A stretch of 57,020 bases of DNA from an uncultured Gammaproteobacteria bacterium. Lineage in GTDB: Bacteria > Pseudomonadota > Gammaproteobacteria > PS1 > Pseudothioglobaceae. Shown here piece after piece: positions 1-57,020 of the stretch. The notes beneath the pieces were generated by a model, which was not told where the DNA came from, searched no databases, and saw only the letters and a list, made by a program, of their open reading frames with translations. The stretch covers positions 1-57,020 of the forward strand of contig CABWZI010000011.1 of assembly GCA_902509905.1 (NCBI GenBank), written 5' to 3'. The first letter of the stretch is position 1. The number at the start of each line of letters is the position of its first letter. Position numbers and translations under genes: made by a program.

Positions 1-1313
1 CCGTCTATGCGGTCTCCGGTTGGACAGATTGCTGGCCCAACACCGTGATGCGTCTGATGAAAAATCTTACCTCAACCCGTAAAGGTCTGATTGGACCATG
101 GTCGCATCTTTACCCAAATCGGGCAATGCCCGGACCAGGTGTTAATTTTCTAGATGAAATGCTTCGTTGGTTCGATCGCTGGTTAAAAGGCATCGAGAAC
201 GGAATAGAAGATGAACCGATGCTGACTTTATTCCGTCAGGAAGATGTCCCAGTTGATCCCTGCCATAATTGGCGTGATGGTGTTTGGCTTGACGCCCAGT
301 CGTGGCCTGATGAAAGTCTAATGTATCGTGAGATTTGGCTGTCACCTGAGGGAACTTCAGATAGCCCTGCACAGGGCCAAATGTCAATAAATTCACCTCA
401 ATCAACTGGGATGATGAGTGGGGATTACATGCCAGGGTACGGAGATATTCGCAATGCGCAGATGCCTGGTGATCAACGCAATGAAGATGCTGGATCTTTA
501 TGTTTTGATATGCCGATCCAAAAAGTACCACTTGATATTATCGGAACAACTACTGCTGAATTCGAAGTGAGCAGCGATGCCGGTAATGGATTGTTGGCTG
601 TCCGCCTGTGCGATGTTGCACAAGACGGATCATCTACTCTAATTACCTATGGTGTCATGAACCTCACACAGCGCGATGGGCGTGAAGTTCAAGCATCAGT
701 TGTGCCTGATGAACGTTATCGCATTTCACTGACCCTAAATGATACGGCCTACCGTATTTTAAAAGGACATAAACTCAGGATTGCCGTTTCAAATGCAATG
801 TGGCCAATAGCATGGCCTGTGGCAGATAAGCATAATTTAACAGTGCATTTGGCAGGTAGCCGGATCATTCTACCAAACGTCGAATTAAAGCAAAGCGATG
901 ACGACCGGGTCATATTTCAGCCCTCTCGAGTTGCTGAGACAAGTAAGGTTTCGGTTCTGGAGCCTGGTCTACCTAGTAGAACCATTCTTGAAGATCTAAC
1001 TACAGGCAAGCGAACACTCACAATCCGCAATAATTTTGGAAAAACGCATCTAAGCAGTTCTGATCTTATGATTTCTGGCTTCACACAAGATCAGTTTGAA
1101 ATCAGCGATACGGATGTCCATAGCGCCACTGCCAACTATCAGTTCTCTAAGAGGTACAAACGTGATGGATGGGATGTTGAAACTTTTGGGAAAATGACGA
1201 TGACCTGCGATCAAGACGCATTCTTTCTGAGAGGCGAAGTTCGAGCATTAGAAGACGGCAAGGAGATCTGTTGCCGACGCTGGGATGAGCGTATTCCCAG
1301 AAAAGGATTTTGA
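1..1313 (+). CDS. CocE/NonD-type alpha/beta hydrolase, C-terminal part (5' end outside window)
   Basis: The reading frame is open from base 3, so the gene starts upstream of the window. The part seen holds SGWTD, where this family usually carries the acidic triad residue (bases 15-29), and GPWSH with the probable catalytic histidine near base 105. It ends with the beta-rich C-terminal domain of X-Pro dipeptidyl-peptidase/CocE proteins (sugar- or peptide-binding jelly roll, HKLRIAVSNAMWP). The family hydrolyses acyl, ester or Xaa-Pro peptide bonds. The next genes encode an oligopeptide-type ABC transporter, so a role on an imported peptide or amide is a reasonable inference. The serine nucleophile lies outside the window. 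The stop codon is the first base group of the tandem duplication described at 1311-1532. Confidence 0.75.
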   Translation, partial: VYAVSGWTDCWPNTVMRLMKNLTSTRKGLIGPWSHLYPNRAMPGPGVNFLDEMLRWFDRWLKGIENGIEDEPMLTLFRQEDVPVDPCHNWRDGVWLDAQSWPDESLMYREIWLSPEGTSDSPAQGQMSINSPQSTGMMSGDYMPGYGDIRNAQMPGDQRNEDAGSLCFDMPIQKVPLDIIGTTTAEFEVSSDAGNGLLAVRLCDVAQDGSSTLITYGVMNLTQRDGREVQASVVPDERYRISLTLNDTAYRILKGHKLRIAVSNAMWPIAWPVADKHNLTVHLAGSRIILPNVELKQSDDDRVIFQPSRVAETSKVSVLEPGLPSRTILEDLTTGKRTLTIRNNFGKTHLSSSDLMISGFTQDQFEISDTDVHSATANYQFSKRYKRDGWDVETFGKMTMTCDQDAFFLRGEVRALEDGKEICCRRWDERIPRKGF

Positions 1314-1532
1314 ACCGATTAACGGGATAAATTTGACGTGTTGGCTTATGCTATTCAAAGAATAATAGTCTCTATTCTGATTATTATTCTCGATGTTACG
1401 GCACTTTTTGGCATGATACAATGAACCGATGAATGGGAGAAATTTGACGTGTTAGCTTATGCTGTTCAAAGAATAATAGTCTCTATTCTGATTATTATTC
1501 TTGCTGTCACGGCGCTTTTTGTCATGATACAA
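1311..1532 (+). repeat. 111-bp tandem direct duplication (two units, 1311-1421 and 1422-1532)
   Basis: The two 111-base units match at 101 positions by hand alignment. Each holds the TGAACCGAT start, a ribosome-binding-like stretch, ATTTGACGTG and the first 28 codons of the ABC permease. Unit 1 encodes only a 28-residue copy of the permease N-terminus (GTG 1338 to TGA 1422), because its junction with unit 2 supplies a stop codon. Unit 2 runs into the full gene. The first base triplet of unit 1 is the stop codon of the hydrolase gene. Confidence 0.92.
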
Positions 1533-2384
1533 TTTGTACCAGGCGATCCAGCCAATGTGATGCTGGGTCCTCGTGCAACACCAGAACTGAAAGAGGCGCT
1601 TCGGGAACGGTTGCATCTGAACGATGCATTCATTGTGCAAGTCTATTACTTTTTTTCTGGACTAATGCAGGGTGATCTGGGTGTAGATTTGACGTCTAAC
1701 CGTCCAGTTTTAGGTATTCTTATTGAACAGGCTCCCTTCACCGCGTCGCTTGTTGCATCAACCTTGTTGGTTACGCTTTTAGGTATCCCAATTGGAACCT
1801 ATGCAGCGGTTCACAGAGATGGGTTTTTTGATAAGGCAAGCGGTGTGGTTTCTGTGTCGCTGATTGCGGTGCCACCAATTGTGATTGGCCTTTACCTCAT
1901 TCTTTTCTTTTCAGTATCACTCCAGCTCCTCCCCGCTATCGGTGCTGGCGAAGGGTTTTGGGAAATTCTGTTGCATCTGGTGTTACCTACTCTTGCGATT
2001 GGACTAACATGGATAGGTTATGTTTCTCGACTTGTTCGGGCGTCTATGATTGAAGTTTTAGGTCAAAACCATGTCAAAACTGCCCGAGCCTTTGGCATCC
2101 CAAACCAACGTATCTTGCGTGCTTATGTGCTGCGCGTGGCTTTACCTGCCACCATCACTGTATTAGGCGTTAGCATCGGGTTTATACTATCGAGTGCGGT
2201 CATCGTCGAGATAGTCTTTTCCCGCCCTGGAATCGGAAAGCTGATGTACGATGCAGTTATAAGCCGAAACTATCCTGTTGTTATGGGGACAGTTTTGGCG
2301 AGTACGGTGTTCATCGTAACTGCCACCACTATTTCTGATCTGCTGAATGTGATGCTTGATCCCCGTACAAAGGACGAAAATTGA
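1449..2384 (+). CDS. Oligopeptide-type ABC transporter permease (DppB/OppB family)
   Basis: Inner-membrane permease of about 311 residues, the usual DppB length. The N-terminus has the family's typical start (LAYAVQRIIVSILIIILAVT), then FVPGDPANVMLG and several hydrophobic segments. The EAA-type loop is at about residues 205-225 (MIEVLGQNHVKTARAFGIP), which contacts the ATPase. The start is GTG at 1449, with a decayed duplicate start 111 bases upstream. It is followed with one-base overlap by the second permease and then by the fused ATPase, so these form one operon with the upstream hydrolase. The solute-binding protein is not in the window. Substrate is unknown; peptides are the family default. 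Confidence 0.88.
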   Translation: MLAYAVQRIIVSILIIILAVTALFVMIQFVPGDPANVMLGPRATPELKEALRERLHLNDAFIVQVYYFFSGLMQGDLGVDLTSNRPVLGILIEQAPFTASLVASTLLVTLLGIPIGTYAAVHRDGFFDKASGVVSVSLIAVPPIVIGLYLILFFSVSLQLLPAIGAGEGFWEILLHLVLPTLAIGLTWIGYVSRLVRASMIEVLGQNHVKTARAFGIPNQRILRAYVLRVALPATITVLGVSIGFILSSAVIVEIVFSRPGIGKLMYDAVISRNYPVVMGTVLASTVFIVTATTISDLLNVMLDPRTKDEN

Positions 2385-3253
2385 TGGCAAAGAGAACAAA
2401 CAAACACACAGGTCTGACTCGGGTTAGAAATGTCATTAGAAAATTGTGCTCAACGCCTCTTGGTTTGTTCAGTGTCATTATTGTTACCGCATTTTTTGTG
2501 GTCGGCATCACAGGTGATTGGATTGCACCATACGACCCCATCAAACTGGATATACGAGCCAAACTGCAAGGACCAAGTTCTGCGCATTGGCTTGGAACCG
2601 ACCAAGTGGGTCGCGACGTGTTTTCCCGCCTGTTGGTTGGCACTAAAGTTGCTAGCTACCTCGCGGTTACGGCTGTGTCGATTTCTCTAGCAATCGGTAT
2701 TTTTCTAGGAATGATCGCTGCTTTTACAAGTCGCTGGATTGATTGGTCTATGTTGTTGATTTTTGATACCGTCCGCTCTTTTCCAACACTCATGTTTGCA
2801 TTAGCAGTGATCGCATTGTTTGGCCCCAGCATAAATACGATTATTGGAATTATCGTCATCTCGACCTTTCCATCATACGCACGACTGGTGCGCACCCAAG
2901 TCCTGTCGCTTCGTAGTATGGAATACATTGAAGCTCAGCGGGCAATGGGTACAAGATTACCCCGGATCTTGATGAGGCATATTTTTCCTAATGTGATCGG
3001 TCCGGTCATGATTGTTGCCAGCATGGACATTCCGCTTGTTATTGGTGTAGAAGCAGGTTTGAGCTTTCTTGGTCTTGGCGTTCGCCCCCCTACACCAAGT
3101 TGGGGTACCATCTTGAATGACGGCTTTTCGTTTATTCGTAACACACCTTGGATTGTCATTTCAGCAGGCTTGCCGCTTATCCTGACAACAGTCGCCTTCA
3201 CAACTCTTGGGGAAAGGTTGCGCGATATACTTGATCCGAAACTCCGCAGATAG
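2384..3253 (+). CDS. Oligopeptide-type ABC transporter permease (DppC/OppC family)
   Basis: Second inner-membrane permease, about 289 residues. It shows the DppC-type N-terminal segment (IAPYDPIKLD), the LGTDQVGRDVFSRLL motif at about residues 60-80, and an EAA loop (YIEAQRAMGTRLPRILMRHI) near residue 185. The motif GLSFLGLGVRPPTPSWG at about 225-245 is diagnostic of OppC/DppC proteins. I start at ATG 2384, which overlaps the preceding stop by one base; the TTG three bases earlier is also possible. It forms the membrane channel together with the preceding permease. Confidence 0.88.
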   Translation: MAKRTNKHTGLTRVRNVIRKLCSTPLGLFSVIIVTAFFVVGITGDWIAPYDPIKLDIRAKLQGPSSAHWLGTDQVGRDVFSRLLVGTKVASYLAVTAVSISLAIGIFLGMIAAFTSRWIDWSMLLIFDTVRSFPTLMFALAVIALFGPSINTIIGIIVISTFPSYARLVRTQVLSLRSMEYIEAQRAMGTRLPRILMRHIFPNVIGPVMIVASMDIPLVIGVEAGLSFLGLGVRPPTPSWGTILNDGFSFIRNTPWIVISAGLPLILTTVAFTTLGERLRDILDPKLRR

Positions 3254-3261
3254 GTTTGAAA

Positions 3262-4944
3262 ATGACTGAACATACTCCTCTTATTGAAATCAATGACTTA
3301 GCTATTAAATTTGGATCTCACACTGCCGTCAATAATGTAACGATGGATATCAGTCGTGGCAGAATAATGGGCCTAGTTGGCGAAAGTGGCAGTGGTAAAT
3401 CCACCCTTGCAAATGCAATCATCGGCCTTCTTCCCTACGCGGCACAAATTTCACATGGATCAATTCATTTCGATGGTCGCAATCTGCAATCTTTTACGGC
3501 ACAAGATTGGGGAAAAATACGAGGAAAAGATCTAGCCTATGTGTCCCAAGATCCGATGAGTGCATTAAACCCAACTCTTCGAATTGGCAAACAAATGCTG
3601 GATATCCAACATTTCAGCGAACAGAGCACCACTGAAAAGCTAGCGAATGCTTTAGCGGCACTTGAACAAGTTAGAATGCCCCAGGCACAAGCTCGTCTAA
3701 GTATGTACCCCCACGAGCTGTCTGGTGGACAAAAACAGAGAGTTTGCATCGCCATGGCAATTATGGCTAGACCAAAACTGCTAATCACAGATGAGGCTAC
3801 CACTGCGTTGGATGCAACCCTTGAAGTTGAGATTGTTCGACTTCTGAAGGAATTACAAAAAGATATCGGTTGTTCAATGTTGTTTGTGACTCACCACTTA
3901 ACAGTTGTGGAAGAGCTTTGTGATGATGTCACAATCATGCACCAAGGTGATATTAAAGAATGTGGAACAGTATCAGAGGTTTTTTCAAACCCTTCTGACA
4001 AATACACTAGTAACCTTTTGACTTGTGATCCTTCGAGGATTGAAGAAAAATGCCGCCGACTTCCAATCATGTTTAATTTAGGTTTAAAAGAACTGGCTGA
4101 TCCTGAAATAGATCGCAAGCGGATCAACAATAAATCGCGTCCGCTCCTATCAATTCGCCACCTTGATGTTACTTTCCGTAAACCGCGTAGCCTAATTGAT
4201 ATACTAACTGGAAAGCCGAAACAAAGAGTTGAAGCTGTGAAAACAGCCTCTCTAGATATTGCACCCGGTGAAACTGTTGCACTTATTGGAGAAAGTGGAT
4301 CGGGTAAATCCACACTGGCCCGCGCAGCATTTCGCCTTGTGCCATCTGAAAAAGGTGAAATATACTTTGATGGAACTGACTTGTTGTCCATCACAAATGC
4401 AGATATGCGCTCGTTCCGCAATGAAATGTCATTGATGATGCAAGATCCAATCGGTAGCCTTAACCCTCGTATACCGGTTGGAACTTCGGTGATTGAACCT
4501 TTGATCGTTTCGGAAAAAGCAAGTGGTCTAAATTTACGAGACGAGGCTATCCATCTGTTGGAATTGGTGGGGTTGTCAGCGGATTTCGTGGATCGTTATC
4601 CTCATGAGATGTCCGGTGGTCAGGCTCGACGCGTAGGAGTGGCCCGTGCTTTGGCATTGCGTCCAAAAATGATTATTGCTGACGAACCCACTGCAGGCCT
4701 TGATGTGTCTATTCAGGGAGAGATATTCAATCTGCTTGCAGAATTACGCGAAAGTATGTCATTGTCAATTCTGATTATTACTCACAACCTTCATGTCGTC
4801 AGACATTTGGCAGATCGTATGGTGATTATGTATCACGGCGAAATAGTCGAAACTGGAACTACCGAGAATGTCATTCGCGCACCGAAACACGCATACACAA
4901 AGGTACTATTAGAAGCCAATTTACAAGCAAAGTATGGTGTGTAA
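3262..4944 (+). CDS. Fused double ATPase of oligopeptide-type ABC transporter (DppD-DppF like)
   Basis: About 560 residues with two complete ATP-binding cassettes, as in GsiA/YejF-type transporters. First half: Walker A GESGSGKST near residue 40, LSGGQKQRV signature near 155, Walker B LLITDEATTALD. Second half: Walker A GESGSGKST near 345, signature MSGGQARRV near 450, Walker B IIADEPTAGLD. It powers the two upstream permeases. The start is ATG 3262, eight bases after the permease stop. The linker at about residues 255-300 has the dicluster-free oligopeptide_HPY-like region. This is the last gene before the left attachment site of the island. Confidence 0.9.
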   Translation: MTEHTPLIEINDLAIKFGSHTAVNNVTMDISRGRIMGLVGESGSGKSTLANAIIGLLPYAAQISHGSIHFDGRNLQSFTAQDWGKIRGKDLAYVSQDPMSALNPTLRIGKQMLDIQHFSEQSTTEKLANALAALEQVRMPQAQARLSMYPHELSGGQKQRVCIAMAIMARPKLLITDEATTALDATLEVEIVRLLKELQKDIGCSMLFVTHHLTVVEELCDDVTIMHQGDIKECGTVSEVFSNPSDKYTSNLLTCDPSRIEEKCRRLPIMFNLGLKELADPEIDRKRINNKSRPLLSIRHLDVTFRKPRSLIDILTGKPKQRVEAVKTASLDIAPGETVALIGESGSGKSTLARAAFRLVPSEKGEIYFDGTDLLSITNADMRSFRNEMSLMMQDPIGSLNPRIPVGTSVIEPLIVSEKASGLNLRDEAIHLLELVGLSADFVDRYPHEMSGGQARRVGVARALALRPKMIIADEPTAGLDVSIQGEIFNLLAELRESMSLSILIITHNLHVVRHLADRMVIMYHGEIVETGTTENVIRAPKHAYTKVLLEANLQAKYGV

Positions 4945-5051
4945 CATAACACTGTGAACTTTTGAGTCTTTCCCTCGCATATATATACTGATTAAATAGG
5001 CTTTATATCGATACTTTAAGAATATTAGTGAGATGTAATGAGAACTATATT

Positions 5052-5071
5052 TGGTGGAGGGAATGGGATTC
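5052..5071. repeat. Left attachment site (attL/attR core) of the integrated element
   Basis: The 20 bases TGGTGGAGGGAATGGGATTC are identical to 31344-31363, which is the 3' end of tRNA-Ser(GGA) including its CCA. This copy lies in noncoding DNA with no tRNA body, as expected for the far end of an element inserted into a tRNA 3' end. Downstream similarity to the tRNA continues only weakly (AAACCCAT versus GAACCCAT). Confidence 0.9.
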
Positions 5072-5126
5072 AATAAAACCCATTAAATCCCTTATTTAAA
5101 GGACTTTATCTTATATTTAAAAAATT

Positions 5127-5145
5127 CTACTCACAAATCTACTCA
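5127..5145 (+). repeat. Candidate integrase arm-type site, left end
   Basis: The sequence CTACTCACAAATCTACTCA holds two CTACTCA heptamers separated by five bases. The same 19-mer with one change lies at 31199-31217 near the other end, in the same orientation. A pair of short repeats just inside both attachment cores is typical of integrase or excisionase arm sites. This is inference from position and repetition only. Confidence 0.55.
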
Positions 5146-5216
5146 AATTATTAATGATTTTATGATTAGAAACTATAATAGGTTACAATGAGCCTGATTG
5201 TTAAATTAAGTAATTG

Positions 5217-6074
5217 ATGAAAGTATTTATAAAATCTGACGCACATGCAAATCTAGACTCGCTTTCATTTAGATATGGTTTTTATTTTGTCGAAGATACT
5301 TATATCAACTTAATAAATCCTACAGAAGTTACAGATAAAAAAATTCATGAGTCGCACAAAAGGTATGCATTCAGGGCAACCTTTAATCTTCCCAATGGCA
5401 ATAAAAATTTGCAGGGAATTTTTATATTACTAAGGAAAGATAATACCGTTATAACAATTATTAGAGAAGGTAAAGCTTTTAATGCTGAAGAGAAACTATC
5501 AGAAACAATAAAAAAAATACGAGAGGATGGAGACATAACTCCTGATGATATTGTTGAAATGAATAAACAAAATCTCAAAGATAGTGCTCAACTAACTACC
5601 TATCTAGGCAATCTAATTGGAAATAAGAAAGTTAAGTTAGCTCAAGATGCTGCCGATCAAAAAATTAATAGGTTAGCGGAAGCTCTTAAAAATACTGCTG
5701 ATCGAGCTAAAAGAGCTGAATTAGAGCTGCAAACAGTTAAAGATGAGCTTGATAGATATAGAAATATTGAATTAGAAGCTGAGAAAGAAGGAGATACTCA
5801 AGTATTAGCGAAGGCAAAAGTTCTTTTAGAAGTAAATGAAAGCGTAATAAGAGGTCCTTCATCTTGCACTGAATTGGTTATGGATGACAATACAAGGCTT
5901 TATATGAAAACAAGTACTTTTGACCCTCATCTAACTATAACGGCTATAGCAAAATCACTTGTTGGCAAAAAGGTAAAAACTTCCTGCTGGGACCCACTTA
6001 ACGAACCGGGAAAATGGTCAAATCGGGGCTACTTTAGAAATGTTTATGAGTTAAATGATGAAGATTTTGATTAA
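5217..6074 (+). CDS. Hypothetical coiled-coil protein
   Basis: About 285 residues with no signal peptide or membrane segment. The N-terminal 90 residues look like a small alpha/beta fold. Residues about 135-205 are rich in K, E, A and L and look like a coiled coil (LAEALKNTADRAKRAELELQ). The C-terminal part (CTELVMDDNTRLYMKTSTFD) may be a separate small domain. I start at ATG 5217, preceded by TTG; upstream codons in frame are stops. It is the first gene inside the left end, followed by two further cargo genes on the same strand. I do not recognise the family. Confidence 0.7.
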   Translation: MKVFIKSDAHANLDSLSFRYGFYFVEDTYINLINPTEVTDKKIHESHKRYAFRATFNLPNGNKNLQGIFILLRKDNTVITIIREGKAFNAEEKLSETIKKIREDGDITPDDIVEMNKQNLKDSAQLTTYLGNLIGNKKVKLAQDAADQKINRLAEALKNTADRAKRAELELQTVKDELDRYRNIELEAEKEGDTQVLAKAKVLLEVNESVIRGPSSCTELVMDDNTRLYMKTSTFDPHLTITAIAKSLVGKKVKTSCWDPLNEPGKWSNRGYFRNVYELNDEDFD

Positions 6075-6088
6075 TATGGCTTTCAAAT

Positions 6089-7162
6089 ATGGATGGTAAA
6101 GATTTTAATAAATTGACAACCGAATATACTGAGAAGCATTTAAAAGATTCAGAAACTTTTAAAAATCATCTTGAGGATTTAGAGAAGACCCTTATTGATG
6201 CTAAGAACCATCACAAACCTATGCCTCAGTGGCAAAAATTGGCTCTTATGGCAGCTGATATGGTTATTGATATTACCGAGCAAGATAAGATAAAGTCATT
6301 AGCTTTATCAGGAAATAATGCTTCTGAATTGACTTTAGGTGTTAGTTATCTTGAAGGTGTTCATGTTAGTATAAATTTCAAGAAAGCCTTGTTCTGGCTA
6401 ACCCGTGCTTCAAAAAATGATTTACCAATGGCTCATTTTTGTATTGGGGTTATTTATTACGAAGGTTTGGGTGTTGGCCGTGATTTTAATATTTCAATTA
6501 ATTCATTCAAAAAATCTATAGAGCTTGGAATTGCTAATGAGCCTGGCTATTCCGGATGGAATGGCATTATTGCTGAAGCATTTATTGGAGACATGTATTT
6601 TTTCGGAGGAAATGGCATACTTCAAGATAATAATGCAGCTTTAACTTGGCTTGCTCCAGCTGCTGAATTAAATGATATGAAGGCTCAATCATTATTAGCA
6701 GAAATGTATTTTTTTGGAGATAGATCTTTAATTAAAAATCTTGATGAGGCCTTTACTTGGTATTTAAAAGCAGCAGAGCAGGGTGAAACTGTTGCGCAAA
6801 CAATGTTGGGTTATATGTATCAATATGGACAAGGCACCTCTCTAGATTATAAAGAGGCGCTTAAATGGAATAGCTTGGCTTTAGATAAAAATAGTATTAC
6901 TGCAGCAAAAAATTTAGCTGTAATGTATCGTAATGGACATGGTGTAACGAAAAATGAAGAGATGTGCTTTAGTCTCAATTTAAAAGCTGCCAAATCCGGT
7001 GATGTAGATGCCCAACTCCAAGTTATGGGTAGTTATGTTCATGGAAATGGAGTGGCTATTTCAAAAAAAGATGCTGCATACTGGTGTAATTTGGCACGTG
7101 AAAAAGGCTCGCCTGCTGCTGAAGCATACTGGGAAAGTTTTGAATTATCTAAATATGAATAA
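6089..7162 (+). CDS. Sel1-repeat (TPR-like) protein
   Basis: About 357 residues. From residue about 85 there is a run of Sel1-type repeats of roughly 36 residues, such as AHFCIGVIYYEGLGVGRDF, AQTMLGYMYQYGQGTSLDY and AKNLAVMYRNGHGVTKNE. These form a superhelical protein-binding scaffold. There is no signal peptide, so it is probably cytoplasmic. It lies 14 bases after the coiled-coil gene and 9 before the next, so it is part of a small operon. A specific partner cannot be inferred. Confidence 0.85.
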   Translation: MDGKDFNKLTTEYTEKHLKDSETFKNHLEDLEKTLIDAKNHHKPMPQWQKLALMAADMVIDITEQDKIKSLALSGNNASELTLGVSYLEGVHVSINFKKALFWLTRASKNDLPMAHFCIGVIYYEGLGVGRDFNISINSFKKSIELGIANEPGYSGWNGIIAEAFIGDMYFFGGNGILQDNNAALTWLAPAAELNDMKAQSLLAEMYFFGDRSLIKNLDEAFTWYLKAAEQGETVAQTMLGYMYQYGQGTSLDYKEALKWNSLALDKNSITAAKNLAVMYRNGHGVTKNEEMCFSLNLKAAKSGDVDAQLQVMGSYVHGNGVAISKKDAAYWCNLAREKGSPAAEAYWESFELSKYE

Positions 7163-7171
7163 AATAATAAT

Positions 7172-7606
7172 ATGAGTTTATATAGAATTAATTGTGTTCA
7201 TATTGATAGCAAGGAAGAATTTTATTTTCGAATGGCAATTGATGCAATAGATTTAACCGCTATTCAAAGTCAAGCAGAATCAGAAGCTCTTTTACAGGGA
7301 GCCAAGGTTGTATCTATTTCGGAAGAGCCAGCTAATATAAATTTTGCTGAGACTCTTGAGTATGTGAGCATGGAGATTTGGCATAGTCGCCATCCTGAAA
7401 GACTTCCCCTTGATTGGGAGTCAGAATATTTAGTGCAAGAGATGCTGAGTTGGTTGTCCGAAGAAGATGGCTATAAAAGTGTAAGAAAGGAAGTAGACAT
7501 AATTGAAGAATATGGCCTGCCAACTGAGTGGAGTGAAGAACTAAAACCCATGATAGAATTCTTAAAAAAATCACTTACTGGTGTCGGAGACTATCTAGAT
7601 ACTTAG
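7172..7606 (+). CDS. Hypothetical acidic protein
   Basis: 144 residues, acidic, no membrane segment. The N-terminus (YRINCVHIDSKEEFYFRMAI) suggests a small beta-alpha fold. The middle is rich in W and E (MEIWHSRHPERLPLDWESEY). It lies 9 bases after the Sel1 gene and is probably co-transcribed. I do not recognise a family. Confidence 0.6.
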   Translation: MSLYRINCVHIDSKEEFYFRMAIDAIDLTAIQSQAESEALLQGAKVVSISEEPANINFAETLEYVSMEIWHSRHPERLPLDWESEYLVQEMLSWLSEEDGYKSVRKEVDIIEEYGLPTEWSEELKPMIEFLKKSLTGVGDYLDT

Positions 7607-7645
7607 CTATAGCTTCATCACGAACGTGGAATTTAGCATATTGTC

Positions 7646-8011
7646 ATGAACAAAATTATATTAACTACAGATATTTTAGTGCCTACATTTTCACTAGTAA
7701 TGATTATGGTTTGCATTGTTGCATCAACAATTGGAATAAATTCTTTAATGAAAGGTAGAGTTATCAACTTCCTTCTAAATAAAAAACTACTCTTAATAAC
7801 TGCATCAATCATATCGGCTCACTTAGTTTTTGCTTTTATGATGATTGATGAATATAACCGTGGTTGGGGTCAGGTATTTGAATTTGCTTACTTCATAGTC
7901 TTAATTTTCGCAGTAGCAAAATACACACCAGAACTGGTATTACATCTTAAAAAGATTCACCTAAGCAACCTAGAGGATTCTGAAGATCAAGAATCAAGGA
8001 AAGCTGATTGA
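7646..8011 (+). CDS. Hypothetical small membrane protein
   Basis: 121 residues with three likely membrane segments at about residues 12-33, 46-68 and 76-97 (for example LVMIMVCIVASTIGINSL). The C-terminal tail is charged and probably cytoplasmic (LEDSEDQESRKAD). It closes the rightward cargo cluster at the left end of the island. No family recognised. Confidence 0.6.
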   Translation: MNKIILTTDILVPTFSLVMIMVCIVASTIGINSLMKGRVINFLLNKKLLLITASIISAHLVFAFMMIDEYNRGWGQVFEFAYFIVLIFAVAKYTPELVLHLKKIHLSNLEDSEDQESRKAD

Positions 8012-8058
8012 ACAAACTACTCTAAAGTATTCACCAGAGGATATTGCAGGGGAGATGA

Positions 8059-8172
8059 ACTAGGTCAAAAGATAGCTCTTTAAATGGATTACAAACTAAC
8101 TACTATGACAATGGTCAGATATTAGTTGAGATGTATTATAAAGATGCGATGTGTGTATGCGGAGATTGTTAA
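8059..8172 (+). pseudogene. Remnant of a MORN/YwqK-type repeat gene
   Basis: An open stretch without a start codon reads TRSKDSSLNGLQTNYYDNGQ and then ILVEMYYKDAMCVCGDC before the stop. The YYDNGQ...YKD pattern is the YwqK/MORN_2 repeat unit, as in the intact gene at 27333-27884. The codon before the stretch is a stop (TGA 8056). I read it as the tail of a deleted copy; the match is short. Confidence 0.4.
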
Positions 8173-8198
8173 ATAATGTAAAAAACAGCCCCTTCTTT

Positions 8199-9668
8199 TT
8201 AGCTTGACGATTTAGTAATCGCATCATGAATGTTTGCCAAATTAAATAAAACAACATTAAGAGTATCAGCTAATTCCTTCACCTCTTCTTTACTAAAGTC
8301 TTTTCTTAAGCCAGAAATATTCGCATGAGCAGCTTCATTTCTTTTTGAATACAGTTTATTAATCAACTCTGATTTGATTAATTTTTGAATTTCATTGCGA
8401 ATTAAGTCATTCTTGACATAGCGGTTTTTTACATCTCTAAGAAGAGTGTCTATATTGACTATTTGCTTAGATAAATTAATATCCTGAATTCTATCTAAAT
8501 CAGTTTGCATATCGACCAATGCATTACCAGTCTCTTTGAAGGCATCTATTAATCTTTTTTTATTTCTCTCTTTTTCATTTTCCTCAGAAGTATAAAAATA
8601 AATTAAGTGTTTTTTTAATTTCTCAAAATGATTATTTAGAATATCAATACGCTCCATACTTTGCTTATTTAAGTTAACGCCCCAAGACTTAACTAAGGTA
8701 TAAATCACATACTCTAAAGTTCGACCTATTCTTAAAACAGCTGTTGTATAGTGTTTGCTTTCAAATTCTTCCTCAAAATCACTTACTTCTTTAACAAGTA
8801 TATCAAAGCTATCGTTGCTCATAAACGTCTGAAAAGAGCCTAATACATCACTAAACAAACCGTCTTTTATGGGCTTTCTATTAAAAATGCTATCATCTAA
8901 AAAATCTTTATTCTGATTAGCATCTTTTATTTTAGGGAGAACTTCTTTTATAAGATCAAAGATTTCATCAGCCTCTCTATCAATTTCCTTTCTCACTGAT
9001 GATTTGGCATTTTTAAGGTCTGTTAAATGGTGCTTGTAATATTCAACATCTGATACCAACTTATTTATTTTTATTTGACTTTCCTCTATTGCCTTATAAG
9101 TCTTATCAGAGCTATCACCAGAGGAATATTTGTCCAGTAAATTTGAATTATATTTAAGTAAATTAATCAATTCATCTTCAGTATCTTGAAGAATTTCCTC
9201 CTCATGAGCTTTTTCGTTTTCAATGGCAATTAATTGATGTTGATATCGCATTATCTCTAAGTCTTTGAGTGCTTTTGCTTCTGAAGCGATAAGAAGTTTT
9301 ATCTGTCTGGCAAGTTTTATTTCAGGCTTATCAATATCTTTTTCAATAGTAAGAAATTCTATAGGTAAAGACCCAAATATATTTTTTTGCGATTGAGTTA
9401 GTTCATCAAAAGTAATGAGATAAAGGGAAACAGAGTGATTAAATGCAGAATAAAGATTTGTTAACTGACTCGACATTCTTTTGAGATGCATCACAGCACC
9501 AATATTCTGCTTTATTTCTAGAATAACCCTAATTGGAGCACTTATAAATAAATCAGCCCGAAATTTTGTTCCAGGAATATTATATGAATAGTGAAAATTT
9601 ATCCCAAGCTTTAAAAGCTCATCCCCAAGCTTTTTTTCAAATTCCTGAGATTTTTGATATTGATTCAT
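8199..9668 (-). CDS. Nuclease-like / coiled-coil / HEPN-like (DUF4145-type) protein, candidate defence effector
   Basis: 489 residues in three parts. Residues about 1-120 resemble a restriction-endonuclease fold, with RADLFI and VILEIKQ placed as in the D...ExK motif. Residues about 140-250 are a long charged coiled coil. The C-terminal part resembles DUF4145/HEPN-like domains: AVLRIGRTLEYVIYTLVKSW, and near residue 445 SKRNEAAHANISG, which holds R-N-x3-H, the RNase motif of HEPN toxins. Such a combination fits an antiviral effector that senses and cuts nucleic acid. It is the last gene of a leftward run that includes the methyltransferase and two nuclease-like genes. Domain assignments are by eye; function is inferred. 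Confidence 0.6.
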   Translation of the reverse strand: MNQYQKSQEFEKKLGDELLKLGINFHYSYNIPGTKFRADLFISAPIRVILEIKQNIGAVMHLKRMSSQLTNLYSAFNHSVSLYLITFDELTQSQKNIFGSLPIEFLTIEKDIDKPEIKLARQIKLLIASEAKALKDLEIMRYQHQLIAIENEKAHEEEILQDTEDELINLLKYNSNLLDKYSSGDSSDKTYKAIEESQIKINKLVSDVEYYKHHLTDLKNAKSSVRKEIDREADEIFDLIKEVLPKIKDANQNKDFLDDSIFNRKPIKDGLFSDVLGSFQTFMSNDSFDILVKEVSDFEEEFESKHYTTAVLRIGRTLEYVIYTLVKSWGVNLNKQSMERIDILNNHFEKLKKHLIYFYTSEENEKERNKKRLIDAFKETGNALVDMQTDLDRIQDINLSKQIVNIDTLLRDVKNRYVKNDLIRNEIQKLIKSELINKLYSKRNEAAHANISGLRKDFSKEEVKELADTLNVVLFNLANIHDAITKSSS

Positions 9669-9677
9669 TAAATTTAT

Positions 9678-10931
9678 TTAGGATAAATTCAAAGAAAGTG
9701 ATTTACCTAATTTTTCAACTATCCCTACAACAAGGGCATTACCCATAAAAAATGCTCTCTTAGTATCACCAGCTCCCTCAGTATGCCTGTCAGGAAACAT
9801 ATTTAATCTTTCGAGCTCAATTGGAGTTAATCTTCTGAGCTTGCCAGATTGAGTTTCCACCACATGTTTAAACCTTGAAGGCGAACGACCACCCTCGCCT
9901 GTAATGATAGTTCTTGACGGCTTATCTAAAGAATCTGGGAAGCCAACTGGTCCCTCATTATAGCTGTACTCATGCCCATCCTTTGTACTTCGTTTTTCTC
10001 TTTTTGCCCCCTTCAGGTATTCCCACTTCTCTAAATCTGTGCCTGAAATAAAGTACTCACTTGGTATTTCTTTTTCATCCAAAATAATATCTTTAAGGGT
10101 TGTAAATTTGCCATCATATTGAGGAATACCTTTACTCGTAAATACGTTACGATTCAACATAATTCCTGCATTAGAAAAAGGCCTTCTAACTGAGTTAAAA
10201 TCATTGATATTTTCTGAAATATCTTCTAATTCGCCATCAATTTTCCATGTGTCAAAAAACATCTCATCAAACCGCATTGGAAATGCCTGTTGCATAATGC
10301 CTCCATCAGTTACCCAATTAGAGGTATCTTCAAGACTAGAAATATTTGAGTGCATTTCTGTATCAAGCTTATACGCCATGATATAAACCCTTCTTCTTCG
10401 TTGTGGCATACCGTATTCTGCAGCATTAATCACTCGCCATTCAACAGCATAGCCCAAGTCAGAGAGTGAGGCAATCATAATTGCAAAGTCTCTTCCCCTT
10501 TGTCTTGTTGGAGATTTCAGCAATCTGTCAACATTTTCCAGCATTAGGAAACGGGGCGCATCTTTACCCTTTTTCTTTAAAATAGCATGTATCGACCACC
10601 ATAACACTCCCTTTTTCCCCCTTAATCCTTCTGCATGACTTAAGGTTCTGGCAACAGAATAATCTTGACATGGGAATCCTCCGACTAGCAGGTCATGATT
10701 GGGTATTGATTCGAAGTCATCTTTAATGACTTTTGCTATATCTTCACTGCTATGATTATTATCATGAGGCCATCTAAGTTTATAGACATCAGAGGCATGC
10801 TGTAGCTTCGTGGAGGGCTCCCACTGGTTGCTCCATACTATTTTGAACCTCTGATTTGACTTTGTATTATTAGCCTCAAGACCAAGTCTAAAACCACCAA
10901 CACCAGCAAATAATTCGATTACTTTAAGCAC
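9678..10931 (-). CDS. DNA (cytosine-5) methyltransferase
   Basis: 417 residues. SAM motif I is FAGVGGFRLGLEA near residue 8. The catalytic PCQ motif is GGFPCQDYSVA near residue 85. The ENV motif (MLENVDRLL) is near 150, QRRRRVYIM near 175, and the C-terminal motifs RRLTPIELERLNMFPD and GNALV complete the fold. It transfers a methyl group to C5 of cytosine in DNA. The start is GTG 10931. The neighbouring 11717-12430 gene is a Sau3AI-type endonuclease, so GATC methylated at cytosine is the likely target. It probably protects host DNA in a type II restriction system. Confidence 0.9.
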   Translation of the reverse strand: MLKVIELFAGVGGFRLGLEANNTKSNQRFKIVWSNQWEPSTKLQHASDVYKLRWPHDNNHSSEDIAKVIKDDFESIPNHDLLVGGFPCQDYSVARTLSHAEGLRGKKGVLWWSIHAILKKKGKDAPRFLMLENVDRLLKSPTRQRGRDFAIMIASLSDLGYAVEWRVINAAEYGMPQRRRRVYIMAYKLDTEMHSNISSLEDTSNWVTDGGIMQQAFPMRFDEMFFDTWKIDGELEDISENINDFNSVRRPFSNAGIMLNRNVFTSKGIPQYDGKFTTLKDIILDEKEIPSEYFISGTDLEKWEYLKGAKREKRSTKDGHEYSYNEGPVGFPDSLDKPSRTIITGEGGRSPSRFKHVVETQSGKLRRLTPIELERLNMFPDRHTEGAGDTKRAFFMGNALVVGIVEKLGKSLSLNLS

Positions 10932-10983
10932 GTTTAATTATTATTTTGAGAATAAATTAATTATAGATTAAGTAAGCTAGATA

Positions 10984-11682
10984 TCAACTTAGAAATGGAT
11001 AATTATATTGCTTAAAAAGATTAGGTTCTTCTTGAATAAGCTTGTCCAAGTTCACAAGAAGATTAATGGGTCTTTCATTGAGTTGAGGCGAGATACTTAG
11101 AGAGATTATACGATTCAAATTACCTGGTAAACAATTAAAGCCGTACCTATTTTCTTTTATTAAAAATAAATCATCCTTGAAATCATGAGATTGGTTTAAT
11201 TTCAAAACTATATTTTTAAGAAAGTCATCATTTAAGCCAAACTTCAATAAGTAACTCTTGAATTTTTTTAAATTAATTAGATCCATTTTAAATGAATCAA
11301 TATGTCTTCTTTTCGAGCCAAATATGTGCCTAAAAAAGAAATAATGTGTCGACTTTTTATTGGAGTCTAGAAACCAGCCTATTTTTGGAATATTGTATTT
11401 AGAATATTCTAATTCAAATATAAAAGTTGGTAACGTTTTGTTGAAGTAATTGAGTTGAGATTTTTCGTCAATCAAATACTCCTCGCCAGTTCTTCTATTT
11501 TTAATAATTAAATCAATACCTTTATATTGATTATCCAAATCACTTATTCGCTCAAAAGTATATTTGTTCTCTGGGAACTTAATATTCAATCTATCAATAA
11601 ACTCAGGGTAGAAATCTTTATCTAGCATTGATGAGAACCAATTCTCACTTTGAATATCTTCTTTAAATTTTGAGTTATTCAT
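10984..11682 (-). CDS. Putative PD-(D/E)XK nuclease-like protein
   Basis: 232 residues. Residues about 55-80 hold GIDLIIKNRRTGEEYLIDEK, with D, then IDEK, in the spacing of a D...(D/E)xK catalytic core. The rest is basic and rich in F, L, N and K, with no further motif I know. It sits between the methyltransferase and the Sau3AI-type gene on the same strand, 34 bases after the latter. It may be a second restriction nuclease or an accessory subunit. The nuclease call is by motif only. Confidence 0.5.
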   Translation of the reverse strand: MNNSKFKEDIQSENWFSSMLDKDFYPEFIDRLNIKFPENKYTFERISDLDNQYKGIDLIIKNRRTGEEYLIDEKSQLNYFNKTLPTFIFELEYSKYNIPKIGWFLDSNKKSTHYFFFRHIFGSKRRHIDSFKMDLINLKKFKSYLLKFGLNDDFLKNIVLKLNQSHDFKDDLFLIKENRYGFNCLPGNLNRIISLSISPQLNERPINLLVNLDKLIQEEPNLFKQYNYPFLS

Positions 11683-11716
11683 TTCTATAATGAGACTGGA
11701 AAAATGTTATAAAAAA

Positions 11717-12430
11717 CTATTTTCTATCCAATAATTCTCTCATAAACTTAGTTTTAAAACAGAAAGCTCTTTGTTTGGCTTTTGGGCCACATGATTGAGA
11801 ACGATAAGACTTTGCCGCTGTTGATCCTTTAGTGCAAGCTCCTAAATATTTGGTATCACTTTCAGATAGTAAATGAGCCTTGCAATTCTTAATCTTATTA
11901 ACGATTATATTCCAATCTTTTTCAAATTGTATGACGTCATCTGGATTCTTAAAAATATCAAAAATTTGCACATCAAAAATCTTATAGTCCAATAGGTTGA
12001 TGCTTTCATTCATCGGGTCGATATATCTGATTAGTAATGTATATCTATTTTTCTCTAGAAATGATGAAGACTCCCAGGACTCATGAACAATATTCACATA
12101 GTTGATAATGTTACAAACAAGCCTCTCTTTTGGTCTCAATTGGCCATTATTAATATATTTAATAGGTGTGACTTTAAGCTCTAAATCACACGGAAAATCA
12201 GCCTCTGAAGCAGAATTTAAGTCATATCTAAAATAAAATTTTTCTATATTATGTCCTAACTTACCCTTATTTCCTGGATTTGCAAGAATATTAGATTCAA
12301 TCAAATCAATCTCTTCTTTCGGAAGGAACTCCCTAAGCGTCTTCCTCTCAAGTCGCTTTGCATATTCCAGAATGGATCTTTGACTATACTCATCAAAATG
12401 ATGAGAATTATTATTCAATAAGTCGCTCAT
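11717..12430 (-). CDS. Sau3AI/MutH-type type II restriction endonuclease
   Basis: About 237 residues. The motif GKLGHNIEKFYF then ADFPCDLELKVTPI is the catalytic core of the MutH/Sau3AI family (E, then D...ExK). KERLVCNIINYV, YLGACTKGSTA and AKQRAFCFKTKFM are further Sau3AI-type segments. Sau3AI is a protein of about twice this length with two MutH-like halves; this one has a single half and may act as a dimer. It should cut GATC. I choose ATG 12430; TTG 12439 is an alternative. An inverted repeat lies directly upstream. Confidence 0.82.
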   Translation of the reverse strand: MSDLLNNNSHHFDEYSQRSILEYAKRLERKTLREFLPKEEIDLIESNILANPGNKGKLGHNIEKFYFRYDLNSASEADFPCDLELKVTPIKYINNGQLRPKERLVCNIINYVNIVHESWESSSFLEKNRYTLLIRYIDPMNESINLLDYKIFDVQIFDIFKNPDDVIQFEKDWNIIVNKIKNCKAHLLSESDTKYLGACTKGSTAAKSYRSQSCGPKAKQRAFCFKTKFMRELLDRK

Positions 12431-12432
12431 AA

Positions 12433-12449
12433 TGCGCAATATTAGCGCA
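12433..12449. promoter_or_regulatory. Inverted repeat upstream of the restriction endonuclease gene
   Basis: TGCGC-AATATTA-GCGCA forms a 5-bp-arm inverted repeat immediately before the endonuclease start codon. It contains an AATATT that could be part of a -10 box on the minus strand. Such a position suits an operator controlling restriction gene expression. The arms are short, so chance is possible. Confidence 0.4.
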
Positions 12450-12479
12450 CTTTTAGCTCAAAGTGGACTTAATTCAGAT

Positions 12480-12845
12480 TTATTTAGCCCATTTAAATGT
12501 ACTCTTATCTCTCTTTTCATTAATCAAAAAATTACGCGTTCGCATTATATTTTCAATTTCGGCAAGAGAAATACCGTCTTTATAGAGAATAGCAACTTCT
12601 TTTGCTGTTAATGGCATCCAGTAGCTCCACATGGGGTCTTCTTGCCACCACCCAGAACTTCCTAAATCCATATATTCTTCAAGGTAAGGCTGTTTACAGT
12701 AACAACACTCACTTATAAAGAAAGCACTTTCATTTTTGTCATATATAGTTTTAATCTTCTTAAATGGCAAGCTATCGAAATCAGTATCTGTTTTGGGAGT
12801 TGCTAAACATTTGGGACAGCCTAAATCATCTCTAAATTCGCTCAT
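12480..12845 (-). CDS. Hypothetical zinc-ribbon-like protein
   Basis: 121 residues. Two cysteine pairs, CPKC at residues 10-13 and CCYC at about 47-50, suggest a zinc ribbon. A tryptophan-rich stretch (GSSGWWQEDPMWSYWMPLT) and a helix near the C-terminus follow. No membrane segment. It is six bases downstream of the next upstream gene and so in one transcript with it. I do not recognise a family. Confidence 0.55.
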   Translation of the reverse strand: MSEFRDDLGCPKCLATPKTDTDFDSLPFKKIKTIYDKNESAFFISECCYCKQPYLEEYMDLGSSGWWQEDPMWSYWMPLTAKEVAILYKDGISLAEIENIMRTRNFLINEKRDKSTFKWAK

Positions 12846-12850
12846 AAAAA

Positions 12851-13108
12851 CTAATCCTTATCATTAATCGCTTTAGTAAACTTACTAAACGACTTTAGGT
12901 ATTTAATGTCAGCTTTGCGTTCAGCTTCTAGAAACTCAGTCATTTCATTGATGCTGTCAATATGTCTCTGAATTTCAACCTGTCTTTCAGCTTCAGAAAG
13001 AGTAGAAAACCATTCAGCTTCTGCACCACGTGGACGTGAACCTCGACTATCTTTGACCACGTCTAAATAAAAATAAAAATCTGCTTGTGTGTTTTTATCA
13101 ATATACAT
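12851..13108 (-). CDS. Hypothetical protein
   Basis: 85 residues, charged and probably helical in the C-terminal half (SEAERQVEIQRHIDSINEMT). No signal peptide or membrane segment. It lies 10 bases after the stop of the 169-residue gene and 6 before the zinc-ribbon-like gene, so it is in the same operon. Function unknown. Confidence 0.55.
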   Translation of the reverse strand: MYIDKNTQADFYFYLDVVKDSRGSRPRGAEAEWFSTLSEAERQVEIQRHIDSINEMTEFLEAERKADIKYLKSFSKFTKAINDKD

Positions 13109-13117
13109 TATTTAACC

Positions 13118-13627
13118 CTATTTTTTCATTGTAACAAAACCATATGAAATAGTCACATGTGCCCAGCTTACATCCAACAAATAAGTGATTAGATATTGGA
13201 TTTGTTCTCTCTTAATTGAGTCAAATTTCCTTATATCTATTGGATTGCCCTCACCATCAAGCAAGTTCTTCGATTGAAAGTTTAAAGCGGGTGCTGTGTA
13301 CTTATGTCTATCCTCAGGGTTTTTGATTCTAGCCATTAGCATTCCATTTGTAGAAAAAGCTCCAAAATAGTGACTTAAGAAGTAATCCTCCACATACACC
13401 TCTTCACCTAGAACGTCTGTGAATAGATTAGTAAAGCTATTAAAGCCATTTTCATTAGGCTTCATGAGATTATTAGCTGTGTTTCTAAGGCACTCAGACC
13501 AAGCCTCATCGATGCTCATATTATGCTTTTCAGCATAATCATGAACAGAATCAATAAGCTTTCCCTGACCTGGTGGTCCTATGATGATATCTAAGTGGTC
13601 TTTATCAGATTGGTTTTGGTATGACAT
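13118..13627 (-). CDS. Hypothetical protein
   Basis: 169 residues. The N-terminus holds IIGPPGQGK, which looks like a partial P-loop but lacks the usual GK(S/T) ending, so ATP binding is doubtful. The rest is alpha/beta with no recognised motif. A strong ribosome-binding site (AGGAGGT, 5-6 bases before ATG 13627) supports the start. It is the first gene of the leftward run that leads to the restriction genes. Confidence 0.55.
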   Translation of the reverse strand: MSYQNQSDKDHLDIIIGPPGQGKLIDSVHDYAEKHNMSIDEAWSECLRNTANNLMKPNENGFNSFTNLFTDVLGEEVYVEDYFLSHYFGAFSTNGMLMARIKNPEDRHKYTAPALNFQSKNLLDGEGNPIDIRKFDSIKREQIQYLITYLLDVSWAHVTISYGFVTMKK

Positions 13628-13744
13628 ACCTACCTCCTTTTTAGTGTTTTAAGGGAAATCCTTAGGTACACAATATGGAACAAATACCTGGTTCTTAAGG
13701 GGAACTAAGCCATAACTAGTTTAATTATATCAGCATTTAAATAA

Positions 13745-13972
13745 TCAGAGTGACCTGCAGTACTCCATCCTTTCTGCAGCATCCGAGGAACCTCTAAACA
13801 TACAATCAAGATAAGAGAAATCAATAAACCAATCAGCAATTAGAAAAAGAATTATGGGAATAGAGAAAACAATCAAGTATGAAATCCCTAATTTACGTCT
13901 ATCAGTTCTTATTAGGCTGATGCCATAAAAAAGAGTAAACGCCCATAGAAGCAAGAAGATTATTATTAGCAT
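13745..13972 (-). CDS. Hypothetical small membrane protein
   Basis: 75 residues with two likely membrane segments at about 2-22 and 30-52 and a C-terminal tail with two cysteines (LDCMFRGSS, MEYCRSL). Its ATG follows the preceding stop codon directly. It is the last of three adjacent membrane-protein genes. Unknown function. Confidence 0.5.
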   Translation of the reverse strand: MLIIIFLLLWAFTLFYGISLIRTDRRKLGISYLIVFSIPIILFLIADWFIDFSYLDCMFRGSSDAAERMEYCRSL

Positions 13973-14401
13973 TTAAATACTTTCTATAGGCTTTTCTTTC
14001 TTATTTTGCTTTTTCCTGGCTTTATCTCTACCGACTCTAATACTGTCTTTGAAGTCCCATATAAAGCGTCTTTTATCCTGCTCAAGATGTCGCTTAAAGT
14101 TATTTTTTATCTTATTGCGAAAGTTTGATGAGTCATAAAGATAAGGCTCATTCTCTCTATGCTCAGTCTCTCGTTGAGATTTCCTGACATAAGAAATGAT
14201 TTGAAGATAGTAAACCGGGAAAAACCATGCAGCAGAGTTTACAAATAAAATCAAAAAAACAAAATGAATATGTCCAAACCATCCATCAAAACCAAATTCT
14301 CTTACTCCATGCGTATCTGTAATATATGCAATTACTAAAAATAATGACAGCCAAAAAACTGACCAAAATAAGATTGATGAAAAGATACTTAATTTATTCA
14401 T
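13973..14401 (-). CDS. Hypothetical membrane protein
   Basis: 142 residues. Two likely membrane segments at about residues 8-30 and 45-72, followed by a highly basic tail (KIKNNFKRHLEQDKRRFIWD; KKQNKKEKP) that probably lies in the cytoplasm. Its ATG directly follows the stop of the preceding gene. Unknown function; it may anchor a complex at the membrane. Confidence 0.5.
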   Translation of the reverse strand: MNKLSIFSSILFWSVFWLSLFLVIAYITDTHGVREFGFDGWFGHIHFVFLILFVNSAAWFFPVYYLQIISYVRKSQRETEHRENEPYLYDSSNFRNKIKNNFKRHLEQDKRRFIWDFKDSIRVGRDKARKKQNKKEKPIESI

Positions 14402-14686
14402 CTAACTTTTACCATCAACACCATATTGCTCTATCCAATCAAGCTCAGCAAGTTTGTTAAGATATTTGCGGTGTCTATTTTTGTGAGATTTCCATATTAC
14501 TTCGATAGGGTAAACCATAAGAAGTAAAGGTGCGATTATAAAAATATTCTCAGTGAATAATTTCTCAGCAATAAATGCTTGTTCAGGTGTAATTCTTTTG
14601 AAAATCATCCATGCCAGATAATAAAAAGCACAAACTAATAATAAGCCTATAAATGCACCTAATAGATAGGATAGTTTTAATTTCAT
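14402..14686 (-). CDS. Hypothetical small membrane protein
   Basis: 94 residues with two likely membrane segments (about 7-29 and 48-66) and a basic, histidine-rich tail (WKSHKNRHRKYLNKLAE). A TATAAT box ends only six bases before its ATG, with an upstream segment shared with another island gene, so its transcript may be leaderless. It heads a three-gene transcript of membrane proteins. Confidence 0.5.
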   Translation of the reverse strand: MKLKLSYLLGAFIGLLLVCAFYYLAWMIFKRITPEQAFIAEKLFTENIFIIAPLLLMVYPIEVIWKSHKNRHRKYLNKLAELDWIEQYGVDGKS

Positions 14687-14692
14687 AATTAG

Positions 14693-14698
14693 ATTATA
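14693..14698 (-). promoter_or_regulatory. -10 box close to the start codon of the 94-residue membrane protein
   Basis: On the minus strand the upstream bases are AGTTCAAGCTGACTTATAAT, with TATAAT at 14698-14693 and ATG at 14686. The same AGTTCAA...TGACTTATAAT layout lies before the Sel1 gene at 19625. The expected transcription start falls at or just before the ATG. Confidence 0.5.
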
Positions 14699-14732
14699 AG
14701 TCAGCTTGAACTAAACTCCAAGCATTGTTTCT

Positions 14733-14945
14733 TTAATCTACTATGTTCCATTCCCTCATATAGCAATTCTCAACTCCAGTTTCAGATTTTTCACAATAAA
14801 GGTGCTGTCCATTCTCATCTGCCAAAATCCCAGCCATAGTAAAAGTCCAGAGCATCAGTATGACAGCAAAGAAACTCATAACTGCAAAAAGAATCGAGTC
14901 TGCAATAGAAACCAACCACGCAAAAAAATTTATTATTACACTCAC
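14733..14945 (-). CDS. Hypothetical small membrane protein
   Basis: 70 residues with a hydrophobic first half (about 5-38, one or two membrane segments) and a C-terminal tail with two cysteines (HLYCEKSETGVENCYMREWN). The start is GTG 14945, touching the preceding Sel1 stop codon, so the two genes are translationally coupled. Unknown function. Confidence 0.45.
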   Translation of the reverse strand: MSVIINFFAWLVSIADSILFAVMSFFAVILMLWTFTMAGILADENGQHLYCEKSETGVENCYMREWNIVD

Positions 14946-15476
14946 TTAAAAGTTTTTCTCGAGCACTTCAATTGCATCTTTAAACCCTAGATTTGCTGAC
15001 TTCTCAAACCAAGCCTTAGCAATATCCATATCCTGCATTAAGCCCTCAGAACTCATTAGTCCTCTTGCATTAATCCATCCGAGGTTAAACTGCGCCATAG
15101 CGTTTCCATTATTAGCAGCAACCTCCATCTCTGCCAATACATCTCTAAACTCATTTTCATAGAGTGTTGCTAAGTTCGCATAAGCATCTTCGCTTCCATT
15201 AAAGGTTGCCCTCTCAAACCAATATATCATCTCCACAATGTCCTCTACTGAGTCATTCTTCCAGCCAGCAGCGAGTCGCCAACCTAAATCGTATTGAGCG
15301 AATGGATTGTTATTCTCGGCAGCTCTCATGAGCCACATCTCACCAAGCTCTGGAATATTTAAGGCGTTAGGGTCTCTGAAATACATTGAAAGCACATACT
15401 GCGCTGTAGAGTCACCTTTATTAGCTAAATCAACAATGAGGTTTGATGCTCTTACAAACTCACCTTGTCTAGCCAT
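14946..15476 (-). CDS. Sel1-repeat protein, probably secreted if translation starts upstream
   Basis: From the first ATG this is 176 residues with Sel1 repeats (AQYDLGWRLAAGWKNDSVED; AQFNLGWINARG; MDIAKAWFEKSANLGFKDA). Upstream of that ATG the same frame stays open and encodes a clear signal-peptide-like stretch (FRKLLILLVLCSQSIFA), but it has no ATG, GTG or TTG. The only candidate starts are two ATT codons at 15569 and 15566 after an AAAGGAAAG ribosome-binding-like stretch. The protein is probably periplasmic or surface-bound, with an unusual start. The 62-residue gene upstream overlaps this extension in another frame. Confidence 0.6.
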   Translation of the reverse strand: MARQGEFVRASNLIVDLANKGDSTAQYVLSMYFRDPNALNIPELGEMWLMRAAENNNPFAQYDLGWRLAAGWKNDSVEDIVEMIYWFERATFNGSEDAYANLATLYENEFRDVLAEMEVAANNGNAMAQFNLGWINARGLMSSEGLMQDMDIAKAWFEKSANLGFKDAIEVLEKNF

Positions 15477-15547
15477 TGCAAGGCTGTCATCGATAAGATA
15501 GCTATCGTCCTCAGCAAAGATAGATTGAGAACATAGAACGAGTAATA

Positions 15548-15736
15548 TTAGTAGTTTTCTAAAAATAATCTTTCCTTTTCAGTTAGTTCCCATTTGCATA
15601 CAGTGGCTTGAAGTATTTCGTTCAGATACTCTTCTTGAGTCATTTCAGCTATATTATTGATAATTGGCATCATTTGTTCTTGACTGGCGGATACGCTTAA
15701 AGAGGTTAGACAGAAAAGTAGTAGTAGTCGTTTCAT
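15548..15736 (-). CDS. Hypothetical small secreted protein
   Basis: 62 residues beginning with a signal peptide (MKRLLLLFCLTSLSVSA, cleavage probably after ASA). The mature part is short, acidic and has one cysteine. It overlaps the upstream extension of the Sel1 gene in another frame. It may be a separate peptide or a leader region. Unknown function. Confidence 0.4.
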   Translation of the reverse strand: MKRLLLLFCLTSLSVSASQEQMMPIINNIAEMTQEEYLNEILQATVCKWELTEKERLFLENY

Positions 15737-15950
15737 TAATCGCCAAGTTTATAACGAGCACTCAAAGGAAATTAGGAGAGGCACCTTTGATGTGAGAATG
15801 CTCGCTATTCAATCTAATCTCACTTTAGAATTAGGAGAAGAACAAACACAATTCTATAAAGTAAGCTCCATTGATTTGTGTTTTGTTAGTGAATTTATGG
15901 TGTAGATTAAACCATAGTCTCAAAAATGATTTATGTATTTATTTATACCA

Positions 15951-16073
15951 CTAAACTAAATCCATAAAGCCTACCAAAACAAATAGCACCAAATGAAAAA
16001 TCACAGACATCAACAAGACCTTGTTACTTATGAATTTAGAGTCTTTTCGAACGGGAGCAACATTTATCTTCAT
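15951..16073 (-). CDS. Overlooked 40-residue membrane ORF coupled to the sortase gene
   Basis: ATG 16073 overlaps the sortase stop codon by four bases (ATGA), a classic translational-coupling arrangement. The 40 residues are KINVAPVRKDSKF... with a basic, soluble first 18 residues and then one hydrophobic segment (VLLMSVIFHLVLFVLVGF), stop at 15951. It is below the usual length cut-offs. It may be an inner-membrane partner of the sortase system. Coding status is inferred from the overlap and composition. Confidence 0.45.
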   Translation of the reverse strand: MKINVAPVRKDSKFISNKVLLMSVIFHLVLFVLVGFMDLV

Positions 16074-16624
16074 ATCATTTCGGCGGTAATGACATATCTC
16101 AAGGGCCCTCTAGCCAAAACAGCATCAAACGGATAGCAAGTAATCAGTTTGAGCTCATCTTGGTCTGAATGAATAGTTATGTCTTGCTTTGTCGCATCAA
16201 TAATCTTAATATCACTCACTCGATAGCTTGCTGTCTTGTTGTTACGATCGGTCAGCTCAAAAACGTCACTGAGTGATACGTCTTGTAAAAATTCAAAGTG
16301 AGTGTCTCTGTGCGCTGAAATAACAGTGGTGCCTCCCTGGTTTGGCATGTAACTAAACAAGTTATGTCCTGGAGCAAATGCGAGTGAGTTGCCCTTGTCA
16401 CCAGAGAGAACAATGAGCTCTTGTTTGTGCTTATTAGAGCTCAGCTTCATGACCGGATGCATATCGGCCCATTTCCAGGGCTTGTGCGCCTCTCCTGAGC
16501 GAATTGAGTCATTCCAAGCATCATTAATCAGATACTGGGCCAAGACCGCTTTTGCAGGAATATAGGCCCCGTATGCAAAAAAACTTAGTCCTAAAACGGC
16601 TACAAACAATATCAGTCTCTTCAT
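16070..16624 (-). CDS. Sortase (class GN, marine proteobacterial type)
   Basis: 184 residues with an N-terminal signal anchor (LILFVAVLGLSFFAYGAYIP). The sortase fold is shown by VISAHRDTHFEFL (His 105), LITCYPF (Cys 163) and R172 or R176 in ARGPLRY. Sortases cleave a C-terminal sorting signal and transfer the protein to an acceptor; in Gram-negative bacteria the acceptor is not settled. It overlaps the vWA target gene by four bases and is followed by the 40-residue ORF. It matches the known pairing of class GN sortase with VIT-vWA targets in marine proteobacteria. Confidence 0.9.
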   Translation of the reverse strand: MKRLILFVAVLGLSFFAYGAYIPAKAVLAQYLINDAWNDSIRSGEAHKPWKWADMHPVMKLSSNKHKQELIVLSGDKGNSLAFAPGHNLFSYMPNQGGTTVISAHRDTHFEFLQDVSLSDVFELTDRNNKTASYRVSDIKIIDATKQDITIHSDQDELKLITCYPFDAVLARGPLRYVITAEMI

Positions 16625-18981
16625 AGCAATACTCTTCGACGAAGAGCAAACGCAAACAGTAACAAAGACAACCCGATATACATCAACAACTCAGAATAAG
16701 TTGCCGTTTGAGAGGCTTGAGCAAGTTTGACTGGTGAAGATGATTTAAGTGCTAATTCAGCTCTCAGTTCAGCTTCAAATTCAGCAATCTCTAGCTCAGC
16801 AAGTAATTCCGACATAAGCGCTGATTCATAGGCTAATGCCTTGTTTGCTGCTTGCATTGCTACTGGTGTCTTGTATCCATATTGATTAGCTGATTTAGAC
16901 ATTGAAGCAGCAGAATTTTGAGTAGAGAGTTTTGCCATAAATTCTTGAAGTAAATCATCCCTATTTTGAAGATTGCCGTCACTATCAATTTTAATTTCAT
17001 CTTCCATGCCATCAGCCTTCGCTTTTTTAATAATAGCTTGATTAATTAACTTTTCGGACTCTGGTCGGACCGGAGTAACATCAACTGCAACAAGAGAAGT
17101 GAAGCGAGAGACAAGGTGATACTCTAGTGCGAGGTCTGTAACATCTCTTCTAGATAATTTTTCGACTCTCGTGGTGTAAGCGTTGTCATGAATATCGGTT
17201 AGCAGATCGATCTTTCTGCGAGCCCAGAAAATATCAATACCTTTAGTATTCTCTAAGGTATCAATAGTGATATTTTGATTAAAATTACCATTAATCGTTT
17301 TGCCGGTAATTTTCAGAGAATCAGGAAGCGCATTCATTTTGAAGGCTGCAGTTATGGTCTCACCAGCATAAAGGTCATAAATCACGTCCTTGGCAAGCTC
17401 AGCGTTGATTTCCGTTGGGAAATGAACCTTTATGTCGGTGAGTGCGGGTGACTCTAACTTTTCAAAGAGTCTATTCATTTTCTGACTCACCTCTTTCTGG
17501 CTTCCTATGTAAGTGAACGCACCCCTTCCAAAATCTGCGAGTTTAGTTAATAAATAAGAATTAGGAGCTGAGCCAATACCAATCGTAAAGAATCGGTCGT
17601 TATCTATATCAAATTCAACGGTATTGAATATTGCACCTTCGTTGCCTGACTGACCATCCGTAATAAAGACGATTTGACGCAAGTAATTCTTTGATTCTGA
17701 GTCTCTTGATTTGAGAGCAAATTTGATAGGCGCAAGCATCTCTGTCCCGCCATCAGCATCAATCTTTCTGATGAAGCGCTTGGCTTCATTGAGATGGGAA
17801 TTATTAGCTAGCATTGCTGACTCAAAGAGTGGCTCAAATCCACTATCAAAATCGATGATATTGAATCGGTCACTTGGATTTAGTCTTTTCAAGGCAGCGT
17901 TCAGTGAGTCTTTGGCTTGCTTAATCGAGCTGCCGCTCATAGAGCCTGAGGAATCAATAATAAAGACGAGCTCTCGAGGCCTCTCGCTCTTTTTAAATAC
18001 ATCGTTTTTGGGAGGTATTGCCATTAGCATGAGATAGATGCTGTTATCGTTTTCTTGAGCAAATAGCGCCACCTCTGGCTCGTGAGACATGTTTGCAGAC
18101 CAGGTTAGCTCAAAGTCACGATCAAGTTGAGATGCTTCAGCCAAAGAAATATACTTAGTCGTCTGATTAAGGCTCTCCGTATTTATCTTATGGTATGTCG
18201 AATTTAATGAGGCAAGATCAAATCCTGCAGACAGATTAATATCAATTGTTACTGGTAGATAGGTTTCAAAATTCTCGTCAATGAGTTCGCGAACATGGTT
18301 CTCACTAATCGGAGTTATTTCAGAAGCATCACTAACCTGCACTGTGTTATTAGAAACTCCCATCGAATCCTCTGGAGTATATGTTGGCGTTCCAGGAATG
18401 TATCGGTCACCAACCACCATTGGGAATCTAATTGAGTATTTATTGTTTTCAATACTAACAGCTTGCTGGTATTCAATAGCCACTTTAATTGTACCTCCTG
18501 GGGCTATATTGGCGACCTTGGTGGTAAAGATGTTGGGTCTCTGTTGTTCTACTAGTGAAGCACTTTTGCCTTCACTCTTAGCTTTTTCGTAAATCTTTTT
18601 GGCCTCCTCCTTCTCTTTAATCTGACCCTCAATCACTCTCTCATCAATATACATTCTGAGCTGATCAACGGCGGAGTCTTCAGGCAAAGGGAACACATAG
18701 ACACCTTCTGCCCACATATCTGATGGGTTGGTAAAAACTTGTTCAACGATAACTCTATTAATGTTTCCGGTAATATCCATCTGTACTTTGGTGTCGAGTG
18801 CGATCTGCATAAAGGAGGTGTCGTCATCGAACTTAAAGATCATGGAGCCTGATTCGGCATCGTTGACTGGGTTAGATTGTTTGTCTTGAGAGTTGGAACT
18901 TGCGATTGCAAGGTTTGTAGAGAGAAGTAAAAAAATTGAGATGAGAGTTGTGGTAAATGGTTTAGGTTTTGGCGGGGTCAT
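16621..18981 (-). CDS. VIT and von Willebrand factor A domain protein, predicted sortase target
   Basis: 786 residues. A signal peptide (TTLISIFLLLSTNLAIA) is followed by a VIT domain (about residues 55-190, IKEKEEAKKIYEKAKSEGKS). A vWA domain with intact MIDAS motif FIIDSSGSMSGSS comes near residue 340. The C-terminus has a hydrophobic segment and RRR, as in a sorting signal, but the segment before it reads ASQTATYSE. It lacks the leucine-proline of the usual LPQTAT/LPxTG-type motif. The protein is probably exported and anchored to the cell envelope. It forms an operon with the sortase. Confidence 0.88.
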   Translation of the reverse strand: MTPPKPKPFTTTLISIFLLLSTNLAIASSNSQDKQSNPVNDAESGSMIFKFDDDTSFMQIALDTKVQMDITGNINRVIVEQVFTNPSDMWAEGVYVFPLPEDSAVDQLRMYIDERVIEGQIKEKEEAKKIYEKAKSEGKSASLVEQQRPNIFTTKVANIAPGGTIKVAIEYQQAVSIENNKYSIRFPMVVGDRYIPGTPTYTPEDSMGVSNNTVQVSDASEITPISENHVRELIDENFETYLPVTIDINLSAGFDLASLNSTYHKINTESLNQTTKYISLAEASQLDRDFELTWSANMSHEPEVALFAQENDNSIYLMLMAIPPKNDVFKKSERPRELVFIIDSSGSMSGSSIKQAKDSLNAALKRLNPSDRFNIIDFDSGFEPLFESAMLANNSHLNEAKRFIRKIDADGGTEMLAPIKFALKSRDSESKNYLRQIVFITDGQSGNEGAIFNTVEFDIDNDRFFTIGIGSAPNSYLLTKLADFGRGAFTYIGSQKEVSQKMNRLFEKLESPALTDIKVHFPTEINAELAKDVIYDLYAGETITAAFKMNALPDSLKITGKTINGNFNQNITIDTLENTKGIDIFWARRKIDLLTDIHDNAYTTRVEKLSRRDVTDLALEYHLVSRFTSLVAVDVTPVRPESEKLINQAIIKKAKADGMEDEIKIDSDGNLQNRDDLLQEFMAKLSTQNSAASMSKSANQYGYKTPVAMQAANKALAYESALMSELLAELEIAEFEAELRAELALKSSSPVKLAQASQTATYSELLMYIGLSLLLFAFALRRRVLL

Positions 18982-19122
18982 AGTGTCCTATATTTGTGGA
19001 GTTAGGATATTGTGATACAAATCAATAGCTTAAGAATATAGGTTTGATGTTTAGTTGGTGTTTTTTAGGTGAAAAATGAACCGTAAATTTGCAAGATAGC
19101 AGAATTCAAAGCAGGATAAATA

Positions 19123-19227
19123 TCAATATTTAAGGATATTCTTTTTAGTTTTTTCTAACTCTTTCTCGAAAGTAATACGCTCTTCACTAGTTTGCGACTG
19201 AAAAAGCTCTAGGTTAATTCTTTCCAT
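19123..19227 (-). CDS. Possible small charged ORF overlapping the Sel1 gene
   Basis: ATG 19227 opens 34 codons that overlap the last 19 bases of the Sel1 gene at 19209-19625. It reads MERINLELFQSQTSEERITF and continues with charged helical residues (EKELEKTKKN). The composition is protein-like and there is no other gene here. It may also be the former C-terminus of the Sel1 gene after a frameshift. Evidence is weak. Confidence 0.3.
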   Translation of the reverse strand: MERINLELFQSQTSEERITFEKELEKTKKNILKY

Positions 19228-19625
19228 GCATCTTCAGCATTTTGATGGCCTTGAAGGCGAGCCCTATCAATATAGTTAACTCCATCTTCATAGCTCATAT
19301 CCATTACCAAACCCTGCAAACAGGCCATACCAAGCAAATATTCTGAATGAGGAACCCTTTGCTTTGCAGATTTTTTTAGCCAATAAACACCTAGGTCTAT
19401 GTCCTTTTCCACATTCTTTCCGAAATAATATTCCTGCCCTAAATTATATTGGGCTATAGGGTGACCCTTTTTAGCTAGTGAGTTCCACTCTTTTATAGCT
19501 GTTTTATAATCACCATCAGCCATAGCATTTTGGGCTTTCATAAAAGTTTCATGGCCCAATTCCTGCTCAGAAATCTTAGTTAAACCATCCTCATATTTGA
19601 CTTTCCATTTGTCTTTTTTATTCAT
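19209..19625 (-). CDS. Sel1-repeat protein
   Basis: 138 residues with no signal peptide. Sel1 repeats occupy about residues 35-125 (AQYNLGQEYYFGKNVEKDI; SEYLLGMACLQGLVMD). Such proteins usually act as scaffolds. A TATAAT box lies eight bases before the ATG, in a block shared with the 14402-14686 gene, so the transcript may be leaderless. It is a third Sel1 gene in the island. Confidence 0.75.
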   Translation of the reverse strand: MNKKDKWKVKYEDGLTKISEQELGHETFMKAQNAMADGDYKTAIKEWNSLAKKGHPIAQYNLGQEYYFGKNVEKDIDLGVYWLKKSAKQRVPHSEYLLGMACLQGLVMDMSYEDGVNYIDRARLQGHQNAEDAWKELT

Positions 19626-19632
19626 GAAAATG

Positions 19633-19638
19633 ATTATA
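19633..19638 (-). promoter_or_regulatory. -10 box close to the start codon of the Sel1 gene
   Basis: Minus-strand bases TTGACTTATAAT end at 19633, with the ATG at 19625. The preceding AAGTTCAAATTGACTTATAA resembles the same region before 14686. The expected transcription start coincides with the ATG. Confidence 0.5.
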
Positions 19639-19892
19639 AGTCAATTTGAACTTAAGCAAACTAAAAAACATAGTTTTAACACTTCTTGTTGCTTAAGCAA
19701 CTAAGACTCACTTCTTACTAACGCGTCACTTCGTTCCTTGTTGAGCTATACGCTCTTTTGTTTATCAATTAACGTATGGCACAATATAAAGGTGTTTAAT
19801 ATTTAGTCAAGGGAATTACCATAATAGGCTTAATATTTGACCCTATTCTAAGGGAATCTGTTTATTTTATAATCAACAATAGTTTGGTAATT

Positions 19893-19918
19893 AAACCTAT
19901 TATTAGGTTAATAGGTTT
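19893..19918. repeat. 10-bp perfect inverted repeat with 6-base loop
   Basis: AAACCTATTA, then TTAGGT, then TAATAGGTTT. It lies directly after the stop of the replication-like gene at 19923, and could be a weak terminator or a protein-binding site. No T-run follows on the minus strand. The 19626-19922 region also holds a 14-bp palindrome (GTTGCTTAAGCAAC, 19688-19701) and repeated AAGGGAAT stretches but no gene I can support. Confidence 0.5.
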
Positions 19919-19922
19919 GATT

Positions 19923-20423
19923 TTAGGTATTGGTTTTATAAATTTTTTTAATATCACGCTTAAACTGAATATCCCTATCTTTTTTTATTTTATAGTCGGG
20001 ATTTTTACCATTCTTCCAATAATGAAGCGGCAATTGATTTTCAGGGTAGTGTGCATACCTTATCTCCCCATTCCTCTCCTTAAGATGATTCATTGGATAG
20101 AAGGTAAGCGCGTATAAAGTGGGAAGTTTTTTTCCACCAAAACTCCTTCCACCATAAGCATTAATAACTATAAAGCCTTTAATATATAGCTCATCTCTTG
20201 AGCTGTACATTGTATTCTTAGTAATCCACGGACCAAGAGTCGACTGAGTAATAGCCAGGTTACCATTATTATAAAACTTATAAAAAAAGGTAAGAATGGT
20301 CAATAATTTTGCTGAGTTGCCATTGAGAGATTTATAGGCTGCACTTTCGACTACTTGAACTGGTATACCGGCAAATCTTCCCTTATTTTTATGTTTACTT
20401 CTCGCCATTTTGACTAGATACAT
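19923..20423 (-). CDS. Putative replication/helix-turn-helix protein of the element
   Basis: 166 residues, basic. The middle (AKLLTILTFFYKFYNNGNLA, then LGPWITKNTMYSSRDELYIKG) looks like a winged helix that reads DNA, as in plasmid and element replication-initiation proteins. The N-terminus overlaps the AlpA-like gene by 29 bases, with ATG 20423 close after an AGAGG sequence. A replication or regulatory role is inferred from the fold and from the AlpA-like neighbour. Confidence 0.5.
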   Translation of the reverse strand: MYLVKMARSKHKNKGRFAGIPVQVVESAAYKSLNGNSAKLLTILTFFYKFYNNGNLAITQSTLGPWITKNTMYSSRDELYIKGFIVINAYGGRSFGGKKLPTLYALTFYPMNHLKERNGEIRYAHYPENQLPLHYWKNGKNPDYKIKKDRDIQFKRDIKKIYKTNT

Positions 20424-20607
20424 TTCCTCTAATATTAATTCGCTCTTTTAGAAAATCCAGTATTTCCTGCTCTAACCATCCTGATGAACGCTGGGCTAAC
20501 TTTATTGGCTTAGGAAATCTGCCTTGAGAGGCCAATCGGTAGATTGATGAAACACTTAGGGATGTCATATTCTTAACCTCCTTCAACTTTATAATTTTGA
20601 TTGTCAT
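20395..20607 (-). CDS. AlpA-like helix-turn-helix regulator/excisionase
   Basis: About 70 residues from ATG 20607, with GGAG seven bases upstream; the TTG 20619 lies inside that ribosome-binding stretch. The sequence LKEVKNMTSLSVSSIYRLAS then GRFPKPIKL is the AlpA/excisionase winged helix (MerR-like). AlpA proteins bind DNA near attachment sites and control integrase or excision in P4-type elements. It is the expected partner of the integrase at 29948-31159. It is transcribed with the replication-like gene. Confidence 0.8.
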   Translation of the reverse strand: MTIKIIKLKEVKNMTSLSVSSIYRLASQGRFPKPIKLAQRSSGWLEQEILDFLKERINIRGNVSSQNGEK

Positions 20608-20905
20608 AAACCACTCCAAATAACTTGTAATAATTAGCGATATTGCCTAGTAATTTTTGAATAATGATAATACAACTTAGTATGTCAATCAACATCCTAA
20701 TAAACCTAAATATTAATAATTAAATCAATAATTTATAAAAAAATATCGTCTTTGAAATATTCGTATCAATGAAGACATAAAAAGTGAATAAATACCCATA
20801 ATAAAAACATGCCAATAATATTGAAAATTCTTAGGATTAATTGACAAACTAACGAGTATTTTTGGTCTAGAATAGCACTAAATTAATACTATTATTATTC
20901 TAAAT

Positions 20906-21199
20906 ATGCCATTTGAGCAAGGTCATAAAAAGATAGGCGGTAGGAAGAAGGGAACACCAAATAAAGTTTCACTTATACGTGCCGATGAGTTGCTTCTTGA
21001 GCTCGGTATTAATCCCATCAAAAAATTGATAGAGATTGCAGAATCAGATGAGACGAGTATCGACCAAAGGATTAACTGTTACAAGGAGATAGCTAAATAC
21101 ACTTACCCTAAACTCAAGACACAAGATTTATGGGTAAACACAGATGAGAACATCAATCCAACTATTATCAAGCTGGTGGCAGGCATTGGCCAGACCTAG
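20906..21199 (+). CDS. DUF5681/terminase small-subunit-like protein
   Basis: 97 residues. The start (MPFEQGHKKIGGRKKGTPNK) holds the basic GGRKKGTPNK motif common in phage and element proteins of DUF5681 type. The middle helix (DELLLELGINPIKKLIEIA) resembles the remainder of those proteins. It is divergent from the AlpA gene and converges on the helicase gene, overlapping it by four bases. Function is unknown; it may be a phage relic. An AT-rich stretch upstream (20620-20905) is a likely promoter region with no other gene. Confidence 0.6.
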   Translation: MPFEQGHKKIGGRKKGTPNKVSLIRADELLLELGINPIKKLIEIAESDETSIDQRINCYKEIAKYTYPKLKTQDLWVNTDENINPTIIKLVAGIGQT

Positions 21200-24100
21200 C
21201 CATTTTGCCTCCAAGCCTTGATTCTCTGGATGCAAGACTCTAAGTCATCCCTTATCTCGTATACCCAGAACCTTTCAACATCCCACCCAAGCTCATGCAT
21301 TCTCTGATTTCTAATCTGGTCTCGTCTGCAATGCTCACCGTTCCAATTCCTGTGATATCTCACACCATCAACCTCAATATTTAGCATCCTATCGCCATCA
21401 ATTATCGCAAAATCAAGTGCATATTTTTCTACCCTGTACTGTGGGATTGTCTTAATACCTGCAGAATGGAGTACCGAATAGAAATAACGCTCCCATTCCG
21501 ATACCTGCTCAGGATTATCAACCTCAGGGTACTTAGATGAACCGTAATTTAGCTCCTGAATGCTTGCTTCTTTCCTATTCTTAAGATTCTCAGAATACTT
21601 TGCAAATTCAGCAAGATAACCGACATCTGATGCGCCACATTGAGCTAGGTCACCAACCACTATCAATTGCGCTCTGGCTCTGGTAATGGCCACATTAAAA
21701 AGGTTACCATTGTTTTGAAGAAAGTATGCACTCGTACGTGGCATTCCTTTCGATAGCACGGGTGAGAATATCATCACATCCCGCTCATCTCCCTGAAACT
21801 TATGCACCGTATTTGAGATAAACTTTTGGTTAATGAGGGCCATATCAAGCTCATTATTTCTCTTCACTGCAGCATCTATAGCATTTGCCTGGGCTCTGAA
21901 TGGGCTTACAACGCCTACGGTTCCTTTGTAGCCCCTATCTAGGACCAACTTTATTAATTCATCCACAACAGCCTTAACTTCTATAGTGTTAATAGCGCCA
22001 CCTGAGGGTGCCCCTTTTGCCGCTCCCTGAACATTAACCCAGCGAACACCGCCTTCCTTTGGATTAACCCGATTAAGATTTTCATAACGCGTTGCAACTC
22101 TTAGCCTCTGCTCATAGAATTGCCTATTTGAAAACTCGATGATATCTGCATGTGAGCGATGGTGGTCGACCAGGTTAATGATTGAAGAAGGAGAGCACAG
22201 CCCAGACGCTAAGCCGAATAATGAGTTATATGAATAAGCCCAGTGGGGGTGCGTGCTAAGGAGGTTAAACTTATCTAGGAATTGTTGGTCCTGCCCTCTT
22301 CTGAGTGAGCTGATGTGAGAGAGCTGTTTTGGATCGCCTATGACTACTGCTGCTTTTGCCCTATAAAGTAGTGGCAGCGCTGATGCTATATCGCACTGAC
22401 TCGCCTCATCAAAAACCACAATATCAAAGAATCCTGGCTGAAACGGCACCTTTCCTCTTGCAGATAATGAGGTAACAGCCCAGCATGGCAATAGGTGCGA
22501 AATCTCATCTGATGCTTTCTTGTACTCCCTGAAAATGTTTCTCTCGAGGCGCTCACCCTCTTTGGTGTCTATAACCATCTCAAGAATGGCTTTGTAACGA
22601 GTTAATAGGTCCCTATCCTCATGGCTAAGCGTACTTGGCTGAAGCTTAAGCCAGAGCGTCCAAAGAATCTCAGAGTTACTTGCAATTGACTCGATAATCT
22701 TATCTTTCTCGAGCGATATAGCCTCTAGGCTTTTTGTATTTTTAAGCTCATCTAACGCCTCAAAATATTCATTTACTAGTCTTGCATCAATCAGTAAATC
22801 ATTGAGGTCGTTGATTAGACTCCACCATTGACTGACATTCTCTTCAGTTAATTTTTCACTAGGAGGGGTCAGACTTAAATCATCCATAAATTCGACTGCA
22901 TAAGTCAGGTCTATGTTCGCCTTATCGTAGATACCATTTTTTCTAAAAAACCAGAATATAACCCTTTTTACGGATTTTAATAAAGCCTTCAGGCCCTCTA
23001 TTCCATCCTCCATCTTATCGATGTCAATTAATCTGAATGACTGAAACTCTTCCTCACTATAACTCTCTCTGATATCATCAAGCTCCTGCTCGAGCTGGTC
23101 AACCTGATTTCTAATATCTATTAGGGATTCAACCTCATCATCCAATTTATCCGAGCGCCTAATTAGTTTTTGATGGATTTTCTCAGCCTCCTCAAATTCA
23201 AGTTGGTCATCCTTTGAGGACGTTGTTGACAGGAGCGCCAGCAAATACTGCGCCAACTTCTTTTGATAGGCCTGGGAGCCAACTCGCAATAAAATTGGGC
23301 GAGTAGCTAGGTTATTTATCCTTATCTCTACAACATCAACAGCCGAATTATTTTTACTGGCAAAGAGAATCTTTTTGCTTTCTTGCCATGCCACATTTGT
23401 CAGCAGGTTTGTGACAACCTGGGACTTACCGGTTCCTGGAGGGCCAGTGATAATTGTTAGGTCTTGACTTAGGCTTGAGTTGACCGCTTCGCGCTGCTCT
23501 GTGTTCATTGGGAGGACCTCTAATAATGGTTTACTCCCTGATGCATCATTGTCCTGACTGATACCCTTATTACCACTTAAGAATGTTCCTAGAGCAGTTC
23601 CCTCTATTGCCTCTGCGCTGCATTTTGATAGCTCATTTAACTCGCTCTCAAGACCTGAGGTGTATGGGGATTTTTCAGCATAAACGACGATGGCCTTATT
23701 GAATATTCCAGTCTCAGTAATATCAGCTAATTTTTTACTGTCACGGTCAATATCGGCTGGAATAATTTCTTCTTTCCATGGCCACTCAGTTCTGATGCTC
23801 TGGAGTCTCATTGCCATGTCATCAATGGCCACTGAATCCACCTCACCATTTATACCTAGTTCCTCCTCAAGTCGAACCAGCTCATCCATGAGGGAGTCTT
23901 GGTCACTATTAGTGTAAGCAGATAATATTTTTGTATTAATAATCGGATAAGTTGTGTCTATGTTCACTGAGTTCGTCGTCGGGTCAATCTCAATTGCAAA
24001 CAGGAATATTGGCTCTACAAAGTAGCCCTCCCAATCTGATTTATTGGACTTATGATGTCTCAAATTTGTTGGGTAACCAAGATACATCTGAAGTTTAGAG

Positions 24101-24519
24101 CGCTCCCTTCTTGCCCTACCCTGAAGTAACTGATAGCCCTCTTCAACCAGGAGCTCCTCGCTACTCAGTGGGAGTGAGCTTAGCTCTTCATAATCCAAGT
24201 CATAATTGCTCTTTGCAAAAGTTGAAATTCCAGCCTCTTCTTGCCCAAGACAGGCTAGATAATATCGGCACAGTCTAGCAATATCAGTAACAGGCCTAGT
24301 GCTGGGAGTTTCCGTTGGGGTACTTTTTTCTTTAGTATTTTTTAAAAACCACTTATAGGATTTATTTTGCCACACCTGATTTGATAGCTGCTTGTATAGA
24401 ATACTATTTACTTGTTTTTTATCTAACTCAAGCATTGAGGCAATTTGCCATGCGGCCAAACCTTTAGGATTATGTTTCAGTAATTTCAGTATTTGGGAGT
24501 TCGTATCTAATTCACTCAT
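21196..24519 (-). CDS. SF1 (DNA2/NAM7-type) helicase with C-terminal Vsr/DUF559-like nuclease
   Basis: 1107 residues. The first 60 look like a winged helix (AAWQIASMLELDKKQVNSIL). Helicase motifs: Walker A ITGPPGTGKSQVV near residue 357, FDEASQCD and GDPKQLSHISS near 705-730, then HKFQGDERDV and NVAITRARAQL near 925-960. The last 110 residues resemble Vsr/DUF559 nucleases (ALDFAI, LNIEVDG, RRDQIRNQRMHELGW). Such helicase-nuclease fusions are found among phage defence and DNA repair proteins. It overlaps the YqaJ-like gene by eight bases, so the two are coupled. Confidence 0.8.
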   Translation of the reverse strand: MSELDTNSQILKLLKHNPKGLAAWQIASMLELDKKQVNSILYKQLSNQVWQNKSYKWFLKNTKEKSTPTETPSTRPVTDIARLCRYYLACLGQEEAGISTFAKSNYDLDYEELSSLPLSSEELLVEEGYQLLQGRARRERSKLQMYLGYPTNLRHHKSNKSDWEGYFVEPIFLFAIEIDPTTNSVNIDTTYPIINTKILSAYTNSDQDSLMDELVRLEEELGINGEVDSVAIDDMAMRLQSIRTEWPWKEEIIPADIDRDSKKLADITETGIFNKAIVVYAEKSPYTSGLESELNELSKCSAEAIEGTALGTFLSGNKGISQDNDASGSKPLLEVLPMNTEQREAVNSSLSQDLTIITGPPGTGKSQVVTNLLTNVAWQESKKILFASKNNSAVDVVEIRINNLATRPILLRVGSQAYQKKLAQYLLALLSTTSSKDDQLEFEEAEKIHQKLIRRSDKLDDEVESLIDIRNQVDQLEQELDDIRESYSEEEFQSFRLIDIDKMEDGIEGLKALLKSVKRVIFWFFRKNGIYDKANIDLTYAVEFMDDLSLTPPSEKLTEENVSQWWSLINDLNDLLIDARLVNEYFEALDELKNTKSLEAISLEKDKIIESIASNSEILWTLWLKLQPSTLSHEDRDLLTRYKAILEMVIDTKEGERLERNIFREYKKASDEISHLLPCWAVTSLSARGKVPFQPGFFDIVVFDEASQCDIASALPLLYRAKAAVVIGDPKQLSHISSLRRGQDQQFLDKFNLLSTHPHWAYSYNSLFGLASGLCSPSSIINLVDHHRSHADIIEFSNRQFYEQRLRVATRYENLNRVNPKEGGVRWVNVQGAAKGAPSGGAINTIEVKAVVDELIKLVLDRGYKGTVGVVSPFRAQANAIDAAVKRNNELDMALINQKFISNTVHKFQGDERDVMIFSPVLSKGMPRTSAYFLQNNGNLFNVAITRARAQLIVVGDLAQCGASDVGYLAEFAKYSENLKNRKEASIQELNYGSSKYPEVDNPEQVSEWERYFYSVLHSAGIKTIPQYRVEKYALDFAIIDGDRMLNIEVDGVRYHRNWNGEHCRRDQIRNQRMHELGWDVERFWVYEIRDDLESCIQRIKAWRQNG

Positions 24520-26047
24520 TTAATCTTCTCATAAATGCCTGTTCAGCTCTAAACATTGATTTTATATAGTTTTCATCTCTTTTGACTACTTGTAAAACAG
24601 AGGTTTCACCTGGCCAGTAACAGAAATAATCAACTTCTTTAAGACCAGTAATCATCATTTGATGTTGTAGCTGACCATAGTAATAGTCTGGTGGGCCAAT
24701 TCTTTTTCTGGCTTGCCAATATGCAGACTTGCCACATTTAATTTCAACAATATGAGTAAAGTCCTCTGTAATTCCATCCATACTGGCAATAATCCAAGGG
24801 TATTTTTTGTCCTGAAGACATAGCGGAACTACTTCTATACCAGTCTCACTGATGTAAAGGTCTCTGGCTATTGGTTCAAGCCTAGTTCCTTTTTTCATTG
24901 CTTCATTAGGTGGCTCATTTATTCTATTTTTTTTCGCATACAGAAGCTCTTCAGGAGACTCAAAACGATTATCACCCATAACAGTGGATGCATCTGATGC
25001 TCCAATTCCAGTATGTCTCCATTCGAGCCACTCTTCTGAGCCTTGCTCAAAATGAAGAACATTGAACCCAAGCGATGTTTTTTCTACTCTAACTTTGCTT
25101 TTTGACTTAACAGGAGTCCTCCTAACAGGTTTTTCTTTAATAATAGTTTTTTTAACTGGAACTCTAGGCGTCTTTTTTAGGGGTCTTTCCGTAATAATAG
25201 TTTTTTTAACTCGAGCAGCTGGAGTCTTTAAAGCATTCTTTGGGTATGGTTTGGGAGTATCTTTTGTAATTACTATCTTTTTACGCTTTGATTCTGGATT
25301 GGATTTAGGGCGAAATAGATAAATTAAAAGTATCAGTGCTAACCAAAATAAGATTGTAGGAGACTCATCAAAAAACAACCTCATAATTGGAGAAGATTGG
25401 CTACTTGAAGCCTTTTTGCTAGAATTACTTGTTGACACTTTGTTTTTGACGCACGTATCGCCACTTCTTGAATATCCTGAATCGCAGTAAAAGAAATTGC
25501 TAGTATAGGCCGAGGAGGCATTTGCTGGAACACTTCGACAGGCATTACCACTTTTATAATAGTCAATGCCACACACCCAGCTATTGCCAACAGCATGTGC
25601 ATTAAATGGAATTTTTGGCTTACTAGAAGTGTCGGATAAGCTGACAGAGGCAGATGAAGATGTTGAAGAAATGCCTCGAATTAACTTTTGATATAGACCT
25701 TTATTTTCAAATCTATTATTGACTAGAAGTATTTCACAATTCTTGCCATGTTTTTCACAATCAGCAAGAGCTTTACTTTTGGCTTGAAAGGCGTCAGGAT
25801 ATTGGTAAGACATACCAAAGTAATCATTAACATAGCGACCGCCTGAAATGTAAAAAGAAACTGCTAAGGCTTTATTAAATTGCCTTGGATAATAATATTT
25901 TTTGTAATATTCTTTAAGTTGGTTATGGCATCTATTTTTTTTGCATATATCTTCAATTGTGTCGCTTTCAATATAGTCAGGAAAAGCTCCAAAACTAAAT
26001 GATGTCAGTGTTAATATAATAAAAAGAATGACACTTTTAAAAATCAT
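24512..26047 (-). CDS. Membrane-anchored YqaJ-type exonuclease with exported N-terminal domain
   Basis: 511 residues with an unusual layout. A signal peptide (SVILFIILTLTSFSFGA) precedes a cysteine-containing region (about 30-210, Cys-rich at 155-200) that should lie outside the cytoplasm. A membrane segment follows at about 230-248 (TILFWLALILLIYLF). Then come three basic repeats of about 18 residues (VKKTIITERPLKKTPRVP and similar). Last is a YqaJ-type recombinase-exonuclease domain (GSEEWLEWRHTGIGASDAST; VEIKCGKSAYWQARK). YqaJ enzymes normally are soluble and act with an annealing protein, here perhaps 26717-27331. A TACAAT box lies just before the ATG. Confidence 0.75.
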   Translation of the reverse strand: MIFKSVILFIILTLTSFSFGAFPDYIESDTIEDICKKNRCHNQLKEYYKKYYYPRQFNKALAVSFYISGGRYVNDYFGMSYQYPDAFQAKSKALADCEKHGKNCEILLVNNRFENKGLYQKLIRGISSTSSSASVSLSDTSSKPKIPFNAHAVGNSWVCGIDYYKSGNACRSVPANASSAYTSNFFYCDSGYSRSGDTCVKNKVSTSNSSKKASSSQSSPIMRLFFDESPTILFWLALILLIYLFRPKSNPESKRKKIVITKDTPKPYPKNALKTPAARVKKTIITERPLKKTPRVPVKKTIIKEKPVRRTPVKSKSKVRVEKTSLGFNVLHFEQGSEEWLEWRHTGIGASDASTVMGDNRFESPEELLYAKKNRINEPPNEAMKKGTRLEPIARDLYISETGIEVVPLCLQDKKYPWIIASMDGITEDFTHIVEIKCGKSAYWQARKRIGPPDYYYGQLQHQMMITGLKEVDYFCYWPGETSVLQVVKRDENYIKSMFRAEQAFMRRLNE

Positions 26048-26052
26048 AAGTT

Positions 26053-26058
26053 ATTGTA
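26053..26058 (-). promoter_or_regulatory. -10 box close to the YqaJ-fusion start codon
   Basis: The minus-strand sequence is AAACTACAATAACTTATG, with TACAAT at about 26058-26053 and ATG at 26047. The AAACTACAAT block repeats before the 29906 gene. A leaderless or nearly leaderless transcript is suggested. Confidence 0.4.
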
Positions 26059-26161
26059 GTTTATTATGACACTGAGTGCCACCTATCAATCGCTTATTAA
26101 GCCCAACCTATAAACAGTAAATAATTGAGTACTACTTTTAAATTTATTTAAGGAAAACTTA

Positions 26162-26422
26162 ATGAATCAACATTCTAAGAATTATGACTGCTATCCAGAT
26201 TGCTGGGAATACAACAAACCTTTCGCCTTTAAGCTCTTTAAAAAGAAAATTACTAATCTACTTAATCAAGGTATTACTTTAGAAGAATTAAAACACCAAA
26301 CTGAATACTTCAGCATCACCATTGAATTTCTTATTGTAGGTAATTACGGAGAATACGAGGAGGAATTCAGCTATTCATTCCCAGAAGAGGCAGTTCAATT
26401 ATTTAATTCTTTTAGGCATTAA
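26162..26422 (+). CDS. Hypothetical protein
   Basis: 86 residues, acidic and aromatic, no membrane segment. AAGGAAA upstream of ATG 26162 is a good ribosome-binding site. The sequence has FKLFKKKITNLLNQGITLEE and a histidine near residue 65. It is an isolated rightward gene between leftward ones. Not recognised. Confidence 0.5.
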   Translation: MNQHSKNYDCYPDCWEYNKPFAFKLFKKKITNLLNQGITLEELKHQTEYFSITIEFLIVGNYGEYEEEFSYSFPEEAVQLFNSFRH

Positions 26423-26433
26423 GATAGGTTACG

Positions 26434-26628
26434 CTACCTTTCAAAGATGGTAATAATTATGCCCAAGAGAATTAGAAAAAAGAAAAACAAAACAATATAA
26501 CCAAGCCAGTTTGGTTCATTATTAAAGCAAAGAAACTGCACCTTACAAAAAGAATTTATAAAGGCATTCCAGATATTACTCAAAATTGGTAACAAAGAAT
26601 ATTTAAGTTCACTCAAGACTTCAATCAT
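26434..26628 (-). CDS. Hypothetical small membrane protein
   Basis: 64 residues. The C-terminal part is one strong membrane segment (YIVLFFFFLILLGIIITIF, about 43-61), preceded by a soluble stretch with two cysteines (CKVQFLCF). AAGGATT lies before ATG 26628. Function unknown. Confidence 0.45.
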   Translation of the reverse strand: MIEVLSELKYSLLPILSNIWNAFINSFCKVQFLCFNNEPNWLGYIVLFFFFLILLGIIITIFER

Positions 26629-26716
26629 AATTTAATCCTTTTAGTTAATTTAAGTTTCGATAGGAGGATATCCAAAAGTAATTTTCTGATATCCTCCAAG
26701 CTCAAAATTCTAGCAA

Positions 26717-27331
26717 TTAGCCGTTTAAATTTTTATTTACTCGCTTCTTAGCCTCATATTTACGCTCTTCCTGTATACGTCTGCCACGCTCAATCAGTAT
26801 ATCTTTATGGTTATCATTGAGCGTTGCATTCACTGCCCTCATTAAAGAGTCATTGAAACGCATATCTCTCTGGCACTCTGCTATTTTCTCTTCATTTCTC
26901 TCTTCAATCGCCTTTTTAAATATTACTGAGAGGTAATTCGCTGCAACTCCTAAAGTTTCTTTATGCAAAGCGACCTGGGTCTCCTGTAATTTAGAGTTTT
27001 CAATCTCCTCATAAGAAGCTAAGGTGTCAGTTTCTGAGTAGCCTATAAAGGCTAATGCGCGACCCACAGCGATGGTCTCACAGATCTCATAATGAGATGT
27101 GTTGTTTGTGTTAGTTGAGCCTTCAACTTCGTGAGCATGGCCCGTTCCTCTGATGGTGCCATCGACCACAGCATGCGCTTTAAAAATTACATGGCCTAAC
27201 TCGTCCTTAACAATTTCAGTGAGTATTTGAGCGGTCTCAAAAGTTGAACAAAATGCTTTGACTCTTGAGCTGATTTTTGAATAATCTGCTTCTTTTAGAT
27301 TGGCTATTTTATTTAAATTAAATGTAGTCAT
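26717..27331 (-). CDS. Putative single-strand annealing (ERF/Rad52-like) protein
   Basis: About 204 residues from ATG 27331, which has GGAGGG upstream; a longer frame (to 27433) only overlaps the MORN gene. The stretch GTGHAHEVEGSTN then SHYEICETIAVGRALAFIGY resembles the ERF/phage annealing-protein pattern (ExxETxAVGRALA). The C-terminal 60 residues are charged. Annealing proteins pair with exonucleases in recombination, and a YqaJ-type exonuclease gene is nearby. The family call is by pattern and is tentative. Confidence 0.55.
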   Translation of the reverse strand: MTTFNLNKIANLKEADYSKISSRVKAFCSTFETAQILTEIVKDELGHVIFKAHAVVDGTIRGTGHAHEVEGSTNTNNTSHYEICETIAVGRALAFIGYSETDTLASYEEIENSKLQETQVALHKETLGVAANYLSVIFKKAIEERNEEKIAECQRDMRFNDSLMRAVNATLNDNHKDILIERGRRIQEERKYEAKKRVNKNLNG

Positions 27332-27332
27332 A

Positions 27333-27884
27333 TTAACCCTCCACGTGATTTGTTCGACCCAAGCAAAAGCCATGCTTGTAGTTTTCTTCTTTTCTCTTGC
27401 TTCCATTCTCGCGATAAGTAACGCTGTACCCATCTAGAAGACCATCCTCATAATTGTCCTCGTAATGCTTTTGACCGTTCTCATACCAACCTATTCTCTT
27501 TCCCTCTATCCTGTTATATTTAAAGAATGATTTTTGACTCATTTGACCATTGCCAAACCATTGTATTTGTTCTCCATCAAGCTTATTATTTTTCCAAATA
27601 TTTTTTCTTACTAAGGTGCCATCCCTATTCCAAGTCATGTGAATGCCCTCAGCCTTACCGTCTTTATAAAAGGATTCTTTGAACATCAAGCCATTTTCAT
27701 GCCAGCCAATGCATTTGCCATGACGCTTTCCATCTTTATATCTTTTTTCTGACTTTAATTGTCCATTCGGATACCATTCCGTCCATAATCCATGGGGTTT
27801 GCTATTTTTATAAGTGACTTCTCCTGATTTCTTGCCATTGTCAAAATAGGTGGGTAGTGTTCCATCTGTTAGATAAACTTTCAT
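27333..27884 (-). CDS. MORN/YwqK-type repeat protein (toxin-antitoxin YwqK family)
   Basis: 183 residues with about seven MORN_2/YwqK repeats of the form YPNGQLKSEKRYKDGKRHGK, then WHENGLMFKESFYKDG and YENGQKHYEDNYEDG. YwqK-type proteins are known as antitoxins in some systems; their partner is not visible here. A strong promoter lies 150 bases upstream and the annealing-protein gene starts two bases after it, so the two are co-transcribed. A fragment of a second copy lies at 8059-8172. Confidence 0.85.
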   Translation of the reverse strand: MKVYLTDGTLPTYFDNGKKSGEVTYKNSKPHGLWTEWYPNGQLKSEKRYKDGKRHGKCIGWHENGLMFKESFYKDGKAEGIHMTWNRDGTLVRKNIWKNNKLDGEQIQWFGNGQMSQKSFFKYNRIEGKRIGWYENGQKHYEDNYEDGLLDGYSVTYRENGSKRKEENYKHGFCLGRTNHVEG

Positions 27885-28041
27885 ACAGTTCTCCTCTGAT
27901 AACTAGTGGTGTAGTTAAATGATTGATTGGTTATAAAAACCAAAAGCTTATTGTGTGACAACAGAAACTGATTTAGTGGCTTTGCGCGCCGATTCCCAAT
28001 TCACGCAGTGAAGGGGTTAGTTGTGTGTTTCTGAGAGGGAT

Positions 28042-28070
28042 ATTATACAACATTCTGACTTAAAAGTCAA
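28042..28070 (-). promoter_or_regulatory. Strong sigma70-type promoter with overlapping inverted repeat
   Basis: Minus strand: TTGACT at 28070-28065, 17-base spacer, TATAAT at 28047-28042. The inverted repeat TGACTT-AA-AAGTCA (28056-28069) covers the -35 box and is a candidate repressor site. Transcription should start near 28035, giving about 150 untranslated bases (27885-28035) before the MORN gene; I see no RNA structure I can name there. Confidence 0.65.
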
Positions 28071-28120
28071 GTCCTATAGCCCTTAAAGCCTTATAGAATA
28101 GGGTTTAAGAGCAAAACTCT

Positions 28121-28372
28121 CTATTCACAATCAAACATGGGGTTAAGTCGATTAATAACCAAACAAGTATCTTTATCTTTGGTTAATATATCAATCAACT
28201 CTTCTTCAGAGATATTGTCAGTATCAATAATATTTCTTTTGCAACTACTGCACAACATATGCTTATCTGTCTTTCTGATTAAAGAACTATAGGAAATTTT
28301 TTTTGGACAGCTAATAGTTTTTAGAAAAACTCCTTTTTCTGTATAGATATTTTTATCTTTAATTGTTAGCAA
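28121..28372 (-). CDS. Hypothetical protein with CxxC motif
   Basis: 83 residues from TTG 28372, with AAGGGGG upstream. The middle holds MLCSSCKRNIIDTDNISEEE, followed by CLVINRLNPMFDC, a small motif found in unrelated small proteins where CxxC may bind a metal. It follows the 68-residue gene by 27 bases. Function unknown. Confidence 0.4.
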   Translation of the reverse strand: MLTIKDKNIYTEKGVFLKTISCPKKISYSSLIRKTDKHMLCSSCKRNIIDTDNISEEELIDILTKDKDTCLVINRLNPMFDCE

Positions 28373-28399
28373 AAAGCCCCCTTTATGAATCTATTATGC

Positions 28400-28606
28400 C
28401 TATCCAACCCATCTTGACTCTGGATCATCTGGGTCATATCCTTCTGGAGTTGCATCAACAGGGACTCCTTTCACAATGGCCTCCATAATAAATTTTGCAT
28501 GAAGGTCATCTTCAGCCCAATGGCCCCAAATAATGGGTGAACAACCGAATGCCTTTTCATGGGCTTCCCAAGCTATTTCATATAAAGTTTTTGTGCTATC
28601 TGCCAT
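28400..28606 (-). CDS. Hypothetical small protein
   Basis: 68 residues, acidic, no membrane segment (AWEAHEKAFGCSPIIWGHWA). It begins three bases after the stop of the secreted-protein gene, so it is in that operon. Not recognised. Confidence 0.45.
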   Translation of the reverse strand: MADSTKTLYEIAWEAHEKAFGCSPIIWGHWAEDDLHAKFIMEAIVKGVPVDATPEGYDPDDPESRWVG

Positions 28607-28609
28607 TAA

Positions 28610-29017
28610 TTATTTAACAATTTTACAAAGGGCTGTTACCGTCTCAATTCCAGCAGGAATATACATCAGGACAGAGCTAAAAAGTCCATATTCATCAATA
28701 CTCTCTTCATCATAGCCATTTGTATAGGTAATATAAAAATGCATGCCCTCTACAAGAAAATCTTCGCTATTATAGAAGCTACGATTATGAGTTGAATGAG
28801 TTCCAGAAGCAAAACCACGTCCAACAAAAGGGGTTATTAAAATATAGTCTTTTTCTCTTTTAAATGAAAATTGCTCTAATTCTTTTTTTTTAAGTGTCAC
28901 AAAATCCATTTCAGATGAATAATAGCTTAGCATCTGACATTGATAAGTATCACCAATTTTTGCTTGAATTGTTGATGAGAAAATGGATATTAATAATATT
29001 AAGATTAGCTTTTTCAT
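28610..29017 (-). CDS. Hypothetical secreted protein, paralogue of 29481-29906
   Basis: 135 residues with a signal peptide (LILILLISIFSSTIQA). The mature part begins KIGDTYQCQM and has two cysteines. It shares KIGDTY(Q/S)CQM, EQFSFKRE and the C-terminal ALCKI with the protein at 29481-29906, so the two arose by duplication. It is coupled to the nuclease-like gene before it. Probably periplasmic; function unknown. Confidence 0.6.
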   Translation of the reverse strand: MKKLILILLISIFSSTIQAKIGDTYQCQMLSYYSSEMDFVTLKKKELEQFSFKREKDYILITPFVGRGFASGTHSTHNRSFYNSEDFLVEGMHFYITYTNGYDEESIDEYGLFSSVLMYIPAGIETVTALCKIVK

Positions 29018-29019
29018 GA

Positions 29020-29484
29020 TTAATACTCAATCTCTAAAAAATCTTTTATTTGATTCCAGTTATTTAAATATTGTTCTTTATTGTCTATTTTAGATAAAAG
29101 CAGGTATGGGGTTCCTTTATTATCAATCTTTCTGAGCTCATCTACTTTTTTAATATTCATAACATATAGTTTTGGCGGAGCTTCATCATCTGAAACTAGG
29201 ACATATTCATCTCCAACCTTTTTATATGAGTTAGTTTGAGCGAAAACATAAAAATCTGACTTTGTTTTATCATCCTTATTTAAATAAAAACTTGAATCAT
29301 TTAAACGATTCTTACTTTTAACCTGAATTGTAGCACTTAATTTTTTATGGACATTAACTGAAAGCAAGTCATAACCCTCTTGTTTTTCATAGGCTTTATA
29401 GGACTCTATTCTTGCTGATAGGAGTTTTGATAGGACTAAAAATTCAGCGCCCGATGAAAAAAGAGAGGTATCTAGTTTTTTCAT
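29020..29484 (-). CDS. Putative PD-(D/E)XK endonuclease-like protein
   Basis: 154 residues. SSGAEFLVLSKLLSARIESY then EGYDLLSV and ATIQVKSKNR fit the E...D...(E/Q)xK layout of small PD-(D/E)XK nucleases, with QVK replacing ExK. The start overlaps the preceding secreted-protein stop by four bases (ATGA). It lies between two secreted paralogues, an odd place for a nuclease. No partner can be named. Confidence 0.5.
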   Translation of the reverse strand: MKKLDTSLFSSGAEFLVLSKLLSARIESYKAYEKQEGYDLLSVNVHKKLSATIQVKSKNRLNDSSFYLNKDDKTKSDFYVFAQTNSYKKVGDEYVLVSDDEAPPKLYVMNIKKVDELRKIDNKGTPYLLLSKIDNKEQYLNNWNQIKDFLEIEY

Positions 29485-29906
29485 ATACTTTGATCAATCT
29501 TACACATTGCTAATACTGATTTTATTCCCCTTGGATAGAGAAGAACCCAGTTAAACCAGCCAATTTCATTTATATCATCATGTTGGTTATCATAAGTCAT
29601 ATAAACGCGAAACCCTTCAGCAGTAAAATTCTCTTCACCATCATAATCAGTCACTTCAAAATATCCATCTGAGAAGTTGAGGCTTCCTGGATAAAAACCA
29701 GGAGTGATAACAATTGAATCATTACCCCATGAGTCTATTTCTCTTTTAAATGAAAAAGTCTCTAATGGTTGTTTTTCTACCTTTCCTGTCCACCACATTT
29801 CAGTAGACCAGTATTCTGTCATTTGACAAGAATATGTATCACCAATTTTTGCATGGTTGTTAAATGATATAAAAGCTATTGATAAAAATATGAGTATTTT
29901 TTTCAT
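29481..29906 (-). CDS. Hypothetical secreted protein, paralogue of 28610-29017
   Basis: About 141 residues from ATG 29906, which is preferred over 29936 because a signal peptide follows (KKILIFLSIAFISFNNHA). The mature part begins KIGDTYSCQM. A TACAAT box lies seven to twelve bases before the ATG in an AAACTACAAT block. It heads a run of five small leftward genes. Function unknown. Confidence 0.6.
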   Translation of the reverse strand: MKKILIFLSIAFISFNNHAKIGDTYSCQMTEYWSTEMWWTGKVEKQPLETFSFKREIDSWGNDSIVITPGFYPGSLNFSDGYFEVTDYDGEENFTAEGFRVYMTYDNQHDDINEIGWFNWVLLYPRGIKSVLAMCKIDQSI

Positions 29907-29947
29907 AAAAATATTGTAGTTTAATTTGAATCCCAAACTAAACGTTT

Positions 29948-31159
29948 TTAAAAGAGATTTTGTTGATAAGCCAAAGTCGAAACTGCTTCTTTATTTTGCA
30001 GCTTATCCAAATAATCAGACCACTCTTGCATCATTAATCTTCGCTCATCTAAATACTCAGCATGGTTATAGGCTGCTCTGACTTTATTTGCAGGCAAATG
30101 AGAGAGTTGAATTTCTATTAAATCAGCATTGTAACCAAACTCGTTAAGTCTCGTGCTAGCCATCGACCTAAAGCCATGAGGTGTCATCTTATCTTTACCT
30201 ATTCCAACTCTTCTTAGCGCTAATCTTATTGCATCTGATGTGATTGGTTTAGTTATGTTTCTAGAGGTTGGAAATACAAAATCACTGTCAGAATTAACAT
30301 TTCTCAAGTTTTGAAACATCTGAAAAACTTGGTTACTCATTGGAACTAAATGAGGTTTCTTAGTTTTCATTCGCTCTTTATTGATTCTTATGAGACGGTC
30401 ATCAAAGTCAATCTCAGCCCAAAATAGACCTGTTAGTTCCGTGGGTCTTAAAAAGACATGAGGAGCAATAATCAAGGCAGCTCTGACCTCATAAGTCCCC
30501 TCATACTGCTCTAGCTTATCTAGAAGCCAGGGTATTTCTTTAGGGTCAGTAATAGTAGCGTAGTGTTTTTCAGTCTTTCTTTCAAAGATATCATTTGGCA
30601 AATCTCTAACTGGGTTAATCTTAATGATATCCATACCAACTGAATACTTGAAGATGCCATTTAAGATACTTCTTACTTTCTTAAGCATATCAAGCTTTCC
30701 AGTATCTTGAATCCTAAGCAGCAAATTCCGTATTTCTGATGACTTTATGTCTCCGATAGGCAAATTACCAAGTTTAGGCAATAAGTAGTTGTTTGAGCGT
30801 TGTATGGTGTCTTCAACATAACCTATACTCCACTGATTCTTATTTTTGTGAATCCACTTATGAAACATATCTTCAAAGGTGGCTCTAACAGGCGGGTTAA
30901 GCTCAATCTTTGCTTGCTTAGGATTAATACCTTTCAGGAGCATTTGTTTATTTATATCGCGAGCCTGTCTAGCCTCTAAAAGAGTAACCAAGGGGTAAGG
31001 TCCAAGTGACATCATGGTCGCACGATTATTAAAGCGATAGCGATGGCGCCATAATTTTGACCCATTAGGGTTAATCTCTAAAGTTAACCCTTGAGAATCG
31101 GCAATTCGATAAAGTTTCTTTTTACGCTTAAGATTTCGTATTTTTGTGTCTGTAAGCAC
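29948..31159 (-). CDS. Tyrosine-type integrase (P4 type)
   Basis: 403 residues. The N-terminal part (LTDTKIRNLKRKKKLYRIAD) is the DUF4102 arm-binding domain of P4-type integrases. The catalytic domain has R in HVFLRPTELTGL, HGFRSMASTRL (HxxR), and tyrosine in AAYNHAEYL. It recombines the attachment sites at the 3' end of tRNA-Ser. It lies 185 bases from the tRNA, the normal place for this family, with its gene pointing away from the tRNA. It is apparently intact. Confidence 0.92.
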   Translation of the reverse strand: MLTDTKIRNLKRKKKLYRIADSQGLTLEINPNGSKLWRHRYRFNNRATMMSLGPYPLVTLLEARQARDINKQMLLKGINPKQAKIELNPPVRATFEDMFHKWIHKNKNQWSIGYVEDTIQRSNNYLLPKLGNLPIGDIKSSEIRNLLLRIQDTGKLDMLKKVRSILNGIFKYSVGMDIIKINPVRDLPNDIFERKTEKHYATITDPKEIPWLLDKLEQYEGTYEVRAALIIAPHVFLRPTELTGLFWAEIDFDDRLIRINKERMKTKKPHLVPMSNQVFQMFQNLRNVNSDSDFVFPTSRNITKPITSDAIRLALRRVGIGKDKMTPHGFRSMASTRLNEFGYNADLIEIQLSHLPANKVRAAYNHAEYLDERRLMMQEWSDYLDKLQNKEAVSTLAYQQNLF

Positions 31160-31198
31160 CGTGTGATGAAGCCTTGTATTTTTTAAGCAGTGGTAAAT

Positions 31199-31217
31199 CT
31201 ACTCACAAGTCTACTCA
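31199..31217 (+). repeat. Candidate integrase arm-type site, right end
   Basis: CTACTCACAAGTCTACTCA, one base different from 5127-5145 and in the same orientation. It lies inside the element, between the integrase and the tRNA. Together the two suggest arm sites for recombination. Confidence 0.55.
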
Positions 31218-31275
31218 CTTTAGTACAGTATGTCAAAAGTATTTATGAGATGCTATGAAAATAAAAATATTGATT

Positions 31276-31297
31276 AAATGCTTTTATAAAAGCATTT
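31276..31297. repeat. 22-bp perfect palindrome in the right arm
   Basis: The arms AAATGCTTTTA and TAAAAGCATTT form a perfect palindrome with no loop, 46 bases from the attachment core. It may be an excisionase or integrase contact, or a hairpin at the end of the tRNA transcript. Confidence 0.55.
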
Positions 31298-31343
31298 AGA
31301 TTGTGTTAATAGCATTTTATAGCTCTTTATAGGAATCAAAGTG

Positions 31344-31363
31344 TGGTGGAGGGAATGGGATTC
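31344..31363. repeat. Right attachment core within tRNA-Ser 3' end
   Basis: Same 20 bases as 5052-5071. On the minus strand this is the T-arm 3' half, acceptor strand and CCA of tRNA-Ser(GGA). Confidence 0.9.
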
Positions 31364-31431
31364 GAACCCATGAAACCGTGAGGTTTACACGCTTTCCAAG
31401 CGTGCGCGATCGACCACTCTGCCATCCCTCC
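31344..31431 (-). tRNA. tRNA-Ser, anticodon GGA
   Basis: 88 bases with encoded CCA. The acceptor stem pairs GGAGGGA with TCCCTCC. The anticodon arm is CACGC-TTGGAAA-GCGTG, with anticodon GGA. A long variable arm (AACC/GGTT) marks a class II tRNA. The base before CCA (position 73) is A; tRNA-Ser of many bacteria has G here. The gene follows metG by 14 bases on the same strand. Its 3' end is the attachment site of the island. Confidence 0.95.
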
Positions 31432-31445
31432 TAAACTTTTGAATT

Positions 31446-33086
31446 TTAACCTTTCGAGGACTCTATCATTGCTTCTATCTGTTCATCCTCTATGCGCGTC
31501 ATAAGCGGCTTAAATTTATTAATTTGATGCCCTAAAAGAGGACTCTTCATGTCATCCCAGTTTAGAGAGTCAACATTTAGGAATGCTTCTGATTTCTCTG
31601 CCATCTCAGGGAGCACTGGCTTTAAGTAAGTCATCAGCACTCTAAAGAGGTTTATTGCTAGAGAGGTAATCTCGTGAACCTCCTGCATCTTGCCTTCTTC
31701 TTTTGCGAGCTGCCAGGGCTTCTTCTCATCAATGTACTGGTTGGCTTTGTCCGCAAGCTTCATAATCGAGCGCATCGCCTGACCAAAGTTTCTATCCTCA
31801 TAGTGCCCTGCTATCTCGCTGCTAGCAGACACAAACTCATCATAAAGCTCTTGCTCACAGCAATTATTAGAGAGCTCTTTGTCAAATTTCTTAACCACAA
31901 ATGAAGCGCTCCTAGAGGCAATATTAACCACCTTGCCAACAAGATCTGAGTTAACACGCTGCTTAAAGTCTTCAAGATTAAGATCAATGTCGTCAATCTT
32001 AGAGGAAAGCTTGTAGGCATAGTAATATCGAAGGCACTCAGGATTAAGCGTTTCAAGATAAGTTCTGGCTTGTATGAAAGTTCCACGCGACTTACTCATC
32101 TTTTGCCCATTAACGGACAAGAATCCGTGAGCAAAAATTGCGTTCGGCGTTCTAAAGTTTGACCCAATGAGCGTAGCCGGCCAGAACAATGCATGGAAGT
32201 AGACAATGTCCTTACCAATGAAGTGATAGAGCTCAGTATCAGAGCCCTTCTCAAAAAAGTCATCAAACTCAAGGTCGGATTTATCGCAGAGCTTTTTAAA
32301 GCTTGCCATATAACCTATCGGAGCATCTAACCATACATAGAAGTATTTGTCCTCTGTTCCCGGTATCTTGAAGCCAAAATACGGCTTATCTCTTGATATA
32401 TCCCACTGCTGAAGTCCTTGATCAAACCATTCGGCCAATTTATTGCTAACCTCATCTTGAAGGTGTCCAGCCTTAGTCCAGTCTTTGAGCTGTTGCTCAA
32501 ATTGAGGCAGATCAAAGAAGTAGTGTTCAGAATCCTTCTCAACAGGCACAGCTCCAGAGACAACTGACCTTGCATTTTTAAGCTCAGTCGTTGAGTAGGT
32601 TGCACCGCATACTTCACAGTTATCACCGTATTGATCGTCCGCACCACATTTAGGGCACTCACCTTTTATGAAGCGATCTGGCAAAAACATCTCTTTTTCA
32701 GGGTCAAATGCCTGAGATATAACCCGTGTCTTGATGAAGCCAGACTCTTTTAAACGTGAATAGATTAACTCAGAGAAATAACGATTCTCATCTGAGTGCG
32801 TTGAATGGAACTGACTAAACTCAATATTAAAGTCTTTAAAGTCAGCCTGATGCCGCTTACTCACCTCAGCGATGAGCTCTTCAGGGTCAATACCCATCTC
32901 ATTAGCTTTGAGCATGATAGGAGTCCCGTGCGCATCATCAGCGCAGACGTAATGGCATTCATTACCTTGCATCTTTTGAAAACGAACCCATATATCAGTC
33001 TGAATATACTCCAGAAGATGACCAAGGTGGATTTCACCATTGGCATAGGGAAGCGCTGAAGTAACAAGAATTCTGCGTTTAGTCAT
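31446..33086 (-). CDS. metG: Methionyl-tRNA synthetase
   Basis: 546 residues. The HIGH-type motif is [15 protein letters not shown] near residue 13. The zinc-binding knuckles are [18 protein letters not shown] near residues 142-160. The KMSKS loop is KMSKSRGTF near 330. It attaches methionine to tRNA-Met. The C-terminal dimerisation/tRNA-binding domain found in longer (about 670-residue) enzymes is absent, as in many bacterial forms. It is transcribed toward the tRNA-Ser and diverges from mrp. Confidence 0.95.
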
Positions 33087-33176
33087 AATTAGTCTTCAAT
33101 AATCCCAATATAAATAAGGATTTGTGGGATAGTTGTACGATAAAATATCGCTATTTTACCGACCGAGGTCACCAAA

Positions 33177-34256
33177 TTGTCAAGTATAAACGAAGATAAA
33201 ATTCAAACAATTCTAAGTGGCATCATTGATGAGAACACAGGTAAAGACCTTGTCTCTTCAGAAAATGTTAAGAATATTTCCATTAATGATGAGATTGTGA
33301 ATGTTGAACTGCTGCTTAAATATCCTGCAGCGAACTTCCATGAGGATCTTAAAGGAATTGTTGAAGAAGCACTCTCTAAGGAAGGCGTCAACTATTCAAA
33401 TATTTCTATTAATTCAAAGATCCCTTCTTACGAAACGCAAGGCGTTGAGGCGCTACCGGGGGTTAAAAATATTATCGCTGTTGCGTCAGGAAAAGGAGGT
33501 GTAGGTAAGTCAACGACCGCGGTCAATTTGGCTCTCGCATTACAATCTGAAGGCGCCAACGTCGCGATACTGGATGCGGACATTTATGGCCCCTCTCAGC
33601 CGCGCATGCTGGGTGCTAAAGATCTTAGGCCCCAAGAGTCTGAAGGTGGTAATATGAAGCCTGTTATAGCTCATGGGTTACAGTCCATGTCGATCGGTTT
33701 TTTGGTTGATGAAGCCTCACCCATGGTGTGGCGCGGTCCAATGGTCACGCAGGCTCTTGAGCAGCTTCTAAAGAACACAGAGTGGGACGATGTCGACTAC
33801 ATGATCATAGACATGCCGCCCGGAACTGGTGACACACAATTAACTCTTTCTCAAAAGATTCCGGTGAGCGGAGCGGTCATTGTTACAACACCTCAAGATA
33901 TTGCGCTAATTGATGCGCAGAAAGGTCTCGCAATGTTTGAAAAAGTCAACATTCCAATCCTCGGTATCGTTGAGAATATGTCGATTCATATCTGTTCAAA
34001 ATGTAACCACGCTGAAGAGATTTTTGGTCATGGAGGTGGTAAACAGATGGCTAGCAATTCTGAAACTAACTTTTTGGGCGCACTTCCGCTTCAATTAGAC
34101 ATTAGGACAGATGTTGATGAGGGCACTCCTAGTGTTGCCAAGGACCCTGAGAGTCAAGTTTCAGGCATGTATCAAGAGATAGCCAGGCGCGTTGCTGGAA
34201 CACTTTCACTCAAGAACGAGTCCGTTGGCGCATTTCCAAAGATTACAATCGAATAA
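33177..34256 (+). CDS. mrp: Mrp/ApbC-type Fe-S carrier ATPase
   Basis: 359 residues. The N-terminal MIP18-like domain (about 1-85) is followed by the ParA/Mrp-type P-loop ASGKGGVGKSTTAVNLALAL near residue 105. CSKCN near residue 270 binds a labile iron-sulfur cluster. It moves Fe-S clusters to target enzymes in the cytoplasm. The start is TTG 33177 with GAGG upstream. It converges on the isc operon, only seven bases from fdx. The context fits Fe-S assembly. Confidence 0.92.
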   Translation: MSSINEDKIQTILSGIIDENTGKDLVSSENVKNISINDEIVNVELLLKYPAANFHEDLKGIVEEALSKEGVNYSNISINSKIPSYETQGVEALPGVKNIIAVASGKGGVGKSTTAVNLALALQSEGANVAILDADIYGPSQPRMLGAKDLRPQESEGGNMKPVIAHGLQSMSIGFLVDEASPMVWRGPMVTQALEQLLKNTEWDDVDYMIIDMPPGTGDTQLTLSQKIPVSGAVIVTTPQDIALIDAQKGLAMFEKVNIPILGIVENMSIHICSKCNHAEEIFGHGGGKQMASNSETNFLGALPLQLDIRTDVDEGTPSVAKDPESQVSGMYQEIARRVAGTLSLKNESVGAFPKITIE

Positions 34257-34263
34257 ATAAGCT

Positions 34264-34602
34264 CTAGTGGTTCTCTGAGACCTGATTGATGGTGTATTTT
34301 GGTATCTCAATCACTATGTCTTCTTGATCGATGATTGCCTGGCAGGATAGCCTTGAGTCTGGATCTAGGCCCCAAGCTTTATCCAGAAGATCATCCTCGA
34401 CCTCGTCTGATTCCTCGATCGAGTCAAAACCCTCACGAATATACACGTGACATGTCGTGCACGCGTTTGACATCTCGCAGGCGTGCTCGATTTCTATGTC
34501 ATTATCGAGAAGCGCTCTACAGACACTGGTGCCTGTTTCTGCCTCAAGAACAGTGCCTTCAGGGCAAAAGTCATCGTTAGGCAGGATAATTATTTGTGGC
34601 AT
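34264..34602 (-). CDS. fdx: Isc-type [2Fe-2S] ferredoxin
   Basis: 112 residues. Four cysteines (C42-type CEMSNACTTC and later LSCQA) bind a [2Fe-2S] cluster. E. coli-type Isc ferredoxin supplies electrons for cluster assembly on IscU. Last gene of the isc operon, 9 bases after hscA. Confidence 0.95.
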   Translation of the reverse strand: MPQIIILPNDDFCPEGTVLEAETGTSVCRALLDNDIEIEHACEMSNACTTCHVYIREGFDSIEESDEVEDDLLDKAWGLDPDSRLSCQAIIDQEDIVIEIPKYTINQVSENH

Positions 34603-34611
34603 AGTAATATT

Positions 34612-36465
34612 TTATAGTTGATCGTTAAATTCATCAATTCGGTGTCCTTTCATAGCGCTCATGATGGATTGATTCATCCTCATCTCTACAAACTTTGCGC
34701 TCACCCTTTCAAGCTCCTTGGTCGCTTCTTTAATCTGATCTGCATCTTTGGAGTCAATCAGAAGAGATAGATCCTCTCTCGCAGATAGAATTGAGTCAAG
34801 CATTACTTTGTCTAGGAGTGATTGATCTGCCTCAAGCGCCGCGTCAATTGCTTCAATGGTTCTATTGGCATCCACTCGCTGCTCCTGGAGCATTCTGAGA
34901 TGAATATCTTCCTGAGCAAAAACAACCGAATCTTTAAGCATTTTTTCCATTTCCTCATCACTTAGACCATAAGAAGGCTTAATGACAATCTCAGACTTAA
35001 CGCCTGAGGTCTCCTCTTTAGCAGAGACCGATAAGAGTCCATCAGCGTCGACCTGAAACTCGACCAGTATACGCGCCCTACCAGCAACCATTGGAGGTAT
35101 ACCTTTAAGCTCAAATCGGCCCAGAGAGCGGCAATCTTTCGTGAGCTCTCGCTCACCTTGATAGACGTGAATACCCATCCCCGTTTGGCCATCTTTATAG
35201 GTGGTAAATTCTTGCGCCCTAGTGATAGGAATTGTTGTATTTCTATGGATCACCTTCTCTACAAGGCCGCCCATCGTTTCAAGGCCTAAGGAGAGAGGCA
35301 GGACATCTAGAAGTAGGACATCATCCTTACTTTTGTTACCAGCCAGGACATTAGCCTGAATTGCTGCGCCTTTGGCCACAACCTCATCTGGATTAATAGA
35401 GCACAGCACTGGCTTTTTGAAGAGCTCACCAACCCTCTCTCGGATTACGCTCATGCGCGTTGAACCACCCACCATGATGACCTCTTTGACATCCTGAGTG
35501 TCAATACCGGCATCTCTTAGCGCTCTTTTGGTAATGCGAAGCGTTCTTTTGACTAAGTCTTCAGCCATGGCTTCAAAATCAGATTTGGTAATTTGATAGT
35601 GCTTATTTTCAATTTCAAACTCGGCAACATCTTTTGTAGATAGCTGCTCTTTTGAAGATTTTGCGAATTGCCTAATGATCTGAATTTGACTTGCAGACAG
35701 ATTCTGCAAGGCAAGCTTATTGACGCAATCTTCAAAGATTAAGTTATCAAAGTCGTCTCCCCCAAGGCTAGAGTCTCCACCCGTAGACATCACCTCAAAA
35801 ACGCCTCTATTAAAGCTTAGTATTGAGATATCAAACGTACCCCCTCCTAAATCATAAACCGCGTGAATACCTTCTTCTTTTGTCTCTAAACCGTAAGCAA
35901 TGGCGGCCGCTGTGGGTTCGTTGAGTAGTCTCAATACATTTATTCCAGCGAGCTTTGCAGCGTCTTTTGTGGATTGTCTTTGAGCATCGTTAAAATATGC
36001 AGGAACCGTTATTACAGCGCCTTTAAGTTCATCGCCAAGAGCTTTCTCTGCTCTATTCTTAAGGCTATTTAGAATTCTAGCTGAGACCTCGATTGGCGTC
36101 AAAACGCCCATTGCTGTCTTGAAACCTACTGAACCATCTAGATTAACTAAATCATAAGGCAGGTTTTTAATGGCTTTAGCCTCATCATAACTAATCCCCA
36201 TAAAACGCTTAATTGAAAAGATTGTGTTTGAAGGGTCCTGAATAGCAAAGTTTAGAGCCTCTTTTCCAATCGACACTTCTTCACCACTGAAGTGGGCTAT
36301 TGAGGGAAGGATGACCTCTCCATCGGCATCTTTTAAAAGCTTTGTCGCGCCGCTCATCACACTAGCTACCAAAGAGTTGGTCGTGCCTAAATCGATTCCG
36401 CACGCAAGGTTGTGGCGATGAGGCGCTGTTGATTGACCAGGTTCTGAAATTTGAAGTAGTGCCAT
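34612..36465 (-). CDS. hscA: HscA, Hsp70-type chaperone for Fe-S assembly
   Basis: 617 residues, the usual HscA length. ATPase motifs: [12 protein letters not shown] near residue 23, [14 protein letters not shown] near 200 and [10 protein letters not shown] near 335. HscA with HscB helps transfer clusters from IscU to apo-proteins. It lies between hscB and fdx in the standard gene order. The C-terminal substrate-binding domain is complete. Confidence 0.96.
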
Positions 36466-36475
36466 TATTTATGCC

Positions 36476-36991
36476 TTATAACCATTCATCCATCAACTTG
36501 CTTGACTCGCTGAGTAACTGTTCATAGAACTTGAGCTCTCTGACATCTTTCTTGATCTCCATGTGCCCTTTATCTTCCTTAAAGGCATCTGAAATCAAAT
36601 CAATCTTAGTCTGTATATGATCCTCTACTTTGTCCAAGTAGTCCTCTAAATCATCAGGATTTTGCTTTAATCGCAATAACTCTAACTCTTCCCTGAGCTC
36701 AATCTGGGAGATTAAGAAGTCATGGTCCATCTTAGTATCTCTCTCATCGAATGCATCAATACCTTCAAGCTTTAATAAATAACTGGCCCTATTGAGGGGT
36801 GATTTGATAGATTCAAAGGCAGTGTTCAGGAGCGATGTATTCTGGAGTGCCTGTAACTTTTCTGAATCGCCTCTGCTGGCAAACTGGTCTGGGTGAAAGC
36901 GAGCTATCTCTCTTTGATAGGCCTCTTTTAAGCTAGATTCATCAATGAAAAAGGATGTCTCAAGGTCAAATAACTCAAAATAATTTTGCAT
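36476..36991 (-). CDS. hscB: HscB, J-domain co-chaperone
   Basis: 171 residues. The J-domain motif FHPDQF (HPD) is near residue 33, and the C-terminal helical domain that binds IscU follows. It stimulates HscA ATPase. Standard place between iscA and hscA. Confidence 0.95.
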   Translation of the reverse strand: MQNYFELFDLETSFFIDESSLKEAYQREIARFHPDQFASRGDSEKLQALQNTSLLNTAFESIKSPLNRASYLLKLEGIDAFDERDTKMDHDFLISQIELREELELLRLKQNPDDLEDYLDKVEDHIQTKIDLISDAFKEDKGHMEIKKDVRELKFYEQLLSESSKLMDEWL

Positions 36992-37024
36992 ATAGCCAAT
37001 GCCCTAGAGACCCATGAAAACTAT

Positions 37025-37348
37025 CTAAACGGTGAAAGATTCTCCGCATCCACACTCAGCCTTGGAGTTTGGATTGTTGAACTCAAATCCCTCATTGAGC
37101 CCTTCTTTTTGAAAATCAACCTCAGTGCCATCAATATAGATAAGGCTCTTGGCATCAACAATCACTTTAACGCCTTTATCGTCAAAGGTCGTATCATCAT
37201 CGTTTACCGAATCAACAAACTCCATATTGTAACCAAGGCCAGAGCAACCTGTGGTTTGCACTGACAGTCTAACGCCGATACCTGAACCTCTATTGGTCAG
37301 GTAGTCGCTCATTCTTTGGGCCGCTTTGTCGGTCAGTGTTATTGCCAT
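37025..37348 (-). CDS. iscA: IscA, A-type Fe-S carrier
   Basis: 107 residues. The conserved cysteines are [14 protein letters not shown] near residue 35 and the C-terminal CGCGESF (two cysteines). It carries Fe-S clusters or iron. Standard operon position. Confidence 0.95.
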
Positions 37349-37353
37349 AATTT

Positions 37354-37734
37354 TTAGCTAGCTTTGTTCTTAAGATCTGTGATAGCAGCTTTGATGGCAT
37401 CCTCAGCTAAAACCGAGCAGTGAATCTTCACTGGAGGCAGTTCTAACTCATCTACAATTTCCGTGTTTTTAATTTGCGAGGCTTCATCTAAAGTTTTGCC
37501 TTTGACCCACTCTGTTAAAAGAGATGAGGATGCAATTGCAGAGCCGCAACCATAAGTCTTAAATTTAGCCTCTTCAATGACTCCGTCATCGTTGACCTGA
37601 ATTTGTAGACGCATGACATCGCCACACGCAGGCGCGCCAACCATGCCAGTTCCAACATTGACTGCATCTTTATCTAAAACTCCTACGTTTCTAGGGTTTT
37701 CATAGTGATCTAATACTTTCTTACCATATGCCAT
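37354..37734 (-). CDS. iscU: IscU, Fe-S cluster scaffold
   Basis: 126 residues. The three cluster-binding cysteines are seen in [17 protein letters not shown] and [12 protein letters not shown]. The LPPVK motif bound by HscA is ELPPVK near residue 100. Standard place between iscS and iscA. Confidence 0.97.
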
Positions 37735-37802
37735 AAGTTACTCCGAATTTAACTGACAATTTTACGCTACAGCTTGCTGTAGATTTTTTAAATCTTTTCA
37801 AA

Positions 37803-39017
37803 TTAGTGAGCAGCCCACTGCACAGAATTTAAATCGATTCCATCCTTGTACATATCCCATAATGGCGATAGTTCTCTTAATTTTTCAACTTTCTCACGAA
37901 CCAAAGCAATGGCATCATCCACATCTTTTTCTGTCGTGTAACGTCCTACACTGAAGCGAATCGAGCTATGTGCAAGCTCATCGCTCAGCCCAAGTGCACG
38001 AAGCACATAGGACGGCTCAAGACTAGCAGATGTGCATGCCGACCCAGAGGATACAGCCACGCCAGAGATAGCCATCATCAGTGACTCACCCTCGACATAG
38101 TTGAAACTAATATTAAGGTTCCCTGAAATCCTTTGATCCAAATCACCATTGACGACGACCTCTTCCATATCCGAAAAACCATCGTAGAGTCTTTGTCTTA
38201 ACCTTAAGGTTCTTTCGCTCTCCTCTTTCATCTCGGCTTTGGCAATGGCAAAAGCCTCACCCATACCAACAATTTGATGGGTAGCAAGTGTTCCAGAGCG
38301 CATACCTCTCTCATGACCACCGCCATGCATTTGAGCTTCTAATCGAACCCTGGGCTTACGAGAGACATAAAGAGCTCCCATGCCTTTGGGACCATAGATC
38401 TTGTGAGCAGAAAAACTCATTAGATCTACTGGAAGAGAGGCTAGATCGATTTCTATTTTGCCAACCGACTGAGCAGCATCTACATGAAAAAATACTTTAT
38501 TTTCTCTACAAATCTCGCCAATAGTCTGCAGGTCCTGAATTACACCAATCTCATTATTCACATGCATGAATGAGGCCAAAATTGTGTCTTCTCTGATCGT
38601 GCTCTTGAACTCTTCAATATCTAAAAGGCCATTGGCCATAGGGTCCAGATAAGTCACCTCAAAACCCTCCCTCTCAAGCTGGCGACAGGTATCTAGGACG
38701 GCTTTGTGTTCAGTCTTTAGGGTAATGATATGTTTACCGCGCTTGTGATAAAAATTTGCGATTCCCTTAATTGCGAGGTTGTTAGACTCTGTTGCGCCTG
38801 AAGTCCAAACAATCTCTCTAGGGTCAGCACCCACCAAATCAGCGACCTGAGAGCGAGCCTCATCAACTGCTTTTTCAGCTTGCCAGCCATAATAGTGTGA
38901 GCGCGAAGCTGCATTACCAAAGTCACCCTCCATAGTCAGGTATTTAGCCATTTTTTTAGCAACACGAGGATCAACTGGAGTGGTTGACGAGTAGTCCATA
39001 TAGGTTGGAGTAAGCAT
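37803..39017 (-). CDS. iscS: IscS, cysteine desulfurase
   Basis: 404 residues. The PLP lysine is in [12 protein letters not shown] near residue 205, and the catalytic cysteine loop is [10 protein letters not shown] near residue 325. It takes sulfur from cysteine for IscU, thiamine and tRNA modification. The ATG follows the iscR gene by 20 bases. Confidence 0.97.
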
Positions 39018-39037
39018 TACAATATTCCTTTAAAAAA

Positions 39038-39466
39038 TTAATTAACGTTAAGTGACTGATTCAGGCGATAGTCATCCATCACCTGCTGAAGGTTTCGAGT
39101 ACTCAAAAAACCTCTAATTTGATCACTCACCTCACACCATAAATGATGCGACAGACACTGCTTTCCACGGTTACAGTCTTTTGAGCCATGGCAACGCCTT
39201 AAATCAATATTTTCGTCGACTGCTTCAATGATTTGAGTAAGCGACACCTCATCTGCATTCACATTTAAAAGGTATCCTCCACCAGGACCTCTAACGCTCT
39301 TAACAAGCTTAGCTTTCCTGAGTTTAGCAAAAAGCTGCTCTAGATAGGAGAGTGAAATATTTTGTCTCTGTGAAATCATGTCCAGGGTAACTGGCCTTGT
39401 TGATTCGTTAGATGCTAAATCCAACATAGCCGTCACCGCGTATCTTCCTTTAGTGGTTAATTGCAT
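39038..39466 (-). CDS. iscR: IscR, Rrf2-family regulator
   Basis: 142 residues. The winged helix is at the N-terminus (TTKGRYAVTAMLDLA). The cluster-binding cysteines are CHGSKDCNRGKQC near residues 92-104. It represses the isc operon when it holds a [2Fe-2S] cluster. It is the first gene of the operon. Confidence 0.96.
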   Translation of the reverse strand: MQLTTKGRYAVTAMLDLASNESTRPVTLDMISQRQNISLSYLEQLFAKLRKAKLVKSVRGPGGGYLLNVNADEVSLTQIIEAVDENIDLRRCHGSKDCNRGKQCLSHHLWCEVSDQIRGFLSTRNLQQVMDDYRLNQSLNVN

Positions 39467-39495
39467 AAGATTCTCAATCTAAAAATAAAGTGTGA

Positions 39496-39529
39496 ATTAT
39501 ACTATTAACCTAGTAATTTAGTCAAGTAT
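39496..39529 (-). promoter_or_regulatory. isc operon promoter with probable IscR type 1 site
   Basis: Minus strand: TTGACT (39525-39520), 18-base spacer, TATAAT (39501-39496). The bases ATACTTGACTAAATTA (39529-39514) match the left half of the IscR type 1 consensus; the right half matches only partly. The site overlaps the -35 box, so self-repression is expected. Confidence 0.7.
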
Positions 39530-39565
39530 ATAATTCAACTCAAAGTTTAGTTTTTTTCAATGATT

Positions 39566-40225
39566 TTAGTCGGTTATTTTTGGGGAGACTTTTTCAAGTT
39601 GTTTTTCCATCTCTGAGAGACGATCGATAAGGGAATTAACGGCCTGAAGAGTTGGGTCATTTGATATACCTGACGCCTTAGCTGCATAGGAGTCAAATGA
39701 GTCTTCATCTTCTGTTTTTTGCCTCACAATACGACCCGGAATACCAACCACAGTCTCGTTATCATCAATCGACCTAACAACAACAGAATTGGATCCAACA
39801 CGTACATTATTCCCAAGGGTTATAGGTCCTAAAATTTTGGCACCAGCACCAATCACAACGCCATTTTTAAGGGTAGGATGCCTCTTGACTTTATCCCAGG
39901 TTGTTCCGCCCAAGGTGACGCCGTGATAAAGCATACAGTCATCACCAATGATAGCTGTTTCTCCTATCACCACGCCCATACCATGATCAATAAAAAAACG
40001 CCTTCCAATGACCGCACCAGGATGAATCTCGATGCCAGTAATCCATCTGGCAAGTGTGGATATAAAGCGTGCAAGCCAGCGCAGCTTATAGCGCCATAAA
40101 AAATGAGTAAGTCGATAAAGAATGACTGCCTGAACCCCTGAATAACAGGTCAGTATTTCAAATACATTTCTTGCTGCAGGGTCTCTGGCAAAAACGCTGC
40201 GCACGTCTTCAATAATTCTCATCAA
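39566..40225 (-). CDS. cysE: Serine O-acetyltransferase
   Basis: 219 residues. The hexapeptide-repeat left-handed beta helix is seen in [20 protein letters not shown] and further repeats up to [10 protein letters not shown]. Catalytic histidines are in DHGMG and YHGVTLGG. It makes O-acetylserine for cysteine synthesis. It lies just upstream of iscR, a common arrangement that links cysteine supply to IscS. Shorter than E. coli CysE (273) but of a common size. Confidence 0.92.
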
Positions 40226-40279
40226 TGAATTATACCATTATTGATACTTTTGAGATTTTGAGAGTCTAAATAATAGAGA

Positions 40280-41122
40280 TTACTGATAAGAGTGTGATGA
40301 CTTAAAACGTTTATAGCCCCACATATACTGTTCAGGTGTTTTTCTGACTAAAGATTCAATCGATTTATTCATGACTTTGACGCAAGATTCTAAATCATCA
40401 CCATCCTTGCACAGGTTCACAGGCTCAAAATTTAAATCATAACCTCTGCCTTTATCAAGCCTCTTAGCCCAGAACATCAAAACTTGTGCATTATGCTTTT
40501 GAGCTAGCCTTGCAAGGAGAGTCATAGTGTTCACCTCTTTATTAAAAAAAGGGGCCATAATGCCGCCATCTTCACCTGGATCTTGGTCTGGAAGCATTCC
40601 AACTAATTCGCTGTTACTTAAAGCTCTTTGAATTTTTATGATGCCTGACTTATCAGCGCTAGCCATTGTCAGATTGCCCTGATTTCTTCTGGCAAAGAGG
40701 TACTCATTCTGTTTCTCACTTCTAAGGGGACGATACATAAAAGTAACCTTTCTTTTTTCAGCGATAACTCTTCCAGTTATCTCCCAACACCCAATATGAG
40801 GAACCAAAAGGATAGTTTTCTTTGAGTTATTAAGATATTGTTCACCATTAATATTCCTAATGAGATTGGCATTCTCTTTGAAGGACTGGTTCCAAATAAG
40901 ACCTGACTCTGTTAAATTTTTTCCCGTTTCAATCAGAGATTTCTTTAAGAGAGCTTTCAAATGAACCTGGTCAAGATTTGGAAAGCAAATCTTTAGATTT
41001 TGCCTTGATGCATTTTTCACATCTGAATTAAAAATAAACAGAAGATGACCCAACAAAGTGCCAAAAGAATGATTAGCCTTGAGCGGTATAAAAGAGCAAA
41101 AGGCTAGAAAAAGGCGAATCAT
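40280..41122 (-). CDS. Lysophospholipid/lipid A-type acyltransferase (LpxL/HtrB family)
   Basis: 280 residues. The motif LVPHIGCWEITGRVI near residue 105 is the HxxxxD-type active region of lauroyl acyltransferases; LPDQDPGEDGGIMAPFFNKE (near 180) is also typical. It adds a fatty acid to lipid A precursor at the inner membrane. It follows the TolC-type gene by two bases, so the two are co-transcribed. Confidence 0.85.
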   Translation of the reverse strand: MIRLFLAFCSFIPLKANHSFGTLLGHLLFIFNSDVKNASRQNLKICFPNLDQVHLKALLKKSLIETGKNLTESGLIWNQSFKENANLIRNINGEQYLNNSKKTILLVPHIGCWEITGRVIAEKRKVTFMYRPLRSEKQNEYLFARRNQGNLTMASADKSGIIKIQRALSNSELVGMLPDQDPGEDGGIMAPFFNKEVNTMTLLARLAQKHNAQVLMFWAKRLDKGRGYDLNFEPVNLCKDGDDLESCVKVMNKSIESLVRKTPEQYMWGYKRFKSSHSYQ

Positions 41123-41124
41123 TT

Positions 41125-42504
41125 CTAGTTATAAAGCTGATCGATTGCCGCCTTGTAATCAATAATAATTTTTTGATAAGTTCCAGCAGCTTGCAGGTAG
41201 GTCATATTGGCCTGGTTTGCATTAATCTTAGCTGCAAGTACTAAAGACTTTTGTCCTCTAGCTTCACTAAATTTTATCTGTTCTTCGATAACCTTTTCCT
41301 CAGCGAGGGCGCCTTGCTCCAAATACAATTCTACAAGTTCAGAAAGAAGGTCTACCTGTGCCAATAAATAATTAATTTGCTGGACACTATTCAATTCTGC
41401 TTCTGCTCTTTTGGCGTCTACATCAGACATTTTAATTTCGGTATTCTCAACTGCAATCAGCTCTTTTCTTGATCCCAATGGGTATGAGATATCAACTCCG
41501 ATGTTCCAGGAATAGTCTCTATTACCAAAGCTTCCAAAGTACTTATCGTTTTCTCCTAGGGAAGACAGTCCTAGGTTAAGATTAACGTTAGGCATTGTTT
41601 TGTTCTCGTTTGTTTCAAGCTCTCGTTGGAGTTTAGCTTTGTCAAAATCATACTTCTGCATTGCTCTTGAGTTTTTAACAAATTCTCCCACGTCAAGGAT
41701 CACTAAATCTTGCTCTTCAAACAAATTCATATCTACAATCATTTCTGACTCTTTAAGACCAATCAGGTTGGCCAACTCTCGCCTCTCAATAATGAGCTCT
41801 TTGTTGGATTGAAGAGACTGCTGTTTCGCTTTGACGAAATTATCCTTCTCTTGAATCAGGACAGTGATATCTACAAGTGAATTTTTAAATTTGTCTTCTG
41901 TCAAATCTAATTGCTCTTTAGCTAGGTCAAGAGCGACCTTGTGATTTTTAACGATTTCTTGCTTCAGGGCCAAATCAACAAACTTGGAGAGTTTAGAGGC
42001 TAAAAAGCTTTCAGCTTGCTCTTCTAGGCTCACCTTCTTTGCCATAAGTTCAATGGATGCAAGGTCAAGATTGAGTTTGTCGTTTAAACCATCTTTGTTT
42101 TGAAGCAGCGGCCTGGTGTAGTCAACTGAAAAAAGGTTCGAGTGAGTGGCATTGCTGTCTTTATCGTTTCTAGTCAAAGAATGTTTGAGATTAACGCTAG
42201 CACCTGAGTTGTCAACTTTTCTTGTCGCACCTATTTCATACTTTGTAGAATATAAGTCTTTATAGAGCCTCGAGCCAACATCTTCACCTCCAGTGAACGT
42301 TTCACTTACACCAGCTTTAATGTTCCAATCTGTGTAAGCTGCTAATGATTTCTGATTAAGGAGACTTGACTTCTCTGATAGAGAAAGCTGAACAAAGTAT
42401 GGGTGGGTCTCTATAAGTCTCTCGCTAAATTCAATTAGCGTGATAGCACTAACATTAGTAGATATTAGAAAAGTAAAAGCAGATAAAACAGTACGATAAA
42501 ACAT
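41125..42504 (-). CDS. TolC-family outer membrane efflux protein
   Basis: About 459 residues from ATG 42504, which has AAGGGGA upstream; the TTG 42528 is less likely. A signal peptide (LSAFTFLISTNVSA) is followed by long helical repeats rich in N, K, E, L and A, with two sets of coiled helices (LASIELMAKKVSLEEQAESF; ITVLIQEKDNFVKAKQQSL). TolC proteins form channels across the outer membrane. No inner-membrane partner is seen nearby. Pattern-based call. Confidence 0.75.
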   Translation of the reverse strand: MFYRTVLSAFTFLISTNVSAITLIEFSERLIETHPYFVQLSLSEKSSLLNQKSLAAYTDWNIKAGVSETFTGGEDVGSRLYKDLYSTKYEIGATRKVDNSGASVNLKHSLTRNDKDSNATHSNLFSVDYTRPLLQNKDGLNDKLNLDLASIELMAKKVSLEEQAESFLASKLSKFVDLALKQEIVKNHKVALDLAKEQLDLTEDKFKNSLVDITVLIQEKDNFVKAKQQSLQSNKELIIERRELANLIGLKESEMIVDMNLFEEQDLVILDVGEFVKNSRAMQKYDFDKAKLQRELETNENKTMPNVNLNLGLSSLGENDKYFGSFGNRDYSWNIGVDISYPLGSRKELIAVENTEIKMSDVDAKRAEAELNSVQQINYLLAQVDLLSELVELYLEQGALAEEKVIEEQIKFSEARGQKSLVLAAKINANQANMTYLQAAGTYQKIIIDYKAAIDQLYN

Positions 42505-42616
42505 TATTTCCCCTTTTGAATTTAACAAATCAAATTAAACAATATCGCTAGTTTAGAGCATCAAAAACCTATTTTAGTGAAGTTTTGATGAATTTTAGGC
42601 AAAAGATTTAAATAAA

Positions 42617-43138
42617 TTAATTTGGCAAATGAATCTTGATTTCATTGATTATCTCAATGAGTTTTTTACCGTTCGTATTTATAATAACGCTAGCAACCTC
42701 TCGATATAGAGGGTCTCTAGAATCAATGATGTCTGAAATTGTCTTTCTACGATTCGTACTATTTTCAAGAAGTGGCCGTGTTTTTGATTTCGCCGTCCTT
42801 CTTAAAATTTGCTCTACAGATGATGATAAATAAATCACGGTACCAGTCTTCTTAATTAATTCTCTATTCTCTTTTGACAGGACTGCACCGCCACCAGTTG
42901 CAAGAACGATATTAGGCTTTCTGCAGAGATCCTCTAAAACATCTGACTCTCTTTTTCGAAATCCCTCTTCACCCTCTACATCAAAAATGTGATCAATACT
43001 GACGCCCGTCTTATCTATAATTTCGTGATCTGCGTCATAAAAACTTATTTTTAAATTCTCAGCAAGGCGCCTTCCAACTGTTGTCTTACCTGAGCCCATA
43101 GGACCTATTAAGACAATGTTGTTGCATTTTTCTTGCAT
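42617..43138 (-). CDS. aroK: Shikimate kinase
   Basis: 173 residues. P-loop LIGPMGSGKTTVGRRLA near residue 10, DADHEI near 33, GFRKRESDVL and GGGAVL near 60-85, and TRPLLE. It phosphorylates shikimate in chorismate synthesis. The zinc-finger gene upstream and ilvE are on the same strand. Confidence 0.95.
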   Translation of the reverse strand: MQEKCNNIVLIGPMGSGKTTVGRRLAENLKISFYDADHEIIDKTGVSIDHIFDVEGEEGFRKRESDVLEDLCRKPNIVLATGGGAVLSKENRELIKKTGTVIYLSSSVEQILRRTAKSKTRPLLENSTNRRKTISDIIDSRDPLYREVASVIINTNGKKLIEIINEIKIHLPN

Positions 43139-43152
43139 TTTAAAAATTAAAA

Positions 43153-43341
43153 CTAAGGAGTCAGTTTATAGAGAGCACCGCAGTAGGGGCAACTCGCGTT
43201 GCCAAACTCATCAAATTGCAAAAAAACTTTAGGATGCATATTCCATTTTGAAGCATTTTTTGGCGGACAGTGAGCGGGCAAGTCTTTTTTAGAGACTAGA
43301 GCAACTTCTGACTGATTGGAGCTTATTGAATTCACCCGCAC
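43153..43341 (-). CDS. Zinc-finger domain protein (zf-CHCC type)
   Basis: 62 residues ending HPKVFLQFDEFGNASCPYCG, the C-H-C-C zinc site of small NDUFS6-like proteins; an earlier cysteine is in AHCPPK. Starts at GTG 43341 or 43335, overlapping ilvE by a few bases. Its role is unknown. Confidence 0.75.
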   Translation of the reverse strand: MRVNSISSNQSEVALVSKKDLPAHCPPKNASKWNMHPKVFLQFDEFGNASCPYCGALYKLTP

Positions 43342-44264
43342 ATACCTTTTTTGATCCAGTGCAAATAATCAGCATTCCTTCCATGAACGCAATCAAAGTA
43401 TAGAGCTTGGAGCTTTTCAGTTATTGGGCCACGTGAACCAATACCTATTTGATTTCCATCAAGGTCTCTTATCGGTGTGACTTCAGCAGCAGTTCCAGTA
43501 AAGAAAGCCTCATCAGATGCATATATTTCATCGCAAGACAGTTTCTTTTCTACAATATCATAACCTAAAGATTTGGCTAGTGTGACGATTGTATCTCGGG
43601 TAATTCCAGGGAGTGCAGAGGTCAAATGAGGCGTATAAATAACCTCATCCTTGATTACAAAAATATTTTCACCACTTCCTTCTGATACAAATCCTTCAAT
43701 ATCAAGCATTAGAGCCTCATCAAAGCCATGATCTAATGCCTCTTTCAGTGCCATCATCGAGTTAATATAGTTTCCGTTTGTTTTTGCACCGCTCAGAGTT
43801 GGATGGGCTGGATGCCTAACATAAGAAGAAGTTCTAATTCTTATGCCATTCTTCATGTTGTCTTCACCAAGGTAAGCTCCCCACTCCCAAGCAGCAATCA
43901 TGGTATGCACTTTAAGATTATCAGCCCTGAGACCCATCCCTTCTGAACCATAAAAACACATCGGTCTAATGTATGCAGATTTTAGATTATTTTTTGTGAT
44001 TACCTCTCTTTGAGCTTGATTCAGCGTATCAGCATCATAAGGTATTTTCATGCCCAGAATTCTTGTCGAATTAAATAGTCTTTCCGTATGCTCCTCCAGT
44101 TTAAAGATAGCAGGACCATGATTAGTTTCGTAGGCTCTTACACCTTCAAATGCGCCCATTCCGTAGTGCAAAGTGTGTGTCAATACATGAACTTTTGCCT
44201 CTCTCCAATCCAACCATTCTCCATCCATCCAGATGAAGCCATCTCTGTCTTCCATTGTCATCAT
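43332..44264 (-). CDS. ilvE: Branched-chain amino acid aminotransferase
   Basis: 310 residues. HYGMGAFEGVRAY near residue 35, GANTKN-type LSGAKTNGNYINSMMALKEA with PLP lysine near 160, and FVSEGSGENIF and TGTAAEVTPIRD near 190-255. It makes leucine, isoleucine and valine from keto acids. It diverges from the M48 protease gene. Confidence 0.95.
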   Translation of the reverse strand: MMTMEDRDGFIWMDGEWLDWREAKVHVLTHTLHYGMGAFEGVRAYETNHGPAIFKLEEHTERLFNSTRILGMKIPYDADTLNQAQREVITKNNLKSAYIRPMCFYGSEGMGLRADNLKVHTMIAAWEWGAYLGEDNMKNGIRIRTSSYVRHPAHPTLSGAKTNGNYINSMMALKEALDHGFDEALMLDIEGFVSEGSGENIFVIKDEVIYTPHLTSALPGITRDTIVTLAKSLGYDIVEKKLSCDEIYASDEAFFTGTAAEVTPIRDLDGNQIGIGSRGPITEKLQALYFDCVHGRNADYLHWIKKGMCG

Positions 44265-44477
44265 AAAACTTTATCAAAAATTAAACATTAATCACGAAAT
44301 TATACCCATCTCATATAGATATTCATTCAATATCTCTCATTTGATTTTTTGCAATTAAATTAGCTAGTTAAACCTCATAATAAATGAAATGTAACAGAAA
44401 ATAATTTGAGAATTCAATCATAAATATCTGTAAATTGGCTAGGTATAATTTGATATCTCTTAAGAAAATTTGTATCA

Positions 44478-45722
44478 ATGGAATTTAATTTTTTTACATT
44501 TATATTTTTGTTTGCTATCCTCACCTCTGTGGTTGCTTTGCTCTGGTTGAACTTTAGGCAAGACAGAGCCATCACTAGCTCCTACGACAAAGTGCCTGAG
44601 GGCTTTCATGAGACGATTAAACTTGAAGACCATCAGAAAGCAGGGAACTACACGAGAGCTAAGCTCAGACTCAATCATTTTGAAATCATTTTTTCAACCA
44701 TTGTTCTTTTATTATGGACACTAGGGGGAGCCATGAACTGGATAGATGGCTTTTGGTCAGAGAAAGTTGCGGACCCAGTTTTGATGGGCACTTTCTTTAT
44801 CTTAAGTATCATGCTGATTGCTAGTTTTATTGATTTGCCATTTAGCATTTATAGAAATTTTGTTCTTGAACAAAAATTTGGTTTCAATCGGATGACGATT
44901 GGTACATTTACTGGCGACCTGATCAAAGAGTTAATCCTAAGTCTTGTTCTCGTGCTGCCTTTAATCTATGCGATTTTATTCTTGATGAATTTTGAAACTA
45001 TTGGAAAGTATTGGTGGATCTATGTATGGGCTATCATCACCGTCTTTTCTTTGTTTATGATGTGGATTTATCCTTCTTTTATTGCTCCAATTTTTAATAA
45101 ATTTAATCCTTTGGATAATGACACTTTAAAAGCAAGAATTACAAACCTTTTAGAGAGAACTGGGTTTGGGAGTGATGGTATTTTTGTTATGGACGGATCA
45201 AAAAGATCGTCCCACGGAAATGCCTATTTCACAGGGATTGGTAAAAACAAAAGAATTGTTTTTTTCGATACACTTCTTAAAGGAATGGAAGATAAGGAGA
45301 TTGAAGCGATACTGGCCCATGAACTAGGTCACTTCCATCACAAGCACACGCGACAAAGAATGATCAGTTCTTTTATCTTTAGCTTTGTAAGTCTTGCGCT
45401 TTTGGGATATCTCATTAATCAGCCTTGGTTTTTCAATGGACTTGGAGTCAATCAGCCCTCTTCCCACGCGGCTCTCGTTTTGTTTAGCTTGACACTGCCC
45501 GTCTTTAGCTTTTTTATTACCCCAATCAGTAACCTGATGTCTAGAAAGCACGAGTTTCAGGCAGATGCCTTTGCGGCGAGCCATACCGATGCAAAAGACT
45601 TGATTTCATCTCTCATTAAGCTTTATAAGGAGAACTCTTCTTCACTATCTCCAGATAAATATTATTCTGCTTTTCATGACTCTCATCCTAGCGCGGTTCT
45701 TAGAATTGAAAGATTACAATAG
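44478..45722 (+). CDS. M48-family membrane metalloprotease (Ste24/CAAX-type)
   Basis: 414 residues with about seven membrane segments. The zinc motif AHELGHFHHKHT (HExxH) is near residue 277, with a downstream glutamate in RKHEFQADAFA (EFxAD) near 354. Such proteases remove damaged or prenyl-like membrane proteins. It is the first of two rightward genes, followed by rsgA 12 bases later. Confidence 0.9.
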   Translation: MEFNFFTFIFLFAILTSVVALLWLNFRQDRAITSSYDKVPEGFHETIKLEDHQKAGNYTRAKLRLNHFEIIFSTIVLLLWTLGGAMNWIDGFWSEKVADPVLMGTFFILSIMLIASFIDLPFSIYRNFVLEQKFGFNRMTIGTFTGDLIKELILSLVLVLPLIYAILFLMNFETIGKYWWIYVWAIITVFSLFMMWIYPSFIAPIFNKFNPLDNDTLKARITNLLERTGFGSDGIFVMDGSKRSSHGNAYFTGIGKNKRIVFFDTLLKGMEDKEIEAILAHELGHFHHKHTRQRMISSFIFSFVSLALLGYLINQPWFFNGLGVNQPSSHAALVLFSLTLPVFSFFITPISNLMSRKHEFQADAFAASHTDAKDLISSLIKLYKENSSSLSPDKYYSAFHDSHPSAVLRIERLQ

Positions 45723-45734
45723 TTCATTTCCAGA

Positions 45735-46694
45735 GTGCCGTTAACAAGAAAACAAAAATGGCGCATCGATAAAGTACAATCAGACAAGATTGCTCGTGCT
45801 AACAAAGCAGCTTCAAAAGCTGAATCAGAGCTCGATGATGAAAAAGAGTACCAAGGAATAGTAATAACGAGATATGGACAACGTCAGCTCGTTGAGGATG
45901 AAAATGGGATAGTCTTTCAGTCCGTAAGCAGACAAAACATTGGGTTCTCTGTTGCAGGTGACAAGATTCTTTTTCAAAAAACAAAACACGATGATGCTAT
46001 TGTGACTGCTATCTATCCTAGAGACAATGAGCTCAAAAGACAAGACAAATTGATTGCAGCCAACATTGATCAATTATGGCTTGTTGTTGCCATAGAACCT
46101 CACTATGAATTTGAACTCATCGATCGATACCTGATCATGGCTGAAAACTCTAATCTTCCTATAGGGATTATTGTTAACAAGATTGAACTCTCAAGCAATA
46201 AAAGTAAAACTGAGAACGACTTTCTAAATTATCAATCTCTTGGCTATGATGTTCATTTCTTAAGCGTTAAAAAGCAAATAAACCTTGATTTCTTTAAAGA
46301 GTAATTAATTAATAAATCTCACATTTTTTTAGGTCAATCTGGCGTTGGGAAATCCTCACTCATTAACTCCCTGATTCCTGATTTACAGCTCAGAGTCAAC
46401 GAGATTTCAAGCAAAAGCAAACTGGGCAAACACACGACCACCAATACGACCATCTACCATATACCGAGCGGCGGTGATTTGATTGACTCTCCGGGGGTTA
46501 GAGAGTTTCAACTTGACAGCTTAACTGAACTTGAAATCAAGAGCGGCTTTAAAGAGTTTAGAGCTTTATCTGATGCCTGCCGCTTTAGAGACTGCAGACA
46601 CATCAATGAGCCGAACTGCGCCGTTAAAGAGTCACTAAATCAAGGCAAAATCAACCCAAACCGTTACCAGAGCTATCTGAATATACTAGCTTAA
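45735..46694 (+). pseudogene. rsgA: Ribosome small-subunit GTPase RsgA, interrupted by an in-frame stop
   Basis: A frame from GTG 45735 to 46694 would give 319 residues, the normal length, but TAA at 46302-46304 breaks it after residue 189. The first part holds the OB-fold and G4 (IIVNKIEL). The second, in the same frame, holds G1 GQSGVGKSS, G2 HTTTNTT, G3 DSPGVREF and the zinc finger CRFRDCRHINEPNC. All parts of this permuted GTPase are present, so one base change in a Tyr/Gln/Lys-like codon explains it. It may be a recent nonsense mutation or a sequence error. Confidence 0.9.
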
Positions 46695-47335
46695 CTTTTT
46701 TTAAAAAAAATAACTCGGTCTGAAAACTGCGTTATCTCAAGCTCTAAAAGACTTGCCAACCCCGTTAATGATTTATCATTGTAAAAACCGATATGCGAAG
46801 GATCATTTTTGTAGTACCATGATTTAAAGTCTACATCCTGCGTAAGAGTTTGCGTCATTACTGCAAGAATGCCTTTGGATTTGAGAATGGAAGCTAGTCT
46901 CTCTAACTCAAAAACTGGGTCACAGAGATGCTCTAAGACTTCAGTTAGCGTAATAAAATCAAATGATTTCTTAAAGACTGATTGATTCTTAGCATAAAAC
47001 TTGTCATATAAATCCATTTGATGCCCCTTCTCTTGCATCATCAAAGAGAGTGTTGGACCTGGTCCACAACCAAAATCAAGGCCATATGAGTCACTTGAAA
47101 TAATCTCATTCAGTGGCTCAGTGAGCTGACTCAGGAATTGACGATAACGAGGATCATCTGGGTTGTTGTTGTGAGTGTCGTACCTTTTTCTCTCTTCAGA
47201 CTCTGATAAGTGATACTGAGATGGGACAAAAACAAAATCGCAGTTTAGGCATTGCAAATACTTACGTAAATGATCTTTATGAAATAGAGAATAGTTTTTA
47301 TGTGAGCATAGCGGACAAGTGCTTTGAGTTGCCAC
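46691..47335 (-). CDS. SAM-dependent methyltransferase with N-terminal zinc ribbon
   Basis: 214 residues. The N-terminus has CPLCSH and CLNCDF (two CxxC pairs). A Rossmann-type methyltransferase follows with GLDFGCGPGPTLSLM near residue 78 and LTEVLEHLCDP near 115. The substrate is unknown. It converges on rsgA, sharing its last four bases. Confidence 0.85.
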   Translation of the reverse strand: MATQSTCPLCSHKNYSLFHKDHLRKYLQCLNCDFVFVPSQYHLSESEERKRYDTHNNNPDDPRYRQFLSQLTEPLNEIISSDSYGLDFGCGPGPTLSLMMQEKGHQMDLYDKFYAKNQSVFKKSFDFITLTEVLEHLCDPVFELERLASILKSKGILAVMTQTLTQDVDFKSWYYKNDPSHIGFYNDKSLTGLASLLELEITQFSDRVIFFKKS

Positions 47336-47359
47336 TTAGTCCGCTATCAGTCTTATTGA

Positions 47360-47845
47360 TTAATGAGAGTGTCCGCCAGCAGAATGGACATGGCCGTGCG
47401 AGAGCTCTTCGGCTTCAGCATCTCTTATGTCTTCAATGCTGACAGAAAAATGAAGCGTTTCACCCGCTAAAGGGTGATTTGCGTCAACAGTGATCTTTTC
47501 TTCATCTTGCTTTGTAACCGTAACAACAAATGCATTTCCATCTTGGTCTTGGGACTGAAGTTGCATTCCAACTGTAACTTCGTCAATACCCTGAAGAGCG
47601 GATCTTGGAATTTCTTGAATTGCGTCTTCCATTTTAAGTCCATAGCCTTCCTCAGGCTCAACAGAGACTTCCATTTTATCGCCTTTGCTTGCCCCTTCCA
47701 GAGCAGACTCTAAGCCAGGGATAATGTTGCCGTGACCTTGCAAGAAGTCTAAAGGTTCTTTGCCTTCAGATGAATCTATGACATCTCCTGCATCATTTTT
47801 AAGAGTGTAGTGCATTGAAACAACTTTATCCTTACTAACTTTCAT
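47360..47845 (-). CDS. SlyD-type FKBP peptidyl-prolyl isomerase
   Basis: 161 residues. The FKBP core is seen in VVSMHYTLKNDAGDVIDSS and PLDFLQGHGNIIPGLESALE, with the inserted flap. The C-terminal tail is histidine-rich (SHGHVHSAGGHSH) as in SlyD, which binds metals. It folds proteins and may deliver nickel. A hairpin-like terminator lies upstream, so it has its own transcript. Confidence 0.9.
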   Translation of the reverse strand: MKVSKDKVVSMHYTLKNDAGDVIDSSEGKEPLDFLQGHGNIIPGLESALEGASKGDKMEVSVEPEEGYGLKMEDAIQEIPRSALQGIDEVTVGMQLQSQDQDGNAFVVTVTKQDEEKITVDANHPLAGETLHFSVSIEDIRDAEAEELSHGHVHSAGGHSH

Positions 47846-47861
47846 ATTTTCTCCAAAAATA

Positions 47862-47890
47862 AATAAAAAAAACTTTCCAGAATGGAAAGT
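47862..47890 (-). terminator. Rho-independent terminator after the hemH-epimerase operon
   Basis: Minus strand: ACTTTCC, loop ATTCT, GGAAAGT, then a T run. It follows the epimerase stop at 47950 by about 60 bases and precedes slyD. The stem is 7 bp. Confidence 0.7.
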
Positions 47891-47949
47891 CTAAAAGAAC
47901 AATGTTAAGGTATGAATATTAGGCATATTTTACCATAGGTTTATATTTT

Positions 47950-48795
47950 TCAGCCTATCAACTCTTTCATTGCGCTGTCAACGCTGGGATAGTCAAAAAC
48001 AAAACCATCGTCAAGTAATCTTTTGGGAACAACAGATGCGCTGAGAGTCAAAACCTCAGAACCTTTACCTAGAAGGGTTTTCAGTTGCCACTCCCAAACC
48101 GGGATTAAGAATGGCCTCTTTAAGGCCTTAGCTAGAGCCTTACCAAAAATTTTTTGAGGAACTGGCTCTGGAGATGTGACGTTATAAACCCCTTTGCTTT
48201 CAGGACTGTCAATAAGGAAATGAATTGCCTTAACTACATCTTTTATATGAATCCAGGAAAAACACTGGTTTCCCGACATAATTGGGCCACCCACACCAAA
48301 ATAGTATGGCCAATAGAGTTTTTGCAGTGCGCCACCCTGTCTTGAGAGAACAACGCCAAATCTTAGGATAATGACATCATCTGATATCGATTTTGCTGCG
48401 TCCTCAATGGCAATATTTAAATTTGTCAGGTAACCCTCACCTTTTGGATCCTCTTCAGTTTTTGGCTCATTACAACTTGATTCTGCATAAAAGCTAATGC
48501 CTGATGCGCATATCACTCTGGGTTTGGTGCTTAATGACTGAACTACTTCAGAGAGCATTTGGTTTGTATTCACCCTGCTTTGCCACATCTCTTTGACAAT
48601 TTTATTAGACCATCTTTTTGAAATCGTGGAGCCTGAGAGCTGAATGACTAAATCACTGCCCTCAACTAATGACGCAAGATGCTCAACCGATTGAAATGCC
48701 TCTCTATTAAAACAATGAACCTGATGCTCGTTTGAAAAGCTTTTTTGAAGTGCTTTTCCTATTAAGCCTGAACCGCCCAGAATAACTATTTTCAT
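47950..48795 (-). CDS. TIGR01777-type NAD-dependent epimerase/dehydratase (YfcH-like)
   Basis: 281 residues. The N-terminus IVILGGSGLIGKALQKSF is the Rossmann dinucleotide site. Later: IQLSGSTISKRW and GVGGPIMSGNQCFSWIHIKD near 175, typical of SDR-type YfcH proteins. The substrate is unknown. It overlaps hemH by four bases and so is co-transcribed. Confidence 0.85.
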   Translation of the reverse strand: MKIVILGGSGLIGKALQKSFSNEHQVHCFNREAFQSVEHLASLVEGSDLVIQLSGSTISKRWSNKIVKEMWQSRVNTNQMLSEVVQSLSTKPRVICASGISFYAESSCNEPKTEEDPKGEGYLTNLNIAIEDAAKSISDDVIILRFGVVLSRQGGALQKLYWPYYFGVGGPIMSGNQCFSWIHIKDVVKAIHFLIDSPESKGVYNVTSPEPVPQKIFGKALAKALKRPFLIPVWEWQLKTLLGKGSEVLTLSASVVPKRLLDDGFVFDYPSVDSAMKELIG

Positions 48796-49832
48796 TTTGA
48801 CTTAGTCCAGCCAGCTGAATTATCAATTAGTAGTTGACTCAAAAACTCAATGTGGTCAGTCCTGTCATTAAGTGCTGGTATATAGCCAAAACTTTCACCG
48901 CCTGACTCCATAAAGTACTCTTTGTTCTCCTCACTGATCTCCTCAATGGTCTCAAGGCAGTCGGCGGAAAAGCCTGGACAAATCACCTGAACATTTTTGA
49001 TACCTTTGCTGGGCAAAGATTTCAATGTTTGATCGGTATATTCCTTCATCCATTCAGCTACGCCAAGCCTTGATTGAAATGACATCTGGTACTCGTTAGG
49101 CTTTAAATCTAATTTTTGAGCTAAGCGAAAGGTTGTTCTGCAGCATTGGCATGGATAGTTATCACCATTGTCAAAATACCTCTTAGGAATGCCGTGGTAA
49201 GACATTAACAGAAAGTCAGGTTTGCCGTGTTTTTTTTGATACTCCTTTACGCTGTTTGCCAGCGCATCAATATACATCTCATCTTCACTGTAGTTGCTAA
49301 TAAACCTCAGGTCAGGTACATTTCTCCAGGCTAACAACTCCTTAGCCACTGCATCAAAAACGGAGCCGGTAGATGAGGCTGCGTACTGAGGATACAAAGG
49401 AAGAACAATGATTTTTTTACAGCCTTTTTCCTCTAACTCATCCAGTGCTGATTTCATTGAAGGGTTTCCATAGCACATACCGAGTGCAACCTCATATTGT
49501 CCAGGAGCTTTTTTTTCAAGTTCTGAAATAATAGCTGCCTTTTGACTTTTCGCTATCGATAAGAGTGGGGAGCCTTCACCATGAGTATCCCAAACCGTTT
49601 GATAGGCTTTGGCAGACTTTCTGGGTCTTAAATTTAGAATGACGGCATTAAGAATTATTTTCCAGATCCATCGTGGTGGGGGTGGCTCAATAACCCGCGT
49701 ATCAGACAAGAACTGTCTTAGATAGGGCTTAACTGCTTTCTTGGTTGGCGCATCTGGCGTGCCCAAGTTAGATAATAGAATTCCTATCTTGGAATGACCA
49801 GCAGTTTGATGTATTGACGAACATTGGTACAA
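48792..49832 (-). CDS. hemH: Ferrochelatase
   Basis: 346 residues. LSNLGTPDAPTKKAVKPYL near residue 18, FLLMSYHGIPKRYFDNG (catalytic His) near 205, and PCQCCRTT near 227, which may bind a cluster. It inserts iron into protoporphyrin to make heme. The start is TTG 49832; no ATG is near. It diverges from the CbiX-type gene, and the intervening region holds an IscR-like site. Confidence 0.93.
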   Translation of the reverse strand: MYQCSSIHQTAGHSKIGILLSNLGTPDAPTKKAVKPYLRQFLSDTRVIEPPPPRWIWKIILNAVILNLRPRKSAKAYQTVWDTHGEGSPLLSIAKSQKAAIISELEKKAPGQYEVALGMCYGNPSMKSALDELEEKGCKKIIVLPLYPQYAASSTGSVFDAVAKELLAWRNVPDLRFISNYSEDEMYIDALANSVKEYQKKHGKPDFLLMSYHGIPKRYFDNGDNYPCQCCRTTFRLAQKLDLKPNEYQMSFQSRLGVAEWMKEYTDQTLKSLPSKGIKNVQVICPGFSADCLETIEEISEENKEYFMESGGESFGYIPALNDRTDHIEFLSQLLIDNSAGWTKSK

Positions 49833-49868
49833 AGGCTTGCCTCTATTATATTTTTTTCAACGTGATAA

Positions 49869-49893
49869 GATACCCTATAAAATAGTCAACTAT
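49869..49893 (-). promoter_or_regulatory. hemH promoter region with IscR type 1-like half site
   Basis: The minus strand reads ATAGTTGACTATTTTA then TAGGGTAT, close to the left half of the IscR consensus. TTGACT would be the -35 box, with a weak TATCAC -10 sixteen bases on. Iron-dependent control of heme synthesis would fit. The right half is shifted by one base, so it is only a candidate. Confidence 0.4.
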
Positions 49894-49921
49894 TTTAATT
49901 TAAGATTTTATCCTAAATGAC

Positions 49922-50287
49922 ATGAATATTTTATTGCTGGTTGCACACGGAAGCAGAAGAGAGGAATCAAACTTGGAGGTTGACTCTTTATCAAAAAAAA
50001 TGCTCAAATTTAATTCAAGTCAATTTGACAAAGTCATGCCTGCCTTTCTAGAGTTTGCCTCCCCTTCCATCCCAGAGGCTATCGAAAAATGCTCTGAAAT
50101 GGGAGCACAACGAGTTACCGTATTGCCCTACTTTCTCTCAGCCGGGGTTCACATCAATAGAGACATCCCAGATGAAGTAAACAAAGCCTCACAAGATTTT
50201 CCTAATCTTGAAATTAATGTAACGAACTATTTTGGATCCAGAGAGGAAATTGCTGAGCTTTTAATGAAGACTGCAATGGAAAAATAA
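49922..50287 (+). CDS. CbiX-type sirohydrochlorin chelatase-like protein
   Basis: 121 residues. LLVAHGSRREESNLEVD near the start holds the first metal-site histidine, and PYFLSAGVHINRDIPDEV the second. Short CbiX enzymes insert cobalt, nickel or iron into sirohydrochlorin. It diverges from hemH; heme and siroheme metabolism are thus side by side. Confidence 0.85.
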   Translation: MNILLLVAHGSRREESNLEVDSLSKKMLKFNSSQFDKVMPAFLEFASPSIPEAIEKCSEMGAQRVTVLPYFLSAGVHINRDIPDEVNKASQDFPNLEINVTNYFGSREEIAELLMKTAMEK

Positions 50288-50296
50288 ATTAAGTTT

Positions 50297-51301
50297 TTAG
50301 ATCTTAAAACCTTTCTGAATCCATTGATTGTTTGTTTGATATACGGTTCCAATAAGCCCCATATTTTTCTTTTTTGAAAGATAGACTGGAATATCTTTAA
50401 GGACCGGTTTAAGCCTCCCCTTGTTCTCGAAACTTTTCTGGAAATCACTTGCAACAAAAATATCCAAAAAATTTCTGACTAAATCGCTTGTGATATAAAC
50501 GCCTCCTAGTGCGCCCACTGTCAAGGCCATACTGCCAGCTACAGAGCCAAATATTTTACAAAACATCTGCACAGTTTCGTCTGCCAATGGGTCATTATCT
50601 CCATTCACCGCTGATGCAGTTATATCGGCTGGAGACTGGTGAACCATTACATTGCCACTGATATGACAAAGCGCCTCATAAAGATTCATAATCCCAGGAC
50701 CCGAGAGAATTCTCTCAACAGCCACATGGCCAAACTTTTTAGTTAATAGAGTCAGGATTTCAAACTCAAGACTGGTATTCGGGGCAAAATCTGAGTGACC
50801 ACCTTCGCCTGCAATAGGTAGCCAGCCAGAGGGTGACATAATTAAACCACAGACTCCTAATCCGGTTCCAGGCCCAATAACTAGTCTTAATTTTTCTGGC
50901 TCAACAATGCCTTTGTTGATTATGATAACGTCATCATCTTCGAGTGTAGTCGTAGCAAAGGCTTGAGCTGTAAAGTCATTGATCCACTGCACATCGACTC
51001 CTTTGAGGGCACTTTCCACATCTTTTTTGCTGATAACCCAGTGGTTATTTGCAAGCTTAAAGACGTCGAGATGAACTGTGCCAGCAGTGGCAAAGCAGGC
51101 TGCTTGAATTTCTATGCCTGTGAGATCAGAAAGGTAGAAAAGAATTGCACTTTGAATATCTTCAAAGTCTGTGCACTTTAAACTTTGTATGTTTTCCATC
51201 TCAGAAGACCCAGGTGAAACCAGCGCAAACCTAGCGTTAGTTGCTCCAATATCTCCAACTAGATTGTAAAGCTTGCTACTAATGGTTCCTGTCTCCGTCA
51301 A
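50297..51301 (-). CDS. glk: Glucokinase
   Basis: About 334 residues. LVGDIGATNARFALVS (phosphate motif) at the N-terminus, IGPGTGLGVCGL near residue 155, and GEGGHSDFAP (catalytic region) near 180. It phosphorylates glucose with ATP, feeding zwf. The start is unclear: TTG 51301 has no ribosome-binding site, while ATT 51283 overlaps the cupin stop and has GGAGACAGG upstream. No ATG or GTG fits. The upstream in-frame ATG at 51361 lies deep in the cupin gene. It is coupled to the cupin gene. Confidence 0.88.
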   Translation of the reverse strand: MTETGTISSKLYNLVGDIGATNARFALVSPGSSEMENIQSLKCTDFEDIQSAILFYLSDLTGIEIQAACFATAGTVHLDVFKLANNHWVISKKDVESALKGVDVQWINDFTAQAFATTTLEDDDVIIINKGIVEPEKLRLVIGPGTGLGVCGLIMSPSGWLPIAGEGGHSDFAPNTSLEFEILTLLTKKFGHVAVERILSGPGIMNLYEALCHISGNVMVHQSPADITASAVNGDNDPLADETVQMFCKIFGSVAGSMALTVGALGGVYITSDLVRNFLDIFVASDFQKSFENKGRLKPVLKDIPVYLSKKKNMGLIGTVYQTNNQWIQKGFKI

Positions 51302-51602
51302 AAATACAGACCATGTATAGTTCTTCGTCGCCAGTATTGTGGACACGGTGAAACACACCATCCTCGATTAGGATCATCTCGCCACCTGAAATATCAAATT
51401 CTTTATCATCGAGCTGCATTCTTCCTGTTCCGCTCATAATCATATAAACTTCCTCTTTACCTGGATGAGAATGTCCTCGAGTGGATTTCCCTGGATGAAG
51501 AGTCGTCGAGCTGACGACAAGATTTTTAAGCGATGTGTTATCTTTAAGGAGATAGGTTTCGTTATCTTTAACAATCTCACCGTCTATATTATTAATTTTC
51601 AT
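51279..51602 (-). CDS. Cupin-domain protein (phosphomannose isomerase-like/sugar isomerase-type)
   Basis: 107 residues with the cupin motifs G-x5-HxH (STRGHSHPGKEEVYMI) and the second histidine in GVFHRVHNTG. Small metal-binding beta-barrel proteins of this type often act on sugars. It is placed between pgl and glk; a role in glucose metabolism is inferred. Its stop overlaps the possible ATT start of glk. Confidence 0.8.
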   Translation of the reverse strand: MKINNIDGEIVKDNETYLLKDNTSLKNLVVSSTTLHPGKSTRGHSHPGKEEVYMIMSGTGRMQLDDKEFDISGGEMILIEDGVFHRVHNTGDEELYMVCIFDGDRNH

Positions 51603-51696
51603 AAACTATTTATAAAATTGACATAAAGGTACCAATATTATCCCTTGCTTTTTTAAAAACAAATAAGTCTTTCGTCAATATGCCAATTCGTTACTT

Positions 51697-52416
51697 TTAA
51701 GGGCTCCAAAAAATATCGAGACCTTGCTCTAGAAAAGCATAGATTGGCATCTTGCTCGAATCCCTGATACTCATCGCTTCCTCAAGCGTATGCAGCTTGG
51801 CGGAACCATTTAGATGCAGAATAACCCTCTTAGCCTCGAAAATAGATTTTGCAGTTAGGCTAATCCGTTCATGTGGCGCCGTTTTAGGAGTTGTTGCAAC
51901 AAAGTGACTCTTTGTATTTAAGTCCATACCAATCGGTAACTCTTCTGAGCATGGAAAGAGTGATGCTGTATGGCCATCTGCACCCATCCCTAAAATAATG
52001 AGGTCAAAAGGCATAGCAATACCCTTCAGAGCGTCTTCGCTCAATAAAGCACCCTTCTTTGCACTTTTGGCATCATTTTTAAGGGGGATAAAATTAACCT
52101 TTGCTGCTTTGTTTTTTATGAAGTGCGTTTTAACTAGCAGTTCATTACTATCCTTGTGGTCAGAGTCAACCCAACGATCATCAACAAGAGTCAGGTCTAC
52201 TTTAGACCAATCTATATTTAAAAGGGATAATTCTTCAAACAGCGGCTTGGGGGTGCTTCCTCCAGAAACCGCAAGACTGGCGCGTCCTCTCTCTTCAATT
52301 GCCTCGATTAAAATTTCACCGATGTTTTGACTCAGATCAAACACCAAAGATTCGCTACTATTGGTACTATAAAAACCAACGTGCTCTGGCAAAAAATAAG
52401 TTTTACTACTCCTCAT
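51697..52416 (-). CDS. pgl: 6-phosphogluconolactonase
   Basis: About 239 residues from ATG 52416. SLAVSGGSTPKPLF near residue 42, DLTLVDDRWVD near 70 and LGMGADGHTASLFP near 145 are the DevB/pgl motifs. It hydrolyses 6-phosphogluconolactone. In the original gene order its ATG overlaps the zwf stop codon (TAG 52408-52406) by a few bases. A deletion in zwf has joined zwf's frame to it, so a 649-residue open frame now exists. Confidence 0.9.
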   Translation of the reverse strand: MRSSKTYFLPEHVGFYSTNSSESLVFDLSQNIGEILIEAIEERGRASLAVSGGSTPKPLFEELSLLNIDWSKVDLTLVDDRWVDSDHKDSNELLVKTHFIKNKAAKVNFIPLKNDAKSAKKGALLSEDALKGIAMPFDLIILGMGADGHTASLFPCSEELPIGMDLNTKSHFVATTPKTAPHERISLTAKSIFEAKRVILHLNGSAKLHTLEEAMSIRDSSKMPIYAFLEQGLDIFWSP

Positions 52417-53646
52417 GCCAGATATGCCCGTTTCTTGAAATGAGCTCTTCGCTCTTATCTGGACCATTACTTCCAGAACTGTAATAGTAAAGCTCCTGAT
52501 TTGATTTGCTAGCAGCATCCAAGGTCTCATCGCACCATTTCCATGCCAATTCGACCTCTTCTCATTAAAAATATAGTGACCATCAGACTTAAAGTGAACT
52601 ACAATCTGTGTTGTCTTTGAGGCCATCCTTTTCCCGGTTCTTAGGTAGAAAGGAACTCCCAGCCATCGCCAGTTTTGAATTTCAGCTTTGAGGGCAACAA
52701 AAGTCTCAGTAATACTATCTTGATTTGCGCCATCCTCATGAATATAACCTGGCGCCTTAACCCCATCAATTTCGCCGTCAGTATATTGCGCTGCAACGAA
52801 GTTAGACGAGATACTGTCTTTATCAAGCGATTTTAATGCTTCCAAGACCTTTACCTTTTCTGATCGGATACTCTGGTCATCAAGCCTGTTTGGTGGCTCC
52901 ATCGCGATCAGGCACAATAACTGCAGAAGATGACTTTGCACCATGTCCCTGAGCTGCCCCATCCCATCGAAATAACCCCATCGATCTTCAATTCCAACGG
53001 ACTCTGCCGCCGTTATCTCAACGTACTCTATTCCTTTGCTATTCCATTGACTTGAAAACAGCGAGTTTGCAAACCTAAGAGTGATTAAGTTTTGAACTGT
53101 TTCCTTTCCTAAGTAATGATCAATACGATAGATCTGCGACTCATCAAAATGCCTCGTGAGTTTTTCATTAATCTCATTCGAGGTATCCAAATCATAGCCA
53201 ATCGGTTTTTCAACAACAATTCTACAATCAGGAGTAATCAAATTTGACTCTTTAAGACCATCACAGACCGTTTCAAAAAGGCTAGGTGAAATAGCTAAAT
53301 AGTAAGCCACAGGCTTTGCCCAATCACTGAGCTTTTGGCTGAGGTCTTTATAGCTTTCGTTTTTTGATAAATCACATCTGCAGTAGCTGAAGCGCTCTAC
53401 TAGTCGAGAAACCGCTACTGGATTTAAGTATTCAGGAATAACAAACTCATTAAGCGCTTTATTGACTTCATCTTTTATATCTTTATCTGAAATATCCTTT
53501 CTTCCAACACCTAAAATTTGCAAGGAATCGCTCAGCATATTATCTCTTTCGAGGTAATACCAGGCTGGAATAAGCTTACGAATTGAAAGATCCCCTAGGA
53601 CTCCAAAGAGAACAAAGCTGTCAATTTTTTTTAATGATTCAGACAA
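52406..53646 (-). pseudogene. zwf: Glucose-6-phosphate dehydrogenase, internal deletion with frameshift
   Basis: The first about 361 codons are a normal G6PDH: GVLGDLSIRKLIPAWYYL near residue 14, RIDHYLGKETVQNL near 170, YLRTGKRMASKTTQIVVHFK near 335. After IFNE the frame becomes meaningless. Another frame from 52561 gives EEVELAWKWCDETLDAA and ends NGHIWHEE at TAG 52408, the true family C-terminus. Compared with E. coli Zwf from memory, about 77 codons are missing, and the deletion length must be 1 mod 3 (about 230-240 bases). The remaining protein probably lacks activity. An assembly error is possible. Confidence 0.88.
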
Positions 53647-53647
53647 G

Positions 53648-55096
53648 TCAGTATGCTCCTATATTGTAATCCTTTTTCTGAATCCATTCGTTATGGAAAA
53701 ACTCCCCTCTTTTTCCATCAACCCTCTCGTAAGTGTGCGCACCAAAGTAATCCCTTTGAGCTTGAAGCAGGTTTGCTGGCAAGCGAGCGTTTCTGTAGCC
53801 ATCAAAGTACGAAAGGGAAGAGGTCATTGCTGGGATGGATATACCATTTGAAATAGCAATAGATACCACCCTTCTCCATCCCTCTTGCGATTTATTAATC
53901 TTGTCCTTGAAAAATGGATCTAAGAGTAAATTTTTAATGTCTGAGTTTCTATCGTAAGCATCCTTTATCTTTGATAGGAAGACTGATCTGATGATGCATC
54001 CACCTCTCCACATGAGAGCAATTGCACCATAATTGAGGCTCCAATCAAACTCTTTAGCGGCTCTGGATAGCAGTATATATCCTTGAGCATAAGAAACCAT
54101 TTTTGAAGCATAAAGCGCGTCATGGATGTCTTTAAGGACTTGCTCTCTGTCTCCATCAAACTTAATGGATGGACCATCAAACATGGTTGATGCCTCCATC
54201 CTCTCATCTTTTCTTGATGAAAGATACCTAGCAAATACAGCCTCACCAATTAGAGTGAGTGGGGCGCCAAGCTCCAGCGCTACGGCAGCGGTCCACTTAC
54301 CGGTCCCCTTTTCTCCAGCAGTATCAAGAATATTGTCTATTAAATAGCTCCCATCCTTCTCTTTAAATTTAAGGATGTCGGCAGTAATTTCGATGAGATA
54401 GCTGTTGAGCTCTCCCTTATTCCATTTTTTGAAGACTTTGTGCATTTCATCATTAGTCATGCCCAAAACGTCTTTCATGATTTCATAGGCTTCACAAATA
54501 AGCTGCATATCACCGTACTCGATGCCGTTATGAACCATCTTAACGAAGTGTCCAGAGCCTCCTTCCCCTATCCAATCACAGCATGGCTCATTATCACCAA
54601 CTTTGGCAGATATGTTTTGAAAGATTTCCTTGACCTCAGGCCAGGCAGAGGCTGAGCCTCCTGGCATAATAGATGGGCCCTTTAACGCGCCTTCTTCTCC
54701 ACCAGAGACACCTGCACCAACAAACTGAAATCCCTTAGATTCTAACTCCTCAGTTCTTCTTGATGTGTCTGGGTAATGAGAGTTTCCACCATCAATAATG
54801 ATGTCACCCTGATCAAGGAGCGGAATCAGTTTTTGAATGTAATCATCAACAACCGAACCTGCAACAACCATAAGCATAATTTTGCGAGGCGGTTTGATTG
54901 AGTTTACAAAATCATCAAGACTCTCAAATCCAATAATCTTATTGTATTTTGCTCTATTGTTAACAATATTATCTATTTGCGGAGTGGTGCGGTTATGGAC
55001 AGCCACAGTGTACCCATTACTCTCCATATTTAAAGCCAGGCTCGACCCCATTACACCAAGGCCTATAAGGCCAATATCTGCATTGATATTATTCAT
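53648..55096 (-). CDS. gnd: 6-phosphogluconate dehydrogenase
   Basis: 482 residues. The NADP motif GLIGLGVMGSSLALN is at the N-terminus. VGAGVSGGEEGALKGPSIMPG near residue 128, KMVHNGIEYGDMQLI near 185 and GEKGTGKWTAAVALELGAPL near 260 mark the family. It decarboxylates 6-phosphogluconate. It begins the operon that continues into zwf and pgl, with one base between it and zwf. A repeat cluster upstream may regulate it. Confidence 0.96.
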   Translation of the reverse strand: MNNINADIGLIGLGVMGSSLALNMESNGYTVAVHNRTTPQIDNIVNNRAKYNKIIGFESLDDFVNSIKPPRKIMLMVVAGSVVDDYIQKLIPLLDQGDIIIDGGNSHYPDTSRRTEELESKGFQFVGAGVSGGEEGALKGPSIMPGGSASAWPEVKEIFQNISAKVGDNEPCCDWIGEGGSGHFVKMVHNGIEYGDMQLICEAYEIMKDVLGMTNDEMHKVFKKWNKGELNSYLIEITADILKFKEKDGSYLIDNILDTAGEKGTGKWTAAVALELGAPLTLIGEAVFARYLSSRKDERMEASTMFDGPSIKFDGDREQVLKDIHDALYASKMVSYAQGYILLSRAAKEFDWSLNYGAIALMWRGGCIIRSVFLSKIKDAYDRNSDIKNLLLDPFFKDKINKSQEGWRRVVSIAISNGISIPAMTSSLSYFDGYRNARLPANLLQAQRDYFGAHTYERVDGKRGEFFHNEWIQKKDYNIGAY

Positions 55097-55170
55097 AGTT
55101 TACAACAACAATATTGTCAATAGAAAACCTAAAAACGAAGCAAAGTTTAAACTAAAGATTTTTTGATATT

Positions 55171-55200
55171 GTGTCAAAGTGTTGCAAAGTGTGTTGCAAA
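55171..55200. promoter_or_regulatory. Direct-repeat cluster between gnd and the beta-glucosidase gene
   Basis: On the + strand GTGTCAAA (55171-55178) is followed by GTGTTGCAAA at 55179-55188 and 55191-55200, twelve bases apart. It lies 75-104 bases before the gnd start codon. It could bind a regulator of the sugar operon; a TTGACA (minus strand) nearer the start of gnd is a possible -35 box. Confidence 0.45.
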
Positions 55201-55227
55201 AAATTTAACTCAATAATCTCCAAAAAC

Positions 55228-56694
55228 CTACAAAAGACCTTTTTTACGCGCACCTAAGAACTCTTGAAATTTTATTGCGCTTTGTTTTAGAGTTCTTTCC
55301 TGGGTCTCATAATCAACATAAACAATTCCGAATCTCATCTTGTATCCTTCAGCCCATTCAAAATTATCCATTAAACTCCATGCAAAGTATCCTCTCACAT
55401 CAACTCCCATTTTAATAGCTTCGTGAACCATGAGTAAATGGTTTTGATAATAACGATAACGCTGCTCATCATCCACAACACCATCCACAATATGATCATC
55501 AACGGCTGCACCATTCTCAGTAATGTAGACAGGAGGAAGCTTATAAATGCTATTTAGGTCGGTTAATAGCTTTAATAGTGCTTCAGGATGAACTTCCCAG
55601 CCAATATGAGTTCTTTCGACCTCTTGAAGCTCAACACTCAAGTAATGGCTCTCTTTTTGGTTCATAAGTTTTTGGAGCTGCTCTGCTTTAGTTTCATCCT
55701 CTAAAACATCATCTGACTCCAAAATACGAATTTCAGCACGCTCAAGTTTCTTCAAAATCGTATCTGAGACTTTTCCTTGCCTCCCATTGGTAACCATACT
55801 TCTTGAATAAAAATTAACGCCTAGGAAATCAATTTTTTCACTAATAATAGCCATGTCATTGTCTTCAATTATCGGCATATAGTTGTTAAAGTGCTGGAAG
55901 ACTGAACTAGGATACTTTCCTTCCATTAAGGGCTTGATAAACCAATGAGTGTGCTCATCATCTGCAAATTGTGCGGCTTCAATAGAAGACTCATCAACTG
56001 GATAGTTGGGTGTAAAGTTTAAAACGATTCCATGCTGCGATTTTTTGGCATTTTTTCTTAAAATAGGCATAGCCATACCATGAGCTAGTAATAAGTTATG
56101 ACAAGCCAGAAAGCCAGAAGCCTCATCTGCAATACCGGGTGCATGTATACCATATCGATAGCCATGAAATGCACTACACCATGGCTCATTCAGAGTGACA
56201 TAAAAACTAATTCTATCGCCAAAGTATTGACTGACCACACCAGCATATTCAGCAAATTTAACCGCAGTTTCACGATTTAGCCAACCACCCTTATCTTCAA
56301 GATATTGAGGTAAGTCCCAGTGATAAAGAGTTGCCATGACTGTTATATTTTTTTTCTCTAGCGCAGTAATTAGTCTGTCATAAAAATCCAATCCTTTTTG
56401 ATTAACGCCTCCATCCTCTTTAATAATTCTTGGCCAGGCAATGGATAACCGATAGGCATCCACATTAAGAGAAGCGATGAGATCGACATCCTGCTCATAT
56501 AAGTTGTAATGATTGCAGGCAACATCACCATTATGTTGCTTATAAACCATTCCTGGTGTTGCGCAAAAAGTATCCCATATTGAGTCACAACGCTCATCAA
56601 CATTTGTCGCACCCTCAATTTGATAAGACGCTGTGGCAACTCCAAAAATAAATTCTGGATTGTTAAGTTTTGAATCTTTTGGAAATTTATACAT
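55228..56694 (-). CDS. Beta-glucosidase, glycoside hydrolase family 1
   Basis: 488 residues. The acid/base glutamate is in VTLNEPWCSAFHGY near residue 165 and the nucleophile in PVYITENGAAVDD near 395. GVATASYQIEGATN near 19 and the C-terminal YFAWSLMDNFEWAEGY are also family marks. It cleaves beta-glucosides to glucose, which glk would phosphorylate. It follows the sugar-ABC ATPase gene, so uptake and cleavage are linked. Confidence 0.95.
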   Translation of the reverse strand: MYKFPKDSKLNNPEFIFGVATASYQIEGATNVDERCDSIWDTFCATPGMVYKQHNGDVACNHYNLYEQDVDLIASLNVDAYRLSIAWPRIIKEDGGVNQKGLDFYDRLITALEKKNITVMATLYHWDLPQYLEDKGGWLNRETAVKFAEYAGVVSQYFGDRISFYVTLNEPWCSAFHGYRYGIHAPGIADEASGFLACHNLLLAHGMAMPILRKNAKKSQHGIVLNFTPNYPVDESSIEAAQFADDEHTHWFIKPLMEGKYPSSVFQHFNNYMPIIEDNDMAIISEKIDFLGVNFYSRSMVTNGRQGKVSDTILKKLERAEIRILESDDVLEDETKAEQLQKLMNQKESHYLSVELQEVERTHIGWEVHPEALLKLLTDLNSIYKLPPVYITENGAAVDDHIVDGVVDDEQRYRYYQNHLLMVHEAIKMGVDVRGYFAWSLMDNFEWAEGYKMRFGIVYVDYETQERTLKQSAIKFQEFLGARKKGLL

Positions 56695-56714
56695 TGTTTA
56701 AATACCTATATTTA

Positions 56715-57020
56715 TTAAAGTCTATCTTCACTATCTAAATCAAAAATAGATGAGTGTAATGGATCAAAGCCTACTCTTAGAGAGTCACCACTATTTATAG
56801 AGGAATTACCATCGACAATAAAGTGGAACTCCTGTCCACCAATCTGTGACCATACTAAGGTATCAGCACCCATTGGCTCAACGACCTCGGCCTCTAAATT
56901 AAATTTAACTGGCAACTTTTCAGCTTCATCTCCAACCACTACACTTTCAGGACGAACGCCTAACCAAATTTGTCTCTCTTCCTTAATACTTTCTTTAAAC
57001 TTATAATTACTTAAATCTGG
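56715..57020 (-). CDS. Sugar ABC transporter ATPase (MalK/UgpC type), C-terminal part
   Basis: The frame is open to the window end, so the N-terminal cassette lies outside. The part seen is the C-terminal regulatory TOBE/OB-fold: IWLGVRPESV, EVVEPMGADTLVWSQIGGQE, SLRVGFDPLHSSIFD. Such ATPases drive uptake of di- or oligosaccharides. It lies 20 bases before the beta-glucosidase gene. Confidence 0.85.
   Translation of the reverse strand, partial: PDLSNYKFKESIKEERQIWLGVRPESVVVGDEAEKLPVKFNLEAEVVEPMGADTLVWSQIGGQEFHFIVDGNSSINSGDSLRVGFDPLHSSIFDLDSEDRL

Follow-up and report, generated by a model that had tools for sequence, protein, structure and literature searches.

A 232-base gap in zwf opens the shortened gene into pgl in the assembled genome of a Pseudothioglobus-type marine gammaproteobacterium

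The locus described here lies on the minus strand of a window of 57,020 nucleotides (the whole stretch of DNA that was analysed: contig CABWZI010000011.1 of assembly GCA_902509905.1, contig C11 of the genome called G000 below) from an uncultured member of the Pseudothioglobaceae. It holds genes for the entry into the oxidative pentose phosphate pathway together with a glucokinase gene (Table 1), and gnd, pgl and glk, which a first-pass annotation made from the sequence alone had listed as remaining, are all three intact. Between gnd and the cupin-like gene, the list of open reading frames gives a single frame with a TTG start and a product of 649 aa, which that annotation had described as looking like a fusion of glucose-6-phosphate dehydrogenase (G6PDH) and lactonase. 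Pfam bears out the appearance, with a complete G6PD_N domain (PF00479, the N-terminal NADP domain, 1-183 of 183), a partial G6PD_C domain (PF02781, 2-180 of 296) and a complete Glucosamine_iso domain of the lactonase family (2-225 of 225). A profile search of the whole G000 genome placed the remainder of G6PD_C (244-296) at 52415-52579 in a different frame. In the zwf frame this tail stays open for 51 codons to 52409 and ends in a TAG at 52408-52406, and the ATG of pgl at 52416 overlaps its end, just as the first-pass annotation had read it. A promoter scan of the window returned 12 sites against 8.6 in shuffled sequence and a terminator scan 5 against 3.3.

Table 1. Features of the gnd-glk locus in the window
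Feature	Positions	Strand	Evidence
Chimeric open frame zwf'-pgl, 649 codons, putative deletion product	51697..53646	-	ORF and Pfam
5' part of zwf (361 codons read in the zwf frame) with the Rossmann domain, the active-site segment and the beginning of the C-terminal domain	52564..53646	-	ORF, Pfam, alignment
Deletion joint, 232 bases of the relatives missing	52560..52563	-	Nucleotide alignment
Orphaned zwf C-terminus: 51 codons and TAG, out of frame with the 5' part	52406..52561	-	Profile search, alignment
pgl (6-phosphogluconolactonase), whole gene, with an ATG of its own that overlaps the stop of zwf	51697..52416	-	ORF, Pfam, comparison
gnd (6-phosphogluconate dehydrogenase), intact, upstream neighbour of zwf	53648..55096	-	ORF, relatives search
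Small cupin-like protein gene, conserved neighbour, named by sequence reading	51279..51602	-	ORF, locus comparison
glk (glucokinase)	50297..51361	-	ORF, relatives search

Comparison with related loci accounts for the split reading of zwf. A protein search returned 80 loci, and the six nearest, at 71-88% identity, are titled as Candidatus Thioglobus (L016, L017), the SUP05 cluster (L018), Pseudothioglobus aerophilus (L020) and uncultured gammaproteobacteria (L019, L021); these records suggest the genus name used here for G000. The zwf-pgl pair in L016 (AH-558-E04) and L021 (AG-390-E17) resembles that of the window in its gene order gnd-zwf-pgl-cupin-glk (preceded in the G008 locus by bgl), in a zwf stop that overlaps the pgl ATG and in a DNA identity of 77-85% on either side of the joint, but these relatives have an intact zwf of 490 codons and a pgl frame that is closed upstream of pgl. 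Against L016, the nucleotide match breaks at window position 52562/52561 (query 2639/2640) with 232 bases missing; the same number is missing against L021 and L017 once their respective overlaps (4 and 2 bases) are allowed for, and at the protein level the closed genome G003 also indicates a net loss of 232 bases. Since 232 is 1 mod 3, the reading frame shifts, and the deletion of about 230-240 bases near 52561, with a length of 1 mod 3, that the first-pass annotation had proposed is thereby made exact. With L021 as the yardstick, the four bases GAGA (52563-52560) fit on either side of the joint, with L017 two bases do and with L016 none, so that a micro-homology of 0-4 bases, depending on the relative, is possible.

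The gap is peculiar to the window among the zwf genes of the genus. The genus search covered 29 genomes including G000, and zwf is present in 13 of the 28 relatives (9 of the 11 with a completeness of 90% or more; the 15 without it are mostly incomplete genomes). In all 13 the gene is intact, with the G6PD_C profile matched from 2 to 295 or 296, no internal stops and open frames of 490-522 codons. The comparison of zwf in relatives that the first-pass annotation had called for therefore sets 13 intact genes against the 232-base gap of the window, and a relative with the same fusion, which it had named beforehand as one of two findings that would refute its reading, appeared in none of the 13 zwf-bearing genomes among the 28 searched. 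In a viral collection, two stretches matched a pattern and neither encodes a relative. Within G000, which is 89.57% complete in 46 contigs, so that a second zwf in a gap is possible, the G6PD_C profile search found no second copy, and the missing segment of 78 residues had no match, whereas the same query, as a positive control, found its counterpart in 13 of the 28 relatives; a second or relocated copy within the assembled genome was rejected on this basis. The window thus carries a frame broken relative to intact orthologues, as in a pseudogene. It has no complete G6PDH C-terminal domain in the same frame as the N-terminal domain, and whereas a natural G6PDH::6PGL fusion would have both domains complete in one frame, here the lactonase is complete and the G6PDH is cut.

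The consequences for the enzyme were judged from an AlphaFold2 model of the intact relative L016, built with 27 sequences and with a mean pLDDT of 87, but of 53-62 over residues 391-420. The missing residues 362-439 are predicted to contain three strands (371-377, 381-388 and 400-407) and two helices (408-415 and 420-429), and the tail that is shifted out of frame a helix (439-458), a strand (464-467) and a further helix (474-481). Across the 27 sequences, six invariant columns fall in the missing part (N370, P378, K389, Y421, L424 and F436) and five in the shifted tail (W446, Y466, G472, P473 and W487). With three predicted strands and two predicted helices gone, G6PDH activity is likely to be lost. 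The segment RIDHYLGKE and a later D and H, invariant over 15 sequences (columns 174-182, 234 and 239) and making up the active-site segments of G6PDH, lie upstream of the deletion and are present in the window, so that some residual activity is possible. A solved G6PDH of 428 residues (8i37) might have served as an example of a shortened enzyme but was set aside, as it too gives a match, though a weak one (E 0.012), in the later C-terminal region; a literature search found no paper on it. The lactonase part may still be made, either fused or from its own ATG. From the cut C-terminal domain and the single zwf found, it is a reasonable inference that entry into the oxidative pentose phosphate pathway would be stopped, as the first-pass annotation had supposed.

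Both parts of zwf still carry the marks of the intact gene. The 5' part is identical to that of G012 in 321 of 361 residues, and pairwise dN/dS against the same genome takes values of 0.08 (5' part) and 0.13 (tail, read in the zwf frame). The tail matches G012 in 38 of 51 residues (31-37 for the other pairs among the window, G012, G008, G007 and G003), and the amino acid changes private to the window number 6 among the 361 residues of the 5' part, 3 among the 51 of the tail and 4 among the 239 of pgl, too few to speak for or against relaxed selection. The tail can thus still be recognised as that of zwf, which, with this identity and this dN/dS, suggests that the deletion, if real, is recent, or else that it is an artefact. 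In the window-G012 pair, dN is 0.164 in the tail against 0.061 in the 5' part, a ratio of 2.7 compared with 1.0-1.9 for the other nine pairs, which could reflect relaxed constraint or a mosaic history of the locus. Positions 50000-55100 do form a mosaic: the zwf start region (53902-53303) is closer to G012 (0.87-0.89) than to G008 (0.67-0.75), and pgl shows the reverse, being closer to G008 (0.84-0.89) than to G012 (0.72-0.77), which suggests recombination among relatives. The idea that the deletion sits at a recombination boundary draws no support from this, as the window is only distantly similar to G008 before and after the joint (0.74 and 0.77), with a gradual rise beyond it.

The joint could also have arisen in the laboratory or during assembly, by a direct-join chimera from single-cell whole-genome amplification or by assembly along a minority read path lacking the 232 bases, in which case zwf in the cell would be intact; to this we give appreciable weight, though well short of an even chance. 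Such an origin would leave no further damage in either half of zwf, and both would still show constraint in the zwf frame, as is seen. A single genome of the species stands behind the joint. Among the nearest records, RIS_SAG_56 looks like a single-cell genome by its title; the names AH-558-E04 and AG-390-E17 are likewise of a style that we take to denote single-cell genomes. According to Lasken and Stockwell (2007, PMC1855051), amplification chimeras are mostly inversions, and direct joins over less than 10 kb are rare (11 of 475), which weighs against this origin, but such joins have complementary bases in 90.9% of cases; the joint in the window, with 0-4 shared bases, could by its form be one of them. 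Simple collapse of a repeat during assembly is unlikely, because no direct repeat of at least 8 bases with the needed spacing was found in L016 or L021, the two relatives examined for it.

A survey of G000 that covered frame-shifting gaps in orthologous genes may weigh somewhat against an artefact. For this, 1.2 million bases of G003 supplied 1104 open frames, which were set against stretches of G000; a first sample of 456,080 bases yielded 278 orthologues, of which 257 matched over at least 85% in one piece and 5 were flagged; a larger sample of 732,080 bases (48% of G000) yielded 433, with 407 over at least 85% and the same 5 flagged. Among the flagged cases zwf is the sole large one: L176 (G000:C14, about 12286, minus strand) has a one-base shift in a run of A, its main part being 92% identical to the G003 orthologue, and L181, L183 and L167 lie outside real coding sequence as judged by eye. 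A further 23 matches were incomplete, 21 of which touch the end of a sampled stretch. Of the remaining two, L170 is an intact frame of 559 codons with a different repetitive make-up, and L206 (G000:C14, 13959-14087), where 43 residues (2-44) are left of a G003 query of 169, may be another truncated gene. L178 has one in-frame gap of 21 residues. In the larger sample there was thus, apart from the possibly truncated L206, no other clear large frame-shifting deletion. The reverse comparison found a G003 orthologue for 271 of 425 G000 frames, 267 of them over at least 85%, and flagged two. One is zwf; in the other the break is in G003, where the orthologue of a window frame of 549 codons (31448-33095) is divided by a frame shift of one base near 953.4 kb.

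That the frame encodes a working bifunctional enzyme with a shortened G6PDH part, kept by selection, is very unlikely, because none of the 13 zwf-bearing relatives from the genus search is fused and all of them have stops there in the pgl frame. In favour of it, over the zwf tail this frame is open in the window alone and carries 1-3 stops in each of those relatives. When the window tail was back-translated with the codon usage of the genome, the pgl frame stayed open in 10.6% of 20,000 trials, which is not rare for a case that was picked for its open frame; multiplied by the one-in-three chance of the right frame, this gives about 0.035. Real stretches of 51 codons were open in that frame in 58 of 1671 cases. 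The openness is only mildly suggestive of something beyond chance. The elevated ratio of tail to 5' dN in the window-G012 pair is what a changed constraint might give, but the tail continues to be conserved when read in its original zwf frame, and a selected enzyme would have lost the predicted strands and helices noted above, with the last part of the domain replaced by unrelated sequence. G6PDH-lactonase fusions do exist in nature, among them 8em2 (GDH/6PGL endoplasmic bifunctional protein, with its G6PDH match at 27-384 of 791 residues) and the G6PDH::6PGL fusion of Giardia, both of which unite the two activities in one chain. Unlike the window, where the C-terminal domain is cut and shifted, the Giardia protein is described as having an active G6PD domain and a G6PD region like human G6PD.

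A real deletion, and with it a recent and ordinary breakage of zwf, is the reading that we consider probable, a weighting against the artefact that is a judgement and not a calculation. The 232 bases, which hold codons 362-439 of the only zwf found, would have been removed in the living cell, perhaps between short matching stretches of 0-4 bases by replication slippage or end joining. Ribosomes that start at zwf would then leave the zwf frame and run into pgl, producing a polypeptide of truncated G6PDH and lactonase. Ordinary pseudogenes arise by short deletions, and the window resembles them in its single internal deletion, in the few or no bases shared at the joint and in the undamaged remainder of the gene; it differs in that its shifted frame happens to enter the next gene without a stop. 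In the relatives, the zwf stop that overlaps pgl may be needed for its translation through coupling. It is conceivable, though very unlikely, that this lineage is losing the pathway with the deletion as a step that has become fixed, and that the stop-free zwf'-pgl frame has been kept as a leader that preserves the translation of pgl.

Among the relatives, the oxidative pentose phosphate pathway is patchy, as judged from gene content. The closed genome G004 has neither zwf nor gnd, which makes it plausible that members of the genus do without the pathway; of eight window genes looked for in the 20 kb surrounding its glk, four were found (cupin, glk, cbiX and hemH), with cupin-glk-hemH kept at the locus. 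In G005 (61% complete), bgl is followed by cupin and glk within about 270 bases, and no zwf or gnd was found elsewhere. The gnd-zwf-pgl block is absent from an otherwise conserved locus in both (L184 in G004, L186 in G005). In G011, gnd is present and zwf was not found, which may be an assembly gap because gnd lies at the end of a contig of 4565 bases. In L188 (G025), gnd is not adjacent to zwf but some 12 kb away on the opposite strand, and the glucokinase gene of G019 (G019:C1:314258-314937) appears in three pieces, two of them with stops, through decay or sequencing error. Literature searches on the pentose phosphate pathway or glycolysis in Thioglobus, Thioglobus singularis, Pseudothioglobus and SUP05 returned no relevant paper, as judged by the listing.

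For annotation, the frame of 649 codons should not be named a G6PDH-lactonase fusion enzyme. If the deletion is real, the locus would capture an ocean bacterium at an early stage of losing its way into the oxidative pentose phosphate pathway, which some of its relatives have and others lack.
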